A DNA stretch of 64,000 bases from positions 1 to 64,000 of the forward strand of contig NZ_BAEI01000004.1 of NCBI RefSeq assembly GCF_000241325.1. The letters are read 5' to 3'. Both the position numbers and the translations under genes were made by a program. The stretch is from Gordonia polyisoprenivorans NBRC 16320 = JCM 10675 (GTDB lineage: Bacteria > Actinomycetota > Actinomycetes > Mycobacteriales > Mycobacteriaceae). Of this stretch, positions 1 through 64,000 are shown one piece after another. Each line of letters starts with the position of its first letter. Positions within the stretch are counted from its first letter, which is position 1. The notes under the pieces were generated by a model, which was not told the origin of the DNA, ran no database searches, and was given only the letters and a program-made list of their open reading frames with translations.

Positions 1-3
1 GGG

Positions 4-1071
4 CTAACTGGGCTTGTACCCGCTGACCACCACGTTGTAGAAGAACTTCGGCGGCACGACCTTGCGCAGGACGTTCTCGTCGAGCCAGGTCAGGCGCTTC
101 CACGAGCCGAACGCGAAACCGGCCCAGCCCCAACCGAGTTTGCCCGGCGGCACCGCGGCCTCGAAGGTACGGACCGGCCAGCCGAGCATCGCCGCGGCGA
201 ACTCCTCGGTCGCGGTCTGCACCGACGACGCTCCCGCCGACCGGGCGATGCCCGCCAACTCGTCGGGATCGAAGGTGTGGATGTCGACGACAGCCTCGAG
301 CGCGGCGGCACGCGAGGACTCGTCGAGCTCCTCCTGCGGGCGGCGCCACGACTGCAGCGGACCGAGCTTGGTGAGGTTCGTCGTCAGGTACCAGGTGGCC
401 CGGCTCATCCACCGGGCGTAGAAGTCACCGATCGTCGACGGCTCACCGGCGAAGACGAACCGCCCGCCCGGCTTGAGCACCCGCAACACCTCGCGCAACG
501 CCTGCTCGACGTCCGGAATGTGGTGCAGCACAGCGTGTCCGACGACGAGGTCGAAGGTGTTGTCGTCGTAGGGGATCTTCTCGGCATCGGCGACCCGGCC
601 GTCGACCTCGAGTCCGAGGTTCTCGGCGTTGCGCAGCGCCACCTTCACCATGCCCGGCGACAGGTCGGTGACCGACCCCTTCTCGGCCACCCCGGACTGC
701 ATGAGGTTCAGCAGGAAAAAGCCGGTGCCGCAACCGAGTTCCATCGCCCGCCCATAGGGCAGCCCGCTCGCTGCGCTCCCGGCGGCAGCATCACTCGCCC
801 CGCTCGCTGCGCTCCCGGCGGCAGAATCACTCGCCGGCACCGCGTCGAACCGGCCGCGCGCGTAATCGATACAGCGTTCGTCGAAGCTGATCGACCACTT
901 CTCGTCGTAGGTCTCGGCCTCCCAGTCGTGATAGAGCACCTGCGCGAGCTTGGTGTCGGTCAGCGCCGCCGCGACCTCCTCGGCGCTGGCGTGCGGGTTG
1001 GGCGCCGGATCGACCGGCGACCCGGCACCCGTCTCGTTGTCCGTCTCCGGCTCGTTCTCGGTGGTCGTCAT
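4..1071 (-). CDS. Class I SAM-dependent methyltransferase
   Basis: A methyltransferase of about 355 residues using S-adenosylmethionine; the substrate is unknown. Motif I (MELGCGTGFFLL, about residues 110-121) and a motif-IV-like LVVGHAVLHHIPD segment mark the SAM fold. The C-terminal half is a lipid/ubiquinone-methyltransferase-like extension. I chose the ATG at 1071 because GAGGGAGAGGGA lies just upstream; a GTG at 1098 overlapping the upstream stop is possible. It is last in a three-gene minus-strand run after the enoyl-CoA hydratase, the same pairing as Rv3038c-Rv3039c of M. tuberculosis. Residues about 81-104 are an in-frame duplication (12 residues twice, rich in Ala/Ser/Gly) sitting just before motif I, absent from normal family members as far as I know and probably a surface loop. 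Confidence 0.85.
   Translation of the reverse strand: MTTTENEPETDNETGAGSPVDPAPNPHASAEEVAAALTDTKLAQVLYHDWEAETYDEKWSISFDERCIDYARGRFDAVPASDSAAGSAASGASDAAAGSAASGLPYGRAMELGCGTGFFLLNLMQSGVAEKGSVTDLSPGMVKVALRNAENLGLEVDGRVADAEKIPYDDNTFDLVVGHAVLHHIPDVEQALREVLRVLKPGGRFVFAGEPSTIGDFYARWMSRATWYLTTNLTKLGPLQSWRRPQEELDESSRAAALEAVVDIHTFDPDELAGIARSAGASSVQTATEEFAAAMLGWPVRTFEAAVPPGKLGWGWAGFAFGSWKRLTWLDENVLRKVVPPKFFYNVVVSGYKPS
763..834. repeat. 36-bp tandem duplication inside the methyltransferase gene
   Basis: Two adjacent 36-base copies (763-798 and 799-834) differ at one base. Each contains CGCTCGCTGCGCTCC. The repeat is in frame, adding 12 residues per copy, so the reading frame is kept. Confidence 0.9.
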
Positions 1072-1094
1072 GTGTCCCTCTCCCTCTGCGCGGC

Positions 1095-1883
1095 TCACTT
1101 ACCCGTGAACCGGGCCTTCCCCGGGCCGTTCTCCACGAACGACTCCATTCCGATCTTGCGGTCCTCGGTGGCGAAGAGCGCCGCGAACAGTTGTTCCTCG
1201 ATCTTCAGCCCGGTCGCCAGGTCCACTCCCAGCCCCTGGTCGACGGCCTTCTTCCCGGCGGCCAGCGCCACCGATGCCGCGTTGGCGAACTGGCCGGCCC
1301 ACGCCAGGGCCGCGTTGTAGACCTCATCGGGTGCCACGACCTCGTCGACGAGCCCGATCCGCAGCGCCTCGTCGGCGCCGACGAACCGGCCGGTGAAGAT
1401 CATGTCCTTGGCCTTCGCCGGTCCGACGAGACGGGCCAAACGCTGCGTACCGCCACCACCGGGGATGACACCCAGCAGGACCTCGGGGACGCCGAGCTTC
1501 GCGTTGTCGCCGGCGATACGTCGGTCCGCGCCGAGCGCGACCTCCAAACCGCCGCCGAGCGCGTAACCGGTGATCGCGGCGACCGTGGGCTTGGGGATCT
1601 CCGAGATCGACCCCAACGCGCTCTGCAGGCGACCGGCGACCTTGGCCATCTCCGGATAGGTCATGTCGTTCATCTCTTTGATGTCGGCACCGGCGGCGAG
1701 CACCTTGGGACCGCCGTAGACGACGACGGCCTTGATGTCGTCACGGTCGGTGGCCTGTGCGGCCGCGGCGGCCAGCTCGGACTGGACCTGTCGGTTCAGC
1801 GCATTCATCGGTGGCCGGTTGAGCAGGATGGTGCCCACACCGGGATGGTCGTCGGAGGTCTCCAGAGTCACGAACTCAGCCAT
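1095..1883 (-). CDS. echA17: Enoyl-CoA hydratase/isomerase (crotonase family)
   Basis: A crotonase of 262 residues, predicted to hydrate trans-2-enoyl-CoA in fatty-acid beta-oxidation. Both catalytic glutamates of classic hydratases are visible: in GGGLEVAL and in GVPEVLLG. The second is followed by the usual PGGGGTQRL. The oxyanion-hole segment is AAGADIKEM. Start ATG at 1883; the stop overlaps the GTG upstream of the methyltransferase, and the gene itself overlaps the end of the upstream reductase-like gene by 8 bases, so the three are probably cotranscribed. The N terminus (MAEFV) and the neighbouring methyltransferase match Rv3039c/EchA17, whose exact substrate is not established. Confidence 0.88.
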   Translation of the reverse strand: MAEFVTLETSDDHPGVGTILLNRPPMNALNRQVQSELAAAAAQATDRDDIKAVVVYGGPKVLAAGADIKEMNDMTYPEMAKVAGRLQSALGSISEIPKPTVAAITGYALGGGLEVALGADRRIAGDNAKLGVPEVLLGVIPGGGGTQRLARLVGPAKAKDMIFTGRFVGADEALRIGLVDEVVAPDEVYNAALAWAGQFANAASVALAAGKKAVDQGLGVDLATGLKIEEQLFAALFATEDRKIGMESFVENGPGKARFTGK

Positions 1884-2871
1884 GGTCGAAGGCTACCGTC
1901 TGACGATCAGGCCGTTCGAGCCGTCCCTGCGCCGCGGCGGCGTCGGTGAGATCGGCCATCGTCACCGCACCACGCGCCGCACCGCCGGCGACGAGTTCGG
2001 CGGCGAACGCGGTGAGTACACCGGTCGCCCACGACTGCCGGCGCCCACGAGCGGCCCGGCTGCGCCCGGTACGACGATTCTGCGCAACCACCAGCCATTC
2101 GTCCGAGCCCACGTGCGGAACGCGGTCGAGGAGAATCCCGAGGGCGGGGACCCGACCGGCGAGTGCGAGCGCGCCCGTCGCACTCCGGCTGCTCAGTGCG
2201 AGGTGACTACGCACTCGGACTCCCCGGTCCGCGAGCAGGACATGGTCGGGGAAATCGGCCCGCAGGTAGCGCCGGCGCCGACCGCTGGGCTCCGTGATCC
2301 GACGGGACTGCCGAAGATTGACGATCCGGCATCCCTCGGGCGGGTGATGAACCGGGGTACCGAGCAGCCCGGCGGTCCACTCGACAGCCGCCGCACCGTG
2401 GTGTTCCCCGGTACCCAACACGACTCCGAGGTCGACGTCATCGCCCGGCTCCGTGTCGAGCTCGGCGATCAGCAGGGTGCTCAGTCCGGGCACGAGACCC
2501 GCACCGGTCACGACCGTACCCACCGACGCCTCCGACATGGTGGTCCCGCCGACGTCCTCGCACACCGCCCGGCGCAGCGCGGCCAGATACGCCGAGGTCG
2601 CCGAGATCTCGACGACGGCCGGAGCACCGCAACGCGCCAGCGCCGGCGTCTCCACCCCGGACGCATTGATCACCACGTCGTGCACCGCCGACAGGTGCGC
2701 CAACGTCCGGAGCCCCTCCGGCGCAGTCAAATCGAGTCGAGTCAGATCGAGCCCGATCAGATCCTTTCCGGCGCCGCGCCCGGCCCGCGTCACCACATGC
2801 CCACGTGAACGCAGCTCCTCGACCACCACCCGACCGACCGCACCGCGGGCACCCATCACCAACGCTCGCAT
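1876..2871 (-). CDS. Saccharopine dehydrogenase-like NAD(P)-binding protein
   Basis: A protein of about 331 residues opening with a Rossmann nucleotide-binding motif (MRALVMGARGAVGRVV). The pattern of the first 150 residues resembles the saccharopine-dehydrogenase-like family, which includes trans-acting enoyl reductases and uncharacterised oxidoreductases. The substrate cannot be told. The start at 2871 is chosen because GAGGAGAGTGCG precedes it and the Rossmann motif begins there. It is divergent from a TetR gene with two matching palindromes in between, so that regulator very probably controls it. It overlaps the downstream enoyl-CoA hydratase. Confidence 0.65.
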   Translation of the reverse strand: MRALVMGARGAVGRVVVEELRSRGHVVTRAGRGAGKDLIGLDLTRLDLTAPEGLRTLAHLSAVHDVVINASGVETPALARCGAPAVVEISATSAYLAALRRAVCEDVGGTTMSEASVGTVVTGAGLVPGLSTLLIAELDTEPGDDVDLGVVLGTGEHHGAAAVEWTAGLLGTPVHHPPEGCRIVNLRQSRRITEPSGRRRRYLRADFPDHVLLADRGVRVRSHLALSSRSATGALALAGRVPALGILLDRVPHVGSDEWLVVAQNRRTGRSRAARGRRQSWATGVLTAFAAELVAGGAARGAVTMADLTDAAAAQGRLERPDRQTVAFDHG

Positions 2872-2930
2872 CGCACTCTCCTCAGACCGGCCTTCATCGG
2901 ACCGACGCTCATCACCCGACCGAACAATGT

Positions 2931-2946
2931 CCAAACATTCGTTTGG
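2931..2946. promoter_or_regulatory. TetR operator, copy 1
   Basis: CCAAACATTCGTTTGG is a perfect inverted repeat (6-base arms, 4-base spacer). It lies 60 bases before the reductase-like start on the minus strand. A near copy occurs at 2979. Inferred target of the adjacent TetR protein. Confidence 0.75.
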
Positions 2947-2978
2947 AGATTGCAGCGTAACCCGACAACGCTCAGTTT

Positions 2979-2994
2979 CCAACCAATCGTTTGG
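2979..2994. promoter_or_regulatory. TetR operator, copy 2
   Basis: CCAACCAATCGTTTGG matches the copy at 2931 in its outer arms with one arm base changed; the centres are 48 bases apart. It sits where the -35 region of the TetR gene's own promoter should be (likely -10 TATGGT at 3003-3008), consistent with autorepression. Confidence 0.75.
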
Positions 2995-3014
2995 ACTTTC
3001 GGTATGGTTCGTTC

Positions 3015-3602
3015 GTGGCCTGGGACACCGAGACGACGCGACGCCGACTACTCGACGCCGGCACCCGGCAGTTCGCCGCACACGGCTTCGCCGGGGCACG
3101 CCTCGACGCAATCGGACGCGACGCCGGGGTGAACAAGGAGCGGGTCTACCGCTACTTCGGCGACAAGCGCGGCCTGTTCACCGCGGTGCTGACCCGGGAA
3201 TTGGCGAGCCTTCTCGAGGGGGTCGATCCCGCTGGCGCCGGCCCCGAGGCGATCGGCCGTTTCGCGGGAGCACTGTTCGACCGGTGCGCCGAGCGCCCGC
3301 ACCTGCCCCGGCTCCTGGCCTACGAGAGCCTCGAACTCGACGCCGCGGTCGGCATCGACGCTCGAAACCCGATGTGCGCGAAGAACATCGCCGGATTCCG
3401 AGCGGTAGTGCCCGGCCTGGACCGCACCGGGGCCGAACAACTGCTCTTCAGCGTCATCTCGCTGGTCGTCGGCTGGTGGACGCTGAGCGCCCTGGTGCAG
3501 ACACTGCCGGTGCGGCCCGACGACGCCGCGAGCAGACGCGCCGCTGTCGTCGCCCACGCCACCGCGATGGCAGACTGCACATCAGGGCGCGACGTCGGCT
3601 GA
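3015..3602 (+). CDS. TetR/AcrR family transcriptional regulator
   Basis: A one-component repressor of 195 residues. The N-terminal helix-turn-helix runs from about residue 8 to 55 (RRRLLDAGTRQFAAHG, then DAGVNKERVYRYFGDK). The C-terminal ligand domain has no recognisable ligand signature. I start at GTG 3015: a TATGGT hexamer ends 6 bases before it and no Shine-Dalgarno is visible, so the message may be leaderless. It is divergent from the saccharopine-dehydrogenase-like gene and flanked by two copies of a CCAAnC-GTTTGG palindrome. Twenty-three bases downstream is the LigD-type polymerase gene. Confidence 0.85.
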   Translation: MAWDTETTRRRLLDAGTRQFAAHGFAGARLDAIGRDAGVNKERVYRYFGDKRGLFTAVLTRELASLLEGVDPAGAGPEAIGRFAGALFDRCAERPHLPRLLAYESLELDAAVGIDARNPMCAKNIAGFRAVVPGLDRTGAEQLLFSVISLVVGWWTLSALVQTLPVRPDDAASRRAAVVAHATAMADCTSGRDVG

Positions 3603-3625
3603 CGCATGGCCCGAGAGGAGCGGCG

Positions 3626-4615
3626 ATGGCCCCGTCGGCAGCGAGCGATGCAGGGGAACCGGTGATGCTCACCGTCGGCGAACGGACCATCCGACTGTCG
3701 AGCCCCGACCGCATCTATTTCTCCGAGCGCGGCGAGACCAAACTCGATCTCGCGCACTACTACCTCTCCGTCGGCGACGGCATCGTGCGCGCGCTGCTGG
3801 AGCGCCCGTGCATGCTGCACCGCTTTCCCAAAGGCGTGGATGGAAAGAAGGTGCACCAGAAGCGGATTCCGGCCGGAGCTCCCGACTGGGTGGAGACGAC
3901 CGAGCTGTGGTTCCCCCGGTTCGGACGCACCGCCGACGAATTGTGCGTCACCGAACTGGGCAGCGTGATCTGGGCGGTGCAGATGTCGACGGTCGAGTTC
4001 CACCCCTGGAACTCCCGTCGCGCCGACCCCGAATCGCCCGACGAGTGGCGAATCGACCTCGACCCGATGCCCGACTGCGACTTCGCACGAATCCGCCGGG
4101 TCGCCGGCGTCGTCCACGAGGTCCTCGACGAACTCGGCATCCGCGGGTTCCCGAAGACCTCCGGCGGGCGCGGGCTGCACATCTACGTCCGGATCGTCCC
4201 GGAATGGGGGTTCCCCCAGGTTCGCCGTGCGGCACTGGCATTCGCGAAAGAGGTCGAGCGACGCTGTCCCGCGGACGTGACGACCACCTGGTGGCGCAAG
4301 GACCGTGACCCGTCGGCGGTGTTCGTCGATTACAACCAGAATGCCCGCGACCACACGATGGCCGCGGCGTACTCGGTGCGCGGCAACCCGCGGGCGACCG
4401 TGTCGGCGCCGGTGACCTGGGCCGAGATCGCCGACGTCGAGCCCGACGATTTCACCATCGCCACGATGCCTGCACGATTCGCCGAACTCGGTGACCTGCA
4501 CGCCGAGATCGACGACGTCGCCCATCGCCTCGATCACCTCCTCGAGTGGGCCGATCGCGACGACGCCGCGGGCGGCACGACCGACGACACCGACATCGTC
4601 GACCTCGACGGGTAG
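3626..4615 (+). CDS. Standalone LigD-type primase-polymerase (PolDom)
   Basis: An archaeo-eukaryotic-primase-like polymerase of about 329 residues, homologous to the polymerase domain of the NHEJ ligase LigD. It has the family's SPDRIYF opening, the metal-binding DLD of RIDLDPMPDCDF, the FPKTSGGRGLHIYV active-site histidine segment and the C-terminal FVDYNQNARDHT block. There is no ligase or nuclease domain, so it is like the separate PolD proteins (Rv3730c/Rv0269c type) that extend or fill DNA ends and can incorporate ribonucleotides. Start ATG 3626 follows GAGAGGAGCGGCG. It could be cotranscribed with the preceding TetR gene. No ku or ligD ligase gene is in the window. The C terminus is Asp-rich. 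Confidence 0.88.
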   Translation: MAPSAASDAGEPVMLTVGERTIRLSSPDRIYFSERGETKLDLAHYYLSVGDGIVRALLERPCMLHRFPKGVDGKKVHQKRIPAGAPDWVETTELWFPRFGRTADELCVTELGSVIWAVQMSTVEFHPWNSRRADPESPDEWRIDLDPMPDCDFARIRRVAGVVHEVLDELGIRGFPKTSGGRGLHIYVRIVPEWGFPQVRRAALAFAKEVERRCPADVTTTWWRKDRDPSAVFVDYNQNARDHTMAAAYSVRGNPRATVSAPVTWAEIADVEPDDFTIATMPARFAELGDLHAEIDDVAHRLDHLLEWADRDDAAGGTTDDTDIVDLDG

Positions 4616-4659
4616 AACTCCGCAAAGGGTGACACCACAGAGAGGACACCACAGACCGC

Positions 4660-5301
4660 TCAGAGTCCCACGCGCACACCGATTCCGGCGATGAGCGCCT
4701 CCAGCGCCCAGTCGAAGGTGTCAACCGGCAGTGTCGCCATCTCCTCGCTGAGCGCATATTGCAGGGGCTGCTCGTCGGGGTCGAGGCGGGCGCGTCGGGC
4801 CTCGGCGGTGATGCGATTCTCCCCCGGCACCGGATGCCGGTGCTGCTCTTCGATCACATACCCGGTGACCAACGCGTTGAGCGCGACCAGTGCTCGCTGC
4901 GCATCCAGCGGTGTCATGCCTGCGGCGGCCAGCACCCGGACCGGTTCTTCGAGTCGGCGCAGGGCATCGTCGTCGAGCAGCGTGGTTCCCGAGACCAACT
5001 TGGCCCCGTCACGGTAGGACAGCAGCGTCGTACGGATGCGATGTCCACTGGTCCGCAACAATTCTCGCCAGTCGGCGGCGGCCTCGTCGGGGATCGGCTC
5101 GTCGAGCAGTCGCCGCAGGATGCGCGTGGCCATCTCGTCGGTCAGCTCGGTCATGTCGCGGACGTGGTAGTAGAGCGCACCGGCGCGCACGCCCAATCGG
5201 CCGGCCAGCGCCCGTGCCGTGATCCCGTCGAGGCCGGTCTCCGCGAGCTGCTCGAAGGCGGCGTCGACGATCGCATCCCGGCTCAGCGGCGTCCGTGCCA
5301 C
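4660..5301 (-). CDS. TetR family regulator with TetR_C-type ligand domain
   Basis: A regulator of about 213 residues. The HTH (LSRDAIVDAAFEQLAE, then GVRAGALYYHVRDM) is at the N terminus, and the rest resembles the C-terminal domain of tetracycline-repressor-type TetR proteins. I chose GTG 5301 because AGGGGGA lies 5 bases upstream; an upstream ATG at 5325 would overlap the operator. The gene is divergent from an MDR oxidoreductase, and two identical 15-base palindromes lie between them, so it very likely represses both genes. The inducer is unknown. Confidence 0.85.
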   Translation of the reverse strand: MARTPLSRDAIVDAAFEQLAETGLDGITARALAGRLGVRAGALYYHVRDMTELTDEMATRILRRLLDEPIPDEAAADWRELLRTSGHRIRTTLLSYRDGAKLVSGTTLLDDDALRRLEEPVRVLAAAGMTPLDAQRALVALNALVTGYVIEEQHRHPVPGENRITAEARRARLDPDEQPLQYALSEEMATLPVDTFDWALEALIAGIGVRVGL

Positions 5302-5317
5302 AGATCCCCCTTGACTC

Positions 5318-5332
5318 TTGAACAATGTTCAA
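5318..5332. promoter_or_regulatory. TetR operator TTGAACAATGTTCAA, copy 1
   Basis: A perfect 15-base palindrome, 16 bases before the TetR start. It is identical to the copy at 5354-5368. Confidence 0.85.
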
Positions 5333-5353
5333 TCATCCTAACAGAGGTAAGTT

Positions 5354-5368
5354 TTGAACAATGTTCAA
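5354..5368. promoter_or_regulatory. TetR operator TTGAACAATGTTCAA, copy 2
   Basis: Identical to the copy at 5318, 36 bases away centre to centre. It ends next to the ribosome binding site (AAAGGAG) of the oxidoreductase gene, so binding would block its promoter or early transcription. Confidence 0.85.
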
Positions 5369-5379
5369 AGGAGTAATTC

Positions 5380-6336
5380 ATGAAAGCAGCTCTCGTCACC
5401 GACCTCACCCGCCCACCGATGTATGCCGACCTCGACGCTCCCGTCGCCACCGACGGGTACGTCGAGGTGCAGATGCTCGCCGCCGGGGTGCATCAGATCG
5501 TGCGCTCCATCGCAGGCGGAGCGCACTACTCCTCGGGAGACGAACTCCCCTTCGTCGTCGGCGTCGACGGGGTGGCCGTACTCGACGGGCATCGCGTCTA
5601 CACCGGCGGATGCCCCGACCCATACGGCACCATCGCCGAACGCACAGTGGTGCCCGCGGGATTCGCGGTGCCGATCCCCGATGCGCTATCGAGCGAGACC
5701 GCCGCCGCCGTGGTCAACCCCGCAATGTCGTCATGGATGCCGCTGGTGAAATCCGGTGTCCCTCAAGGAGGCACCGTCGCAGTTCTCGGAGCGACCGGCA
5801 CCGCCGGTACTCTCGCCGTCCGGATCGCCCTGCACCTGGGCGCCGGTCGCGTCGTCGCGGTCGGCCGCAACGCCGCGGTGCTGGCCCGTCTCGCCGAAGA
5901 CCCGCGGGTGCAGACGGTGTCGCTACTCGACGACGATCCCCGAGGGCGACTGGCGGCGGCGTTTGCCGAGGGGATCGACGTGATCCTCGATTACCTCTGG
6001 GGTCCGGTCGCCGAGATGACCCTGGAAGCCCTACGGGCGCACAGCCTCACCGGACGCCACTCCAGCGTGGACTACGTCCAGATCGGCGCACTGGCCGGCC
6101 GGTCGATCACCCTCGACGCCGCCATCCTGCGCGCGCGTCCGATCTCGATCTGGGGCTCGGGTGGTGGATCGATCGACCCGCGTCTGTTATTCGCCGAACT
6201 CCCCGCCCTGCTCGATCTCGCCGCCGCCGGTGGGCTCCCGATCGATGTCCGCACCGCGGCGCTCGCCGACGTCGAGCAGGCGTGGAACTCCCCCGAGCCC
6301 GGCCGGCTGGTCGTGACGATCGGGACTAGAGGGTGA
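5380..6336 (+). CDS. Zinc-independent MDR oxidoreductase (quinone-reductase-like)
   Basis: A medium-chain dehydrogenase/reductase of 318 residues, predicted to use NADPH to reduce a quinone or enone. The nucleotide-binding motif is VAVLGATGTAGTLAVRIA, around residue 132-149. The catalytic zinc ligands of alcohol dehydrogenases are not evident, which fits the quinone oxidoreductase group. Start ATG 5380 follows AAAGGAG. It is the divergent target of the TetR regulator at 4660-5301. The stop runs 11 bases past the stop of the convergent Nudix gene. The real substrate is probably related to the regulator's inducer. Confidence 0.78.
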   Translation: MKAALVTDLTRPPMYADLDAPVATDGYVEVQMLAAGVHQIVRSIAGGAHYSSGDELPFVVGVDGVAVLDGHRVYTGGCPDPYGTIAERTVVPAGFAVPIPDALSSETAAAVVNPAMSSWMPLVKSGVPQGGTVAVLGATGTAGTLAVRIALHLGAGRVVAVGRNAAVLARLAEDPRVQTVSLLDDDPRGRLAAAFAEGIDVILDYLWGPVAEMTLEALRAHSLTGRHSSVDYVQIGALAGRSITLDAAILRARPISIWGSGGGSIDPRLLFAELPALLDLAAAGGLPIDVRTAALADVEQAWNSPEPGRLVVTIGTRG

Positions 6337-7168
6337 TGTCGGGTGGCAGCTGATCGCCGAGACCGGCGAAATAGTCGTCGGAACGGGTGAAAGCCAAGCC
6401 CGACAAGCCCTTTCCAGCGCTCACCACCGGTTCTATCGGCTCGATGGCGCGCTCGGCGTCGAGGAGATCGGCCACGGTCGCGTATCGGGCCACCTCCGTC
6501 AACTGCGCCCACGTCGGGGGCAGCAGGAAATGCTTGCCCGCCGACCACGCGTCGATCGCGTCCTGCGCACTCGCCCACCGGGTGACGTCGGCCTCGGTGG
6601 TCGAACCGTCCGGTTCCTGGCCGGGCGGGACGGCCGCCAGAAAGAAACGGGTGTCGTAGCGGCGCTTCTCGTTGACCGGGGTGATCCAGTGCGCCAGCGG
6701 CCGCAGCAGGTCGGCGCGCAACGTGAGGCCGTGGGCGCGGAGGAAACCGGCGAACGACAGGGATTTGTCGACGAGGGCGGCGCGGTCGTCACGCAACGTC
6801 GCGGGGTCGGGGAACTCCTCGCCCGACGAGGCGAGCAGCACGCCGCATTCCTCGAAGGTCTCGCGTACCGCGGCGCAGACCAGAGCCTGCGCGAGTTCGG
6901 TTGTGGTGGAGAACTGTTCGGCCCACCACTGCGGCGTGGGTCCGGTCCAGGCGAGGTCGGCGTCGCTGTCGCGGGGGTCGACCCCGCCGCCTGGGAACAC
7001 CGTCATACCACCGGCGAACGCCATCTGCTTGACGCGGCGCTGCAGGAACACCTCGATCCCGCCACCGCTGTTGTCGCCACCGTCGCTGTTCTTGCCGCCA
7101 TCGCGCACGAGCACCACGGTCGCCGCGTCACGTAACGGCGCGGCCTGCGGTGCCGACGTCTCTGCCAT
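6326..7168 (-). CDS. Nudix hydrolase with split Nudix box
   Basis: A Nudix protein of about 280 residues. The second half of the box is clear (VRETFEECGVLL), but the GGG that normally begins it (MTVFPGGGVDPRD) is about 45 residues upstream. This inserted arrangement is typical of NUDT19/RP2-like acyl-CoA diphosphatases, so a CoA-ester substrate is a reasonable guess. Start ATG 7168 is preceded by TGGAGG. It is the probable counterpart of Rv3040c, which lies next to an ABC ATPase gene in M. tuberculosis as here. Confidence 0.8.
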   Translation of the reverse strand: MAETSAPQAAPLRDAATVVLVRDGGKNSDGGDNSGGGIEVFLQRRVKQMAFAGGMTVFPGGGVDPRDSDADLAWTGPTPQWWAEQFSTTTELAQALVCAAVRETFEECGVLLASSGEEFPDPATLRDDRAALVDKSLSFAGFLRAHGLTLRADLLRPLAHWITPVNEKRRYDTRFFLAAVPPGQEPDGSTTEADVTRWASAQDAIDAWSAGKHFLLPPTWAQLTEVARYATVADLLDAERAIEPIEPVVSAGKGLSGLAFTRSDDYFAGLGDQLPPDITL

Positions 7169-7286
7169 CGAAGACCTCCAACCCGTCCCGGCCGAGATGT
7201 GTGCCGGGACACCCGTCGACACTATCGCCGGGCCGCGGCACAACCGCATCCAGGGGCGGCCGATCCCGATCGACCGCAGCGACTCG

Positions 7287-8153
7287 TCAGCCGGCGGAAC
7301 GTCGGTGTCCGCCGGCGCGGCGGGACCGGCGGGCGAAGAACCGGCCGTCGACTTTCGACAAGGTGATCTGCTGGCGGAACGCGGTCGACAGGTTCTTGCT
7401 CGTCAACACCTTGTTCAGCAGTCCCTGCTCCACCACGGCCCCCTCCGACAGGAGCATGGCGTGGGTGAATCCGGCGGGGATCTCCTCGACGTGGTGGGTG
7501 ATGAGCACGATCGCCGGCGAGTCGGGGTCGGCGGCCAGCGCGGAGAGCCGTTCGACGAGCTCTTCACGCCCGCCGAGGTCGAGTCCGGCAGCCGGTTCGT
7601 CGAGCAACAGCAGTTCGGGGTCGGTCATCAACGCCCGGGCGATGAGGACCCTCTTGCGTTCACCCTCCGACAGGGTGCCGAAGGCCCGATCTGCGAGGTG
7701 TTCGGCACCCATCGACTCCAGCGATTCGAGCGCCTGTGCCCGATCGACGTCGTCGTAGGTCTCCCGCCACCGGCCGATGACCGAATAGCCGGCGGAGATG
7801 ACGACGTCGCTGACCACCTCGTCGTCGGGGATGCGGTCGGCCAGCGCCGCACTGGCCACGCCGATCCGCGTGGACAGTTCGCGGACCTCGACCTTGCCGA
7901 GTTGCTCGGCCAGCACGAAGGCGATACCGGAACTCGGGTGCAGTTCGGCGGCGGCCATGCGCAGCAGGGTGGTCTTGCCGGCGCCGTTGGGACCGAGGAC
8001 GACCCAGCGCTCATCGAGTTCGACCTGCCAGGTGACCGGACCGACCAGGGACGTGCCGCCGCGAACGACCGCGACGTCACGGAAATCGATCAACAGGTCG
8101 GGGTCGGAGGTGGGCTCGTCGGGCACGGGATCGCTGGCGGTCACGGACTCCAT
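7287..8153 (-). CDS. ABC transporter ATP-binding protein
   Basis: A single ABC ATPase of 288 residues with Walker A GPNGAGKT, signature LSEGERKRV, Walker B LLLLDEPAAGLD and H-loop ITHHVEE. The closest family pattern is ModF/PhnC-like cytoplasmic ATPases; it corresponds in context to Rv3041c. No permease or binding protein is adjacent, so its partner and cargo are unknown. Residues 1-22 are an acidic lead-in and the last 20 residues are basic. Start ATG 8153 follows AGGGCACG. About 120 bases separate it from the Nudix gene downstream. Confidence 0.88.
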   Translation of the reverse strand: MESVTASDPVPDEPTSDPDLLIDFRDVAVVRGGTSLVGPVTWQVELDERWVVLGPNGAGKTTLLRMAAAELHPSSGIAFVLAEQLGKVEVRELSTRIGVASAALADRIPDDEVVSDVVISAGYSVIGRWRETYDDVDRAQALESLESMGAEHLADRAFGTLSEGERKRVLIARALMTDPELLLLDEPAAGLDLGGREELVERLSALAADPDSPAIVLITHHVEEIPAGFTHAMLLSEGAVVEQGLLNKVLTSKNLSTAFRQQITLSKVDGRFFARRSRRAGGHRRSAG

Positions 8154-8331
8154 CGTGCCCTACTCACCGCGCCCGTGGGCACCATCATCGCGATGCGTGT
8201 CCGCCTGGCGCCGGGGTCCGCCGAGGACCTGCCGGGCCGGGCGCGCCGTCACCGGCCGATGTGTGCGCGAGACGACCAAAGTCGGGATCGGGCAAGGGAA
8301 TAGCCGTCCGCCCGACGACCTTGATCAAGGT

Positions 8332-9321
8332 ATGAGTGTGCCTCTTTCGATCCTCGACCTCGCCCAGGTGGGCACCGGAGAAACCGTGGGCCAATCGTTG
8401 GCCGCCTCGACCGACATGGCCATCCGCGCCGAGAAGTGGGGTTACGAACGGATCTGGTACGCCGAACACCACAACATGTCGTCGATCGCATCGTCGGCGC
8501 CTGCAGTGCTGATCTCGCATATCGCGGCCCGCACCTCCACGATCCGGCTCGGCTCCGGCGGGGTGATGCTGCCCAATCACGCGCCGTTGACGATCGCCGA
8601 GCAGTTCGGCACCCTCGGCGAGCTCTACCCCGGTCGCATCGATCTCGGGCTGGGCCGCGCCCCCGGTGGTGACCAGAACACGTTCGCGGCCCTGCGCCGC
8701 GACATGGCCGCCGCCGATCGCTTCCCGAACGACGTTCTCGAACTGCAGGGCTATCTCACCGGGCACTCGCGCGTGCCCGGGGTGAGTGCGACGCCGGGCA
8801 ACGGTACCGACGTGCCGCTCTACATCCTCGGTTCGTCGCTCTTCGGTGCGCAGCTCGCCGCGGCGCTCGGCCTGCCCTACGGTTTCGCCTCGCATTTCGC
8901 GCCCGGCGCCCTCACCCAGGCGGTGCAGATCTATCGGGAGCAGTTCCGGCCGTCGGAGCAGCTCGCCGAGCCGTATGTGATCGCCGGGGCCTGCGTCATC
9001 GCCGACGAGGATCCGCAGCGCGCCCGCGACCAGCTCCACCAGGCCAAGCGGCATCGGGTGACCGCGCTCTTCGGCCGGGGCGGACGGAAGTTCACCGACG
9101 AGGAAGCCGATGCAATCCTGTCGATGCCGCAGGGACGTCAGATCGACGAGATGCTCACGTATTCCGGCGTCGGCACCCCGGACGAGGTGCGGGAATATCT
9201 CGACTGGTTCGCCGGACATGCCGACGCCGACGAGGTGATCGTCGCGTCGATCGCCCCCGACCGGCAGGTGTGGCTGCAGACGCTGGAGCACCTGGCGCCG
9301 GCGCGGGTCCCGGCGAGCTGA
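8332..9321 (+). CDS. LLM-class flavin-dependent monooxygenase
   Basis: A luciferase-like monooxygenase of 329 residues (LuxA-like fold, MsnO8/YhbW type), using FMNH2 or F420H2. Family landmarks are the N-terminal LSILDLAQVG, RIWYAEHHNMSSIASSAPAV, the GSGGVMLPNHAPL strand and LYPGRIDLGLGRAPGGD. Start ATG 8332 has AAGG only two bases away; GTG 8338 would have a better spacing, so the start is uncertain by two codons. The 178 bases upstream (8154-8331) hold nothing I can name. It converges on the cupin gene with a 6-base gap. The substrate is unknown. Confidence 0.82.
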   Translation: MSVPLSILDLAQVGTGETVGQSLAASTDMAIRAEKWGYERIWYAEHHNMSSIASSAPAVLISHIAARTSTIRLGSGGVMLPNHAPLTIAEQFGTLGELYPGRIDLGLGRAPGGDQNTFAALRRDMAAADRFPNDVLELQGYLTGHSRVPGVSATPGNGTDVPLYILGSSLFGAQLAAALGLPYGFASHFAPGALTQAVQIYREQFRPSEQLAEPYVIAGACVIADEDPQRARDQLHQAKRHRVTALFGRGGRKFTDEEADAILSMPQGRQIDEMLTYSGVGTPDEVREYLDWFAGHADADEVIVASIAPDRQVWLQTLEHLAPARVPAS

Positions 9322-9327
9322 GCGCCG

Positions 9328-9800
9328 TCAGGCCAGCCGGAAGTCGGCGAAGTCGAATCCGGGTACGACGACGCAACTGACCAGCGCTGCTTCGTTTCCC
9401 ACTGCACGCGCCCGCTGCCAGTGCCCCGGCGGCACGAGTGCCTGCGGTCGGTGGCCGGCACCGATGTCGGGTCCGACCACGATCGTCTCGGTGTGCTCGA
9501 TGCCGGTGGGCCCGACGCCGAGGGGCACAGCACCGTCACCGCCGAGGTCGAGTTCCACCGGTGCACCGCGGTGGAACAGCCACATCTCCGCGCCGCGCAC
9601 GGTGTGCCAGGCCGATTCTTCACCGGGTAACAGCACGAAATAGATCGCAGTGCCCGCGGCGCGGTCACCGTCGTATCCGGGCAGCGACGCGGCGGGCAGT
9701 GAGAGTTCGCTGCGCCACGTCTCGGCGTACCAGCCGCCCTCCGGGTGAGGCGCCAGATTCAGCGGTAGCGCCCACTCCGGTAATGCCGCTTGATCTTTCG

Positions 9801-9804
<4 letters not shown>
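9328..9804 (-). CDS. Cupin-5 (DUF985) family protein
   Basis: A 158-residue cupin of the DUF985/cupin_5 family. It has the typical start LNLAPHPEGGWYAETWRS, the IYFVLLPGEESAWHTVRGAE core and the C-terminal VPPGHWQRA ... SCVVVPGFDFADF. The function of the family is not established; some members resemble sugar epimerases. Its ATG overlaps the stop of the Pth2-like gene upstream by four bases (ATGA), so the two are translationally coupled. Confidence 0.82.
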
Positions 9805-13629
<3,825 letters not shown>

Positions 13630-13643
13630 AGATCCTCCTCTTG

Positions 13644-13657
13644 CCCGACCGGTCGGG
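13644..13657. promoter_or_regulatory. Perfect palindrome CCCGACCGGTCGGG before ctaD
   Basis: A 14-base perfect palindrome located 15 bases before the ctaD start codon, next to its Shine-Dalgarno. It could be an operator or an mRNA hairpin affecting translation. No regulator is encoded nearby. The rest of 13630-13904 is the shared ctaD/fecB promoter region, with a short ACCCAC/GTGGGT stem at 13722-13742. Confidence 0.4.
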
Positions 13658-13904
13658 ATGCGATTTCCGCCGGTCGGCACATGAACAAACCGAGCGCTGG
13701 TTACCGATCCTAAACCCTTGCACCCACCCCGGCCGAGTGGGTCCTACGATCCGTCGTACTTGATTTTTCGGGAGCACCATCGGCGCAGGTCAGCTGCGAC
13801 GCCGGAGCCGACGCGCCGGGCTCGCCGGACCGTCCTGCGACGCCATGCGGGACGGCGGCGACGAGCTCGGGTGGGCGAGGTTGTGGCCCTGCTAGGTTGG
13901 GCGG

Positions 13905-14945
13905 GTGCAGGGTGGCGGTGAGGACCGGGTCGTATGCGGATCCGGCGACGGTGTTCGGAGTCGGTCGAGCAGGCGCGGCGTGGTCGCCTCGGCACTGCTG
14001 GTGTGCGTCGCAACCGTGGTGCTCGGTGCCTGTTCCGACGATCAGCCGCTGCTGACCACCCCCGACGGCAAGACCATCTCCACCTCCACGACCCGCATCG
14101 CCGAGGTCAACGTCGTCTCCGCCGACCGTGACTACTCGCGCACCTGCCTGGCACCGACCACCGCCTCCGACCCGCGCACCGACCCCGCGCGCATCGTCGT
14201 CACCGACCCGGCGCTGCTCGATGATCTCTGTGCCCTCGGCATCGGCCCCAAGGTGACCGCCGTGACCGCGGCCCCCGGCACGATCCCCGCGTATCTCGGA
14301 CCGCAGCTGACCTCGGTTCCGGCAATCGGCACCACCCCCGATCCGTCGGCGGTCCGCACCGCGGCCCCCGACATCGTGCTCACCACCCCGTCGACCGCCG
14401 GATCGGCGCAGGCCTTCGCCGGTACCAAGACCGCGGCCATCCCCGACGGCACCTGGCAGGAACGCTTCCAGGCGGTGGCCGACGCCCTCGGCCGCTCCGC
14501 CGACGGCACCCGCCTGCTGCAGGAATTCACCGACGAGGCCACCAAGACCGGTAAACGGATGGATGCCGCCCACAACCAGGTGTCGCTCGTCCGGTTCACC
14601 AAGGACTCCGAGATCATTGCCGGCACGGGCACTTTCGCCGGCCAGATCCTGACGATGATCGGCGTGCAGCGTCCCGCCCCGCAGCGCGGCGCCGACAGCT
14701 TCACCGTCACCGACAAGAACTTCACCGACGCCGACGCCGACCTCATCTACGTCTCCTTCGACGGCGACGGTGGCCTCGATCACGGCAAACAGGTCCTGCT
14801 CAGCGATCGCTGGCTCGACATGGGCGCGCCCACCTGGAAACGCGTCCTTTCGGTCAACGACGAGATCTGGTACAGCGGAACAGGTTTGGCGGCGGCATGG
14901 CTCGTGCTCAACGACGTGAAGGAATCGTTGAATGGCAATTCCTGA
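13905..14945 (+). CDS. fecB: Iron-siderophore-binding lipoprotein FecB
   Basis: A periplasmic-binding-protein lipoprotein of about 346 residues. A basic n-region (RSRSSRRG), hydrophobic core and lipobox VLGAC around residue 42 predict lipidation on that cysteine. The body is the TroA/FepB-type fold that binds iron complexes, and the position divergent from ctaD matches Rv3044. No permease is adjacent. Start GTG 13905 is chosen because a TAGGTT hexamer at 13893-13898 ends 6 bases before it and there is no ribosome binding site. The last 14 bases overlap the next gene. Confidence 0.85.
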   Translation: MQGGGEDRVVCGSGDGVRSRSSRRGVVASALLVCVATVVLGACSDDQPLLTTPDGKTISTSTTRIAEVNVVSADRDYSRTCLAPTTASDPRTDPARIVVTDPALLDDLCALGIGPKVTAVTAAPGTIPAYLGPQLTSVPAIGTTPDPSAVRTAAPDIVLTTPSTAGSAQAFAGTKTAAIPDGTWQERFQAVADALGRSADGTRLLQEFTDEATKTGKRMDAAHNQVSLVRFTKDSEIIAGTGTFAGQILTMIGVQRPAPQRGADSFTVTDKNFTDADADLIYVSFDGDGGLDHGKQVLLSDRWLDMGAPTWKRVLSVNDEIWYSGTGLAAAWLVLNDVKESLNGNS

Positions 14946-15705
14946 AGAAGCAACTCCTGACCTGGTCACCCTCGCCCGCACCCTGGCCGATCTGCACGTG
15001 CCCGGCAGCCCGGTCGTGCTGCCCACGGTCTGGGACGCGTGGTCGGCGGCCCTGGCCGCCGACGCCGGGTTCGCGGCGCTGACCGTCGGCTCCCATCCGG
15101 TCGCCGACTCGATCGGTCGCACCGACCACGAGGGCATGACTTTCGACGAACTACTGACCCGGGTCCGCCAGATCACCGACGCGGTGGACCTCCCGGTGTC
15201 AGTGGACGTCGAGTCGGGGTACGGCCGGTCGCCGGCGGAACTGATCGACGGACTACTCGACGCCGGAGCGGTGGGTCTGAACATCGAGGACACCGTGCAC
15301 GCCGAGGGTGGACGTTTGCGCGCCGCAGGGGAGCACGCCGATCTCGTGGGCGCGCTGCGCGCCGCCGCCGACTCCGCGGGTGTCCCGGTCGTCATCAACG
15401 CACGCACCGACCTGTTCCTACGTGCCGACGGCGCCGAGACCGACCGCGTGGCTCGCGCGATCGAACGTCTCACGCTCTGTGCGCAGGCCGGGGCGAGCAG
15501 CCTCTACCCCGTCGGCCGACACACCGACGCGGTGCAGCGCGAGCTCACCTCGTCGTTGCCGTTGCCGGTCAACGCGATCGCCGTGCCCGCCGAGGATTCG
15601 CTCACGCACCTGGCCGAGCTCGGCGTCGGACGGATCAGCTTCGGTCCGTTCTGGCAGGCCGATCTGGCCGCACGATCGAAGGACCTGCTGGCCCGCTGGC
15701 AGTGA
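14932..15705 (+). CDS. Isocitrate lyase/PEP mutase family protein
   Basis: A 257-residue TIM-barrel protein of the PEP mutase/isocitrate lyase superfamily. Landmarks are LPTVWDAWSAALAADAG, the metal-binding SVDVESGYG and GLNIEDTVH, and VINARTD. The KKCGH-type cysteine motif of true isocitrate lyases is absent. Such proteins (Rv1998c-like) may be oxaloacetate hydrolases or methylisocitrate-lyase-like enzymes; the substrate is not determinable. The ATG overlaps fecB by 14 bases and follows GAAGGA, so the two are probably cotranscribed. Confidence 0.8.
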   Translation: MAIPEEATPDLVTLARTLADLHVPGSPVVLPTVWDAWSAALAADAGFAALTVGSHPVADSIGRTDHEGMTFDELLTRVRQITDAVDLPVSVDVESGYGRSPAELIDGLLDAGAVGLNIEDTVHAEGGRLRAAGEHADLVGALRAAADSAGVPVVINARTDLFLRADGAETDRVARAIERLTLCAQAGASSLYPVGRHTDAVQRELTSSLPLPVNAIAVPAEDSLTHLAELGVGRISFGPFWQADLAARSKDLLARWQ

Positions 15706-15811
15706 GCGGCCGGAGGGGATCGGCGCGAACACATGCGCCGACGCCGATGTGTTCGGCCCGTCGTGATCGCAACCCTCGCGCACCGGGCGTGATCGCGCGC
15801 ACCGTGGACAC

Positions 15812-16303
15812 ATGACTGTCACCGACGAGTACCTCGCCAACAACGCCGAGTACGCCAAGACCTTCTCCGGTCCCCTGCCCCTGCCGCCGAGCCGCCACGT
15901 CGCGATCGTCGCCTGCATGGACGCCCGCCTCGACGTCTACCGGGCGCTGGGCATCAACGAGGGTGAGGCGCATGTCATCCGCAACGCCGGTGGCGTCGTC
16001 ACCGACGACGAGATCCGGTCGTTGGCCATCAGCCAGCGACTGCTGGGCACCACCGAGATCATCCTGATCCACCACACCGACTGCGGCATGCTCACGTTCA
16101 CCGACGACGACTTCAAGCGCGACATCCAGAACGAGATCGGTCAGAAACCGGAGTGGGCGGCCGAATCCTTCCCCGACGTCGAGGAGGATGTGCGGCAATC
16201 GTTGACGCGCATCCGCAACAGCCCGTTCGTCACCAAGACCAGTTCGCTGCGCGGATTCGTCTTCGACGTGGCCACCGGCACGCTGAACGAGGTCACCGAC
16301 TGA
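15812..16303 (+). CDS. Beta-carbonic anhydrase
   Basis: A small beta-class carbonic anhydrase of 163 residues, interconverting CO2 and bicarbonate. The zinc ligands are visible: Cys in VACMDARLD, and His and Cys in HHTDCGM. The Asp-Arg dyad follows the first Cys. The length and the MDARLD sequence match the Rv1284/CanA group. Start ATG 15812 lacks a clear ribosome binding site. It converges with the DUF2252 gene, and the 106 bases upstream contain nothing recognisable beyond a repeated GTGATCGC. Confidence 0.9.
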   Translation: MTVTDEYLANNAEYAKTFSGPLPLPPSRHVAIVACMDARLDVYRALGINEGEAHVIRNAGGVVTDDEIRSLAISQRLLGTTEIILIHHTDCGMLTFTDDDFKRDIQNEIGQKPEWAAESFPDVEEDVRQSLTRIRNSPFVTKTSSLRGFVFDVATGTLNEVTD

Positions 16304-16336
16304 CGACTCCGGCCTCGTCGCCGAACCCCGCAGTAC

Positions 16337-17734
16337 TCAGGGCCAGCCCGGCGCCGACGGAATCGACCCGTCGGCGACCGCGGCGGCCAATTGTGCGTGA
16401 TCGCGTTCGGTCTGGTCGGCGTAGGCGTGCGCGAAACGCACCACCGATTCCTCGACCTTGTCGGAGGTGCCGAGGTAGTCGGCGATCGCGCGGGCGTCTC
16501 CGCTGCGCGCATGGGCCCGCGCGAGTACGTGGCCGCACGCGGCGGCGAACTGCGTGAGCGCGCGCGACACGGTCGGACCGTCCGGGATGACCTTGCCGTC
16601 GCGGAACTGTCGGACGTAGAACTCCCAGTCGCCGATCGTCGTCCAGCCCAGGAACATGTCCGAGGCGCTCTGGATCAGGCGCTGACCGTTGACGACCCGC
16701 TGACCGTGATGGTCGTAGGCGCTGGGCGCGACCACCTTCTCGTACACCGACGGCGCGGCCTGTTTGATCTGGAAGAACAGCGGATCGCCGGTCTCGTGCT
16801 CCTCGGCGAGGTTCAGGAACACCCGCATCCCGACGCTGCCCACCCCGACGACCTGCTGCACGGCGTCGACGAGGTCGAAGCGGCGCAGCAGTGCCGCGAC
16901 GTTCTCCGGCACCGACGCGTAGTACGCGACGATCACGTCGTTGAGGACGTCGGTGTAGTCGGCCAACGCGTGCACCCGATAGGGCGGCTCCTCCTTGATC
17001 ATCCGGCGCCCGTCGACGAGGTGGGTGAGTTTCTTCGAGGCTCCCCGGCTGGTCCTCTTCTGCGCCCGCTTCTCGATCACGCTGTCCAGGCGTGCCCCGT
17101 TGGCCGGGGTGGCGATGTAGCCGGTGAGTTCGTCGACCGAGAACTTCTCGGCCCACACATCGAGGATCGGCCACCCCGAGTAGGTGCGCATCCAGGTGCG
17201 GTAGCCGCGGAATCCGGCGCGAACGGCCTCGGTGGCGGCCGCGTCGGCGACCTTGTTGTCCCGTGCCAGCACCACCAGACTTGCCAGGAATCGCAGCACA
17301 TCCCATTCGAACGGACCGGGCAGGGTCTCGTCGAAGTCGCGCAGATCGAAGGCCAGCGTCCGCTCCGGGGTGTTCCACAGCCCGAAGTTCAGGACGTGCG
17401 CGTCGCCGCAGAGCTGGACGGTGATGCCGGTGTCCGGCCGGGAACCGAGGTCGGCGGCCATCACCGCTGCGGCGCCGCGATAGTAGGTCCACGGTGACGC
17501 CGCCATCCGCCCGTGGCGGATGGGGACGAGCCGCTGATCGCGCGTCTCGTTCTGCGCGAGGATGGTCTGCAGCGCATCGTGCCCGCGCGCCGACGGGTCC
17601 CAGTCACCGAGGGTTCGTCGGGGCACGATCTTGCGTGCGGCCTTGCCCACCGAATGTTCCTGACCGGAATAGACGGTGGGGCCGGAGGCGAGCGCCTCAC
17701 CGTGGGTCTGCGGGGCGTCGTGGGTGCTGGTCAT
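16337..17734 (-). CDS. DUF2252 family protein
   Basis: A 465-residue protein of the DUF2252 family, which has a distant kinase/aminoglycoside-phosphotransferase-like fold. Signature segments are RMAASPWTYYRGAAAVMAADL, LCGDAHVLNFGLW, FDLRDFDETLPGPFEWDVLR and the C-terminal LARAHARSGDA. The GDAH and DFDE blocks are the likely catalytic and metal residues. The cellular substrate is unknown. Start ATG 17734 begins just where family similarity starts; upstream in-frame sequence is not protein-like. It is divergent from helZ with a 78-base gap. Confidence 0.85.
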   Translation of the reverse strand: MTSTHDAPQTHGEALASGPTVYSGQEHSVGKAARKIVPRRTLGDWDPSARGHDALQTILAQNETRDQRLVPIRHGRMAASPWTYYRGAAAVMAADLGSRPDTGITVQLCGDAHVLNFGLWNTPERTLAFDLRDFDETLPGPFEWDVLRFLASLVVLARDNKVADAAATEAVRAGFRGYRTWMRTYSGWPILDVWAEKFSVDELTGYIATPANGARLDSVIEKRAQKRTSRGASKKLTHLVDGRRMIKEEPPYRVHALADYTDVLNDVIVAYYASVPENVAALLRRFDLVDAVQQVVGVGSVGMRVFLNLAEEHETGDPLFFQIKQAAPSVYEKVVAPSAYDHHGQRVVNGQRLIQSASDMFLGWTTIGDWEFYVRQFRDGKVIPDGPTVSRALTQFAAACGHVLARAHARSGDARAIADYLGTSDKVEESVVRFAHAYADQTERDHAQLAAAVADGSIPSAPGWP

Positions 17735-17812
17735 CCCTGAAGTCTCTCGCAGGTCGGCACCGCCGGCAGCCGTTTCGCGGTCGTGTCGGGGCCGCGAACT
17801 ACCCTGAAGGCC

Positions 17813-20782
17813 ATGGCATCGACCCTCGCGACGCGCTCCGGCGAGCCGTCGGCTCCGGGCGGGTCGGTGGCGGGATTGCATGCGCTGTGGCGCCCGGGTG
17901 TGGGGTTGGCGGTCTGGGAGGACGCCACCCGCACGGGTGAGCTCCCCGATCCTCTGCGATCACTGTTGGCGGGCAAGCGTTTCCGCCGCCAGATCGACAT
18001 CATCGACGACGCCGGCCGCCGCGACTTCGTCGCCACGATGACCCTGGGCACGGCTTCTGCCGTCTCGTTCCTCGATGCCACCCGATCGCTTCCCGTCGCC
18101 GGCGACATCGCCTGGTATCGGCATCTCGTCGACGGGGTCCGGCGCTTCGTCGGGGCCGGCGCGGTCGCCCCCACCCTGGCCGACATCGCCGGCGAGACGG
18201 TGTTCCGCTGGGCGCCGTTGCCGACCTCGGCGTGGCGTGCCTGGAGTGCGGTGATCACCGGCGGCGCGCCGGGCGCACTCGCCGACAACGGCGGCGCCGC
18301 CGCCCTGATGGACTTCGCGGCCGAGGTGGTCGATCACGAATGCCGTTGCCGGATCGATGCTTCCGCGTCACGACTGGGCGCGGCCAATCCCACCACGCCG
18401 CTGATCGCCGCGCTCGTGGGCGACGGCGCGGTACCGCCGGCCGCCACCCGCCCGGCGGCGACGTCGGCGTGGGCGGGCTGGGGCACGAGCGCCGCAGCCG
18501 ACGAGGCCAGCCTGATCTTCCGGCTGCACGAACCCGACGACCCGGACTCGCCGATCGACGACCTCGGCCCCGACGACGACATCGACCGTGTGCGCACCGA
18601 CCCCGACCGGTTGCGATGGCGCCTTGCGGTGTGCCGACGCTCGATCGACGGTCATGTGGCGCCGGTGTTGCCGGGTCGGCTCGACGCCACCGCCCTCGAC
18701 GAGGTGACCACCGAGCTGGCCGCCGCGGTCCGGGCATTTCCCGAACTGCACCAAGCGGATCCGGACCGGACGAGTCTGGACTACCTCCTTTCCACCGAGC
18801 TCGCCGAACGGCTGTTCATCACCGGCGCCGCCGCGCTGGCCGATGCCGGGTTCCCGGTGTTGTTGCCGCGCACCATCGCCGAGGTTCGGCCGAGTCTGAC
18901 CATGCGGGCCCGCCCGGTGGTGGGCGGTGGTGCGCCGGCACGCATGGTCGGGTTGCGGGAGATCCGGGAGTTCGAGTGGCGCCTCGCACTCGGCGACGGG
19001 CCGGATGCGATCACCCTCGGCGAAGCCGATCTGGACGAGTTATCCAGGCAGAAGAGCGATCTCGTCCGTATCCGCGGCGTGTGGGTGCGCGCCGAGGGCG
19101 CCCGGTTGAGCCGGGCGGCCGCCTATGTGAAATCCCAGCGCGCGCTGGCCGGTTCGGGCGACGCACCCGACATGGGCGAGTTGCTCGGGTTGGTCGCCGG
19201 CGACACCGACTCCCTGCCGGTACCGGTGAGCGCAGTGCGCGGATTGGACTGGCTCGACGAGATCGCTGAGACCGGAGCCCTGCGCCCACAACCGATCCCG
19301 CCGCCCGAACTGTTGGCGGCCTCGCTGCGCCCGTATCAGCAGCGCGGCCTGGAGTGGTTGGCGCATCTGGCACGGCGCGGGATCGGTGGTGTCCTCGCCG
19401 ACGACATGGGGCTGGGCAAGACGGTGCAGGTGATCGCGCTGCTCGCCCACGAAGCGCATACGGCAGACACCGCCACCCGCTCGCCGACGCTGATCGTGTG
19501 CCCGATGTCGGTGGTGGGCAACTGGTCTGCCGAACTCGCGCGGTTCGCGCCGAGCATGCCGGTGGCGGTCCATCACGGTCCCGATCGCGCGAAGGGCGCC
19601 GCGTTCGCGGCGGTCCACGGCAGCGCCGAGGTGGTGCTGACGACCTTCGCGATCGCCACCCGTGACCGCGAGTTGCTGGCGACGCACCCCTGGCGGCATC
19701 TCGTCGTCGATGAGGCCCAGCATGTCAAGAACGTGAGAACCGCAGCGGCCAAAGCACTCCGGTCGATTCCTGCCGATCACCGGATCGCCCTGACCGGCAC
19801 CCCCGTCGAGAATCGGCTGGAGGATCTGCGCGCGGTGATCGACCTGGTCAATCCCGGTCTGCTGGGGTCGGCGTCGACCTTCCGTAGTCGCTTCGCCGAG
19901 CCGATCGAACGCGACCGTGATCCCGACGCGCTCGCCCGCCTCGCCGCGTTGACCCGCCCGTTCATCCTTCGGCGCGAGAAGACCGACCCGTCGATCATCA
20001 CCGACCTTCCGGAGAAGACCGAGATCACCGTGCGCGCCAATCTCACCGTCGAGCAGGCCGCGCTGTACCGCGCGGTCATCGACGATCTGATGGCGGCCCT
20101 GCGGGACAAACAGCAGCGCGCGTTGCGCCGGCGAACGGTGTTGGCGGCGTTGACGCGCCTCAAGCAGATCTGCAATCATCCCGCGCACTATCTGGCCGAC
20201 GGCACACCGCTGGTCCGGCGGGGCGTCCACCGGTCGGGGAAACTCGAACTGCTCGACGACATCGCGACGACGCTGGTCGCCGAGGGCGATCAGGCCCTGG
20301 TGTTCACCCAGTTCGCCGCGTTCGGCGAATTGCTCTCGGCGTGGCTCACCGAGTTGCTGGGCACCGAGATCCCGCTGCTGCACGGTGGCCTGGCACGCGG
20401 CGACCGTGACCGGCTCGTCGACCGATTCCAGCACGGCGACACCGGGATTCGTCCGCCGATCCTGATCGCCACCCTCAAGGCCGGCGGCACCGGCCTGAAC
20501 CTGACGGCCGCCAATCACGTGGTGCACGTTGACCGTTGGTGGAATCCGGCCGTCGAGGACCAGGCGACCGATCGAGCGTACCGGATCGGGCAGCGGCAAC
20601 GCGTGCACGTGCGACGCTTCGTGTGCGTCGGCACGCTCGAGGAACGCGTCGACGACCTCATCGCGAAGAAGCGGGAGCTGTCACGGCTGACGGTGTCGGC
20701 GGGCGAGGCCTGGATGGGCGACCTCGGCAACGACGAACTCTTCGAACTGTTCCGGTTGCGCGAGGACGCGGTGAGCGAATGA
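17813..20782 (+). CDS. helZ: SNF2-family helicase HelZ
   Basis: A bacterial SWI2/SNF2 ATPase of about 989 residues. After a ~450-residue N-terminal region with the bacterial SNF2-associated domain comes the DEXH domain: Walker A GVLADDMGLGKTVQ, DEAQ box VVDEAQHVKN, TGTPVENRLEDL. The helicase C domain has LLHGGLARGDRDRLVDRF and RAYRIGQRQ. Such proteins remodel DNA-protein complexes; the role of HelZ is not established. I start at ATG 17813 because a TACCCT hexamer ends 7 bases before it; GTG 17783 is an alternative. The next gene encodes a SWIM zinc-finger protein, its regular partner (Rv2101-Rv2102 in M. tuberculosis). Confidence 0.9.
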   Translation: MASTLATRSGEPSAPGGSVAGLHALWRPGVGLAVWEDATRTGELPDPLRSLLAGKRFRRQIDIIDDAGRRDFVATMTLGTASAVSFLDATRSLPVAGDIAWYRHLVDGVRRFVGAGAVAPTLADIAGETVFRWAPLPTSAWRAWSAVITGGAPGALADNGGAAALMDFAAEVVDHECRCRIDASASRLGAANPTTPLIAALVGDGAVPPAATRPAATSAWAGWGTSAAADEASLIFRLHEPDDPDSPIDDLGPDDDIDRVRTDPDRLRWRLAVCRRSIDGHVAPVLPGRLDATALDEVTTELAAAVRAFPELHQADPDRTSLDYLLSTELAERLFITGAAALADAGFPVLLPRTIAEVRPSLTMRARPVVGGGAPARMVGLREIREFEWRLALGDGPDAITLGEADLDELSRQKSDLVRIRGVWVRAEGARLSRAAAYVKSQRALAGSGDAPDMGELLGLVAGDTDSLPVPVSAVRGLDWLDEIAETGALRPQPIPPPELLAASLRPYQQRGLEWLAHLARRGIGGVLADDMGLGKTVQVIALLAHEAHTADTATRSPTLIVCPMSVVGNWSAELARFAPSMPVAVHHGPDRAKGAAFAAVHGSAEVVLTTFAIATRDRELLATHPWRHLVVDEAQHVKNVRTAAAKALRSIPADHRIALTGTPVENRLEDLRAVIDLVNPGLLGSASTFRSRFAEPIERDRDPDALARLAALTRPFILRREKTDPSIITDLPEKTEITVRANLTVEQAALYRAVIDDLMAALRDKQQRALRRRTVLAALTRLKQICNHPAHYLADGTPLVRRGVHRSGKLELLDDIATTLVAEGDQALVFTQFAAFGELLSAWLTELLGTEIPLLHGGLARGDRDRLVDRFQHGDTGIRPPILIATLKAGGTGLNLTAANHVVHVDRWWNPAVEDQATDRAYRIGQRQRVHVRRFVCVGTLEERVDDLIAKKRELSRLTVSAGEAWMGDLGNDELFELFRLREDAVSE

Positions 20783-20792
20783 GCGGCGCCCA

Positions 20793-20820
20793 GATGAGTG
20801 CACGCCGATGAGTGCACGTC
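20793..20820. repeat. 14-bp tandem duplication covering a start codon
   Basis: GATGAGTGCACGCC (20793-20806) is followed by GATGAGTGCACGTC (20807-20820). The first copy makes a five-codon mini-ORF (MSARR) whose TGA overlaps the ATG of the SWIM gene, so it may act as a coupling leader. Confidence 0.7.
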
Positions 20821-21611
20821 GCGGTACGGTCCCGGTGCGCGGGTATGCGCTGACTCCGTGGTCGCGTGCGTTGGTCGATGTGACCGAAGGCCGATTCGCC
20901 GGCGACGGCACCGATGCGGCAGTAGACAGCCGCAAGATCACCAAGGCGCGCAGGTACTTCCGCGATCGGCACGTGCATCGGTTGACGATCGGCGCGGGTC
21001 GGGTCACCTCGTCGGTCGAGGGCAGTCAGCTCGAGCCGTTCGAGGTGACGATCGAGATCCGCACCGTCGACACCGCGACGGTGGCGACGCTGCTGCGCGC
21101 CGCCGACGGTGTGACCGAGGTGATGTCGCTCGCGCGTGGTGAGCAGCCGCGTACCGTTGGTGAACTGGTGTTGCCCACCGAGAGCGCCGATATCGTCGGG
21201 GTGTGCACGTGCCCCGACGACTCCGGACGCTGCATCCACGTCCTGTCGACGATGTACGAGGTGGCCGTCGAGATCGACCGGAGCCCCACCACTCTGCTGT
21301 CGGTGATGGGGACGTCGCTGCCGGAGTTGCTCGACGCGATCGAGGAACTCGGACCCGCCCGAGACTCCTCCCCGCAGGGTGACGGAGATCGGAACGGCGA
21401 CGAGAATGATTCCGCGCCACCGCGAATCGATTTCTACGGCACCGGCGCGACCGCTCCCCCACTCCCATCGCCGCCGCGGATGAATCCCCTGACCGACCTC
21501 GACGGCACCGCGCTGCGCACGGCATTGCGGGCCTCCGGGGTCGCCCCCGGCGACATCGCCGAAGCCGTCGACGAGTTGGGCGATCTCTACGACCGGATCG
21601 TCGAACCCTGA
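20808..21611 (+). CDS. SWIM zinc-finger protein
   Basis: A 267-residue protein with a SWIM zinc finger (CTCPDDSGRCIH, matching CxCx(n)CxH) at about residue 131-142. SWIM fingers bind DNA or proteins and commonly accompany bacterial SNF2 helicases; with HelZ it probably forms a functional unit. The region after the finger is low-complexity and acidic, followed by a conserved-looking helical C terminus. Start ATG 20808 is 25 bases after the helZ stop. The ATG lies in a duplicated 14-base segment. It converges with the SpoU-type methyltransferase gene. Confidence 0.85.
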   Translation: MSARRGTVPVRGYALTPWSRALVDVTEGRFAGDGTDAAVDSRKITKARRYFRDRHVHRLTIGAGRVTSSVEGSQLEPFEVTIEIRTVDTATVATLLRAADGVTEVMSLARGEQPRTVGELVLPTESADIVGVCTCPDDSGRCIHVLSTMYEVAVEIDRSPTTLLSVMGTSLPELLDAIEELGPARDSSPQGDGDRNGDENDSAPPRIDFYGTGATAPPLPSPPRMNPLTDLDGTALRTALRASGVAPGDIAEAVDELGDLYDRIVEP

Positions 21612-21619
21612 GGTCGGTC

Positions 21620-22135
21620 TCACACCAATCCCGCGAGCTTGTAGGCGACGAGCGACCCGGACACCGCAACGTTCAAGCTCGCCCCGCGTCCCACCATCGG
21701 TATCTCGACGACGTCGTCGAGCACGTCGAGGACGGACTCGGGGATACCCGTGCGTTCGTGCCCGAGTACCACCACGGTACGTCGCCGAGCGATCGGTAGG
21801 TCGGCCAGACGCGTTGCGCCCTCGGCCAATTCGACGCCGATGAGGTGAGCGCCGGCATCGCGCTCACGCTCGAGCCACCGGACCGGGTTGCCGGTGCGAT
21901 GGATACATGAGCGACCCGGAACGGTGTTGCCTCGTCGCAGGGCCGGACCCACCCAGTCGTGCGGTGGCACCGCCATACAGGCGCCCACCGCATCACAGGT
22001 GCGCAGCAGGGTGCCCAGGTTGGCTCCGTGCTGGGCCCACAGCGGCGCCAGAATGAGGTGGCCCCAACAGGAATGGGAGCGGGCTCGTCGGGAACGTCGG
22101 AGTTCGTCCGCCCTGCGGACGCGAACGCCGGCCAT
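21620..22135 (-). CDS. SpoU/TrmH-family RNA 2'-O-methyltransferase
   Basis: A SPOUT-fold RNA methyltransferase of 171 residues without an N-terminal RNA-binding extension. The three motifs are present: QHGANLGTLLRTCDAVGA (motif 1), VVVLGHERTGIPESVL (motif 2) and VEIPMVGRGASLNVAVSGSL (motif 3). The short length resembles TrmL/YibK-type enzymes that methylate the wobble base of tRNA-Leu, but the target is not certain. Start ATG 22135, with only a weak ribosome binding site. It stands alone, converging with the SWIM gene. Confidence 0.85.
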   Translation of the reverse strand: MAGVRVRRADELRRSRRARSHSCWGHLILAPLWAQHGANLGTLLRTCDAVGACMAVPPHDWVGPALRRGNTVPGRSCIHRTGNPVRWLERERDAGAHLIGVELAEGATRLADLPIARRRTVVVLGHERTGIPESVLDVLDDVVEIPMVGRGASLNVAVSGSLVAYKLAGLV

Positions 22136-22221
22136 CAGCTCAGGTGAGGCGCAGCGCCCCTTTCGGTGATCGACATGGCGACCATGCTAGCCGACCGCGG
22201 GCGCCGAGTACGAAGGGACGC

Positions 22222-23192
22222 TCACTTGACGGCGCGTTGGTCGGCGATCTGCACATGCGGTGCGAGTTGTCGCAGCAGCGGCAGGAGATGCTCGACGGGC
22301 GGCTGATAGCTCGCCTCGTAGGTGGGTCGGAGCCGCAGCTCTCGTCCCTTCTGGTCCACCATATTCGTGACGACCACGAGCTTCGGTGTCCGCGACGTAC
22401 TCTTTCCCATTCCGGAGCTGCCGCTGGTCGTGTGCAGATCGATGACCGCGATGACACCGCTGACCGCTGTCCACGGCACGAACTTGTCGTCGGCGCCGAC
22501 TCCGTTTCGGTCGAAGTACATCTTCTCCTTACCGCGCCGCGTGGTCACGGCGACCCGTCCGGTCGCAGCCAACTGCCGGGCAAGCTCCTGCTGTGCGGTG
22601 GGGTCAACGACGTAATCGCTGACGTTCAGCGTGGTCCAGAATTCGACGTGCGGCGCCAAAGCCCTTACTGCACTGCGGAACTCGTCGAAGTTCTCCGAGT
22701 TGAAGTGATGCAGCGTCGTTCCGTACTGCAGGGGTCGCCCGTTCTTGTTCGCCGCGCGCGAGGTGACGACAAGCGACGTCTCCCGTCGCCGTGCCGCGTG
22801 CGTCTGATGCGGATCGATCTTTCCGTAGCTGGTTCCGCCGCTGACGAAATCCAGGGCACGGATCTGATCCCAGGGCAGCTGAAAGGCCGGCGCCCAGATC
22901 CCGTCCGGCCCTGCGGTGACCTGAGGTCTGCCGATCACCGATCGTGCTCCCCACAGGGTCAGCAGAACCAGACCGCTCCAGCCCACACCAAAGATGCCGA
23001 AGAAGATCACGCCGGCCGCAGCATGCGCGGCCGCACAGATCGCGACGGCCACGAATGCCGCCACGCCGATCCCCCACATACCCAAAACGCGGTCCAGCTC
23101 TTCGGTGCGGCGCCCACGACGCTCACCGACGCAGGTGCGACCGAGCCCTTGCGGTCATCGATCTTGCGGTAGTCGATCTTGTCGTCACTCAT
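22222..23192 (-). pseudogene. Membrane protein gene with an apparent frameshift
   Basis: The only good start is ATG 23192, preceded by GGGGGGATT. It gives a hydrophilic N terminus (MSDDKIDYRKIDDRKG) that runs to ...KSWTAFW around position 23085. The reading frame then must shift to continue as GMWGIGVAAFVAVAI and two membrane segments, followed by a ~200-residue soluble domain ending at 22222. The break falls at TTTTGGG; one missing T would restore a single protein of about 323 residues. The downstream frame alone would start at TTG 23085 or ATG 23079 without a ribosome binding site. I do not recognise the family; the soluble part has alternating basic and aromatic strands. It may be a sequencing error, a phase-variable gene or a real pseudogene. 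Confidence 0.6.
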
Positions 23193-23258
23193 GACAATCC
23201 CCCCGGATCATTCGCCTTCGTCGCCCCCGCTGCACCCGGTCGGGCGCGTGCTCCTACC

Positions 23259-25074
<1,816 letters not shown>

Positions 25075-25087
25075 CGTCGCCCGAGGC

Positions 25088-27295
25088 TCACAACATGCAG
25101 CTGACGCAGTTTTCCACTTCGGTCCCCTCGAGGGCCATCTGGCGCAACCGGATGTAGTAGAGGGTCTTGATTCCCTTGCGCCACGCGTAGATCTGCGCCT
25201 TGTTGACGTCGCGGGTGGTCGCGGTGTCCTTGAAGAACAGCGTCAGGCTCAACCCCTGGTCGACGTGCTGGGTCGCCGCGGCGTAGGTGTCGATGATCTT
25301 CTCGTAGCCGATCTCGTAGGCGTCCTGGTAGTACTCGAGGTTGTCGTTGGACATGTAGGGCGCCGGGTAGTAGACGCGACCGATCTTGCCTTCCTTGCGG
25401 ATCTCGATCTTGGCCGCCACCGGGTGGATCGAACTCGTCGAGTGATTGATGTAGCTGATCGAGCCGGTCGGCGGGACCGCCTGCAGGTTCTGGTTGTAGA
25501 TGCCATCACGCTGCACCGCGGCCTTGAGTTCACGCCAGTCCTCGCGGGTCGGGATGGTGATCTCGGCCTGCGCGAACAACTCCGCCACCCGATCGGTCTT
25601 CGGCAGCCACTCCTGATCGGTGTACTTGTCGAAGAACTCACCGCTGGCGTACTTCGAGCGCTCGAACCCGGCGAACGCCTTACCCCGTTCGCGCGCAATG
25701 GCATTCGATGCGCGCAGCGCATGATAGAGGACGGTGTAGAAGTAGATGTTGGTGAAGTCGATGCCCTCGTCGCTGCCGTAGAAGATGCGCTCACGGGCAA
25801 GGTAGCCGTGCAGGTTCATCTGCCCGAGACCGATCGCGTGGGACTCGTTGTTGCCGTGCTCGATCGACGGCACCGAGGTGATCGAGGTCTGGTCGCTGAC
25901 GGCGGTCAACCCACGGATCGCGGTCTCGATGGTCTGCCCGATGTCGGGCGAGTCCATGGTCTTGGCGATGTTGAGCGACCCGAGGTTGCACGAGATGTCC
26001 TTGCCCACCTGCGCATAGGAGAGGTCATCGTTGAACGTCGAGGGCGTCGAGACCTGCAGGATCTCCGAGCACAGGTTGGAGTGGGTGATCTTGCCGTCGA
26101 TCGGATTGGCCCGGTTCACCGTGTCCTCGAACATGATGTAGGGGTAACCCGACTCGAACTGCAGCTCGGCGAGGGTCTGGAAGAACTCGCGCGCCTTGAT
26201 CTTGGTCTTGCGAATCCGCTTGTCCTCGACCATTTCGTGGTACTTGTCGGTCACGTTGACGTCGGCGAACGGCACCCCGTAGACACGCTCGACGTCGTAC
26301 GGGCTGAACAGGTACATGTCGTCGTTGTTCTTGGCGAGCTGGAAGGTGATGTCGGGGATCACCACGCCGAGGCTCAGCGTCTTGATGCGGATCTTCTCAT
26401 CCGCGTTCTCCCGCTTGGTGTCGAGGAAGCGGTAGATGTCGGGGTGGTGGGCGTGCAGATACACCGCACCGGCCCCCTGACGGGCACCGAGCTGATTGGC
26501 GTAGGAGAACGAATCCTCGAGCAGCTTCATGATCGGAATGACACCCGAGGACTGGTTCTCGATCTTCTTGATCGGCGCACCGTGCTCACGGATGTTGGAC
26601 AGCAGCAACGCCACCCCACCGCCGCGCTTGGACAGCTGCAGAGCCGAATTGATCGACCGCCCAATGGATTCCATGTTGTCTTCGATACGAAGAAGGAAGC
26701 AACTGACCGGCTCGCCGCGCTGCTTCTTACCGGAGTTGAGGAAGGTCGGCGTGGCCGGCTGGAAGCGACCCTCCATGATCTCGTCGACGAGATTACGGGC
26801 CAGCGCGGTGTCACCGTCGGCCAGCGTCAGCGCGACCATGCAGACGCGATCCTCGAACCGCTCGAGATAACGCTTGCCGTCAAAGGTCTTGAGGGTGTAG
26901 CTCGTGTAGTACTTGAACGCTCCGAGGAAGGTCGGGAAGCGGAACTTCTTGCCGTAGGCGTGCCCGAAGAGGAGTTTGACGAACTCCCGGTCGTACCGGG
27001 CGAGGACCTCGGGCTCGTAGTAGTTCTCCTCGACGAGATAATCGAGCTTCTCGTCGAGGTCGTGGAAGAAGACGGTGTTCTGGTTGACGTGCTGCAGGAA
27101 GTACTGGTGCGCGGCCTCGCGGTCCTTCTCGAACTGGATCCTGCCGTCGCGGTCGTACAGGTTGAGCATCGCGTTGAGGGCGTGGTAGTCGAGCTCTCCC
27201 GGGTCGTGACCCGCCGGCGAGGCGTGCACACCCGACTTGCTGGCCGAGGTGGTGGTGTCGGTGGTCACGTCGGAGACGGATGCGGTGGGCGACAC
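25088..27295 (-). CDS. nrdE: Class Ib ribonucleotide reductase alpha subunit NrdE
   Basis: The catalytic large subunit, about 735 residues, reducing ribonucleoside diphosphates. There is no N-terminal ATP-cone, as expected for class Ib. Active-site segments include [13 protein letters not shown] (Cys), [11 protein letters not shown] (second redox Cys and radical Glu), [15 protein letters not shown], and the C-terminal redox pair CVSCML that is recharged by NrdH. Start GTG 27295 has AGGAG five bases upstream. It is 89 bases downstream of nrdI. Confidence 0.97.
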
Positions 27296-27384
27296 GAGAA
27301 CTCCTGTGCTTTCGGGGTGTGCGGACGGGCGTGAAGGACTGATCAGGATGGGGGTCGGCGTGTGCGGCTTCGACGATGAAACGA

Positions 27385-27867
27385 CTACCGCGTCACTGTA
27401 GTGAGAGGGTCGGACAAGTCCGGGCGCTCGAAGGCAGGAGTCGCCGCGAACTCGACGAGACCCTCCCGAACCCGCGAGACGTCGTGGTCGGTGCCCATCA
27501 GCTCGAACCGATACAGGTAGGGCACGTGACACTTGCGCGAGATGATGTCCCCGGCGAGGCAGAACTCCTCACCGAAGTTCGTGTTACCCGCGGCGATCAC
27601 CGCGCGAATCCACGATCGGTTGTCGGGGTTGTTGAGGAACTTGATGACCTGCTTGGGAACGAATCCTCCGCCGATCGCGGTCGATGACCTGCCGCCGCCG
27701 TAGGTCGGGCAGATGAGCACGAACGGTTCGTCGACTCGGAACGATTCGATGCTGAGCCGATCGGCGACGGGAATCCGTACCGACCGCAGTCCCAGCTTGC
27801 AGACGAAACGGTGGGTGTTCTCCGACACGGAGGAAAAGTAGACGACCAATGGCGCGGTGCCCGTCAT
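27385..27867 (-). CDS. nrdI: Ribonucleotide reductase flavodoxin NrdI
   Basis: A flavodoxin-like protein of 160 residues that supplies oxidant for assembling the manganese-tyrosyl radical cofactor of NrdF. FMN-binding loops are visible as [15 protein letters not shown] at the start, CPTYGGG and [16 protein letters not shown]. Start ATG 27867 with GGGG about 9 bases upstream; GTG three codons earlier is possible. It lies between nrdH and nrdE, the standard class Ib order. Confidence 0.95.
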
Positions 27868-27974
27868 CTGTCTCACCCCTACCGAGTCTGATGAACGTTG
27901 TATTCGGTCAACGGCTATCCGATCAAGGGCCGTATCTGGTTGAACACCGCGATCACATGCGGAATTTCGTGGTC

Positions 27975-28014
27975 CGGTTGCCTGCCCCGGTGGATCGCAC
28001 GGGGCAGGCAACCG
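27975..28014 (-). terminator. Strong hairpin between nrdH and nrdI
   Basis: CGGTTGCCTGCCCCG and its exact complement CGGGGCAGGCAACCG flank a 10-base loop, giving a 15-bp perfect stem. It lies in the 221 bases between nrdH and nrdI. No U-run follows on the minus strand, so it may be an attenuator or an mRNA-processing/stability element rather than a classic terminator. Confidence 0.6.
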
Positions 28015-28088
28015 CGCACGTGGCTGCACGTCGACCCGCCGGCGGTTCGATCCCGACTTCCCCTCCGGATCGAACGAGCGCGGCGGGC

Positions 28089-28322
28089 TCAGGCAGCGTT
28101 GGCGGCGAGCGCCTTGATGCGGTCGGGACGGAATCCCGACCAGTGGTCATCGCCGACCACGACCACCGGCGCCTGCAGGTAACCCAGGGCCATCACGTAG
28201 TCACGGGCCTCGTCGTCGGTGCTGATGTCGACGACCTCATAGGACAGCCCATGCTTGTCGAGCGCCTTGTAGGTGGCATTGCACTGCACACAGGCCGGCT
28301 TGGTGTAGACGGTGATGGCCAT
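28089..28322 (-). CDS. nrdH: Glutaredoxin-like NrdH redoxin
   Basis: A 77-residue redoxin that reduces NrdE. It has the CVQC active site at residues 11-14 and the WSGFRPD motif near the C terminus that defines NrdH and lets thioredoxin reductase recycle it. Start ATG 28322 follows GAGGAG. It is first in the nrdH-nrdI-nrdE order, with a candidate NrdR box about 165 bases upstream. Confidence 0.96.
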
Positions 28323-28485
28323 TGATGAACGCTCCTCGGGTCACGTGATGATCGGCAGATGCTCGTCGGATGGGTGGCGGTCGGTTCGGTTTTCCAGCGT
28401 GAAGAACGTGACGCAGGTCACCGCATCTGGCCTTCACCCGCGGCCGCTGACGCCTCTGTGCATCTCGGCCCTGCTGGTGTTGAGA

Positions 28486-28501
28486 ACACTACACCTAGTG
28501 C
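28486..28501. promoter_or_regulatory. Candidate NrdR box upstream of nrdH
   Basis: ACACTACACCTAGTGC is close to the NrdR consensus (ACACwATATATwGTGT) with symmetric CACTA/TAGTG arms. On the minus strand it overlaps a TAGTGT that could be the nrdH -10. A second box at the usual ~31-base spacing (around 28517) is only weakly matched. The remainder of 28323-28678 shows nothing else I can name. Confidence 0.55.
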
Positions 28502-28678
28502 CTGACATTTCAGAGCACCCCAAGAAGTTGTGAATCACATTCATGAAACTCGCAGGTCGCGACGCATGCAGAATCGCGAATCCCGGCGTGTTGCGGTGCC
28601 GCCGGGCGTGTCGCGTTTGCGCGCCCCCACGACCACCTGCTCACGGCTCGCAGGTCACCGCGAACCGTGGCGTGGTGG

Positions 28679-29248
28679 TCAGACGCGGGCGGGCACCTGA
28701 TCGGCCAGCACGCGCACGGCAGCACCCACACCATCGACGACGTCGGCGGGCAGCGCACCGTCGTCGAGTCCGGCCGTCTGGATTCCGAAGTCCACTTCTT
28801 CCACGACGCGCCCACCGGCGATACCGACCGACTTGCGGGTGTCCTCACGCGACCAGGTGCCCGCGTAGCGGCCCAGCGCAGCTCCGATGACGCCGACCGG
28901 CTTGTCCTTCAGCGCACCATTGCCGTAGGGCCGCGACAGCCAGTCGATGGCGTTCTTCAGTACGGCCGGAGTGGAGCCGTTGTATTCGGGCGTGGCCAGC
29001 AGAACCGCATCGGCCGCACCCACCTGCGCGCGTAGCCGCGCCACCGCGGGATCGACATCGCCGGCCACCGGTCCGTTCGCGGAATCGAGGTCCTCGTTGT
29101 AGAACGGCAGTTGCTCGAGGCCGTCGACCAGGGTCACCGACACGCCTTCCGGCGCATTGTCGACAGCGGCCAAGGCCAACCGACGATTGATCGAGTCCTT
29201 GCGCAGACTCCCCACCAGCGCCACCACATGAACGGTCGAATCGGACAC
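28679..29248 (-). CDS. NADPH-dependent FMN reductase (flavodoxin-like)
   Basis: A 189-residue flavodoxin-fold oxidoreductase of the NADPH-dependent FMN/chromate/azo reductase family. The FMN phosphate loop is GSLRKDSINRRLA near the N terminus, followed by TPEYNGSTPAVLKNAIDWLS, the family signature. It probably reduces quinones or other electrophiles. It is divergent from a TetR gene; palindromes in the 93-base gap suggest that the regulator controls both. The ATG at 29248 is preceded by GGAGGAGA. Confidence 0.87.
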   Translation of the reverse strand: MSDSTVHVVALVGSLRKDSINRRLALAAVDNAPEGVSVTLVDGLEQLPFYNEDLDSANGPVAGDVDPAVARLRAQVGAADAVLLATPEYNGSTPAVLKNAIDWLSRPYGNGALKDKPVGVIGAALGRYAGTWSREDTRKSVGIAGGRVVEEVDFGIQTAGLDDGALPADVVDGVGAAVRVLADQVPARV

Positions 29249-29275
29249 GACATCTCCTCCTGCACTCGAGTATCA

Positions 29276-29304
29276 GTTGATAGAATCAACCGGACCACGG
29301 TCCG
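29276..29304. promoter_or_regulatory. Two adjacent palindromes between FMN reductase and TetR genes
   Basis: GTTGATAGAATCAAC (29276-29290, 6-base arms) is directly followed by CGGACCACGGTCCG (29291-29304, 6-base arms). TATCA/TGATA at 29271-29282 overlaps the first. One of them is the likely operator of the TetR protein; the sequence does not say which. Confidence 0.55.
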
Positions 29305-29341
29305 AATATTTCTGCATGACGTCGAGAGTTAGGTACATCAC

Positions 29342-29968
29342 GTGTCCGAGTCAGAGCACAACGCGCTGTCTCTGCGCCTGTCCGGCACCGGCGAACCCGA
29401 ACGCGCCGACGCCGCGCGCAATCGCCGCCTACTGCTCGCCGCAGCGCAGACGCTCATCGACACCCGCGGTGCCGCGGCGGTGACGATGGATGCCGTCGCG
29501 GCAGCCGCAGGCGTCGGCAAGGGAACGGTGTTCCGTCGCTTCGGCAGCCGGACCGGGTTGATGCACGCCCTGCTCGACCACTCCGAATCCGAGCTCCAGC
29601 AGGCCTACCTCTCCGGTCCCGAACCCCTCGGCCCCGGGGCACCACCCCTCGACCGCCTGCTCGCCTACGGGCGGGCGCGGCTGAAGATGACCGTGGATCA
29701 TCTCGACATCCTCCTCGAGGCCGGCGCCGACAGCGGCGAGTTCATGAAGCATCCGGTCTGGCGCGCTTCCACCCAGCACGTGCAGATCCTGCTGCGCCAG
29801 TTGGGTTTCGGCGACGACGTCCACACCGTGGCCATCGCGGTGCAGGCACCGCTGGCTGCATCGTCGGTGCAACACCTCACCGACACCGTGGGACTCGACG
29901 TCGCCACCATCACCGATCAATGGGAACGCATGGTGCGGACCCTCGCGGCGGGCTGCGCCGCCCGCTGA
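29342..29968 (+). CDS. TetR family transcriptional regulator
   Basis: A repressor of 208 residues. The HTH covers about residues 25-75, with AAAAGVGKGTVFRRFGSR as recognition helix region. The C-terminal domain resembles regulators of oxidoreductase genes but gives no ligand hint. GTG 29342 is supported by a TAGGTA hexamer at 29330-29335, six bases upstream, with no ribosome binding site. It is divergent from an NADPH-dependent FMN reductase, a common regulator-target pair. Confidence 0.85.
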   Translation: MSESEHNALSLRLSGTGEPERADAARNRRLLLAAAQTLIDTRGAAAVTMDAVAAAAGVGKGTVFRRFGSRTGLMHALLDHSESELQQAYLSGPEPLGPGAPPLDRLLAYGRARLKMTVDHLDILLEAGADSGEFMKHPVWRASTQHVQILLRQLGFGDDVHTVAIAVQAPLAASSVQHLTDTVGLDVATITDQWERMVRTLAAGCAAR

Positions 29969-30084
29969 CCACACCGGCGACGGCCACGGTTTCTCCCCCG
30001 GAGACCATCGACGGGCAGCATCCTCGACGCGCGCGAGCGCCCCGATCCCCTTAGCCTGTAGTGGTTCTGCGGGAAGGAAGTGTT

Positions 30085-31266
30085 GTGAAGGCTGTCATCA
30101 TCGGGGCCGGTATGGGTGGACTGAGTGCGGCGATCGCGCTCAAACAACTCGGCATCGAGGTCGAGGTGTACGAGCAGGTCACCGAGAACAAGCCGGTCGG
30201 AGCGGCGATCTCGGTGTGGTCCAACGGTGTCAAATGCCTCAATCATCTCGGACTCGAGCGGGAGGTCGCCGAGCTCGGCGGCATCGTCGAGACGATGAGC
30301 TATGTCGAGGCGAAGACCGGCGACACCATGTGCCGCTTCTCGATGCAGCCGCTCATCGACGAGGTGGGCCAGCGGCCCTACCCGGTGGCGCGCGCCGAGC
30401 TGCAACTGATGCTGATGAAGGCCTACGGGATCGACGACATACACTTCGGCAAAAAGATGATCTCGGTGAGCGACGGATCAGACAGTGGCGACGGATCAGA
30501 CAGTGCCACAGTCGAGTTCGCTGACGGCACCACTGTCACCGCGGATCTGGTCATCGGCGCCGACGGCGCCAAATCGCTGACCCGCGAATACGTGCTGGGC
30601 GGACCCGTCACCCGCCGCTATGCGGGATACGTGAACTTCAACGGACTCGTGGAGATCGACGAGGCGATCGGGCCCGCCACCGAGTGGACCACCTACGTCG
30701 GCGACGGTCGCCGGGTGTCGGTGATGCCGGTGGCCGGTGGCCGGTTCTATTTCTTCTTCGACGTCCCGATGCCCGAGGGTGCGCCGTACGAACGGGGAAG
30801 TGCCAGAAAGGTTCTCGCCGCCGAGTTCGCCGACTGGGCGCCCGGCGTACAGACGCTGATCGCCGCCCTCGACCCGGCGACGACCAATCGCGTCGAGATC
30901 CTCGACCTCGACCCCTTCCACACCTGGGTCAAGGGCCGGGTCGCGGTGCTCGGCGACGCCGCACACAACACCACCCCCGACATCGGACAGGGCGGTTGCT
31001 CGGCGATGGAGGACGCCGTCGCACTGCAGTACGCGTTCCGCGACCATCCCGACGACGTACCCGCAGCGCTCGCCGCCTACCAGGCGGCGCGCACCGAGCG
31101 CGCAGGCGAACTCGTGCTGCGGGCACGCAAACGCTGCGACGTCACCCATGCCAAGGACCCGGAGAAGACCGCGCAGTGGTATCGCGAACTGCGAGAAGAG
31201 GACGGCACCAACATCATCCGTGGGATCGTCGGCAACATCATGGGCGGTCCGGTGACCCCGGTCTGA
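30085..31266 (+). CDS. hpxO: FAD-dependent urate hydroxylase HpxO
   Basis: A group A flavin monooxygenase of about 393 residues that converts urate to 5-hydroxyisourate in purine breakdown. The FAD motif is VIIGAGMGGLSAAIAL, then KPVGAAISVWSNGVKCLNHL, RRYAGYVNFNGLVEIDEA, RFYFFFDVPMP and GDAAHNTTPDIGQGGCSAMED. These run nearly colinear with Klebsiella HpxO, including the C-terminal RKRCDVTHAKD. I start at GTG 30085 because GAAGGA precedes it; GTG 30061 is eight codons earlier. No other purine catabolism gene is adjacent. Two 18-base repeats add a SDSGDG stretch at about residue 130-140. Confidence 0.85.
   Translation: MKAVIIGAGMGGLSAAIALKQLGIEVEVYEQVTENKPVGAAISVWSNGVKCLNHLGLEREVAELGGIVETMSYVEAKTGDTMCRFSMQPLIDEVGQRPYPVARAELQLMLMKAYGIDDIHFGKKMISVSDGSDSGDGSDSATVEFADGTTVTADLVIGADGAKSLTREYVLGGPVTRRYAGYVNFNGLVEIDEAIGPATEWTTYVGDGRRVSVMPVAGGRFYFFFDVPMPEGAPYERGSARKVLAAEFADWAPGVQTLIAALDPATTNRVEILDLDPFHTWVKGRVAVLGDAAHNTTPDIGQGGCSAMEDAVALQYAFRDHPDDVPAALAAYQAARTERAGELVLRARKRCDVTHAKDPEKTAQWYRELREEDGTNIIRGIVGNIMGGPVTPV
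30471..30506. repeat. 18-bp tandem duplication in hpxO
   Basis: CGACGGATCAGACAGTGG and CGACGGATCAGACAGTGC are adjacent and in frame. They add six residues in a loop between two strands of the FAD domain. Confidence 0.85.
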
Positions 31267-31272
31267 CGAGTG

Positions 31273-31310
31273 GGGTGTGCCACGATCCCGATCGGCCCGG
31301 TCGGACACCC
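31273..31310. terminator. Possible bidirectional terminator between hpxO and eccB
   Basis: GGGTGT (31273) pairs with ACACCC (31305), with an inner CCGA/TCGG stem, in the 61-base gap between two converging genes. There is no T-run on either strand. Confidence 0.3.
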
Positions 31311-31327
31311 TGCTCGGGCGGCGCGCC

Positions 31328-32836
31328 CTAACCGGCCGGCACGGCGACCGGCGCGCCGGCGGGGTCGGCAGCGATGGCATCATGCGCGACGAGCGCATCG
31401 TGGCGCGACAGCGTCGGTCCCGGGGTGAGCAGTGAGACCACCGACCACGGTGCGAGCGCAGGAGCGTCACCGAGACCCAGGATCCGGCCGGTGGCCAGAT
31501 CCGCGACGCCGAATCGAATGCCCGAATCATTCAGGTAGAACAGCGATTCGGACCGGGTGCTGTCCGGCTCGTTGCCGGTGACGCGGAGGTACTCACCCGA
31601 CCCCGGGCGAAGGAAGACCTCGTCGATGCCGGGGCCGCTGCCATCGGCACTGGTCAACGTGACCGGTCGCTGCGACGACTCGATCGGTAATCCGCGGCCG
31701 AGGAGCATCGTCGTGGTTGCACGCGGGTCGTCGGCACCTCGGGCCCACGTCGTACACAGCGTCGGGGCCGCCGGCACGTCCACCAGATGCGGTGGACGAG
31801 ACGGAAACTCGCCGACCGGCAACGCGGTGGCGGTGTGCGGCACCGCATTGACGACGGCCGGTGCCACCGTCATCACCTCCGCGGCACCACCGTCTTCGGC
31901 GAGCCGCAACATCTCGGCGGTGGCCGCTCCGACGGGCTGCACCGCGTCGGCGAGCACCGCGTAATAGTGTGCGGCACCGTCGATCCCGACCGTGCGCACC
32001 ACCGACCCGATCCGTACACCCGGCGCCGAGATCACCGGCGCCGCCGTGCCGGCAGCGAGGTCGGGGACCCGCAGCGGCGCCACCTCCGGCACCGAGTTGA
32101 GCAACCCGGTACTGACCGTGCGCGCCGTGGCCCCCTCGAGTCCGAAGGCCCGCATGACCGCCGGGTCCGCGGTGTCGACCTCGGCGCGCACGGGCACCGG
32201 CCGGTCCCCACGCCGGACCGTATACAGCAGGAAGGTCGAACGGCCGTCGGAGGCCAGTACCGCGTCTTCTGGTGCGGCCGTGCGGAATCGGTCACCGAGC
32301 GCCGGCCTCTCCCCGATCACCGCCAGCCGCACCGCATGCGGCCCATCCGGCCGGCCCGCGAGTTGTCGGTCGTCGATCCGGTCGCACACGCTCCACGTCG
32401 AGGTCCCGGGGTGTGCCGATCCGGGTAACCCGGCAGGCGCTCCCGGGATACCCAGCAGCGCACCGCGCGGATAGTCCGCCAACTTGCGGTCGCTGACCGA
32501 CGTCGGAGCGGCGGCGTCGCCGACGATCAGGCGCGCCGAGGCGAGATTGAGAACGGGATGCAAGGTCTCGTCGATCACGACGAAGAGGCCGCCGCTGTTC
32601 TTGCTCACCAGGATCGCCGACTTGCCCACACTGCCCTGTGGTTTCACCAGACCCCAGATCCCGAAGCCGGCCAACGCCAGCAGCGCCAGCACCGTTCCGA
32701 GTACCAGAGCGCGCATCTGCGAGCGCATCGGATCGTGCAGCATCCGGGCGTCGCGGCGGACCAGAGCGTGCTCGAGTCTGCTCAGCAGAAACCGGTAGCC
32801 GTTGACCTGAGCCTTCGTGGTGAGTTGCCGCGCCAT
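31328..32836 (-). CDS. eccB: Type VII secretion protein EccB
   Basis: A membrane-anchored core component of the ESX/type VII secretion complex, 502 residues. The conserved N terminus (MARQLTTKAQVNGYRFLLSR) faces the cytoplasm. A single membrane segment follows at about residues 43-65, and the rest is the large periplasmic repeat domain. Two cysteines (VCDRIDD and LCTTWARG) match the disulfide positions of EccB proteins. It is divergent from eccE. No eccC, eccD, mycosin or esx genes are present in the window, so the ESX type cannot be assigned firmly; an ESX-4-like system is likely. Confidence 0.9.
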   Translation of the reverse strand: MARQLTTKAQVNGYRFLLSRLEHALVRRDARMLHDPMRSQMRALVLGTVLALLALAGFGIWGLVKPQGSVGKSAILVSKNSGGLFVVIDETLHPVLNLASARLIVGDAAAPTSVSDRKLADYPRGALLGIPGAPAGLPGSAHPGTSTWSVCDRIDDRQLAGRPDGPHAVRLAVIGERPALGDRFRTAAPEDAVLASDGRSTFLLYTVRRGDRPVPVRAEVDTADPAVMRAFGLEGATARTVSTGLLNSVPEVAPLRVPDLAAGTAAPVISAPGVRIGSVVRTVGIDGAAHYYAVLADAVQPVGAATAEMLRLAEDGGAAEVMTVAPAVVNAVPHTATALPVGEFPSRPPHLVDVPAAPTLCTTWARGADDPRATTTMLLGRGLPIESSQRPVTLTSADGSGPGIDEVFLRPGSGEYLRVTGNEPDSTRSESLFYLNDSGIRFGVADLATGRILGLGDAPALAPWSVVSLLTPGPTLSRHDALVAHDAIAADPAGAPVAVPAG

Positions 32837-32957
32837 GCGATTCCCTCCCTTCGCACACGACGGTGTTGATACCCGATTGGACGCACCCCATGTCCATTCG
32901 GTTCCCCCTGTGGACTACCGAGTCACCGATCCGTCTTCGCGGCGATTTGCGCGATTT

Positions 32958-32968
32958 GGGTAGTACCC
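32958..32968. promoter_or_regulatory. Palindrome GGGTAGTACCC between eccB and eccE
   Basis: An 11-base palindrome (GGGTA/TACCC around a G) in the 251-base divergent region. It lies 122 bases from eccB and 120 from eccE, a natural site for shared control. No regulator is known. Confidence 0.35.
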
Positions 32969-33087
32969 TAACCGATACACGCGGATCGGCTCGGCCCGAT
33001 GCGCAGAGGTCGTTTGCGCACACCTCGTCCGGGGCGACGGGTCGTGCACCGATACGTCGGGGGAGACAGGTCGAACAGGGGGCACAG

Positions 33088-34866
33088 GTGGCATCGAACA
33101 GGCCGGGACGGACGGGTTCCGGACAGAATGGGGTGGGCGCGCAGCCGCGAGCGCATCGGCGGGCCGCAGGTCCATCCCCGGTGCGGTGCGTGGTGCTCGT
33201 CGAGGTGCTGCTGGCCCTGGGTCTGATGATCTGGGCCGTGAGGGGCGCCCACCTGGGCGGGCCGGCACTGGCGATCGCCGCGGTGGCGGCACTCATGATG
33301 ATCCCGTGGCGCGAGCACACCTCGCCCCTGCAGCGCATCGGTCGCCGATGCGCCTTCGCCTGGGCGCGTCTGCGTCGGCGCACCGACGACGTCGCCCCCG
33401 CACCGTTCGACATTCCGACCCGAACGGTCGTGGGATCACGCGTCGCCGACGTCGACGAGGCGCCGATCGGCGCCCGCTGGGCCGGCGACACCCTGATCAC
33501 CGCGCTGCGGGTCCACCCCGGCACACCCGTGCTGACCCGGCTCGGCGCGCCGGCCGGCGTCGGTTCGGGGACCGCCGAAGCGCATGTCCCCCTTGACGTT
33601 CTCGCCGAGTGCATCGATCCGTTCGACATCCCACTCGCCTCGATCGACGTGGTGAGCCACGGGACCCGACTCCGCGGTCGGGGCCCTGCGGCGTCGACCT
33701 ATCTGCGGACCCTGGGGCGCCTGTCGGCCACCGCCCACCGGAACGTGTTCGTGATCCTGCGACTCGATCCCCGGGACTGTCCCGACGCCGTCGCCCGGCG
33801 TGGCGGTGGCGCCGAAGGTGCACTCCGGGCGGCGACGATCACCACCAAGCGGGTCGCCCGCCGGCTGACCGAACGGGGGCTGGCCGTCACCGCGCTCTCG
33901 GCGGCCGAGATGACCGCGGTCACCGACCATCTCACCGCCGGCCACGAGCTCGACGAGCTGACCGAGGAGTGGGACGGGTTGCGCGGCTCCCGACTGACCA
34001 CGCGGTCGCTCGCCGTCGATCCGGACGAACTCCCGCGGGTGGCTGCCGACATCTGGTCGCAGCCGAGCGCCGCGACGACGCTGACGATGCGTCTCGGACG
34101 AGGCACCGATGGTCGTCTGCGGGTCGCCGCACTGGTCCGTCTCGACGGTCGCCCGGCCGACGATGGGCCGAACGGCAGCGGCCCGAACAGCGGTGACCCG
34201 GCCGGCACCATGCGGTTGCTCGGCCGCCAGTTCGATGCGTTCACCACCTCACTCCCGGTGGCATCGCCCTCGCGGCTCGCACGCGCGCTACCCGCGGCCG
34301 AAGGCGCACGTGCCGCACGACTCGTCGAGCACCTCGCGCTCCCCGCCGGCGGCTGCGGACAACTCCTCGGCGCCGATCGGAGCGGTCACGCGGTCGCGTT
34401 GCCGCTCGTCGGTCCGGGCGTCGAGGTGGTCGTCCTCTCGGGCTCGTTTGCGATGATCGCCCAAACCGTCCTGCGCACGGTTGCGATCGGGGCTCCGGTG
34501 GTGCTCCACACGGCCTCCGCGCAGCGCTGGCACCACCTCGTCGCCGCCGTCGCCGATCCCCCGATGCTGCATGTCGCACTCGCCGACAACGCGCCCCGCG
34601 GGGTCCGGGTGGATCTCTACGACGGGATCGACCCGCCGGCCGGTCCCCCACCGCCGGGCGTCACGCGTTTCGTCGTCGACGACGGCACGCGCCGTCCCGG
34701 ATCGGCCGCGACGATCTCACTCATCCAGAATCCGCGTGTGCCCCAACAGATTTCGGTGGTCACCGCGACCGCCCGGACGACGGTGACCATGGTCGCGTTA
34801 CCCGAGGAGTGGGCGATGATCGGAGAGGCCGCGCGCAACGAGCCGGTGCCCGCCGGACGCGGATAA
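33088..34866 (+). CDS. eccE: Type VII secretion protein EccE
   Basis: An EccE-family protein of about 592 residues. Two membrane segments near the N terminus (VVLVEVLLALGLMIWAV and PALAIAAVAALMM) are followed by a large cytoplasmic/glycosyltransferase-like domain, the EccE layout. GTG 33088 is preferred because AGGGGGC lies 6 bases upstream; the ~75 in-frame codons before it are not conserved-looking. It is divergent from eccB and converges on manA. EccE completes the membrane complex periphery in most ESX systems and is often absent from minimal ESX-4 loci. Confidence 0.82.
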   Translation: MASNRPGRTGSGQNGVGAQPRAHRRAAGPSPVRCVVLVEVLLALGLMIWAVRGAHLGGPALAIAAVAALMMIPWREHTSPLQRIGRRCAFAWARLRRRTDDVAPAPFDIPTRTVVGSRVADVDEAPIGARWAGDTLITALRVHPGTPVLTRLGAPAGVGSGTAEAHVPLDVLAECIDPFDIPLASIDVVSHGTRLRGRGPAASTYLRTLGRLSATAHRNVFVILRLDPRDCPDAVARRGGGAEGALRAATITTKRVARRLTERGLAVTALSAAEMTAVTDHLTAGHELDELTEEWDGLRGSRLTTRSLAVDPDELPRVAADIWSQPSAATTLTMRLGRGTDGRLRVAALVRLDGRPADDGPNGSGPNSGDPAGTMRLLGRQFDAFTTSLPVASPSRLARALPAAEGARAARLVEHLALPAGGCGQLLGADRSGHAVALPLVGPGVEVVVLSGSFAMIAQTVLRTVAIGAPVVLHTASAQRWHHLVAAVADPPMLHVALADNAPRGVRVDLYDGIDPPAGPPPPGVTRFVVDDGTRRPGSAATISLIQNPRVPQQISVVTATARTTVTMVALPEEWAMIGEAARNEPVPAGRG

Positions 34867-34872
34867 CCCCGA

Positions 34873-36120
34873 TCACCCGTGGATCGGCACCAGCGCGCGG
34901 AAGAACACCGCACGCGCCGACGCCGCGCGGACCACCACGTCGGGATCGGCGTCGGTCAGCCAGGCCGCCCGGCCCGCGGTCACCGCCAGCGGTGCACCCC
35001 CGGCCGGACGGACCTCGATGGTGCCGGACAGCACCGCGAGGATCTGCGGGCCCGGCATGTCGAAACTGATCGATGACGGCTGCGTCATCCCGGTGCCGTC
35101 GAGTTCCACACGGGACAGCCGGAATTCGGGTGCCGGGGTGAGATAGATGCGTTCGGCGCCGACGGTGCGGATCGCCGGGATCAGGTCGGGCACGTCGACC
35201 GGCGTGAAATCGAGGACCCGCAACAGTTCGGGCACGTCGATGTGTTTGGACGTCAACCCGCCGCGCAACACGTTGTCGGAGTTGGCCATGATCTCCACCC
35301 CGGTGCCGTCGAGGTAGGCGTGCAGGTTGCCGGCCGGCAGGTACAGACCCTCACCGGGTTGCAGTCGCACCCGGTTGAGCAGGAGCGAACCCAGCACCCC
35401 GGGATCGTTGGGATACATCTCGCCGAGTTCGAGCAGGGTCCGCAGTTCGTCGCCGAACCCGCTCTCACCCGATTCGAGCACGCGCACCGCAGCGGAGAGC
35501 ACAGCGGGCGTCACCCGTTGGATCGTGGCCTCCGGCAGGGTGAGCCAGGTGGTGAACAACGCGCGCAGACCGTGTGAATCCGGTTGGCCCACCAGCATTC
35601 CCAGGAACGGATCGAGTTCGCTGACCTGCAGCTCGCGCAGCAACTCGACGGTGACCGCCGGGTCGCGGAAACCCGCGAGAGCATCGAACTCGGTGAGCGC
35701 GACCACCAACTCCGGTTTGTGCCACGGATCGCGGTAATTGCGGTCACGCGCGTCGAGGGCGAGCCCTTGGGCGTTCTCCCGCGCGAAACCCTCACCGGCC
35801 TGGTCGGACGAGGGATGCGCCTGCAGCGACAGCGGTTCGTCGGCGGCGAGGACCTTGAGCAAGAACGGCAGCCGACCGGAGAACCGCTCGACGGTCGGCG
35901 CACCGAGGGCGGCGGTCCGATCGGACTCGATCACCGAGAGCAGATCGGCGCCGATCGTCGTCCCGTCGTCCTCGACGACGCACGCCGGACCGGCGCTGTG
36001 AGCGCCGAACCACAACTCGGCCTCGGGGTGCGGTGACGGTACCGGTTTGCCACGCAGCGAGGCGATCGCGGTACGCGACCCCCACGCATACGGGCGGACG
36101 ACTCCCTCGATGACCTTCAT
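34873..36120 (-). CDS. manA: Mannose-6-phosphate isomerase, class I
   Basis: A zinc enzyme of 415 residues interconverting fructose-6-phosphate and mannose-6-phosphate, feeding GDP-mannose for lipomannan and glycolipids. Zinc ligands are visible in LSLQAHPS (Gln and His), KPELVVAL (Glu) and LPAGNLHAYLDG (His); YAWGS opens the protein. The ATG overlaps the stop of the upstream SIS-like gene by four bases. The gene order manA-(Rv3256c-like) matches Rv3255c-Rv3256c. Confidence 0.95.
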   Translation of the reverse strand: MKVIEGVVRPYAWGSRTAIASLRGKPVPSPHPEAELWFGAHSAGPACVVEDDGTTIGADLLSVIESDRTAALGAPTVERFSGRLPFLLKVLAADEPLSLQAHPSSDQAGEGFARENAQGLALDARDRNYRDPWHKPELVVALTEFDALAGFRDPAVTVELLRELQVSELDPFLGMLVGQPDSHGLRALFTTWLTLPEATIQRVTPAVLSAAVRVLESGESGFGDELRTLLELGEMYPNDPGVLGSLLLNRVRLQPGEGLYLPAGNLHAYLDGTGVEIMANSDNVLRGGLTSKHIDVPELLRVLDFTPVDVPDLIPAIRTVGAERIYLTPAPEFRLSRVELDGTGMTQPSSISFDMPGPQILAVLSGTIEVRPAGGAPLAVTAGRAAWLTDADPDVVVRAASARAVFFRALVPIHG

Positions 36121-37238
36121 CCTTGCTCGGCTCCGATCAGTCGCAGGTACACCGCTGCCATTTCGATACGCAACATCAACACCAACAGGGACGTGAGATC
36201 GCCGGGGGCGTCGGCCGGTTCGGCGGGGTCACCACCGACCACGGGCGGGACCTGCGCATCGGCGTCGGCTCCGACGAGGACCTCCGTCGACGCCAGGGCG
36301 CCGATGCGACGACGCGTGTCCCACTCGCGGGCGGCGGTGGTGGCCACCATCACCCGCGGTGGGCCATCGCCGCGCGGCCCGTCGATCTGCGGGTCGTAGA
36401 ACAGGGAGTCGGCGGCCGACCCGGCCTCGGCGACCGACCAGATGTCTCGCGAGACACGTGAAATGTCGGCGAGATCGGCTGTCGCGCACCGACTTCCAGA
36501 AACCGCGAAGAGCACCGCGGCGGCTCGATCGGCCACCGCGAGTGTCGCGGGTGAGTCACCGGTCCACATCACCGGCCCCTCGCCGAGCCGAGCGGCGAGG
36601 ATCTTGGCCTGGTTGTGGAAGGTCTCGCGCGCGGGATGATCGGCGGCAGCCTCGGAGTCGAGCGCGTCGGCGAGGTCGGACACCGTGGGTGCGGATCCGG
36701 TGAACCGGACCTGGGTGAGCGCGGTGAACACCGCGAGCAACACTGCCACGAAGCCGGGGAAGCGAAACCGGGGATCGACGTCCACCCGAGGCGAAAAGTC
36801 GATCCCATTGCCCCCCAATGCATCCCGTAACGGACCTTCGATGGGTGCACTGATCACGACCTCGGCGCGACGGCGCAACGACCGCGCTGCGGCGTCGGCG
36901 AGAGTCATGTCACCGCCATCGATACCGGCGAGAACGACGACGTCGAGCGGACCGATCCAACCGGGCAACGCCGAGGTACACACGATGGGGACGTCGACCC
37001 GCGTGGCGAGCATCGCACACACCATCGCGGTGGCGCCGGCGGCCGGACCACCCGGGGCGCACACGATGACCACACTGCGGGGACGCAACTCCGAGAGCGG
37101 CTCGGCGACACCCTCACGCACGGCCTCGGCGACCGAGCGCACCTGCGCCCCGGCGAGTGCGGCCGCGTGCAGGAGTCCCTCGGTGTCGGCCGCGATCAGG
37201 TCGTCGACGTCGTCGAGATCGGGGGCACCGGTTCGCAT
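36117..37238 (-). CDS. SIS-domain/TobH-like protein (Rv3256c-like)
   Basis: A protein of about 373 residues resembling the Rv3256c/TobH family, which has a phosphosugar-isomerase (SIS) fold. An Ala/Val-rich Rossmann-like stretch (RSVVIVCAPGGPAAGATAMVCAML) lies near residue 55-78. A role in mannose-phosphate metabolism is suggested only by its coupling to manA (4-base overlap). Start ATG 37238 has TACTGT at -13 to -8 and only a weak ribosome binding site. The phosphomannomutase gene that separates this gene from the DUF3499 gene in M. tuberculosis is missing here. Confidence 0.7.
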   Translation of the reverse strand: MRTGAPDLDDVDDLIAADTEGLLHAAALAGAQVRSVAEAVREGVAEPLSELRPRSVVIVCAPGGPAAGATAMVCAMLATRVDVPIVCTSALPGWIGPLDVVVLAGIDGGDMTLADAAARSLRRRAEVVISAPIEGPLRDALGGNGIDFSPRVDVDPRFRFPGFVAVLLAVFTALTQVRFTGSAPTVSDLADALDSEAAADHPARETFHNQAKILAARLGEGPVMWTGDSPATLAVADRAAAVLFAVSGSRCATADLADISRVSRDIWSVAEAGSAADSLFYDPQIDGPRGDGPPRVMVATTAAREWDTRRRIGALASTEVLVGADADAQVPPVVGGDPAEPADAPGDLTSLLVLMLRIEMAAVYLRLIGAEQG

Positions 37239-37362
37239 GACCCCTACAGTAGTCAGCCGTTCGGCACGGCGCCCACACAGCGCGCGACCCGATGACGGGC
37301 GGCCGTCGGCGGTTCGGTGCGCCGGAGTGCACGAGCCATCGGTGGGCACTCGAGGCGAGCGG

Positions 37363-37830
37363 TCAGTCGACGGGGTCGGGCAGGACCCGGAGGTGGCCGC
37401 GCCGGCCCGGGCGCGGTTTGGTGGCACCACCACGCGGCCCGGGATCGGCGGGATGTGCGTCGCGGGTGGGCGCGCGGTGGCGCCCCGGACGCATGTCGTC
37501 GAACGCATCGATCGGATCGGGATGGGACATGTCCGCGGCAACCCGCCCGGCACGTCCTCCGGAGCTGGCCTCGCGCACGGCCTCGGCAAGGGCGGTCAGC
37601 TCGTAGTCCTCGGCCAACGGCGCCGAGAAACCCCGTTCACTGCGCAGCATCTCCCAGCCGCGGGGCACGGTGATCCGGCGCGCATGCTCGTCGCACAGAT
37701 CCCAGGAATGCGGTTCGGCCGAGCTGGCGAGGGGTCCGATCACGGCCGTCGACTCCGCATAGACAAAGGTCAGGGTAGCCACCGCGGAACGGGTGCAGCC
37801 GGGCCTGCAGCACTGGCGGGGAAGCTTCAC
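37363..37830 (-). CDS. DUF3499 family protein
   Basis: A 155-residue actinobacterial protein of the DUF3499 family (Rv3258c-like). The N-terminal half has a probable zinc site: CCRPGCTRSAVATLTF and later LCDEHA, four cysteines and a histidine. The C terminus is disordered and rich in Arg, Pro and Gly. Function unknown. GTG 37830 is preceded at 7 bases by TAACCT and by no ribosome binding site, so it is probably leaderless. It is divergent from the metallopeptidase-like gene. Confidence 0.8.
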   Translation of the reverse strand: MKLPRQCCRPGCTRSAVATLTFVYAESTAVIGPLASSAEPHSWDLCDEHARRITVPRGWEMLRSERGFSAPLAEDYELTALAEAVREASSGGRAGRVAADMSHPDPIDAFDDMRPGRHRAPTRDAHPADPGPRGGATKPRPGRRGHLRVLPDPVD

Positions 37831-37971
37831 GTCATTGAGGTTAGCCCGGCCCGGATCGATCCGGTGATCCCGACACGCGTGAACCGTCGACACCGACACC
37901 GCGGACGGGCAACCGACACGAGACAGGCACCGGCACGAGACATTCGGCAGGCGCCCTCCTACACTCGCGCC

Positions 37972-38475
37972 ATGCGATTCGATGGTTTTCGGCCACCGCG
38001 CGCCGGTCGCACCGGGCCGGCGCGTACCCCTCGGCGTCGTGAGCGCCGCGGGCGTGGATTGCGGACACCGTTGTTGCCGCCGAGCGTGCCCGCCTGGCGC
38101 AGCAAATCCGACGAATTCGACGCGGTGGCCATCGAGGCCTTCGCCGAGATCGATGCGCGGTGGCACGACGAGCTCGCCGGACTCGACATCGCCGTCGACG
38201 AGATCCCCCGCATGTTGCCGCGGGATCCGGAGACGATCCAATGGCCCGACGAGGTGACCGCCGACGGCGCGATCCCGCTCGCGCGGCTCATCCCGGCCGG
38301 TGTCGACGTCCACGGGCAGCCGACCCGCGCGAAGATCATCTTGTTCCGCAGACCACTGGAGAGCCGCGCGCGTCGCGACACCGAACTGATCGAACTGATC
38401 CACGAGGTGCTGGTGCAGCAGGTCGCCACCCACCTCGGCGTCGACGAGGACACGATCGACCGGGGACTCGACTGA
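37972..38475 (+). CDS. Zincin-1 metallopeptidase family protein with degenerate active site
   Basis: A 167-residue protein homologous to the minimal zincin family (DUF1025; Rv3259-like). In most members the C-terminal helix carries HExxH (for example in HEIAHHFG). Here the equivalent helix reads VLVQQVATHLGVDED, so the motif is lost even though an upstream IHE remains. It is probably not a zinc protease of the usual kind. The N terminus is very basic. Start ATG 37972 has TACACT six bases upstream. The neighbours whiB2, fbiA and fbiB match the Rv3259-Rv3262 order. Confidence 0.75.
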   Translation: MRFDGFRPPRAGRTGPARTPRRRERRGRGLRTPLLPPSVPAWRSKSDEFDAVAIEAFAEIDARWHDELAGLDIAVDEIPRMLPRDPETIQWPDEVTADGAIPLARLIPAGVDVHGQPTRAKIILFRRPLESRARRDTELIELIHEVLVQQVATHLGVDEDTIDRGLD

Positions 38476-38593
38476 CCCGGCACGGCGGGACGGCGTCGCT
38501 GCGTCAAGATCTCACCGTGGCCGGTTTCGGTGGCCGACGCCGATGGTGATCACCGCACGGTGATCACCATGACCGGCGCTCGCCGGGCGCGGC

Positions 38594-39025
38594 TCAGATG
38601 ATGCCGCGCTTGAGGCGGCGGCGCTCGCGCTCGGAGAGGCCGCCCCAGATCCCGAACCGCTCGTCATTGGCGAGCGCGTACTCGAGGCACTCCGCCTTGA
38701 CCTCACATCCGGAGCAGATGCGTTTGGCCTCGCGGGTCGATCCACCCTTCTCCGGGAAGAACGCCTCGGGATCGGTTTGGGCGCACAGCGCCCGGTCCTG
38801 CCACTGCTCCTCCACCGCGTCGAACAGATCGTCGAACTCGTTGGGCACCAACGACAAATGCCGTCGCGGGGCGTCGGACTCGGCGTCGAAGACCCCGACC
38901 TGCGGTGCGGTCAGGAACGTTTCGTTCACCGGTCCGAGACTGCGATACAACGCGTCGTCCGAGCCGGTGATGTGTGAAGGATCTTGTGGTTCAAGGGGAT
39001 TGCCGATCGGGTTGTCGAATGCCAT
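38594..39025 (-). CDS. whiB2: WhiB2 iron-sulfur transcription factor
   Basis: A WhiB-family regulator of 143 residues, needed for septation/cell division in mycobacteria. Four cysteines bind the [4Fe-4S] cluster: ALCAQTD, then CSGCEVKAEC. The G(I/V)WGG turn (GIWGGLSERERRRLKR) and basic tail bind DNA or sigma factor. Start ATG 39025 follows GGAGGGG. The N-terminal ~60 residues are a variable extension. A likely promoter lies about 240 bases upstream, giving a long untranslated leader. Confidence 0.93.
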   Translation of the reverse strand: MAFDNPIGNPLEPQDPSHITGSDDALYRSLGPVNETFLTAPQVGVFDAESDAPRRHLSLVPNEFDDLFDAVEEQWQDRALCAQTDPEAFFPEKGGSTREAKRICSGCEVKAECLEYALANDERFGIWGGLSERERRRLKRGII

Positions 39026-39213
39026 CGTCGGCCCCTCCTGCCTGGGAAGTCGTTGTACTGCTGCTGTCTCGCGCCACGGCGTCACTGCCGCGTCACCCCG
39101 TCCACCTGTTCGTCGTTCGATCTTCACCAGTGCCCGGCGTTCCGAGTCGCACTCACACCACGCGAGCACCACATCGACCCGAAGCGACATCCGGTCGAAC
39201 ATTCTATCGAAAA

Positions 39214-39229
39214 CACTTAGCTCTCAGTG
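39214..39229. promoter_or_regulatory. Imperfect palindrome in the whiB2 leader
   Basis: CACTTAGCTCTCAGTG has 7-base arms with one mismatch around a central CT. It lies between the proposed whiB2 promoter and the gene, so it could be an operator or leader structure. Confidence 0.35.
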
Positions 39230-39264
39230 ATTCTCGATCTCGAACCGAAAATGACACTGATGTG

Positions 39265-39294
39265 ATTACACACGCTGGCGGCCACTCAGGTCAA
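39265..39294 (-). promoter_or_regulatory. Predicted whiB2 promoter (TTGACC-18-TGTAAT)
   Basis: On the minus strand a -35 TTGACC (39294-39289) and a -10 TGTAAT (39270-39265) are 18 bases apart in an unusually AT-rich patch. Transcription would start near 39257, about 230 bases before whiB2. The 39026-39579 region otherwise holds only the fbiA promoter at its right end. Confidence 0.55.
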
Positions 39295-39579
39295 GCCGAG
39301 CGAGAAATCTTCTTAATACCACTGGCCGAGGAAAACCGGAGTCGCGACACGTGGGGAAGATGATTCGTCAGGAATCTCACATCGCCTGCGCGGCCGGACG
39401 TCCGGGTTGCGACCTCAGCCGCACCCGGACACCGACCCGTACGGTCTACCGGAAGCGCGGGCGCGGCGCCACCCGGGTCGGTGTCGGTCGCGCGCGTCGG
39501 TCGTCGGTTCTGGTTCACCCGCTTGTCGTGGGGTCACCAGAGTCGGGCCGCTGCCGTCGGGTCACTACAGTGGAGCGCT

Positions 39580-40644
39580 GTGAAGGTGACCGTTCTCGTC
39601 GGTGGCGTCGGTGGCGCTCGATTCCTGCAGGGTGTCCGCGAATTGTTCGGGCCGACGCCGTTTCCCGCGCCCGCCGAGGACTCGGCGGGCGACGAGTCGG
39701 CAACTCCCCCTGGCCCCCATGAGATCACTGCGATCGTCAACGTCGGTGACGATGCGTGGATGCACGGGGTACGGATCTGCCCCGACCTCGACACCTGCAT
39801 GTACACCCTCGGCGGTGGCATCGACACCGAGCGCGGGTGGGGGCGCAGGGGTGAAACCTGGCACGCCAAGGAGGAACTCGCCGCCTACGGCGCCGATCCG
39901 GACTGGTTCGGGCTCGGCGATCGCGACCTCGCCACCCATCTCATCCGCACCCAGATGCTCGACGCGGGCTACCGGCTCTCCGACGTCACCGCCGCACTGT
40001 GCAAACGCTGGCAGCCCGGTGTGCGGCTGTTACCGGCCACCGACGACCGCCACGAGACCCACGTCGTGGTGTCCGCTCCGGGCGGCGAGGACGGCGCCCA
40101 GGTGGCGATCCACTTCCAGGAGTGGTGGGTTCGGCACCGGGCCAAGATCCCGACATTCGGTTTCGCCCAGGTCGGTTCGGACGACACGCACGCCGCTGCA
40201 GGGGTGATCGAGGCGATCGCCGACGCCGACGTCGTCCTGCTGGCCCCCAGCAACCCGGTGGTGAGCATCGGCGCGGTGATCAGCGTGCCGGGCGTACGCA
40301 GCGCGTTGCGCACCACCGGGGCACGCGTCGTCGGCGTGAGTCCCGTCATCGACAACCGGCCCCTGCGCGGCATGGCCGACGAGTGTCTGTCGGTGATCGG
40401 GGTCGAGACCACCGCCGAGGCGATCGCGGCACACTACGGCGCGCGCAGCGGCAACGGGCTCCTCGACGGGTGGCTCATCGCCGACGGCGACGAGGCCGCG
40501 GTCGAGGGCATCTCCATCGGCGCCGCTCCCCTGCTGATGACCGACCCGATCGCCACCGCGCACATGGTGCGCGCGGCGTGTGCTCTGGTCGGCGTCGACA
40601 CCCCGGAGATCGCCGGACCGGACTCCACCGGAGCTGATCGATGA
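39580..40644 (+). CDS. fbiA: 2-phospho-L-lactate/PEP transferase FbiA (F420)
   Basis: The CofD-family enzyme, about 354 residues, that joins Fo to the GDP- or GTP-activated three-carbon phosphate, making (dehydro)F420-0. Family motifs are the N-terminal [41 protein letters not shown], and [15 protein letters not shown] 39580 is supported by GGAG four bases upstream and TACAGT at -14 to -9. fbiB follows with an ATGA overlap. The divergent whiB2 and this order match Rv3260c-Rv3262. A loop at about residues 23-45 is longer than usual ([13 protein letters not shown]). Confidence 0.95.
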
Positions 40645-42008
40645 CCACGGGCGACGGCGCATCTCCGATCACCGATCACCGCGCCCCTGGCATCATCGAG
40701 GTGCGCCCGGTGATCGGGTTGCCGGAATTCGACACGACCACCGACCTCACCAGCGAGATCCTCACGGCCGCACCGTGGTTGGCGTCCGGCGACGTGCTGG
40801 TGGTGACCAGCAAGGTCTTCTCCAAGACCGAGGGCCGCATGGTGCCCGCCCCCACCGACCCCGACGAACGCGACGCCCTGCGCCGACGCCTCGTCGTGCA
40901 GGAATCGGTGCGGGTACTCGCGCGCCGCAACCGCACACTGATCACCGAGAACCGACTCGGCCTCGTGCAGGCCGCCTCCGGCATCGACGGGTCGAATGTT
41001 CCGGTCGACGCGCTCGCGCTGTTGCCGGAGAACCCTGACCGCAGCGCCGCCGAACTCCGCGCGTCCCTCGCCGCGGCCGCGGGCATCGATGTGGCGGTGA
41101 TCGTCACCGACACGATGGGCCGCGCGTGGCGGACCGGCCAGATCGACGTGGCGATCGGAGCGGCGGGGATCGCGGTCACCCATCCCTACGAGGGTGGCGT
41201 CGACAGCCACGGAAACCCGTTGGTGGTCACCGACATCGCCGTCGCCGACGAGATCGCGGCCGCGGCCGATCTGGTGAAGGGCAAACTCGCGGGCGTACCG
41301 GTGGCCGTGGTGCGTGGATTGCAGCCCACCGACGACGGGTCACGGGCGGCCGATCTGATCCGGCCCACCGACGAGGACCTGTTCCACCTCGGTACCGCCG
41401 AGGCGATCGAGCAGGGCCGCCGGGAGGCACTGCTGACGCGGCGGTCCGTGCGCGCCTTCGCCGACACCCCGGTCGACCCGGAATCGATCACCGCGGCATG
41501 CGCAGACGCGCTCACCGCACCCGCTCCGCACCACACCCACCCGGTGCGATTCGTGTGGGTCCGCGACGCCGCGCGCCGAACGCGACTGCTCGATGCGATG
41601 GGCGAGGCCTGGCGCGCCGATCTCGGCGCCGACGAGAAGACCGCCGAGTCGATCGAGAAGCGCGTCGCGCGCGGGCGCATCCTCTACGACGCCCCGGAAC
41701 TGGTGATCCCGTTTCTGGTCCCCGACGGCGCCCACACCTATCCCGACGAGCGTCGCAACGCCGCCGAGCACACCATGTTCACCGTCGCCGCAGGTGGCGC
41801 CGTCACCGCCTTGCTCGTCGCCCTCTCGGTACGCGGACTCGGCTCCTGCTGGGTCGGTTCGACCATCTTCGCCGCGCCCGTGGTGACCTCCCACCTCGAG
41901 GTCCCCGCGGACTGGGAACCGTTGGGCGCCATCGCCATCGGCCACCCGGCACAGGAGTCCGGGCTGCGCGGGAGCGCGCCCACCGACGACTGGCTGATCG
42001 TCCGGTGA
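40641..42008 (+). CDS. fbiB: Coenzyme F420:L-glutamate ligase FbiB (CofE-nitroreductase fusion)
   Basis: A bifunctional protein of 455 residues. The CofE domain (to about residue 250) adds glutamates to F420-0; visible motifs are [30 protein letters not shown] and GVDSHGNPL. The C-terminal FMN nitroreductase-like domain ([25 protein letters not shown]) reduces dehydro-F420-0 and aids chain extension. It overlaps fbiA (ATGA) and the Nudix gene (GTGA). This is the full actinobacterial fusion form. Confidence 0.95.
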
Positions 42009-42574
42009 GCGCCGAATCCCTGCACGATTCGGCGGTGGCGACGCTCGAGGACTGGACGGCGCCCTCGCCGGAACAGGACTCACTGCGGCACACCTATCTC
42101 GCCTTCCTCGACGCCGCCGCGCAGGCCTGCCTACGCGCTTACCCGCCCGGTCACCTGACCGCGTCGGCGATCGTCTTCGACGCCGGCGCCGACCACGTAC
42201 TGCTGACCCTGCATCCGCGGGTGGGCAAATGGATTCAACTCGGTGGGCACTGCGAACCCGACGACGCGACCATCGCCGACGCCGCGCTGCGTGAGGCGCG
42301 CGAGGAATCCGGCATCGACGGTCTGGAGTTGGCCGGGCTCGCGCAACTGCACACCCATCAGATCACCTGTTCGCTCGGCGTGCCGACGCGACACCTCGAC
42401 GTGCGGTTCGTCGCGGTGGCCCCACCGACGTCGGACGGCGGCCTGCCGCCGATCACGATCAGCGACGAGTCACTCGATCTGCGGTGGTGGCCGGTCGAGG
42501 CGTTGCCCGCCGACACCGAGGGCACCGATATCGTCACCCTCGTCGCCCTCGGACGCAGCATCCTCGCACCCTGA
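42005..42574 (+). CDS. Nudix hydrolase of the GGHxE type
   Basis: A Nudix protein of 189 residues. The box reads [16 protein letters not shown] followed by REAREESGI, the variant with one extra residue relative to the canonical spacing that is common in actinobacterial GGH-type proteins. The substrate is unknown. GTG 42005 overlaps the fbiB stop, and actinobacterial genomes often place such a gene after fbiB, so a role in F420 or nucleotide housekeeping is possible but unproven. The protein ends near the glgC stop (convergent, 42-base gap). Confidence 0.85.
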
Positions 42575-42616
42575 GCGAGACACCGGAACGCTGAGCAGAC
42601 CGGCGCCCCGGAGCGC

Positions 42617-43831
42617 TCAGACGCGGATGTTCTTGCCGACGGTCACCACACCACCGGCACTGACCGCGAAGCGCTGACGATCGGCCTCGAGGTCGGTACC
42701 GAGTTGTTCACCCTCGCCGACGACGACGTTCTTGTCGAGGATGGCGCGTCGGACCACCGCACCCTTGCCGACCCGCACGCCGGGCATCAGCACACTGCCC
42801 TCCACGACGGCACCGTCCTCGATCATCACGTTCGCCGAGAGCACCGAGGTGCTCACCGATCCGGCCGACACGATGCATCCGGCGCCGACCACCGAATCCT
42901 GGGCGTGACCGCCCTGCACGAACTTCGCGGGCGGCAGATGCAGTGTCTCACCGCGAATCGGCCAGCGACGGTTGTACAGGTTGAACACCGGGTGCACCGA
43001 CACGAGGTCCATGTGTGCGTCGTAGAACGCGTCGAGCGTCCCGACATCACGCCAGTACCCCCGGTCGCGTTCGGTGGCACCGGGCACCTCGTTGTCGGCG
43101 AAGTCGTAGACGAACGCCCGCTGCTGGTTCACGAAGGCCGGGATGATGTCGCCGCCCATGTCGTGATCGGAATCGGAGTCGGCCGCGTCGGCGCGGATCG
43201 CCTCCACGAGCGCCTCGGTGGTGAACACGTAGTTGCCCATCGAGGCGAAGGTGACGTCGGGGTCGTCGGGAGTGCCCGGCGGATCGGCGGGTTTCTCCAG
43301 GAACCGGGTGATCAGCCCCGACTCGTCGGCATCGATGCACCCGAACGCACTGGCCTCCGCGCGCGGCACCCGGATACCCGCGACGGTGACGTCGGCGCCG
43401 GAGTCGATATGCGCCTCGACCATCTGCGACGGGTCCATCCGATACACGTGGTCGGCACCGAAAACGACGATGTACTCCGGTTGTTCGTCCTCGATGAGGT
43501 TCATCGACTGGAAGATCGCATCGGCACTGCCGGTGTACCACCGCGGACCCAGACGCTGCTGCGCGGGCACCGGGGTGATGTACTCCCCGTGGAATCCCGA
43601 TGACCACCAGGTCTGCGAGATGTGGCGGTCGAGTGAATGCGACTTGTATTGCGTCAGAACGCAGATGCGTTCGTAACCGGCGTTGACCAGATTGGACAGG
43701 ACGAAGTCGATCAGCCGGTAGGCGCCACCGAATGGGACCGCCGGTTTCGCGCGGTCCATCGTCAGCGGGTACAGGCGTTTACCCTCACCGCCCGCAAGGA
43801 CGATACCGAGCACGTGCGGCTGTGATCTCAC
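42617..43831 (-). CDS. glgC: Glucose-1-phosphate adenylyltransferase GlgC
   Basis: ADP-glucose synthase of 404 residues, making the donor for alpha-glucan and maltose-1-phosphate synthesis. Signatures: [58 protein letters not shown], and a left-handed beta-helix in the last 110 residues. I start at the second GTG (43831) rather than 43837: it gives [10 protein letters not shown], matching the M. tuberculosis N terminus, and TAAGTT (43843-43838) then lies six bases upstream, fitting a leaderless message. It is divergent from glgM. Confidence 0.95.
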
Positions 43832-43987
43832 ACTCACAACTTAACCGCCAATCTGTGCACGGGCCAGACGAACACACACCTCGATCCATTGATGTTCGCG
43901 ATGTTCTCGCCTCGACGACATCCGGCTACCGCCGAGTTTGCCCCGCTTTCGTGGCGAACTGCGCGCGCGGGCACTAGCGTCGTCGTC

Positions 43988-45154
43988 ATGAGGGTGGCGA
44001 TGATGACACGGGAGTATCCACCCGAGGTCTACGGTGGTGCCGGAGTCCACGTGACCGAACTGGTGCGACACCTGCGCGCACTGATCGAGGTCGACGTGCA
44101 CTGCATGGGACAACCGCGGGACACCGCGACGGTCTACGCGCCCGACCCGGGGCTCGACGGCGCCAATGCGGCGATCACAACGCTGTCTGCCGATCTGCGG
44201 ATGGCGGTGGGTGCCGCCGGTGCCGACCTGGTGCACTCGCACACCTGGTACACCGGTCTCGCCGGGCATCTGGCGGCCGAGTTGCACGGTGTGCCACATG
44301 TATTGACCGCACACTCACTGGAACCGATGCGGCCGTGGAAGGCCGAACAACTCGGTGGCGGCTATCGGGTGTCGAGCTGGGTGGAACGCAACGCCGTCGA
44401 GTACGCCGACGCGGTGATCGCGGTCAGCTCCGGGATGGCCAACGACGTATGCGAGACCTATCCGCGCCTCGATCCCGATCGAGTCCACGTGGTACGCAAT
44501 GGGATCGACACGTCGCAGTGGTTCGCGGTGGACGACCCGTTCGGTCCGGACTCGACGTTGACCACACTCGGCGTCGACCCCGAACGGCCGATCGCGGCTT
44601 TCGTCGGCCGGATCACGAGACAGAAGGGCGTCGCCCATCTCGTCGCGGCCGCCCACCATTTCGATCCCGACGTGCAGCTCATCCTGTGCGCAGGAGCACC
44701 GGACACCCCGGAGATCGGTGCGGAGGTCGAGTCTGCGGTCGCCTCGCTGTCGGCCGCGCGCCACGGCGTGCATTGGGTCCGGGAAATGCTTCCACTCCCG
44801 CGCATCCGGGAAATTCTCACCGCGGCAACGGTATTCGTCTGCCCGTCGGTGTACGAGCCACTGGGCATCGTGAACCTCGAGGCCATGGCCTGCGGAACGG
44901 CAGTGGTGGCCTCGGCAGTCGGCGGCATTCCCGAGGTGGTCCGCGACGCCGTCACCGGCGTCCTCGTCCCCTATGACCCCGCCGATCCGGTTGCGTTCGA
45001 GCGCGGGCTCGCCGACGGCGTCAATGCGGTGGTGCGTGATCCGGCGACCGCCGAATCGATGGGCAAGGCCGGACGCGAGCGGGCCGCCGCGGAGTTCTCC
45101 TGGGATGCGATCGCCGAGCAGACCCTCGGGGTGTATCAGGCAGTCACACGCTGA
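43988..45154 (+). CDS. glgM: Alpha-maltose-1-phosphate synthase GlgM (GT4)
   Basis: A GT4 glycosyltransferase of 388 residues, formerly GlgA, which uses ADP-glucose and glucose-1-phosphate to make maltose-1-phosphate. Landmarks: MRVAMMTREYPPEVYGGAG, VHSHTWYT, FVGRITRQKGV and the acceptor/donor loop FVCPSVYEPLGIVNLEAMACG. ATG 43988 has TAGCGT seven bases upstream and no ribosome binding site (leaderless). It is divergent from glgC, which makes its donor. Its stop overlaps the convergent rlmA stop region by 11 bases. Confidence 0.93.
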   Translation: MRVAMMTREYPPEVYGGAGVHVTELVRHLRALIEVDVHCMGQPRDTATVYAPDPGLDGANAAITTLSADLRMAVGAAGADLVHSHTWYTGLAGHLAAELHGVPHVLTAHSLEPMRPWKAEQLGGGYRVSSWVERNAVEYADAVIAVSSGMANDVCETYPRLDPDRVHVVRNGIDTSQWFAVDDPFGPDSTLTTLGVDPERPIAAFVGRITRQKGVAHLVAAAHHFDPDVQLILCAGAPDTPEIGAEVESAVASLSAARHGVHWVREMLPLPRIREILTAATVFVCPSVYEPLGIVNLEAMACGTAVVASAVGGIPEVVRDAVTGVLVPYDPADPVAFERGLADGVNAVVRDPATAESMGKAGRERAAAEFSWDAIAEQTLGVYQAVTR

Positions 45155-46085
45155 AATCCGGCCCCGACGGATGGGGCCGGTCACCGCGAATGCGGCACAC
45201 CGTGACGGTGACCGCGACGGTGATCTGCAGGCTGCCACCGTGAGCGCCGGCCACGGCGTCGGCCACCTCGTCGATGTGCGCACGGTTGTGGTGAAATGCC
45301 GAGGGCCCCATGGCGACGAGGTCGGCGATCGTCGGCGCGGTCACCGTGCGTGTCTCCTGCACCACCCGCCGGTCGACGATGTCGAAAGCCGGTGACAACG
45401 CGGCATCGATCCGATCGTCCTTGTCCGGTCCCACCGTCAGCATGCCCAGCGGACCCACGAGTTCGGTCAGGTGATCGGGACGGGGGGCCACGATGACCAG
45501 ATGACCATCCGCGCGTAGGACACGCGCGGTCTCGGCGATGTTGCGCGGGGCGAACACCGACAGCGCCACCGCTGCCGAACCCGACCGCATCGGGATCTGC
45601 CGCCACACGTCGGCGACCACACTCGCGGTGGTCGGCTCGCCACGCGCCGCCGCCCGGGCGCACGCCTTGGACAGGTCGATGACCACCCCACGCGCGTTCG
45701 GGGCCCGGCGCAGGCACGCACGGAGGTACACACCCGGGCCGCCCCCGAGATCGACGATCAGGGGCGACGGCTCGTCGGCGGGGCACAGATCGGCAGGGCA
45801 CAGGTCGGCGACCGCGGTGGCGGTGGCCTCGACGACCGGCGACAGGACGCCTGCGTCGTGCACACGGAGTCGAGCGGCAACCATCTCCGGGGTGTCGGCA
45901 CGGAGCGCACCGGAGCGCCCGTCGAGGAGCGCGACGTAGCCATGGCGGGCGATGTCGAAGGAATGGCGCCGACCGCACCGCAGCGCGGCGTGGTCGGCGG
46001 TGAGATCCAGGGCATCCGTGCAGATCGGACACCTCAGGTCGGGAAGTAGCTCGGTCAGCGCCGAGCGGGCCTGCGACCCGGTCAG
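45144..46085 (-). CDS. rlmA: 23S rRNA (guanine-N1)-methyltransferase, RlmA family
   Basis: A SAM methyltransferase acting on a guanine of 23S rRNA helix 35. The first in-frame ATG is at 45884, but that would cut off the family's zinc domain. Translating upstream gives RCPICTDALDL and LRCGRRHSFDIARHGYVALL, the CxxC...CxxxH domain that RlmA enzymes need. No ATG, GTG or TTG occurs in that stretch. A CTG at 46085 overlaps the TGA of the DUF3117 gene (CTGA), so initiation probably occurs there by coupling, giving about 313 residues. Motif I is VDLGGGPGVYLRA. A 15-base repeat gives LCPADLCPAD near residue 95. Confidence 0.8.
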   Translation of the reverse strand: MTGSQARSALTELLPDLRCPICTDALDLTADHAALRCGRRHSFDIARHGYVALLDGRSGALRADTPEMVAARLRVHDAGVLSPVVEATATAVADLCPADLCPADEPSPLIVDLGGGPGVYLRACLRRAPNARGVVIDLSKACARAAARGEPTTASVVADVWRQIPMRSGSAAVALSVFAPRNIAETARVLRADGHLVIVAPRPDHLTELVGPLGMLTVGPDKDDRIDAALSPAFDIVDRRVVQETRTVTAPTIADLVAMGPSAFHHNRAHIDEVADAVAGAHGGSLQITVAVTVTVCRIRGDRPHPSGPDFSV

Positions 46086-46249
46086 CCGGTGACCCCGCGG
46101 AGTTCTTCGCCGAGAGCCGCGGCCTCGTCCGGGGTCAGCTCGACCACCAGACGTCCACCACCCTCGATCGGAATGCGCACGACGATCCCACGTCCCTCCT
46201 TGGCCGCTTCCAGTGGCCCATCTCCAGTTCGTGGCTTCATCGCCGCCAT
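46082..46249 (-). CDS. DUF3117 family small protein (Rv1211-like)
   Basis: A 55-residue actinobacterial protein almost identical in pattern to Rv1211: MAAMKPRTGDGPLEAAKEG, then VVELTPDEAAALGEEL. It has a single small domain. Function unproven; a calcium/calmodulin-like role has been proposed for the mycobacterial protein. ATG 46249 follows GAAGGGAG; longer in-frame options upstream are not conserved. Its stop codon overlaps the CTG at which rlmA probably begins. Confidence 0.88.
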   Translation of the reverse strand: MAAMKPRTGDGPLEAAKEGRGIVVRIPIEGGGRLVVELTPDEAAALGEELRGVTG

Positions 46250-46420
46250 TCTCAAACTCCCTTCAGAGTCTCGCGTCGCCGAGGGCTCCCGGCCGTCGCC
46301 GGACGATCGTTCCGACATGACGGCGCAGCCCGGATCGCGGCCATGCGGCCGGTGACGGTGGTTGCCGCCAGAGCAATGATACGTGGCGCGCCGACCTGCA
46401 GATGCCCACGCGCCCGCATG

Positions 46421-46876
46421 TCAGTCACGCGTTTCGGTCACGGACCCGGCAGTGGGGTCGGCAGAAGCCGCCCCGGCGCCCTCCGGGAGGGACTCGAAGG
46501 CGGCCCCCTGTGGGTCCTCGACACCCGCGGACGCCGTGCCCGCCTCGTGACGACCGATGCCGGCGGCGACCGGGTGCACCGACGCGGCGTCGCGGTCCTG
46601 CAGCTGCTGGATCAGCGCGCGGAGATCGTCGATCTCGTCGGCGAGCCGGGCCAGCGCCCAGTCGACCTCGCTCTGCTTGTACCCGCGGACGGTGAGCGCG
46701 AACCGCAGTGCGCGCACGTCGTATCCGTTGATCCCGTTCCGCGGAAGACGGGTCAGCGTCGAGGTCGCGTCGACCGGTGGAAGGTCCTCACCGCGACCGA
46801 ACACGAACCAGACCACGGCGAAGACGACGGCCACCACGACCGCCATGATCAGCAGGTACAGCAAGAGGGTCTGCAT
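46421..46876 (-). CDS. DivIVA-domain membrane protein (Rv1209-like)
   Basis: A 151-residue protein with one N-terminal membrane helix (LLLYLLIMAVVVAVVFAVVW). A DivIVA-type segment follows: GYDVRALRFALTVRGYKQSE, then VDWALARLADEIDDL. The tail is low-complexity. Its position after gpgS matches Rv1209. It probably has a polar or cell-wall-linked role, but that is inference. The gene tagA (Rv1210), which follows in M. tuberculosis, is not present before DUF3117. Confidence 0.75.
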   Translation of the reverse strand: MQTLLLYLLIMAVVVAVVFAVVWFVFGRGEDLPPVDATSTLTRLPRNGINGYDVRALRFALTVRGYKQSEVDWALARLADEIDDLRALIQQLQDRDAASVHPVAAGIGRHEAGTASAGVEDPQGAAFESLPEGAGAASADPTAGSVTETRD

Positions 46877-46980
46877 GATCCCATGGTGTCAGAGAGGTGA
46901 CCGGCCGCGCCGCCGTGGCCTGGTGCCACGTCGCGATCACCACGGCCCGAGGCGAGCGCCCGCCGGGCGAGGCGAGCGGC

Positions 46981-48042
46981 CTACGAGGCGATCTCCTCGT
47001 CGTCGGCGGCGATGTCGACCGCGCGCAGGGTCTTCATCGGCGGACGGTCCTCGAGATAGACGTCGGTGGTGTGCGGGGTGAACGTGCCGTCGGGCTCCGC
47101 GGTGAACTGCGTCAACCCGACGCCCGAATCCTCGATGCCGCACCGGCGCATCAGGGTGCCCACGATTTGGCGGCTCATCACGCCGAGCTCGATGAGCGGG
47201 CGGTTGCGGTGGGTGCGCACCCCGAGATTCACCTGGCCGATGCCCTCGAGGCCGTACCGGTCGTAGGTGTCGATCAGCAGGCCGATCTCAACGCCGTATC
47301 CGGGCGCGAACGGCACCGAGGCGAGCATCTCGCGGGTGCCCGCGTACTCCCCGCCGAGGGGCTGGAGCACCGCGGTGAGTTCGGGTTTCTGCGAGGCGAG
47401 CAGTGGCCGTGCGACGAGTTCGGTGACGCGGCCGCCGCCGTTCGCGTCCTGCGTGCCCCCGGTGCGCAGGGGGCGGCGGTAGTAGCCCTTGACCAGCTGG
47501 ATGTCGGGGTTCACCAGCAGGGGTCCGAGCATCTTCGGCACGAACATCGGATCGGGGTCGATCAGGTCGGAGTCGACGAAGGCGATGATGTCACCGGTCG
47601 CGACGGCGATCGAGCGCCACAGCACCTCGCCCTTGCCCTTGACGGGCTCGAGTTCGGGGACCGCGTCCTCGCGGCTGATCACCTCGGCGCCGGCGGCCCG
47701 CGCCCGTTCGACGGTTGCGTCGGTGGACCCGGAGTCCAGCACGATCAGCTCGTCGACGAGTGTTCCGAGCAGCGGCCGGATGGTGGCGATGACGTCGGCG
47801 ACGGTTTCTTCCTCGTTCAGGGCGGGCAGGACCACCGATACCGTGCGTCCGTCCTTGGCGGCGACGAGGTCGTCGATCGTCCAGTCCGGTTGTTCCCAGG
47901 TGTGGGTGGTCGACCACGAACCCCGGTCGGCGGTGTCTGCGGGCGCCGGCCACATGGCGGCCTTGTCCCGACCGGTGGATGCCGTCGGTGTCCGACCGGC
48001 GACGTGTGGGCGGTTCTGGGTTCGACGTACCTTCTTGGTCAT
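46981..48042 (-). CDS. gpgS: Glucosyl-3-phosphoglycerate synthase GpgS
   Basis: A GT81 glycosyltransferase of 353 residues making glucosyl-3-phosphoglycerate from UDP-glucose (or ADP-glucose) and 3-phosphoglycerate, the first step of methylglucose lipopolysaccharides. The metal motif is FVDSDLID (DSD); PALNEEETVADVI is the nucleotide-binding strand and PLGGEYAGTREML the acceptor region. The N-terminal ~45 residues are an extension. The ATG overlaps the folP2 stop by four bases, matching Rv1207-Rv1208. Confidence 0.93.
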   Translation of the reverse strand: MTKKVRRTQNRPHVAGRTPTASTGRDKAAMWPAPADTADRGSWSTTHTWEQPDWTIDDLVAAKDGRTVSVVLPALNEEETVADVIATIRPLLGTLVDELIVLDSGSTDATVERARAAGAEVISREDAVPELEPVKGKGEVLWRSIAVATGDIIAFVDSDLIDPDPMFVPKMLGPLLVNPDIQLVKGYYRRPLRTGGTQDANGGGRVTELVARPLLASQKPELTAVLQPLGGEYAGTREMLASVPFAPGYGVEIGLLIDTYDRYGLEGIGQVNLGVRTHRNRPLIELGVMSRQIVGTLMRRCGIEDSGVGLTQFTAEPDGTFTPHTTDVYLEDRPPMKTLRAVDIAADDEEIAS

Positions 48043-48938
48043 GCGAGTCCCCTGACTGTTCTGGCTGGAGGCCGTGTGCCCGCTATCGCGGCGACCATGT
48101 CGACCACGCGGCGGGTGGCGGCGACCTCGTGGACGCGGAAGATCCGGGCGCCGTGTTCAGCGCTCAGAGCGGTCGCCGCGAGTGTGCCCTCCACCCGGTG
48201 TTCGAGGTCCACTCCCAGAGTCTCCCCCACAAAATCCTTGTTGCTCAGCGCCATCAGCACCGGCCAACCTGTCTTAACAAGATCTTTTACGTGACGTAAC
48301 AAGGTCAGCCCGTGGTGGGTGTTCTTGCCGAAATCATGCGTCGGATCGATCACGATCGAGTCACGGGCAACACCCGCGGCCTCGGCCCGACGGGCCGCCG
48401 ACGTCACCGCTTCGAGCACATCGGCCACGACGTCGGTGACCGCATCGCCGTAGGCGACCCGATGCGGTCGGGTCCGCACCACCGCGCCGCCGGTGTGCGA
48501 ACACACGATCCCGGCCCGGTGGGCGGCGGCCACCTCGACCAGTCCCGGGTCGGCTCCGGCCCAGGTGTCGTTGATGAGGTCGGCGCCCACCGCACACGCC
48601 TGATCGGCGACCTCGCTGCGCCAGGTGTCGACGCTGATGAGCAGATCGGGGTAGCGATCACGAATCCAGGCGATGAACGGCACCACCCGCGCGATCTCCC
48701 CCGCGGCGTCGACCTCCTCGCCCGGGCCGGCCTTGACACCGCCGATGTCGACGATGTCGGCGCCCTCGGCCACGACGCGGTCGACCCGTTCCTTGGCCGC
48801 GTCGTCGGTGAAACTGGCCCCGCGGTCGTAGAAGGAATCGGGTGTGCGGTTCACGATCGCCATCACCAGCGCCCGATCGGCGGCGACCGGACGGCCGCAC
48901 AGGGTCTCGCCCCCGTACTTCACACGTCGCGCGTCCAT
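48039..48938 (-). CDS. folP2: FolP2, dihydropteroate-synthase-like protein
   Basis: A 299-residue DHPS-fold protein. It keeps IVNRTPDSFYDRG and NDTWAG-type loops, but the second loop is DIVDIGGVKAGPG instead of the GGESTRPG that binds p-aminobenzoate. FolP2 of mycobacteria shows the same change and lacks detectable dihydropteroate synthase activity, so this is probably not the folate enzyme. ATG 48938 has TAGTCT seven bases upstream (leaderless candidate). It is coupled to gpgS, suggesting a role near glucosylglycerate metabolism. Confidence 0.88.
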   Translation of the reverse strand: MDARRVKYGGETLCGRPVAADRALVMAIVNRTPDSFYDRGASFTDDAAKERVDRVVAEGADIVDIGGVKAGPGEEVDAAGEIARVVPFIAWIRDRYPDLLISVDTWRSEVADQACAVGADLINDTWAGADPGLVEVAAAHRAGIVCSHTGGAVVRTRPHRVAYGDAVTDVVADVLEAVTSAARRAEAAGVARDSIVIDPTHDFGKNTHHGLTLLRHVKDLVKTGWPVLMALSNKDFVGETLGVDLEHRVEGTLAATALSAEHGARIFRVHEVAATRRVVDMVAAIAGTRPPARTVRGLA

Positions 48939-48960
48939 GGCGACCAGACTACGAAAGCAC

Positions 48961-50730
48961 TCAGTTCTTGGGTGCCTTGGCCGCAGCGACGTCGTCGGGA
49001 TAGGAGTCGTAGTACTCGACGTATCCGTCGGAGCGTCCGGCGAGCACGTAGAGCGGGTCGTCGCCGACCTTCTCGTAACCCTCGTCGCGCAGCTCGACCT
49101 TGCGGTTCTTGAACGTGGAGGTGGCCTCGAGCTGACCGACGATCCGGATGAACAGCGGCATCGCATACGACGGCAGGGCCTCGTAGAGGTGCGACGCCAT
49201 CTCCTTGCCGTCGAAGCTCGCACCCTCGCGCAGCGTCACCGCCGCCATTCCGGCCTTGCCGTCGGTGCCCGGGACCTCGACGCCGAAGACCACCGACTGC
49301 GCGATCGACGGGTGGCCGTCGAGCCCGGCCTCGACCTCGGTGGTCGCGACGTTCTCGCCCTTCCAGCGGAACGTGTCGCCGAGTCGGTCGACGAAGGCGA
49401 TATGGCTGAAGCCCTGGTCACGAACGAGATCACCGGAGTTGAACCAGGCGTCGCCGTCCTTGAAGGCATCGCGGACGATCTTCTTCTCGGTTTCCTCCGG
49501 ATCGGTGTAGCCGTCGATCGGGACGCGGTCGTTGATGCCGGAGATGAGCAGGCCCGTTCCGCCGCGCTTCACCTTGGTCAGCCGACCGTCGGCGTTGCGT
49601 TTGGGCTTGCCGTCCTCGTCGTACTCGACGATCGCGTACGGCAACGGACAGAACCCGGCGGTGCGGCTGGCGCTGAAGGCGTTGACGAACACCAGGTTCA
49701 ACTCACTGGCCCCGTAGAACTCGACGATCCGGTCGATGCCGAACCGCTCGCGGAACTCGTCCCAGATGTCGGGGCGCATGCCGTTGCCGACCACGAGACG
49801 CACGCTGTGGGCGCGGTCGGTCGGCTTCTCCGGCTGCGCCAGCAGATAACGGCACAACTCACCGATGTAGCAGAACGCCGTGGCGCGATTGAGGATGACG
49901 TCGTCCCAGAATTTCGACGCCGAGAAGTGTTTGCCGATGGCGATACAGGCGCCCGAGGCGAGCACCGAGGACAATGACACCGACAGTGCGTTGTTGTGAT
50001 AGAGCGGCAATGGCACATACATGGTGTCGCTGGCGCGCAGGCGCACCGCGAGGCCGCCGATACCCGAGAGACTGGCCAGCCACCGGTTGTGGCTCATCAC
50101 GCTGGCCTTGGGCAGGCCGGTGGTCCCGGAGGTGAAGATGTAGAACGCCTCGGTGGATGCCGGCAGGGTCGCGGTGACCTGCGGGTCGGCCTCCGACCGT
50201 CCCTGCGCCGCGGCATCGAGTGCGGCGAAGTCGAGAACGTGCTCGGGCAGTGCGCTCTCGGGAATCGACTCGAAGGCCTCCGCGCAATCCGGGTCATGGA
50301 CGAACACCCGGGCCCCGAGGAGCTTCATGCTGTGCTCGAGGACGTTGCCGCGCTGGTTGTAGTTGATCATCCCGGCGATCGCGCCGAGCTTGACCGTCGC
50401 GAGCATCACGAACAGATCTGTTGGGCAGTTCTTCGACAGGATCGCCACCACGTCGCCGGTCTGCACACCCTTCTCGGCGAGCACCGCGGCGTAGCGGTTC
50501 ACCGTCCGGTTGGCCTCACCGTAGGTGGTCGACTTACCGCCGAACCGCACGAACGGCCGGTCCGGGTGGTTGGCGGCGTGCTGCTGGAAGATCAGGCCGA
50601 TGGTGCGCTTGGCGTCAGCGGGCCGCCTGATCAACCCGGGTGCGTGCTTGATCATCTGGGGCGCCTGCGGCGCCATCTTGAGCACGCCTTTGAACAGATC
50701 TGTGATTCCGACGGTGTCCTGGGACGACAT
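48961..50730 (-). CDS. fadD6: Long-chain acyl-CoA synthetase FadD6-like
   Basis: An adenylate-forming acyl-CoA synthetase of 589 residues of the FATP/very-long-chain type, coupling fatty acid activation to uptake. AMP-binding motif FYIFTSGTTGLPKASVMSH, FYGASELNLVFVNAF, WFNSGDLVRDQGF and FRWKGENVATTEV are all present, as is the catalytic-lysine region TFKNRKVELR. Start ATG 50730 (MSSQD). It lies 22 bases before folP2, and the order fadD6-folP2-gpgS matches Rv1206-Rv1208. Confidence 0.92.
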   Translation of the reverse strand: MSSQDTVGITDLFKGVLKMAPQAPQMIKHAPGLIRRPADAKRTIGLIFQQHAANHPDRPFVRFGGKSTTYGEANRTVNRYAAVLAEKGVQTGDVVAILSKNCPTDLFVMLATVKLGAIAGMINYNQRGNVLEHSMKLLGARVFVHDPDCAEAFESIPESALPEHVLDFAALDAAAQGRSEADPQVTATLPASTEAFYIFTSGTTGLPKASVMSHNRWLASLSGIGGLAVRLRASDTMYVPLPLYHNNALSVSLSSVLASGACIAIGKHFSASKFWDDVILNRATAFCYIGELCRYLLAQPEKPTDRAHSVRLVVGNGMRPDIWDEFRERFGIDRIVEFYGASELNLVFVNAFSASRTAGFCPLPYAIVEYDEDGKPKRNADGRLTKVKRGGTGLLISGINDRVPIDGYTDPEETEKKIVRDAFKDGDAWFNSGDLVRDQGFSHIAFVDRLGDTFRWKGENVATTEVEAGLDGHPSIAQSVVFGVEVPGTDGKAGMAAVTLREGASFDGKEMASHLYEALPSYAMPLFIRIVGQLEATSTFKNRKVELRDEGYEKVGDDPLYVLAGRSDGYVEYYDSYPDDVAAAKAPKN

Positions 50731-50810
50731 CGACTTACTCGCTCTCCGGTTGGACGACGATGGCGCGCGCTGTCCGCCGCGAACACACGACGCCAGCTCG
50801 TGTGCACACC

Positions 50811-51350
50811 TTACCGGGCAGTAGCATGACGCAGCGCACCCTCTACCGAATCGGTGACGACGAGCCGGTCCAGCGAACTCTGTGCGACGAATCCCGGCGC
50901 CACCAGACCCTGTAACCACGACAACAGCGGCGTGTAGAAACCCACCGGGTCGAGCAGCACCACGGGTTTGGTGTGCATGCCGAGGAATCCACCGGTCCAC
51001 GTCTCGAACAACTCCTCGAGCGTGCCGATACCACCGGGCAACGTGATGAAACCGTCGGCCCGATCGTCCATCAGCTTCTTGCGTTCCCGCATGGTGTCGG
51101 TGATGACGAGTTCATCGGCGTCGAGGTCGGCGACCTCACGCTGCATCAGGGTCCGCGGGATGATCCCGACCGTCGTACCGCCGGCCGCGCGCGTGGCGTC
51201 GGCGACCGCACCCATCATCGACACATTGCCGCCGCCGGAGACCAGCGTGTGTCCGCCCGCCCCGATCGCGGTGCCGAGTTCGGCCGCGAGATCCAGATAC
51301 TCCTGCCCCACATTGCGTCCCGACGCGCAGTACACGCAGATCGCGCTCAT
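50811..51350 (-). CDS. LOG family protein (cytokinin-type phosphoribohydrolase)
   Basis: A 179-residue Rossmann-fold LOG protein, predicted to release a base from nucleoside 5'-monophosphates such as N6-isopentenyl-AMP; Rv1205 does this in M. tuberculosis. Motifs: VYCASGRN, VSGGGNVSMMGAVAD and LPGGIGTLEELFE with the catalytic Arg-Glu region MRERKKLMDDRAD. Start ATG 51350 follows GGGGGACTG. A second LOG gene is upstream on the same strand. Confidence 0.87.
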   Translation of the reverse strand: MSAICVYCASGRNVGQEYLDLAAELGTAIGAGGHTLVSGGGNVSMMGAVADATRAAGGTTVGIIPRTLMQREVADLDADELVITDTMRERKKLMDDRADGFITLPGGIGTLEELFETWTGGFLGMHTKPVVLLDPVGFYTPLLSWLQGLVAPGFVAQSSLDRLVVTDSVEGALRHATAR

Positions 51351-51468
51351 CAGTCCCCCACTCTCTCGCTGTCTGTCCGCGGACCTCATGGTCGGCGAAT
51401 GGAGTGTTCGTGTCGCCCGGCCGGTGCGTTCCGTGCGTGGCCGGGGCCGTGCCGGTCGGGGCAGCCGG

Positions 51469-52335
51469 TCAGTCGGCCTCGCCACGCGCGGCGAGGCGCT
51501 GCGCCGCCGCCCGGATGACCTCGACCGCCTCGTCGGGTTCATCGACGACGGTCACCAGATCGAGATCCTCGGGCGAGACCATCCCCTTGGCGACGAGGAC
51601 CTCGCGCATCCAGGCGAGCAGCCCGGCCCAGTGCTCGCGGCCGACGAGCACGATCGGGAACCGGACCACCTTCTTGGTCTGCACCAGGGTCAGCGCCTCG
51701 AAGAGCTCGTCGAGCGTGCCGAGACCGCCGGGCAGACAGACGAAGGCCTGGGCGTACTTCACGAACATCGTCTTGCGGACGAAAAAGTAGCGGAAGTTCA
51801 TGCCCAGGTCGACCCAGGGGTTCAGATGCTGCTCGAACGGCAGCTCGATGTTGAGTCCGATCGACGTCGCCGACGACTCGTGGGCTCCCTTGTTCGCGGC
51901 CTCCATGACGCCCGGCCCACCGCCGGTGATCACGGCGTAGCCGGCCGCGCCGAGGGCTCGGCCCACGCGCACCGCGAGCTCGTAGTCGGGTGAGCCGGGT
52001 CGTAGTCGCGCGGACCCGAATACCGTGACCGCCTCGGCGACGTCGGAGAGGGCATCGAAACCCGCCACGAATTCCGACTGGATACGCAACACGCGCCACG
52101 AGTCGCGCATGGTGCGCTCGGCCCGGCGCTCGGCGTCGCGCGGATCGACCCACTCGAGCAGCCGACGGTCGGTGGTGCGCTCGTCGCCGTCGGTGCGGCG
52201 CACGCGCATGGGGCCGATGTAGCGGGTGCCCTGCTGATCCTCGATGTCGACGTCGGTGACCGGATCACGCTCGGCGGGCTCGCTGCCAGAAGTCGTCTCG
52301 CTACCAGAAGTCGTCTCGCTGCCAGAAGTCGTCAT
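51469..52335 (-). CDS. LOG family protein with N-terminal extension
   Basis: A second LOG-fold protein, 288 residues, with an N-terminal ~90-residue extension (TRYIGPMRVRRTDGDERTTD). The catalytic part has TVFGSARLRPG, ITGGGPGVMEAANKGA and LPGGLGTLDELFEALT. The layout matches the Rv1204c-region/type II-like TIGR00730 proteins. ATG 52335 has TAGCGT seven bases upstream and no ribosome binding site. The first 18 residues are a six-residue repeat (TTSGSE) three times, encoded by an 18-base tandem repeat. It may differ in substrate from the short LOG next door. Confidence 0.82.
   Translation of the reverse strand: MTTSGSETTSGSETTSGSEPAERDPVTDVDIEDQQGTRYIGPMRVRRTDGDERTTDRRLLEWVDPRDAERRAERTMRDSWRVLRIQSEFVAGFDALSDVAEAVTVFGSARLRPGSPDYELAVRVGRALGAAGYAVITGGGPGVMEAANKGAHESSATSIGLNIELPFEQHLNPWVDLGMNFRYFFVRKTMFVKYAQAFVCLPGGLGTLDELFEALTLVQTKKVVRFPIVLVGREHWAGLLAWMREVLVAKGMVSPEDLDLVTVVDEPDEAVEVIRAAAQRLAARGEAD
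52279..52332. repeat. 18-bp triplicate repeat at the start of the long LOG gene
   Basis: CTCGCTGCCAGAAGTCGT occurs three times in a row (52279, 52297, 52315), the middle copy with one change. It encodes TTSGSE three times directly after the start Met. Confidence 0.92.
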
Positions 52336-52401
52336 GGGCGTAACGCTAGCGCGCCCGGCCGATGTCCCCGCCGCACCGACGGGAACCCGGTGCGCGTCAG
52401 T

Positions 52402-53496
52402 TCAGCTCAGGTAGGTCCGCAACAACTCGGTGACCTCGCGGATCTGGGCGACCGGGACGCGTTCGTCGACCCGGTGGGCCAGGCTCGGGTCCCCCGGTCC
52501 GAGGTTCACCGCGGGAATACCCAGAGCCGAGAATCGTGACACGTCGGTCCAGCCGTACTTGGCGCGGAATCGCCCCTGCGCGGCGTCGACGAGTGCCGCA
52601 GCAGCCGGATGCGACAGGCCGGGCAACGCGCCTGCGGCGGAATCAGTGAGTTCGAGCGTCACCGCACCGGAGGCGAGCGGCCCGGCGAACACCTCGCGAA
52701 CGTGGTCGAGTGCGCTCTCGATGCTGTGGTCGGGCGCGAAACGGAAGTTGACGTCGACGTGGGCGGCGTCGGGTACGACGTTGCCGGCCACCCCGCCGCC
52801 TATCCCGACGGCCGAGAGCCCCTCGCGGTACTCGCATCCGTCGATGTCGACGCGGCGCGGCGAGTACCCGGCGAGGGTGGTGAGCACCTCCCCCAGCTTG
52901 TGAATCGCGTTGTCGCCCATCCACGCTCGCGCCGAATGTGCCCGCGTCCCGGTCGCTGTCAGGCGTACCCGCAGAGTGCCTTGGCATCCTGCCTCGATCT
53001 GCCCGGCCGTGGGTTCCCCGAGGATCGCCACGTCGCCGGAAAGCCACTGCGGCAGTTCACGTTCGATGACCCCCAGCCCGTTGTACTCGGCGGCGATCTC
53101 CTCGCAGTCGTAGAAGATGAGCGTGAGGTCGTGGCGCGGATCGGCCAGCGTCGCCGCGAGATGCAGGAACACCGCGTCACCGGATTTCATGTCCACGGTT
53201 CCGCACCCGTGCAGGACCTCGCCCTCGGCGGTGTCGTCGGTGCGCCGGCTCGGCAGATTTCCCGCGACCGGCACCGTGTCGAGGTGCCCGGCGAGGATGA
53301 CCCGGCTGTCGAGCCCCCGGTCGGTGCGCGCGAGCACCCGGTTGCCGTGACGGACGATCTCGAAGCCGGTGGTCTGCTCCCGGAGCGCGGATTCGACGGC
53401 GTCGGCGATGGCCGTTTCGTCCCGGGATTCACTGTGGATGTCGACCAGCGCCGCGGTCAGGTCGATCGGATCGCCATGGAGGTCGAGAGCATTCAC
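52402..53496 (-). CDS. dapE: Succinyl-diaminopimelate desuccinylase
   Basis: An M20A metallohydrolase of 364 residues releasing LL-diaminopimelate from its N-succinyl form. Di-zinc ligands are visible: [10 protein letters not shown] (His, Asp), [22 protein letters not shown] (catalytic Glu pair), [12 protein letters not shown] and [10 protein letters not shown]. The start is GTG 53496, with TACGGT six bases upstream and no ribosome binding site (leaderless). With dapD nearby on the opposite strand and dapC further on, three lysine/cell-wall steps sit within 6 kb. Confidence 0.94.
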
Positions 53497-53581
53497 GCCC
53501 CCACCGTAACGAAGCCGATGGCGCGGCGCCGAAAAGGGTTACACCCGCGTGGTTTACATCGCACGGGTTGCACGACAGGGG

Positions 53582-54154
53582 TCATGAAGGTCGAAGCTCG
53601 GCGGCGCCGAATGACACGTCGAACTGCACACACCACAGCACCACCGCCGGGAACCGGGCGAGGTCGGTGGTCGCGGGCACCGCATACACCTGGTCGCCAC
53701 GGTTGCCCTTGATCGGGCCGAGGTCGACGCGCGGGGCGCCACCTGCGGTACGCCAGCCGGCGAAGCCGCCGATCACCTCCCCGGCCGAGAGCCACACATG
53801 CACATCGGGGCCGGTGGTCGTGTCGAGGTTCTCGATGGCGAGAATCCTTGAGCCATCCGGCTTCTCGATGATCGACACGGTGCCGGTGGTGTCGTGTTCG
53901 TGGCTGATGAAGGTCCCGGACGAGAGCACCACGGGCGTGGCCGGTGGCGCGCCCGACGCCGGCGTACCGCTCGCGGCGACCGGGATCTCGTCGGCGATCT
54001 CGGTGTCGACGAAGACCAACCACGGCTTGAAGATCACGCCGCCGATCACCACCACGACGATCACCACCACTGCCAGCCCGGCGAGCACCCACGGCCATCG
54101 CCGGCGTCGGGCCCGCCCGCCCTGGTGCGGAGTCCGGAGTCCACGTTCGGCCAT
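53582..54154 (-). CDS. DM13 domain membrane-anchored protein
   Basis: A 190-residue protein with a basic N terminus, one membrane helix (about residues 22-42, WVLAGLAVVVIVVVVIGGVI) and an extracytoplasmic DM13 domain of about 105 residues: GTFISHEHDTTGTV, LDTTTGPDVHVWLS, and the single Cys in VVLWCVQFDVSF near the end. DM13 domains are proposed redox or electron-transfer modules. ATG 54154 has TATTGT six bases upstream. The partner is unknown. Confidence 0.75.
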   Translation of the reverse strand: MAERGLRTPHQGGRARRRRWPWVLAGLAVVVIVVVVIGGVIFKPWLVFVDTEIADEIPVAASGTPASGAPPATPVVLSSGTFISHEHDTTGTVSIIEKPDGSRILAIENLDTTTGPDVHVWLSAGEVIGGFAGWRTAGGAPRVDLGPIKGNRGDQVYAVPATTDLARFPAVVLWCVQFDVSFGAAELRPS

Positions 54155-54316
54155 GATGCGACAATACGGACATCGCACGGTCGCGACCAGCGCGTTCGGC
54201 CGTTCGGATGATGGCTCGATCGTGTCCGGAGATGATCGGCGAAACGCCTACTCGGCTGTCGTGACCGTCGTAGCGTGGAGGTGTAGCGGAGTGTTCGAAC
54301 CGAGGAGATGATCGCC

Positions 54317-54619
54317 ATGTCCGCTCGTTCTCATGATTCCCATCGTTTTCACGATTCCCACGGTCAGCATCCTTTGGGAGTGTTGGCGTTCTTCCTGCTC
54401 ATCGTCGGTTTCGCGAGCCTCGCCGTGCTGCTCGTGTCGGTGGTGGTCGGCAACACCGCGCTGGCCGTCACCGCCGCCGTCGTCGGGCTGGTGGCCTTCG
54501 GTGTGGCCGCCACGACCATGACCATGCTGGGCCGGAAGTTGCATCACAGCGCACTGATCCCCGACTACACCGACACCGAGACGGAGCACTACCTGCGCGA
54601 CTATCGACACGGTGCTTGA
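54317..54619 (+). CDS. Small two-helix membrane protein
   Basis: A 100-residue protein with a His/Ser/Arg-rich N terminus (SARSHDSHRFHDSHGQH), two membrane helices (about residues 23-45 and 50-70) and a soluble C terminus (IPDYTDTETEHYLRDYRH). I do not recognise a functional family. ATG 54317 is chosen over 54308 because GAGGAG is 9 bases upstream rather than abutting. The stop codon lies inside the tandem repeat that follows. Confidence 0.7.
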   Translation: MSARSHDSHRFHDSHGQHPLGVLAFFLLIVGFASLAVLLVSVVVGNTALAVTAAVVGLVAFGVAATTMTMLGRKLHHSALIPDYTDTETEHYLRDYRHGA

Positions 54620-54676
54620 TCTGGCGGCTCCGCCGCGGCTTGATCTGGCGGCTCCGCCGCGGCTTGACTTGGCGGC
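54614..54676. repeat. 24-bp tandem repeat (2.6 copies) between two genes
   Basis: GCTTGATCTGGCGGCTCCGC starts each 24-base unit (54614, 54638, partial 54662). Each unit contains GCGGCTCCGCCGC, which can form a short hairpin. The first unit includes the stop codon of the small membrane protein. Confidence 0.85.
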
Positions 54677-54725
54677 GTGATCCGGCTGCCGACCGCACGG
54701 CGCCCCACCGGTAAGCTCGGGTGCC

Positions 54726-55691
54726 GTGACGAACAATGGTGCACACGCAGTCGGAATCGCCACGGTGACCAACGGGGGTTCCGCTGATCCCGGCGTCATC
54801 CTCGACGTCTGGTTCCCCGAGCCGCAACTCGGTACGAGTGAGCAGAGCGGCACGACGATCCTGGACGACACCGCGACCCCCGGCGATCTTCGTGACCTGG
54901 TCGGTATCGACGCGGTCCGCCGGGTCAAGACCGTAGCCGTATCGACCACGATCGCCGATCTCTCGGCGCCACCGGTCGACGCCTACGACGTCTACCTGCG
55001 TCTACACCTGCTCTCGCATCGTCTCGTCGCGCCGCACGGCACCAACCTCGACGGCATCTTCGGCCTTCTCGCCAACGTGGTGTGGACCAATCACGGCCCC
55101 TGCCCGGTCGAGGGATTCGAGAAGATCCGCGCCGGACTGCGCGCCCGCGGCAACGTGACCGTGTACAGCATCGACAAGTTCCCCCGCATGGTCGATTACG
55201 TCGCGCCCGGCGGTGTGCGCATCGGCGACGCCGACCGCGTCCGGCTCGGCGCACACCTCGCGCCCGGCACGACGGTCATGCACGAGGGATTCGTGAACTT
55301 CAACGCCGGCACTCTCGGCGAATCGATGGTCGAGGGCCGTATCTCCGCAGGTGTCGTCGTCGGTGACGGCTCCGACATCGGCGGCGGCGCATCCACGATG
55401 GGCACGCTGTCCGGCGGCGGCAAGGAGCGCATCGTCCTCGGCAAGCGCTGCCTGCTCGGCGCGAACTCCGGCTGCGGCATCCCCCTCGGCGACGACTGCG
55501 TCATCGAGGCCGGCCTCTACGTCACCGCGGGCACCAAGGTCACCGGGCCCGACGGCACCACCGTCAAGGCCCGCGACCTCGCAGGCCAGTCCAATCTGCT
55601 GTTCCGTCGCAACAGCCTCAACGGCGCCGTCGAGGTGGTGCCCTGGAAGGGCGACGGCATCGCCCTCAACGAGGCCCTGCACAAGAACTGA
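54726..55691 (+). CDS. dapD: Tetrahydrodipicolinate N-succinyltransferase DapD
   Basis: A hexapeptide-repeat succinyltransferase of 321 residues, committing tetrahydrodipicolinate to the succinylase branch of diaminopimelate synthesis. The left-handed beta-helix is seen from about residue 150 to 290 ([32 protein letters not shown] repeats). The start is GTG 54726 with TAAGCT 8 bases upstream and no ribosome binding site. It is the Rv1201c counterpart, on the strand opposite dapE. Confidence 0.95.
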
Positions 55692-55766
55692 CACACACCA
55701 CAGCGCGCCGGGGACCTGTCCGAAACGTTCAAGACACCCGGGGTGCGGTGACCATACGGTGATCGC

Positions 55767-56177
55767 ATGACCGACACCGCACGCATTACAGGACCGATCC
55801 TCGATGCCCTGTCCATCGTCGTCGCCGACATGGCGGCCACCGTCGATTTCTATACGCTTCTGGGTCTGCAATTCGAGCCCGGCGCCGCCGATGCCCCCCA
55901 CGCGGAGAGTGCGGTGGGCCCGATGAGGATTCTCTTCGACACCCGCGCCGTCGTCGGCTCGTTCATGCCCGGGTGGACCGAGCCCACGGGTGGCCATCGG
56001 ATCGCGCTCGCGTTCGCCTGCGCGACCCCGACCGATGTCGATGCCGAGCACGCAACGCTCGTCGCCGCCGGGCACCGGTCGATACTCGAACCGTTCGACG
56101 CCGTCTGGCATCAGCGGTATGCGGTCATCGCCGACCCCGACGGCAACCCCGTCGACCTCTACAGTCCGCTGGTCTGA
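55767..56177 (+). CDS. VOC (glyoxalase-like) family protein
   Basis: A single-domain VOC protein of 136 residues with the paired beta-alpha-beta-beta-beta modules: ALSIVVADMAATVDFYTLLG and, at the end, AVIADPDGNPVDLYSP. The metal residues (H, E) typical of glyoxalase I are only partly visible, so it may be a resistance or binding protein. ATG 55767 has TACGGT six bases upstream and no ribosome binding site. It converges with the AraC gene with a 19-base overlap of ends. Confidence 0.78.
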   Translation: MTDTARITGPILDALSIVVADMAATVDFYTLLGLQFEPGAADAPHAESAVGPMRILFDTRAVVGSFMPGWTEPTGGHRIALAFACATPTDVDAEHATLVAAGHRSILEPFDAVWHQRYAVIADPDGNPVDLYSPLV

Positions 56178-56905
56178 GCGCCGCCGGTCCACGCCGTCGG
56201 CGGCGCGCCGGTGAGTTCGGCGAAGTCGCGGCACATGTGCGCGTGGTCGGCGTACCCGGCGCGCGCAGCGATACCGCTGAGATCCTCCCCGGCGTCGTCG
56301 AGTAGCGCCAGCGCAGTCCGCATCCGCAGGATCCGGGCGAGCGTCTTGGGGCCATACCCGAAGTGCTGCAACGACATCCGATGCAGGGTGCGCGCCGATA
56401 CCGACACCGTGTCGGCGCATGCGGAGACCGGGACACCGCGTGCAAGCATCAAGGGCAACGTCGGCACCCACGGCGGGGGTGATTGACCGGGCGTGGCGTC
56501 GCACAGCGCGGACAGCGCGGCCCCGACGTCGTCGGCGGCCGCGAGCGTGTCCTCCCAGCGTCGCACGTCCGACGACGGCCAGAGATCGCTCAGCGGCACC
56601 CGCGAATCCCGGAACTCCGACGCGGGGGCGCCGAGGAGTCCGGGCGCGTACCCGGGCGCGAAGCGCAGTCCGGTCATGTCCCGGCGCCGGTCGGTGCCGA
56701 AGACATACGGCCCGGTGTCGGGGCCCGCGATCAGGAGCTCCTCGCCGGTCCAGATCAGGTCCATGCATCCGTCGGGCAGGATGACCGACTCGCCGGGAGC
56801 GGTGTCGGCGCGCCAGCACGTCGCCGGTCTCGCAGAGCGCTCGGCCAATGTCACCTGCGGTCGCGGCTCAGGCCAGTCGTTGTACCGCGGTGGCGATGCG
56901 CTCAT
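56159..56905 (-). CDS. AraC family transcriptional regulator
   Basis: A 248-residue regulator with a C-terminal AraC HTH pair: GVPVSACADTVSVSARTLHRM and GEDLSGIAARAGYADHAHM. The N-terminal part (ILPDGCMDLIWTGEELLIAGP) is the DUF6597-type sensor found in many actinobacterial members. ATG 56905 lies within the 3' end of dapC (38-base overlap) and has a weak ribosome binding site. Its targets are unknown; the convergent VOC gene is a candidate. Confidence 0.8.
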   Translation of the reverse strand: MSASPPRYNDWPEPRPQVTLAERSARPATCWRADTAPGESVILPDGCMDLIWTGEELLIAGPDTGPYVFGTDRRRDMTGLRFAPGYAPGLLGAPASEFRDSRVPLSDLWPSSDVRRWEDTLAAADDVGAALSALCDATPGQSPPPWVPTLPLMLARGVPVSACADTVSVSARTLHRMSLQHFGYGPKTLARILRMRTALALLDDAGEDLSGIAARAGYADHAHMCRDFAELTGAPPTAWTGGAQTSGL

Positions 56906-57983
56906 CGGTCGCCGTCAGCGCGATCCGCACGTGGTCGACGCCCGCGGGTCCGTAGAAGTCCCCTGGCGCGGGAAGGATGCCGCGCTGCGCAAGCCAGCCG
57001 ACGGTCTCCCGGCACGGTTCGCCGCGGGTGGCCCACAGATACAAACCGGCTTCGGAGTGGTCGATGGTGAAACCGGCTGCGCGGACCGCCGCGGCCAGCT
57101 CGGTCCGGCGTTTGGCATAGCGGGCACGCTGGACCTCGACGTGCGCATCGTCGGTGAGCGCTGCGGTCATCGCCGCCTGAATCGGGTACGGCACCATCAG
57201 CCCGGCATGTTTGCGTACGGCCAGCAGTTCGGCGATCAGTTCCCGGTCACCGGCGAAGAAACCCGCACGATAGGACGCCAGGTTGGAGATCTTCGACAAC
57301 GAGTGCACCGCGAGCAGCCCGGTGTGATCGCCGTCGGAGACACGCGGGTCGAGCACCGAGACGGCCTCGGCGTCCCACGACAAACCGAGATAGCACTCAT
57401 CGGAGATGACGACGGTCCCGCGTTCGCGCGCCCACTCGATCACCTTGCGCAGGTGGTCGATCCCGAGGATTTTGCCGGTCGGGTTGGACGGCGAGTTCAG
57501 GAACAGCACGGCCGGGCGCGCCGGCCCGAGCGCCACCGTCGAATCGGCACGCACCGGTGTCGCACCGGCCAGCAGGGCACTGACCTCATAGGTCGGGTAG
57601 GCGACCTCCGGGATGACGACCATCTCGCCGACGCCGACACCGAGCGTCGCGACCACCCCGGCGATGGCCTCCTTGGTTCCGATCACCGGGAGGATGCTCG
57701 ACTCGTCCACGCCGACGGCGCCGTAGCGACGACCCAGCGCCGCGGCTGCGGCGTCGCGCAGAGCCGTGGTCCCGATCGTCGTCGGATAGCCCGGGAACTC
57801 CGAGGCCTGTGCGAGGGCCTCACGGATGACCGGATCGACGGGATCGACCGGGGTGCCGACCGAGAGGTCGACGATGCCATCGGGATGAGAGTTCGCGGTG
57901 GCCTTGGCCTCGGCCAGGGTGTCCCACGGAAAGTCGGGAAGGGCGGCACTGACCCGGCGTCGGGCCGGACGGTCACCGGTCAC
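56868..57983 (-). CDS. dapC: Succinyldiaminopimelate transaminase (DapC, actinobacterial type)
   Basis: A fold-type I PLP aminotransferase of 371 residues. The PLP lysine is in AVHSLSKISNLASYRAGFF, and the cofactor-binding NSPSNPTGKI and SDECYLGLSWD segments are present. It matches the actinobacterial DapC type that follows fdxC (Rv1178 after Rv1177), making N-succinyl-LL-diaminopimelate. GTG 57983 begins 7 bases after the fdxC stop, so the two are cotranscribed. Confidence 0.88.
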   Translation of the reverse strand: MTGDRPARRRVSAALPDFPWDTLAEAKATANSHPDGIVDLSVGTPVDPVDPVIREALAQASEFPGYPTTIGTTALRDAAAAALGRRYGAVGVDESSILPVIGTKEAIAGVVATLGVGVGEMVVIPEVAYPTYEVSALLAGATPVRADSTVALGPARPAVLFLNSPSNPTGKILGIDHLRKVIEWARERGTVVISDECYLGLSWDAEAVSVLDPRVSDGDHTGLLAVHSLSKISNLASYRAGFFAGDRELIAELLAVRKHAGLMVPYPIQAAMTAALTDDAHVEVQRARYAKRRTELAAAVRAAGFTIDHSEAGLYLWATRGEPCRETVGWLAQRGILPAPGDFYGPAGVDHVRIALTATDERIATAVQRLA

Positions 57984-57990
57984 CGCGAGC

Positions 57991-58320
57991 TCAGTCCTCG
58001 TCCTCGTTCATCGGGGGCAGCTGCTTGATGAAGGGCGGGTCGAAATCGGTCTTACCGACCTTGCTGGCACCGCCCGGCGAGCCCAGCTCGTCGAAGAAGT
58101 CGGCATTGGCACTGACGTACGGATCCCATTCGTCGGGGACGTCATCCTCGTAGAAGATCGCCTCCACCGGACACACCGGCTCGCAGGCACCACAGTCCAC
58201 ACATTCATCCGGCTGGATGTAGAGACTGCGACCACCTTCGTAGATGCAATCGACCGGGCATTCCTCCACGCATGCCTTGTCCATCACATCCACGCAGGGT
58301 TCCGCGATGATGTAGGTCAC
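57991..58320 (-). CDS. fdxC: Seven-iron ferredoxin FdxC
   Basis: A 109-residue ferredoxin of the actinobacterial 7Fe type, with CVEECPVDC and CVDCGACEPVCPVEAI cluster motifs. The C-terminal ~40 residues (DPYVSANADFFDELG) are the family's acidic tail. It is the Rv1177 counterpart and probably feeds electrons to redox enzymes. The start is GTG 58320 after AAAGGAG. It is followed by dapC. Confidence 0.94.
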   Translation of the reverse strand: MTYIIAEPCVDVMDKACVEECPVDCIYEGGRSLYIQPDECVDCGACEPVCPVEAIFYEDDVPDEWDPYVSANADFFDELGSPGGASKVGKTDFDPPFIKQLPPMNEDED

Positions 58321-58547
58321 CACACACTCCTTTGCTGCAAGCACTTCGGTCGGCCGCCGTCGCGCGGCGGGCCGAGATGTACGCGAGGGCTGGTCGCGCC
58401 GAGCACGCATGCAGCGGCAATCCGCAGCTCTGAAAGACCGCACACACGTGTTGCCCTAGAGTATCTGCCCACCGGGCGGCCCTCCCACACCCGCCCCTGC
58501 TCACCGACGGTCGTTGAGTCACAGATCACACCGGGTCCCGGTTGCGC

Positions 58548-58596
58548 CCAGGGTGAGGAGAACCCTCCCGCTCACGCCGATCCGCGGTCACCCTGG
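58548..58596. promoter_or_regulatory. Hairpin-forming repeat upstream of the cysteine dioxygenase gene
   Basis: CCAGGGTGA (58548-58556) and TCACCCTGG (58588-58596) are exact complements separated by 31 bases, 85 bases before the cysteine dioxygenase start. It may be an operator pair or a leader hairpin. The remaining bases of 58321-58680 hold the divergent fdxC promoter and nothing else I can name. Confidence 0.4.
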
Positions 58597-58680
58597 TCGC
58601 GTGAGCACTCCATCGAGGCGATGTCGCGGCCGTCACCGTATCCGGCGCACTCCCCTCGACCCTCGTTCACAGGAGAACTC

Positions 58681-59310
58681 ATGACCTCGACCCTGCCCTC
58701 CCGTACCCAGCCATCTCGTACCCAGCCACCCCGCACGCTCCGCCCGGACCGTTCTGCCCGCCACACCGCTGCCCACCTACCGACCCGGCTGCGCCCGGCA
58801 GACCTGCTGCGGATCACCGACCAGGGCGTCGCCGACGTCCTCGACGGACGTTACGACCACCTGCTGCCCACCGCCTGGGACCCGGTGGAGCGGTGGTCGA
58901 CCCGTCTGGAATCCGACGACGACCTCGACCTGTGGCTGATCAGCTGGACGCCGGACCGCTCGACCGACCTGCACGACCACGCCGGATCGCTGGGCGCACT
59001 GACCGTGTTGAGCGGCGCACTGCGCGAATACCGTTGGACCGGTGACGATCTCGCGCTGCGCATCCTCTCGGCCGGCGATCAGGCGGCTTTCCCGCTGGGC
59101 TGGGTCCACGACGTTCAGCACCACGGGAGCATCCCGCCGGCGCGTGGTCTCACCGTCCCGACGGGCGATACCTCGGTGGCCACTCCGAGCGGCCCGACGC
59201 TCAGCGTCCACGCCTACTCCCCGCCATTGACCGCGATGTCGTTCTACGAGGTGACCGAAGGCGGCGCACTCCGCCGGACCCGGACCGAACTGACCGACGA
59301 ACCGGAATAG
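58681..59310 (+). CDS. Cysteine dioxygenase family protein
   Basis: A cupin of 209 residues of the cysteine dioxygenase type, oxidising cysteine to cysteine sulfinate with an iron centre. The first two iron histidines are in TDLHDHAGSLGALTVLSG, and the third in WVHDVQHHG. The N-terminal 35 residues are a low-complexity PSRTQ repeat. ATG 58681 has AGGAG five bases upstream; an in-frame ATG at 58621 would lengthen it. The next gene encodes a rhodanese, consistent with sulfur handling. Confidence 0.82.
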   Translation: MTSTLPSRTQPSRTQPPRTLRPDRSARHTAAHLPTRLRPADLLRITDQGVADVLDGRYDHLLPTAWDPVERWSTRLESDDDLDLWLISWTPDRSTDLHDHAGSLGALTVLSGALREYRWTGDDLALRILSAGDQAAFPLGWVHDVQHHGSIPPARGLTVPTGDTSVATPSGPTLSVHAYSPPLTAMSFYEVTEGGALRRTRTELTDEPE

Positions 59311-59328
59311 AACGCCTATCGTGAACCC

Positions 59329-59703
59329 ATGCCGATGACCATCGACGACATGCTGCTCGTCGCGCGGGAGTCCCTGCAACGACTGCCTGCCGAGGATCTC
59401 GACGCCGAACTCGCCGCCGGTGCCGTGCTCGTCGACATCCGCCCGGCCGCGCAACGTGCCGCCGAGGGTGAGGTTCCCGAGGCACTCGTCATCGAACGCA
59501 ACGTCCTGGAATGGCGATGTGATCCGGCCAGCGACGCACGGATCCCACAGGCCGTCGACCACGACGTGCGGTGGATCATCCTGTGCTCGGAGGGATACAC
59601 CTCCAGCCTGGCGGCGGCATCGTTGCAGCAGTTGGGATTACACCGCGCCACCGATGTCATCGGGGGATATCGGGCCCTCGCGGCACATCACGATCCCCGG
59701 TGA
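59329..59703 (+). CDS. Rhodanese-domain protein
   Basis: A single rhodanese domain of 124 residues with the active-site cysteine in LCSEGYTSS at about residue 86. It likely handles persulfide or thiosulfate sulfur, in line with its position 18 bases after the cysteine dioxygenase gene. ATG 59329 has TATCGT six bases upstream, so it may also have its own leaderless promoter. Confidence 0.82.
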   Translation: MPMTIDDMLLVARESLQRLPAEDLDAELAAGAVLVDIRPAAQRAAEGEVPEALVIERNVLEWRCDPASDARIPQAVDHDVRWIILCSEGYTSSLAAASLQQLGLHRATDVIGGYRALAAHHDPR

Positions 59704-59716
59704 ATCGCCGACCCCG

Positions 59717-60133
59717 ATGACCCCGACCGAATTCATCGCCTTCATTCGCTCCCACCCGCTCGGGGTCGTCGCGACCGTCTCGCCGGACGGAGCACCCGAG
59801 GCGGCGCTCGTCGGGATTGCCGTCACCGACGCCGCGGAGATCGTCTTCGACACCTCACGGTCATCCCGCAAGTTCGCCAATCTCGCGGCCGATTCCCGGG
59901 TCGCCCTCGTGGTCGGCACCACCGAGGAAATCACCGTGCAATGTGAGGGGCGGGCGGACATTCCGCACGGCGAGGCTGCGCAGCGATGCCGGGACGCGTA
60001 CTTCGCGCAGTATCCGGACGGACGGCAGCGGGCGGCCGATCCCGACATCGTGCACGTGCGCGTCCGACCGCAATGGGTACGCTGCGCCGACTATCGGCCG
60101 GACGGCGGCGGGGTCACCGAGAGACACTGGTGA
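59717..60133 (+). CDS. Pyridoxamine-phosphate-oxidase-like (flavin/split-barrel) protein
   Basis: A 138-residue split beta-barrel protein of the PNPOx-like family. The N terminus (FIAFIRSHPLGVVATVSPDG) and the DTSRSSRKFANLAADSRVALVVG segment are typical. The cofactor could be FMN, F420 or haem; no residue decides. ATG 59717 has a weak ribosome binding site and begins 13 bases after the rhodanese stop. It ends at the tandem-repeat region before cofG. Confidence 0.75.
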   Translation: MTPTEFIAFIRSHPLGVVATVSPDGAPEAALVGIAVTDAAEIVFDTSRSSRKFANLAADSRVALVVGTTEEITVQCEGRADIPHGEAAQRCRDAYFAQYPDGRQRAADPDIVHVRVRPQWVRCADYRPDGGGVTERHW

Positions 60134-60151
60134 GCGGCGCCCCGCTCACGA

Positions 60152-60280
60152 TCGGCAGCCAGACCGCTCACGCCACCGCCGACCACGCCCGGGGTGACGG
60201 AATCCGGTCGGCAGCCAGACCGCTCACGCCACCGACGACCACGCCCGGGGTGACGGAATCCGGTCGGCAGCCAGACCGCT
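60152..60280. repeat. 56-bp tandem repeat at the 3' end of cofG
   Basis: Unit starts at 60152, 60208 and 60264; two full 56-base copies differing by one base and 17 bases of a third. The last copies encode the C terminus of the CofG-like protein ([15 protein letters not shown]) on the minus strand. Confidence 0.9.
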
Positions 60281-61468
60281 GTGCGGATCGCTCAGGGCCA
60301 CCACGTGCTCGTGCAGTGCCGGGTCGATCCAGGACGACGCGTCGAGGATGTACGGCGGCTGCGCGGTGAGACGTTCGGTCAGGGTGAACCCGGCGCCGGC
60401 GGTGAGATCGGCGAGCACGTCGAGGTTGGGCCAGGGACGTTCGGGATTGACGTGATCGGGCGTCAGCGGTGACACCCCACCCCAGTCGTCGACGCCGGAG
60501 GCGATGAGTGCCTCGCACTCGGCCGCCGACACGAGGTTCGGCGGCGCCTGGATACGCATGTGCGGACCGAGCACGATCCGCGCGGTCGCGACCGCGGCGA
60601 GGAACTCGGTCATCTCCGCGTCCGGGGTACCACGCATCGCGGTGTCCGGCTTGGCCCGGAAGTTTTGCACGATCACTTCCTGGATGTGCCCGCCGGCCGC
60701 GGCGATCTCGGCCATCGCAAGCAACGATTGCGCTCTCTCGGTGAGACTTTCACCGATGCCGACGAGGATTCCGGTGGTGAACGGAATCCCGAGGGCACCC
60801 GCATCACGCAACACCTGCAGCCGTACCAGGGGATCCTTGTCGGGGCTGCCGTAATGAGGCATGCCCTTCTCGGTGAACAGTCGGCGCGAGGTGGTCTCGA
60901 GCATCATGCCCATCGACGGCGCGACCGGGCGAAGGGCGGTCATCTCCTCGGCGCTCATCACACCCGGATTCAGGTGCGGCAACAGTCCTGTTTGTGACAG
61001 GACCGCGATGGCGGCGGCGCGGACGTAATCCAGCGTGGAGGTGTAACCACGCTCGGACAGCCATTGCGCGGCCTGCGGCCACCGATCCTCCGGGCGGTCA
61101 CCGAGAGTGAACAACGCTTCCTTGCAACCGAGTTCGGCACCCCTGCGTGCGATGTCGACGACCTCGTCGAGTTCGAGGTACATGCCCGCACCGGCGCGGG
61201 CGAGCTTCCCCGGGATCGTCACGAAGGTGCAGTAGTGGCATCGGTCGCGGCACAATTTGGTCAGCGGGATGAACACCTTGCGCGAGTAGGTGACCTGCCC
61301 GGATCGTCCGACGGCCGCAAGGCCCTCGTCGCGGAGATCGGCGGCGATCCGTTGCAGCGCATGCAGATCGGCGCCGGACGCCGACAACAGGGTGCTCACC
61401 ACCTCGACGTCGGTGATCTCGGTGGTCGTCGCGGCATCGAGTGCCGCGGCCATGCTCATGGACGGCAT
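60224..61468 (-). CDS. cofG: CofG-like radical SAM enzyme (Fo synthase subunit 1)
   Basis: A radical SAM protein of 414 residues corresponding to the N-terminal (CofG) half of FbiC. The cluster motif is intact: [20 protein letters not shown] (CxxxCxxC). Further CofG segments are [47 protein letters not shown] and [17 protein letters not shown]. In M. tuberculosis the halves form one FbiC protein; here it ends at the natural CofG/CofH junction, right at a 56-base tandem repeat. ATG 61468 follows GAGGGGAG. The gene is last after the CofH-like and monooxygenase genes (6-base gap). Normally CofG closes the deazaflavin ring together with CofH. Confidence 0.85.
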
Positions 61469-61474
61469 GGGTGC

Positions 61475-62980
61475 TCACTCCCCTCGTTCGCTGGTGGTGG
61501 CCACTGTCGATCGGGTGACGAACGGCTCCGGCTCGAACGTGCCGTTGCGCTCTCGGAACGACAACGCCGTACCCGGCCAGAGCAGTGTCAGCCGACCACT
61601 CTCGGGATCGACATACCAACTGTCACAACCGGTCAACCACACCGTATCGGAACTCCGGTCGTCGATCTCCCGGGTGTACGCGGCCTCGGCGTCCGCGGTG
61701 ACCTCCAGTGCGGCAACCCCCGCCTCGGCCATGTGATCGAGGGCGCCGACGACATAATCGAGTTGCGTCTCGATCATGTAGATCGCCGAATTGTGGCCGA
61801 GCGCCGCATTCGGGCCGTCGAGCACGAACATGTTCGGGAACCCGGCGACCACGGTCGAGGCATAGGAGATCATGCCGTGCCGCCAGTGGTCGGCGAGCAA
61901 CTCGCCGTCCCGGCCGTGCACGCGCGTGGCGACCGGCGGTCGTGCCGCCTCGAAACCCGTTGCCATCACCAGGATGTCGAGTTCGTGACTGCGACCGCTG
62001 GACGCGCGCGCCTTGGCTTCGACGACCGATTCGAGCGCCCCCGGCTCGAAGACGACGTTCTCACGCAACAGCGTCGGATAGAAATCGTCACTGAGAAGTA
62101 TTCGCTTACAACCGATCTCGTAGTCCGGGGTGAGTTCGGCACGCAGCACCGGATCGGGGATCTGCGCGCGCAGGTGGGTCAATGCCCGCGCCCGGATCTC
62201 GTCGATGTCGGGACGGCGGCGCAGACGTTGCGCGAACGCGGCGTCGGCGTTGCGCAACAGTTCGTTTCGATGTGCGGCCGCCCGCTGCGGATCGACGAGC
62301 TCGGCACGCTCGGCGGGATCGAGCTGACGATCCTCCCGCGGCACGATGTAGGGCGGGGTGCGGCTGAAGATGACGAGCTCGGCGGCGCGGGCGGCCACAT
62401 GCGGCACGATCTGGATCGCCGACGCCCCGGTACCGACCACCCCGACCCGGGCGCCCGCCAGATCGAGGTCGGGCTCCCAGGCGGCCGTGTGGACCACGGC
62501 CCCCGGAAAGTCGTCGAGGCCTTCGATGTCGGGGATTCTCGGCTCCGACAACCGGCCCACGGCCAGCAGCAGGATCCGGGCGGTCAGCGACTGCGCACCG
62601 TCAACGCCCTCGGTGACCAGATGCCAGCGAGCTCCCTCGGCATCCCATGTCGCACAAGTGAGTTCGCGGCCGAGTCGGATGTGGTCGGTGAGCCCTTCGT
62701 CGAATACGAGCCGGTCGAGATAGGCGCGGATCTCGGCGCCGGCGGGATAGACCGCCGACCAGTCGGCGGGGGGACGGAACGAGAACGAATAGAGGTGACC
62801 GGGGATGTCGCAGGCGATGCCGGGATAGATGTTGTCTCGCCAGGTGCCGCCGACCGCGTCGGCGCGTTCGAGGACCACGAACGATTCCCTCGCGCGCCGC
62901 GCCAGATGCGTGGCCATCCCCAGCCCGGCGAAACCCGCCCCGACGATCGCGACGTCGACCTGGGGTGCGGCCGCGGTCAC
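61475..62980 (-). CDS. Baeyer-Villiger-type FAD/NADPH monooxygenase
   Basis: A flavin monooxygenase of 501 residues. FAD motif VAIVGAGFAGLGMATHL at the N terminus, NADPH motif GVVGTGASAIQIVPHVA near residue 190. Between them is FPGAVVHTAAWEP, close to the Baeyer-Villiger fingerprint FxGxxxHxxxW(P/D). Further family segments are GGTWRDNIYPGIACD and MFVLDGPNAALGHNS. The substrate (ketone or other) is unknown. GTG 62980 overlaps the CofH-like stop (GTGA), and cofG begins 6 bases after its stop, so all three form one operon. Confidence 0.87.
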   Translation of the reverse strand: MTAAAPQVDVAIVGAGFAGLGMATHLARRARESFVVLERADAVGGTWRDNIYPGIACDIPGHLYSFSFRPPADWSAVYPAGAEIRAYLDRLVFDEGLTDHIRLGRELTCATWDAEGARWHLVTEGVDGAQSLTARILLLAVGRLSEPRIPDIEGLDDFPGAVVHTAAWEPDLDLAGARVGVVGTGASAIQIVPHVAARAAELVIFSRTPPYIVPREDRQLDPAERAELVDPQRAAAHRNELLRNADAAFAQRLRRRPDIDEIRARALTHLRAQIPDPVLRAELTPDYEIGCKRILLSDDFYPTLLRENVVFEPGALESVVEAKARASSGRSHELDILVMATGFEAARPPVATRVHGRDGELLADHWRHGMISYASTVVAGFPNMFVLDGPNAALGHNSAIYMIETQLDYVVGALDHMAEAGVAALEVTADAEAAYTREIDDRSSDTVWLTGCDSWYVDPESGRLTLLWPGTALSFRERNGTFEPEPFVTRSTVATTSERGE

Positions 62981-64000
62981 CGGCCTGCCCGGTGCAGGAT
63001 CGGCCGGTCGCCGGGCTGCCGATAAGCGGTGGTCCGCTGAACCGGCGTTCGGCCGGCGCGCTCGGCGAATCCGGCGAGGCGCTCGGAGTCGAGGACCCGA
63101 CCGGCCTCCGGTCCGGCCGACGGCATCATCGCGCCGTCGAGGAGCATCCCGCCGATGTCGTCGACCCCGCCCCGCAGCACCTCGTCGACGACGTCGGCGT
63201 CGAGCTTGGTCCAGGCGACCTGGATGTGGTCGAACCGACCCAGGGTGACCAGCCGCGTGACGGCGTGGATCGCCCGCGTCTCGCGGCGTGAAGCGCCCGC
63301 CACCGCGACCGACCGCAGATGAGGTGGGGTGTTGTCGGCAACCATCGGCATCAGGATGAGCTCACTGAACCCGCCTGTACGCGACTGGATCCCGCACAGG
63401 GTCCGCAGATGGGCGAGGACGTGGCCCGGCGTTTCGACATGCCCGTACAACACCGTCGCCGTCGAAAACAGTCCCGCCTCGTGCGCTGCGGAGATGACCT
63501 CGATCCACCCGTCCCGGGTGTACTCGGTCCCGGGCGGTGCGAGAACCGCACGAACCTCGTCGTCGAGGATCTGCGCCGCGGTCCCCGGCACCGAACCGAG
63601 TCCGGCGCCGCGTGCGCGGCGCAGGAACTCCTCGACGTCGATGCCCAGCCGGGCGGCGGCGACGCGGATCTCCGGTGGGCGGAACGCGTGCAGATGGACC
63701 GGCGCCGCGGCGGTGATCCGCTCGATCAGGCGCAGGTACCCCTCGGCCGAGGCATCGGCGGGCAGTGGCCCCTGCATGCAGATCTCGGTCGCCCCGAGCC
63801 CGTGGGCCTCGACGACCAGATCCTCCAGCGACGGGTCGGTGGTCAGGCTCGCGGCCACCGCGGTGTCGAGATTGCGATTCACCACGTAGGTGAGGGCCTC
63901 GGGGTCGGTGACCGCACGGCGGGCCGCGTCGGCGTGCGCGCACAGCTCGTCGAGGAGATCGCCGTCGGCGCCGAGCAGCGCGATCCACTCGTCGTCGGAG
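62977..64000 (-). CDS. CofH-like protein lacking the radical SAM cluster motif (5' end outside window)
   Basis: Homologous to the C-terminal (CofH) half of FbiC. Conserved blocks: ATEICMQG, IPGTAA-like VPGTAAQILDDEVRAVL, LYGHVETPGHVLAHL, SRTGGFSEL, HIQVAWTKLD, DDIGGMLLDG. The linker before it, SDDEWIALLGADGD, is also FbiC-like and runs off the window at 64000. In CofH the VVNRNIN strand is followed by the CxxxCxxC cluster motif. Here VVNRNLDTAVAASLTTDPSL goes straight to the next helix, about 17 residues shorter and without any of the three cysteines. The frame is open throughout, so it is not a frameshift. It is probably inactive as a radical SAM enzyme or has a new role. It overlaps the monooxygenase by four bases. 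Confidence 0.8.
   Translation of the reverse strand, partial: SDDEWIALLGADGDLLDELCAHADAARRAVTDPEALTYVVNRNLDTAVAASLTTDPSLEDLVVEAHGLGATEICMQGPLPADASAEGYLRLIERITAAAPVHLHAFRPPEIRVAAARLGIDVEEFLRRARGAGLGSVPGTAAQILDDEVRAVLAPPGTEYTRDGWIEVISAAHEAGLFSTATVLYGHVETPGHVLAHLRTLCGIQSRTGGFSELILMPMVADNTPPHLRSVAVAGASRRETRAIHAVTRLVTLGRFDHIQVAWTKLDADVVDEVLRGGVDDIGGMLLDGAMMPSAGPEAGRVLDSERLAGFAERAGRTPVQRTTAYRQPGDRPILHRAGR

Follow-up and report, generated by a model that had tools for sequence, protein, structure and literature searches.

A CofH relative without a radical SAM site, tied to a Baeyer-Villiger monooxygenase at the fbiC locus of Gordonia: a probable replacement for the CofH step of F420 synthesis

How could a bacterium make Fo, and hence F420, with a CofH-like protein that has no radical SAM site? 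The question is raised by an operon at one end of the window, by which we mean the whole stretch of 64,000 nucleotides analysed here (contig NZ_BAEI01000004.1 of Gordonia polyisoprenivorans NBRC 16320 = JCM 10675). A 2021 review states that every F420 producer studied makes Fo in one universal way, by means of two radical SAM domains (PMC8498797).

The operon and its three proteins

The original prediction described three coupled minus-strand genes with a flavin monooxygenase gene in the middle, and this is the layout found (Table 1), the monooxygenase being a type I Baeyer-Villiger monooxygenase (BVMO). The first gene, referred to as cofH', shares 4 bases (GTGA) with the BVMO gene, and cofG starts 6 bases after the latter. 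The start of cofH' lies outside the window, with the first 35 codons past its end (L001:978-2105, minus strand), as does the opposite flank of the operon, formed by mshB and typA. The F420 genes fbiA and fbiB had been called intact, which their scores over the TIGR01819 and PRK13294.1 cut-offs bear out. An aminotransferase near the operon, considered as a possible tyrosine aminotransferase, is DapC, which flanks fused fbiC too. A search with a defence-system library gave no match.

Table 1. Positions of the operon and its F420-related context in the window (contig coordinates where stated).
Feature	Position	Strand	Remarks
cofH' (CofH relative without CxxxCxxC)	62977..64000 in window; contig 62977-64104	-	375 aa in all
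Type I Baeyer-Villiger monooxygenase (BVMO) gene	61475..62980	-	501 aa
cofG, radical SAM 7,8-didemethyl-8-hydroxy-5-deazariboflavin synthase half	60224..61468	-	414 aa; TIGR03550
CRDRCHYC, CofG radical SAM motif	61229..61252	-	read from sequence
Junction without the cluster loop of canonical CofH	63830..63870, approximate	-	alignment, 62 CofH' and 77 canonical rows
fbiA (CofD), F420 pathway context	39481..40644	+	TIGR01819 387.7 bits, over cut-off, at 39586-40581
fbiB, F420 pathway context	40641..42008	+	PRK13294.1 698 bits, cut-off 304
dapC and fdxA, flank of ancestral fbiC locus	56868..58443	-	same flanks around fused fbiC in other Gordonia

By sequence, CofH' is a CofH relative that lacks the radical SAM site; it derives from FbiC by rearrangement and is linked to the BVMO. 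It is about 40-46% identical to CofH, the C-terminal half of FbiC (5-amino-6-(D-ribitylamino)uracil--L-tyrosine 4-hydroxyphenyl transferase), and the CofH body and FbiC linker originally attributed to it are there as a homologous barrel and a linker kept in part. Its AlphaFold model (pLDDT 89) has the barrel of CofH and MqnE, and the closest solved fold is that of the aminofutalosine synthase MqnE (6XI9), which, unlike CofH', belongs to the radical SAM enzymes and serves menaquinone synthesis. Matches of the N-terminal 70 residues to WD-40 and related PDB entries were taken as spurious. Of 187 columns conserved in CofH, 77 stay fixed in CofH', including VNRN, GATE.C.QG (GATEICMQG), HxHA, PGTAA, YGH and others. 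Differences from CofH include the GGI after CMQ, which has mostly become GP, the stretch TLMEETISRM, which has become about LLDGxxxP, and a score below the TIGR03551 cut-off (277.5 against 374.1 bits, profile positions 74-344).

The most conspicuous difference concerns the cluster site. No CxxxCxxC is found anywhere in the full 375-aa protein, N-terminus beyond the window included. An in-frame skip of this region had been predicted, and the gap falls where it had been placed: directly after VVNRNLDT, the loop that runs in canonical CofH from about FTNVCYTGCRFCAFAQR to DADA is absent, making CofH' about 17-20 residues shorter there. In an alignment of all fetched rows, cysteine columns 2 and 3 are gaps in 62/62 CofH' rows and cysteine in 77/77 canonical ones; the rows were sorted by motif, and sorting by BVMO neighbour gives the same split. 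The full-length protein rules out cluster cysteines in the missing upstream part. A sequencing error at the junction is likewise ruled out, because all 36 BVMO-adjacent cofH' genes of Gordonia are without the motif while the 23 other genomes have both motifs, in 23/23 cases in a fused FbiC.

CofG scores 453.8 bits against TIGR03550 (cut-off 213.35), and its CxxxCxxC motif is intact as predicted and kept in 36/36 Gordonia carriers. The step originally thought lost was deazaflavin closure. According to the parts of the review that concern these enzymes, CofH forms the carbon-carbon bond and ring closure is the work of CofG (PMC8498797), so it is the CofH radical step that is lost and not ring closure. 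With 321.4 bits for CofH' and 658.7 for CofG, both proteins stay below the cut-off of the FbiC fusion model NF006687 (1018); the halves of FbiC are here encoded separately and in the opposite order, on either side of the BVMO gene.

Type I BVMOs are marked by an FxGxxxHxxxW-type fingerprint and by [AG]GxWxxxx[FY]P[GM]xxxD. Both motifs are present in the BVMO, with E after W168 where the fingerprint has P or D. In its alignment (26 homologues), GGTWRDNxYPGxxxD, FxGxxxHxxxW and GCKR are invariant, as are, residue by residue, F158, G160, H164, W168 and G44-G45-W47-Y52-P53-G54-D58. The best 50 matches listed in a fold search are all BVMOs (TM about 0.8, best matches about 30% identical), and the closest solved relatives, among the matches listed, are TmCHMO, steroid monooxygenase and phenylacetone monooxygenase. 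GCKR lines up with AKR in TmCHMO and with GAKR in steroid monooxygenase, and we take its arginine to be the equivalent of Arg337 of phenylacetone monooxygenase. The protein thus resembles type I BVMOs (phenylacetone, cyclohexanone, steroid monooxygenases) in fold, BVMO motifs and arginine motif; it differs from them in adjoining cofH' at all loci examined and in a conserved C-terminal TLLWP region peculiar to cofH'-linked BVMOs.

Distribution and evolution of the cassette

The same three-gene order, suggested as something to look for in related genomes, turned up in 36 of 59 Gordonia genomes, as cofH'-bvmo-cofG on one strand; in the other 23 FbiC is fused and carries both motifs, and the locus has no BVMO. 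Whole-genome searches with the CofH' query found no FbiC in the 36 carriers and did find it in the 23 others; one carrier (G053) gave one further weak match (1.7e-4). A normal fbiC had been expected elsewhere in the genome of G. polyisoprenivorans, but a CofH model search (E up to 0.001) hits nothing there besides cofH' and portions of cofG. Of the proposed rearranged FbiC paralogue the rearrangement stands, and the paralogue beside a normal fbiC does not. The locus is flanked by mshB on one side in 59/59 Gordonia genomes and by fdxA and dapC on the other in 55/59; judged by gene order, the operon sits at the ancestral fbiC locus. The F420 pathway is otherwise kept, since FbiA (59/59), FGD1 (59/59) and CofC (58/59) are over cut-off, the sole genome without such a CofC being of the fused-FbiC type; F420H2 reductases are found in 59/59.

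Outside Gordonia, cofH' was also found in Williamsia, Nocardia, Rhodococcus, Pseudonocardia and two MAGs. Among the named non-Gordonia carriers, 6/11 have CofG only; a set of 12 family genomes, which shares 4 with the named carriers, contains 8 of the CofG-only kind and 4 in which the ORF is fused and its CofH half eroded. FbiA is present in 19/19 non-Gordonia carriers tested. Nocardia miyunensis has an FbiC deletion scar, and a search for CofH-half remnants beside CofG-only genes (8 loci) gave a clear one in this species only, the other matches being mostly CofG's own radical SAM domain. One MAG has a fused clusterless FbiC that scores over the FbiC cut-off though its second motif is absent. 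Both systems occur together in three Nocardia (intact FbiC with cofH' and BVMO) and in one MAG (divergent FbiC with cofH' and BVMO). A class-wide search of 394 genomes (E up to 1e-72) gave five matches: the genome itself, another Gordonia carrier and three further sequences, 43-46% identical and in frames of 871-886 aa, which by frame length and identity, motifs aside, we take as canonical FbiC.

A third recurrent partner gene, for example a tyrosine aminotransferase, was ruled out, since no further gene family besides cofG recurs in more than 3 of the 11 non-Gordonia loci. A sigma-factor-like protein is encoded in three of them (L107, L108, L130), and cofG in L111 and L116.

A tree of 61 sampled rows groups CofH' in one clade (100/100 support), which implies a single change and tells against independent origins of the motif loss; its inner placements are unsure, as long branches come together and the bootstrap values were not yet stable. 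The BVMO gene lies directly downstream of cofH' in 36/36, 26/26 and 12/12 loci (sets that contain repeats), and distances among CofH' proteins correlate with those among the BVMOs (r 0.87; 0/5000 permutations as high). Values of dN/dS for cofH', the BVMO gene and cofG range from 0.03 to 0.30, those of CofH' exceeding BVMO and CofG in most pairs tested. In the fused ORFs with an eroded CofH half, that half gives 0.16-0.35 and the CofG half 0.04-0.08; the former, being below 1 and overlapping the cofH' range, is relaxed relative to CofG and not neutral. Independent FbiC losses are few (4-5 independent pairs, too few for a sign test to reach 0.05), the FbiC rows of named records being counted as cassette-free without a whole-genome search.

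A probable route to Fo and its alternatives

With no FbiC, the other F420 genes kept and the ancestral fbiC locus occupied, the operon looks like an fbiC replacement and not a side branch. Replacement is supported further by the genomes from which FbiC's CofH half has disappeared: there the cassette is present, and CofG is retained along with whichever other F420 genes were tested. On this genomic pattern, CofH' and the BVMO probably replace, in an O2-dependent manner, the radical SAM reaction of CofH in Fo, hence F420, synthesis. Gene complementarity also supports our inference that CofH' would make the 4-hydroxybenzyl adduct of ribityldiaminouracil.

The BVMO, with NADPH and O2, would insert an oxygen beside the carbonyl group of a ketone or aldehyde derived from tyrosine. 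By comparison with the action of phenylacetone monooxygenase on phenylacetone, the most plausible substrate is 4-hydroxyphenylpyruvate. The resulting 4-hydroxybenzyl ester could then shed its carboxylate (oxalate, if derived from 4-hydroxyphenylpyruvate) and give p-quinone methide. CofH', with the CofH barrel kept and the cluster, and presumably SAM, gone, would hold 5-amino-6-(D-ribitylamino)uracil, whose C5 would capture the quinone methide to form the same 5-(4-hydroxybenzyl) adduct as the CofH product; CofG would complete Fo as usual. An O2-dependent deazaflavin route whose first step dispenses with radical SAM chemistry, by BVMO-released p-quinone methide and polar capture on CofH', is quite possible, at rather less than even chances, and the exact sequence starting from 4-hydroxyphenylpyruvate is a shade more tentative.

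Replacement would also hold if the BVMO did all the new chemistry and CofH' were a substrate carrier or scaffold passing the adduct to CofG, a sub-case whose odds overlap with those of replacement at large. CofH' retains no redox centre and has the elevated dN/dS just described, both of which fit a scaffold; the 77 fixed CofH columns are rather what a working pocket would lead one to expect, and a mere scaffolding role seems unlikely.

The original prediction saw a paralogue recruited to other chemistry, with CofH' and the BVMO making another tyrosine- or flavin-derived product; Fo would then need some other source. The CofH step might also be done by an unrelated enzyme that escaped detection, or Fo be taken up from neighbours. 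The BVMO family is broad, and where the cassette coexists with FbiC, in the three Nocardia and the one MAG, it might do something else. Such recruitment is improbable given strict complementarity with FbiC across 59 Gordonia genomes, an occupied fbiC locus, the CofG motif and F420 genes kept in carriers, and the want of any further gene, cofG apart, that recurs in more than 3 of the 11 loci outside Gordonia.

That cassette strains scavenge Fo made by others, the operon being a decaying FbiC remnant, would agree with the diffusion of Fo across membranes mentioned in the review (PMC8498797), but is very improbable for three genes under purifying selection, with cofH' open in carriers (the single apparent frame break is in the BVMO of G056) and a derived single CofH' clade with its own conserved residues in several genera. 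Equally far-fetched is a BVMO that acts after Fo formation to give a modified deazaflavin, a hidden enzyme doing the CofH step: its substrate is one that we only infer, but the CofH model found no such enzyme in the genome, and ordinary FbiA, FbiB, CofC and FGD1 suggest ordinary F420.

Known parallels and implications

Replacement of CofH by CofH' and the BVMO would have a parallel in ThiO and ThiH of thiamine synthesis. There, too, an O2-using flavoenzyme does duty for a tyrosine lyase of the radical SAM kind whose fold is related: aerobes have an O2-dependent glycine oxidase, anaerobes ThiH (PMC9046217). The parallel is incomplete, glycine being the substrate of ThiO, while here a clusterless homologue is kept as partner. 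To our knowledge, ThiO works without any clusterless relative of the enzyme it replaces. The portions of the CofH, FbiC and F420 literature covered, a scope outside which bioRxiv and most subscription journals fall, gave no description of a cofH' and BVMO system, nor did those on F420 report Fo or F420 production by cassette strains.

Automatic annotation may mislabel these proteins, CofH' falling under the CofH cut-off and the clusterless fused FbiC of a MAG over that for FbiC. There is also biotechnological relevance, as oxygen sensitivity of Fo synthase is a suspected limit on Fo titres in the part of PMC11917521 that treats them. The operon predicts an exception to the universal Fo mechanism, in 36 of the 59 Gordonia examined and some members of other genera. 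If this is true, a radical enzyme would have kept its fold and product while its mechanism changed from radical to polar, and the resulting non-radical CofH' would have reached several genera of actinobacteria and taken over from FbiC's CofH half.

An operon with a clusterless CofH and a Baeyer-Villiger monooxygenase

At the right end of the window, the CofH relative without the CxxxCxxC radical SAM motif (CofH') is encoded upstream of a flavin monooxygenase and CofG. The cofH' and monooxygenase genes overlap by four bases (GTGA), and 6 bases separate the latter from cofG. CofH' matched positions 74–344 of the CofH model TIGR03551 (NCBIfam) with 277.5 bits, below the cut-off of 374.1; CofG scored 453.8 bits against its NCBIfam model (cut-off 213.35). 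The first 35 codons of cofH' lie beyond the window edge, and no cluster cysteines were found among them.

Features of the operon at the right end of the window
Feature	Position	Strand	Remarks
cofH'	64104-62977 of contig	minus	375 aa; first of three genes
BVMO gene	62980-61475	minus	501-aa flavin monooxygenase
cofG	61468-60224	minus	414 aa
CRDRCHYC motif of CofG	61252-61229	minus	sequence

A 56-bp direct repeat (window 60152–60280, 2.3 copies, 98% match) covers the cofG stop and encodes the last residues of CofG. Convergent to cofG on the plus strand (window 59705–60133) is a gene for a PPOX-class protein like the F420-dependent Rv1155 family TIGR03618 (75.1 bits, slightly below the cut-off of 79.05).

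The monooxygenase is, as predicted from sequence and modelled fold, a type I Baeyer-Villiger monooxygenase (BVMO). The nearest solved sequences are TmCHMO, steroid monooxygenase and phenylacetone monooxygenase, and a fold search with the model (pLDDT 83) returned BVMOs in all of the best 50 rows. BVMO motifs were invariant, one fingerprint residue excepted, across 26 aligned homologues of 27 intended (Rhodococcus sp. HNM0569 was omitted, its range having overrun its own stop); in the window protein the residue following the last W of the fingerprint is neither P nor D. Also invariant in these 26 is GCKR, aligned to the KR of TmCHMO and steroid monooxygenase; we take its arginine to be catalytic, equivalent to Arg337 of phenylacetone monooxygenase.

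One chromosomal locus, two arrangements in Gordonia

The original prediction took this operon for a rearranged paralogue of FbiC, the fused CofG-CofH Fo synthase, and expected a normal fbiC elsewhere in the genome. No second CofH was found: a TIGR03551 search of the genome (estimated completeness 100%) returned only cofH' and two weak cofG stretches. A genus-wide search gave a CofH' match (61–100% identity) in 36 of 59 Gordonia genomes and an FbiC-type match only (42–46%) in the other 23, and the locus was retrieved from all 59. The observation as first described is confirmed and strengthened: all 36 carriers have cofH', BVMO and cofG in this order on a single strand, with CxxxCxxC absent from cofH' and present in cofG. 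Relatives' ordinary FbiC does not share the loss; in each of the remaining 23 loci a single fused frame carries both motifs, and the fetched stretch gave no BVMO match. In one carrier (L044, genome G056) the BVMO alignment is split between two frames at about 5899–5902, apparently by a frame break.

Both types share their chromosomal place, with mshB on one side in 59/59 loci (typA in 56) and fdxA plus dapC on the opposite flank in 55/59. Among the four exceptions, L042 and L088 stop at a contig end and L044 sits near the edge of its retrieved segment; for L048 (G021) fdxA and dapC were not found in the retrieved segment, though it was long enough. In Gordonia the CofH'-BVMO pair occupies the fbiC locus itself.

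Spread of the pair and fate of the old CofH half

Among the best 80 loci in a scan of named records, there were 26 in which a BVMO immediately follows CofH' (15 Gordonia, 3 Williamsia, 4 Nocardia, Rhodococcus sp. HNM0569, Pseudonocardia kujensis, a Microbacteriaceae MAG and an Actinomycetes MAG); the remaining 54 had the CofH motif, one with a weak BVMO match (37%). In a family-wide draw of 401 genomes, CofH' was found (E up to 1e-78) in 47. Twelve of these are not Gordonia, and all 12 have an adjoining BVMO; four of the 12 duplicate named genomes (identical coordinates). Two records (L162 and L120), under the titles Candidatus Melainabacteria and Bacillus sp. AZ43 (unverified), also hold an FbiC of actinobacterial look; these contigs are perhaps misassigned.

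CofH' was monophyletic (support 100/100) with one change, among 61 rows that included 24 of the 62 CofH' rows, the bootstrap being not settled and some branches long. CofH' and BVMO distances correlated (r 0.87 over 26 loci, 0.90 over 11; neither value was reached in any of 5000 permutations), and no further gene recurred in more than three of the 11 non-Gordonia loci, cofG in two loci aside. The dN/dS values were 0.08–0.30 for cofH' and 0.04–0.12 for BVMO (10 pairs each), and 0.03–0.10 for cofG (9 pairs).

The FbiC model was searched over the whole genomes of the 11 non-Gordonia named carriers. In six (W. soli, W. sp. 1135, W. sterculiae, Rhodococcus sp. HNM0569, P. kujensis and N. miyunensis), CofG and CofH' are present and canonical CofH is missing. 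The sole form in the Microbacteriaceae MAG Lab288P1bin103 (L116/L209) is an 827-aa frame that still joins CofG to the clusterless CofH; lacking the second motif, it nevertheless passes the FbiC equivalog cut-off (1029.8 vs 1018), and automatic annotation might label it a complete Fo synthase. Three (N. aurantiaca, N. sp. alder85J, N. transvalensis) retain a complete FbiC, and the Actinomycetes MAG LSA5.bin8 (L210, G068) a very divergent one of 782 aa (motifs CRDRCGYC and CTYKCRFC), located elsewhere in the MAG than the pair.

None of the 12 family genomes outside Gordonia had FbiC above cut-off: eight have CofG-only frames and four (Williamsia-group, L221–L224) an 829-aa fused frame whose CofH half is open, with CEPGCRYC kept and NRN gone; the one sequence viewed at full length also lacks CMQGG and the stretch PGTAAEILDD. 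This eroded half (dN/dS 0.16–0.35, six pairs) is relaxed compared with the CofG half (0.04–0.08) without being neutral. The CofG of N. miyunensis has a leftover of the FbiC linker as its C-terminus, and a piece resembling the final part of the Nocardia CofH half follows shortly after it in a different frame, so that the CofH half of this FbiC was most likely removed by deletion.

In a quick tree (64 of 125 rows), the N. miyunensis CofG clusters with that of Nocardia FbiC, and the CofG of P. kujensis joins a Thermomonospora FbiC; the cassette changed state 4 times and canonical CofH was lost 5 times. Over 4–5 independent pairs, with named FbiC rows assumed cassette-free without a search, cassette and CofH loss went in the same direction in 3.4–3.5 on average and never in opposite ones, too few to reach 0.05. 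The simplest account is that the pair arose once and moved between genera, after which the CofH half of FbiC decayed repeatedly.

A possible radical-free replacement for CofH

CofH attaches a tyrosine-derived 4-hydroxybenzyl radical to ribityldiaminouracil, and CofG then cyclises the product (PMC8498797, PMC8210684); the former paper, a 2021 review, terms the two-radical-SAM mechanism universal. We found no description of the present system in literature titles and abstract openings, a coverage outside which lie preprints and most subscription journals. The chemistry we propose is our own inference. Attack of the nucleophilic uracil C5 on a p-quinone methide would give the same adduct without radicals. 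A BVMO is a plausible quinone-methide source: it could oxidise a 4-hydroxybenzyl ketone to the 4-hydroxybenzyl ester, whose elimination the para-hydroxyl group would drive. Were 4-hydroxyphenylpyruvate the substrate, oxalate would be the by-product. Such a polar route would be SAM-free, suiting a partner that has kept the CofH barrel and lost the cluster, and electron-balanced, O2 taking the role SAM has in CofH. A related swap is seen in the supply of dehydroglycine, by an oxygen-dependent glycine oxidase in aerobes and the radical SAM tyrosine lyase ThiH in anaerobes (PMC9046217).

It is possible that Fo is instead taken up from outside or made via an unknown enzyme. Four carriers retain both the pair and FbiC, and outside Gordonia the association of cassette with CofH loss comes from few independent events; both points weigh against the proposed replacement. 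FbiA exceeds its cut-off in 19/19 non-Gordonia carriers examined, and FbiB, surveyed in the window, is intact. All 59 Gordonia genomes have FbiA and FGD1 above cut-off and 3 to 15 F420H2_quin_red matches each, and 58 have CofC (the exception, G035, has a fused FbiC). With these genes retained, the 36 Gordonia carriers seem, from their gene content, equipped to make and use F420, yet without the known enzyme type for the CofH step. We read CofH' and the BVMO as a probable functional substitute for CofH, a reading that supplants that of a side-branch paralogue.
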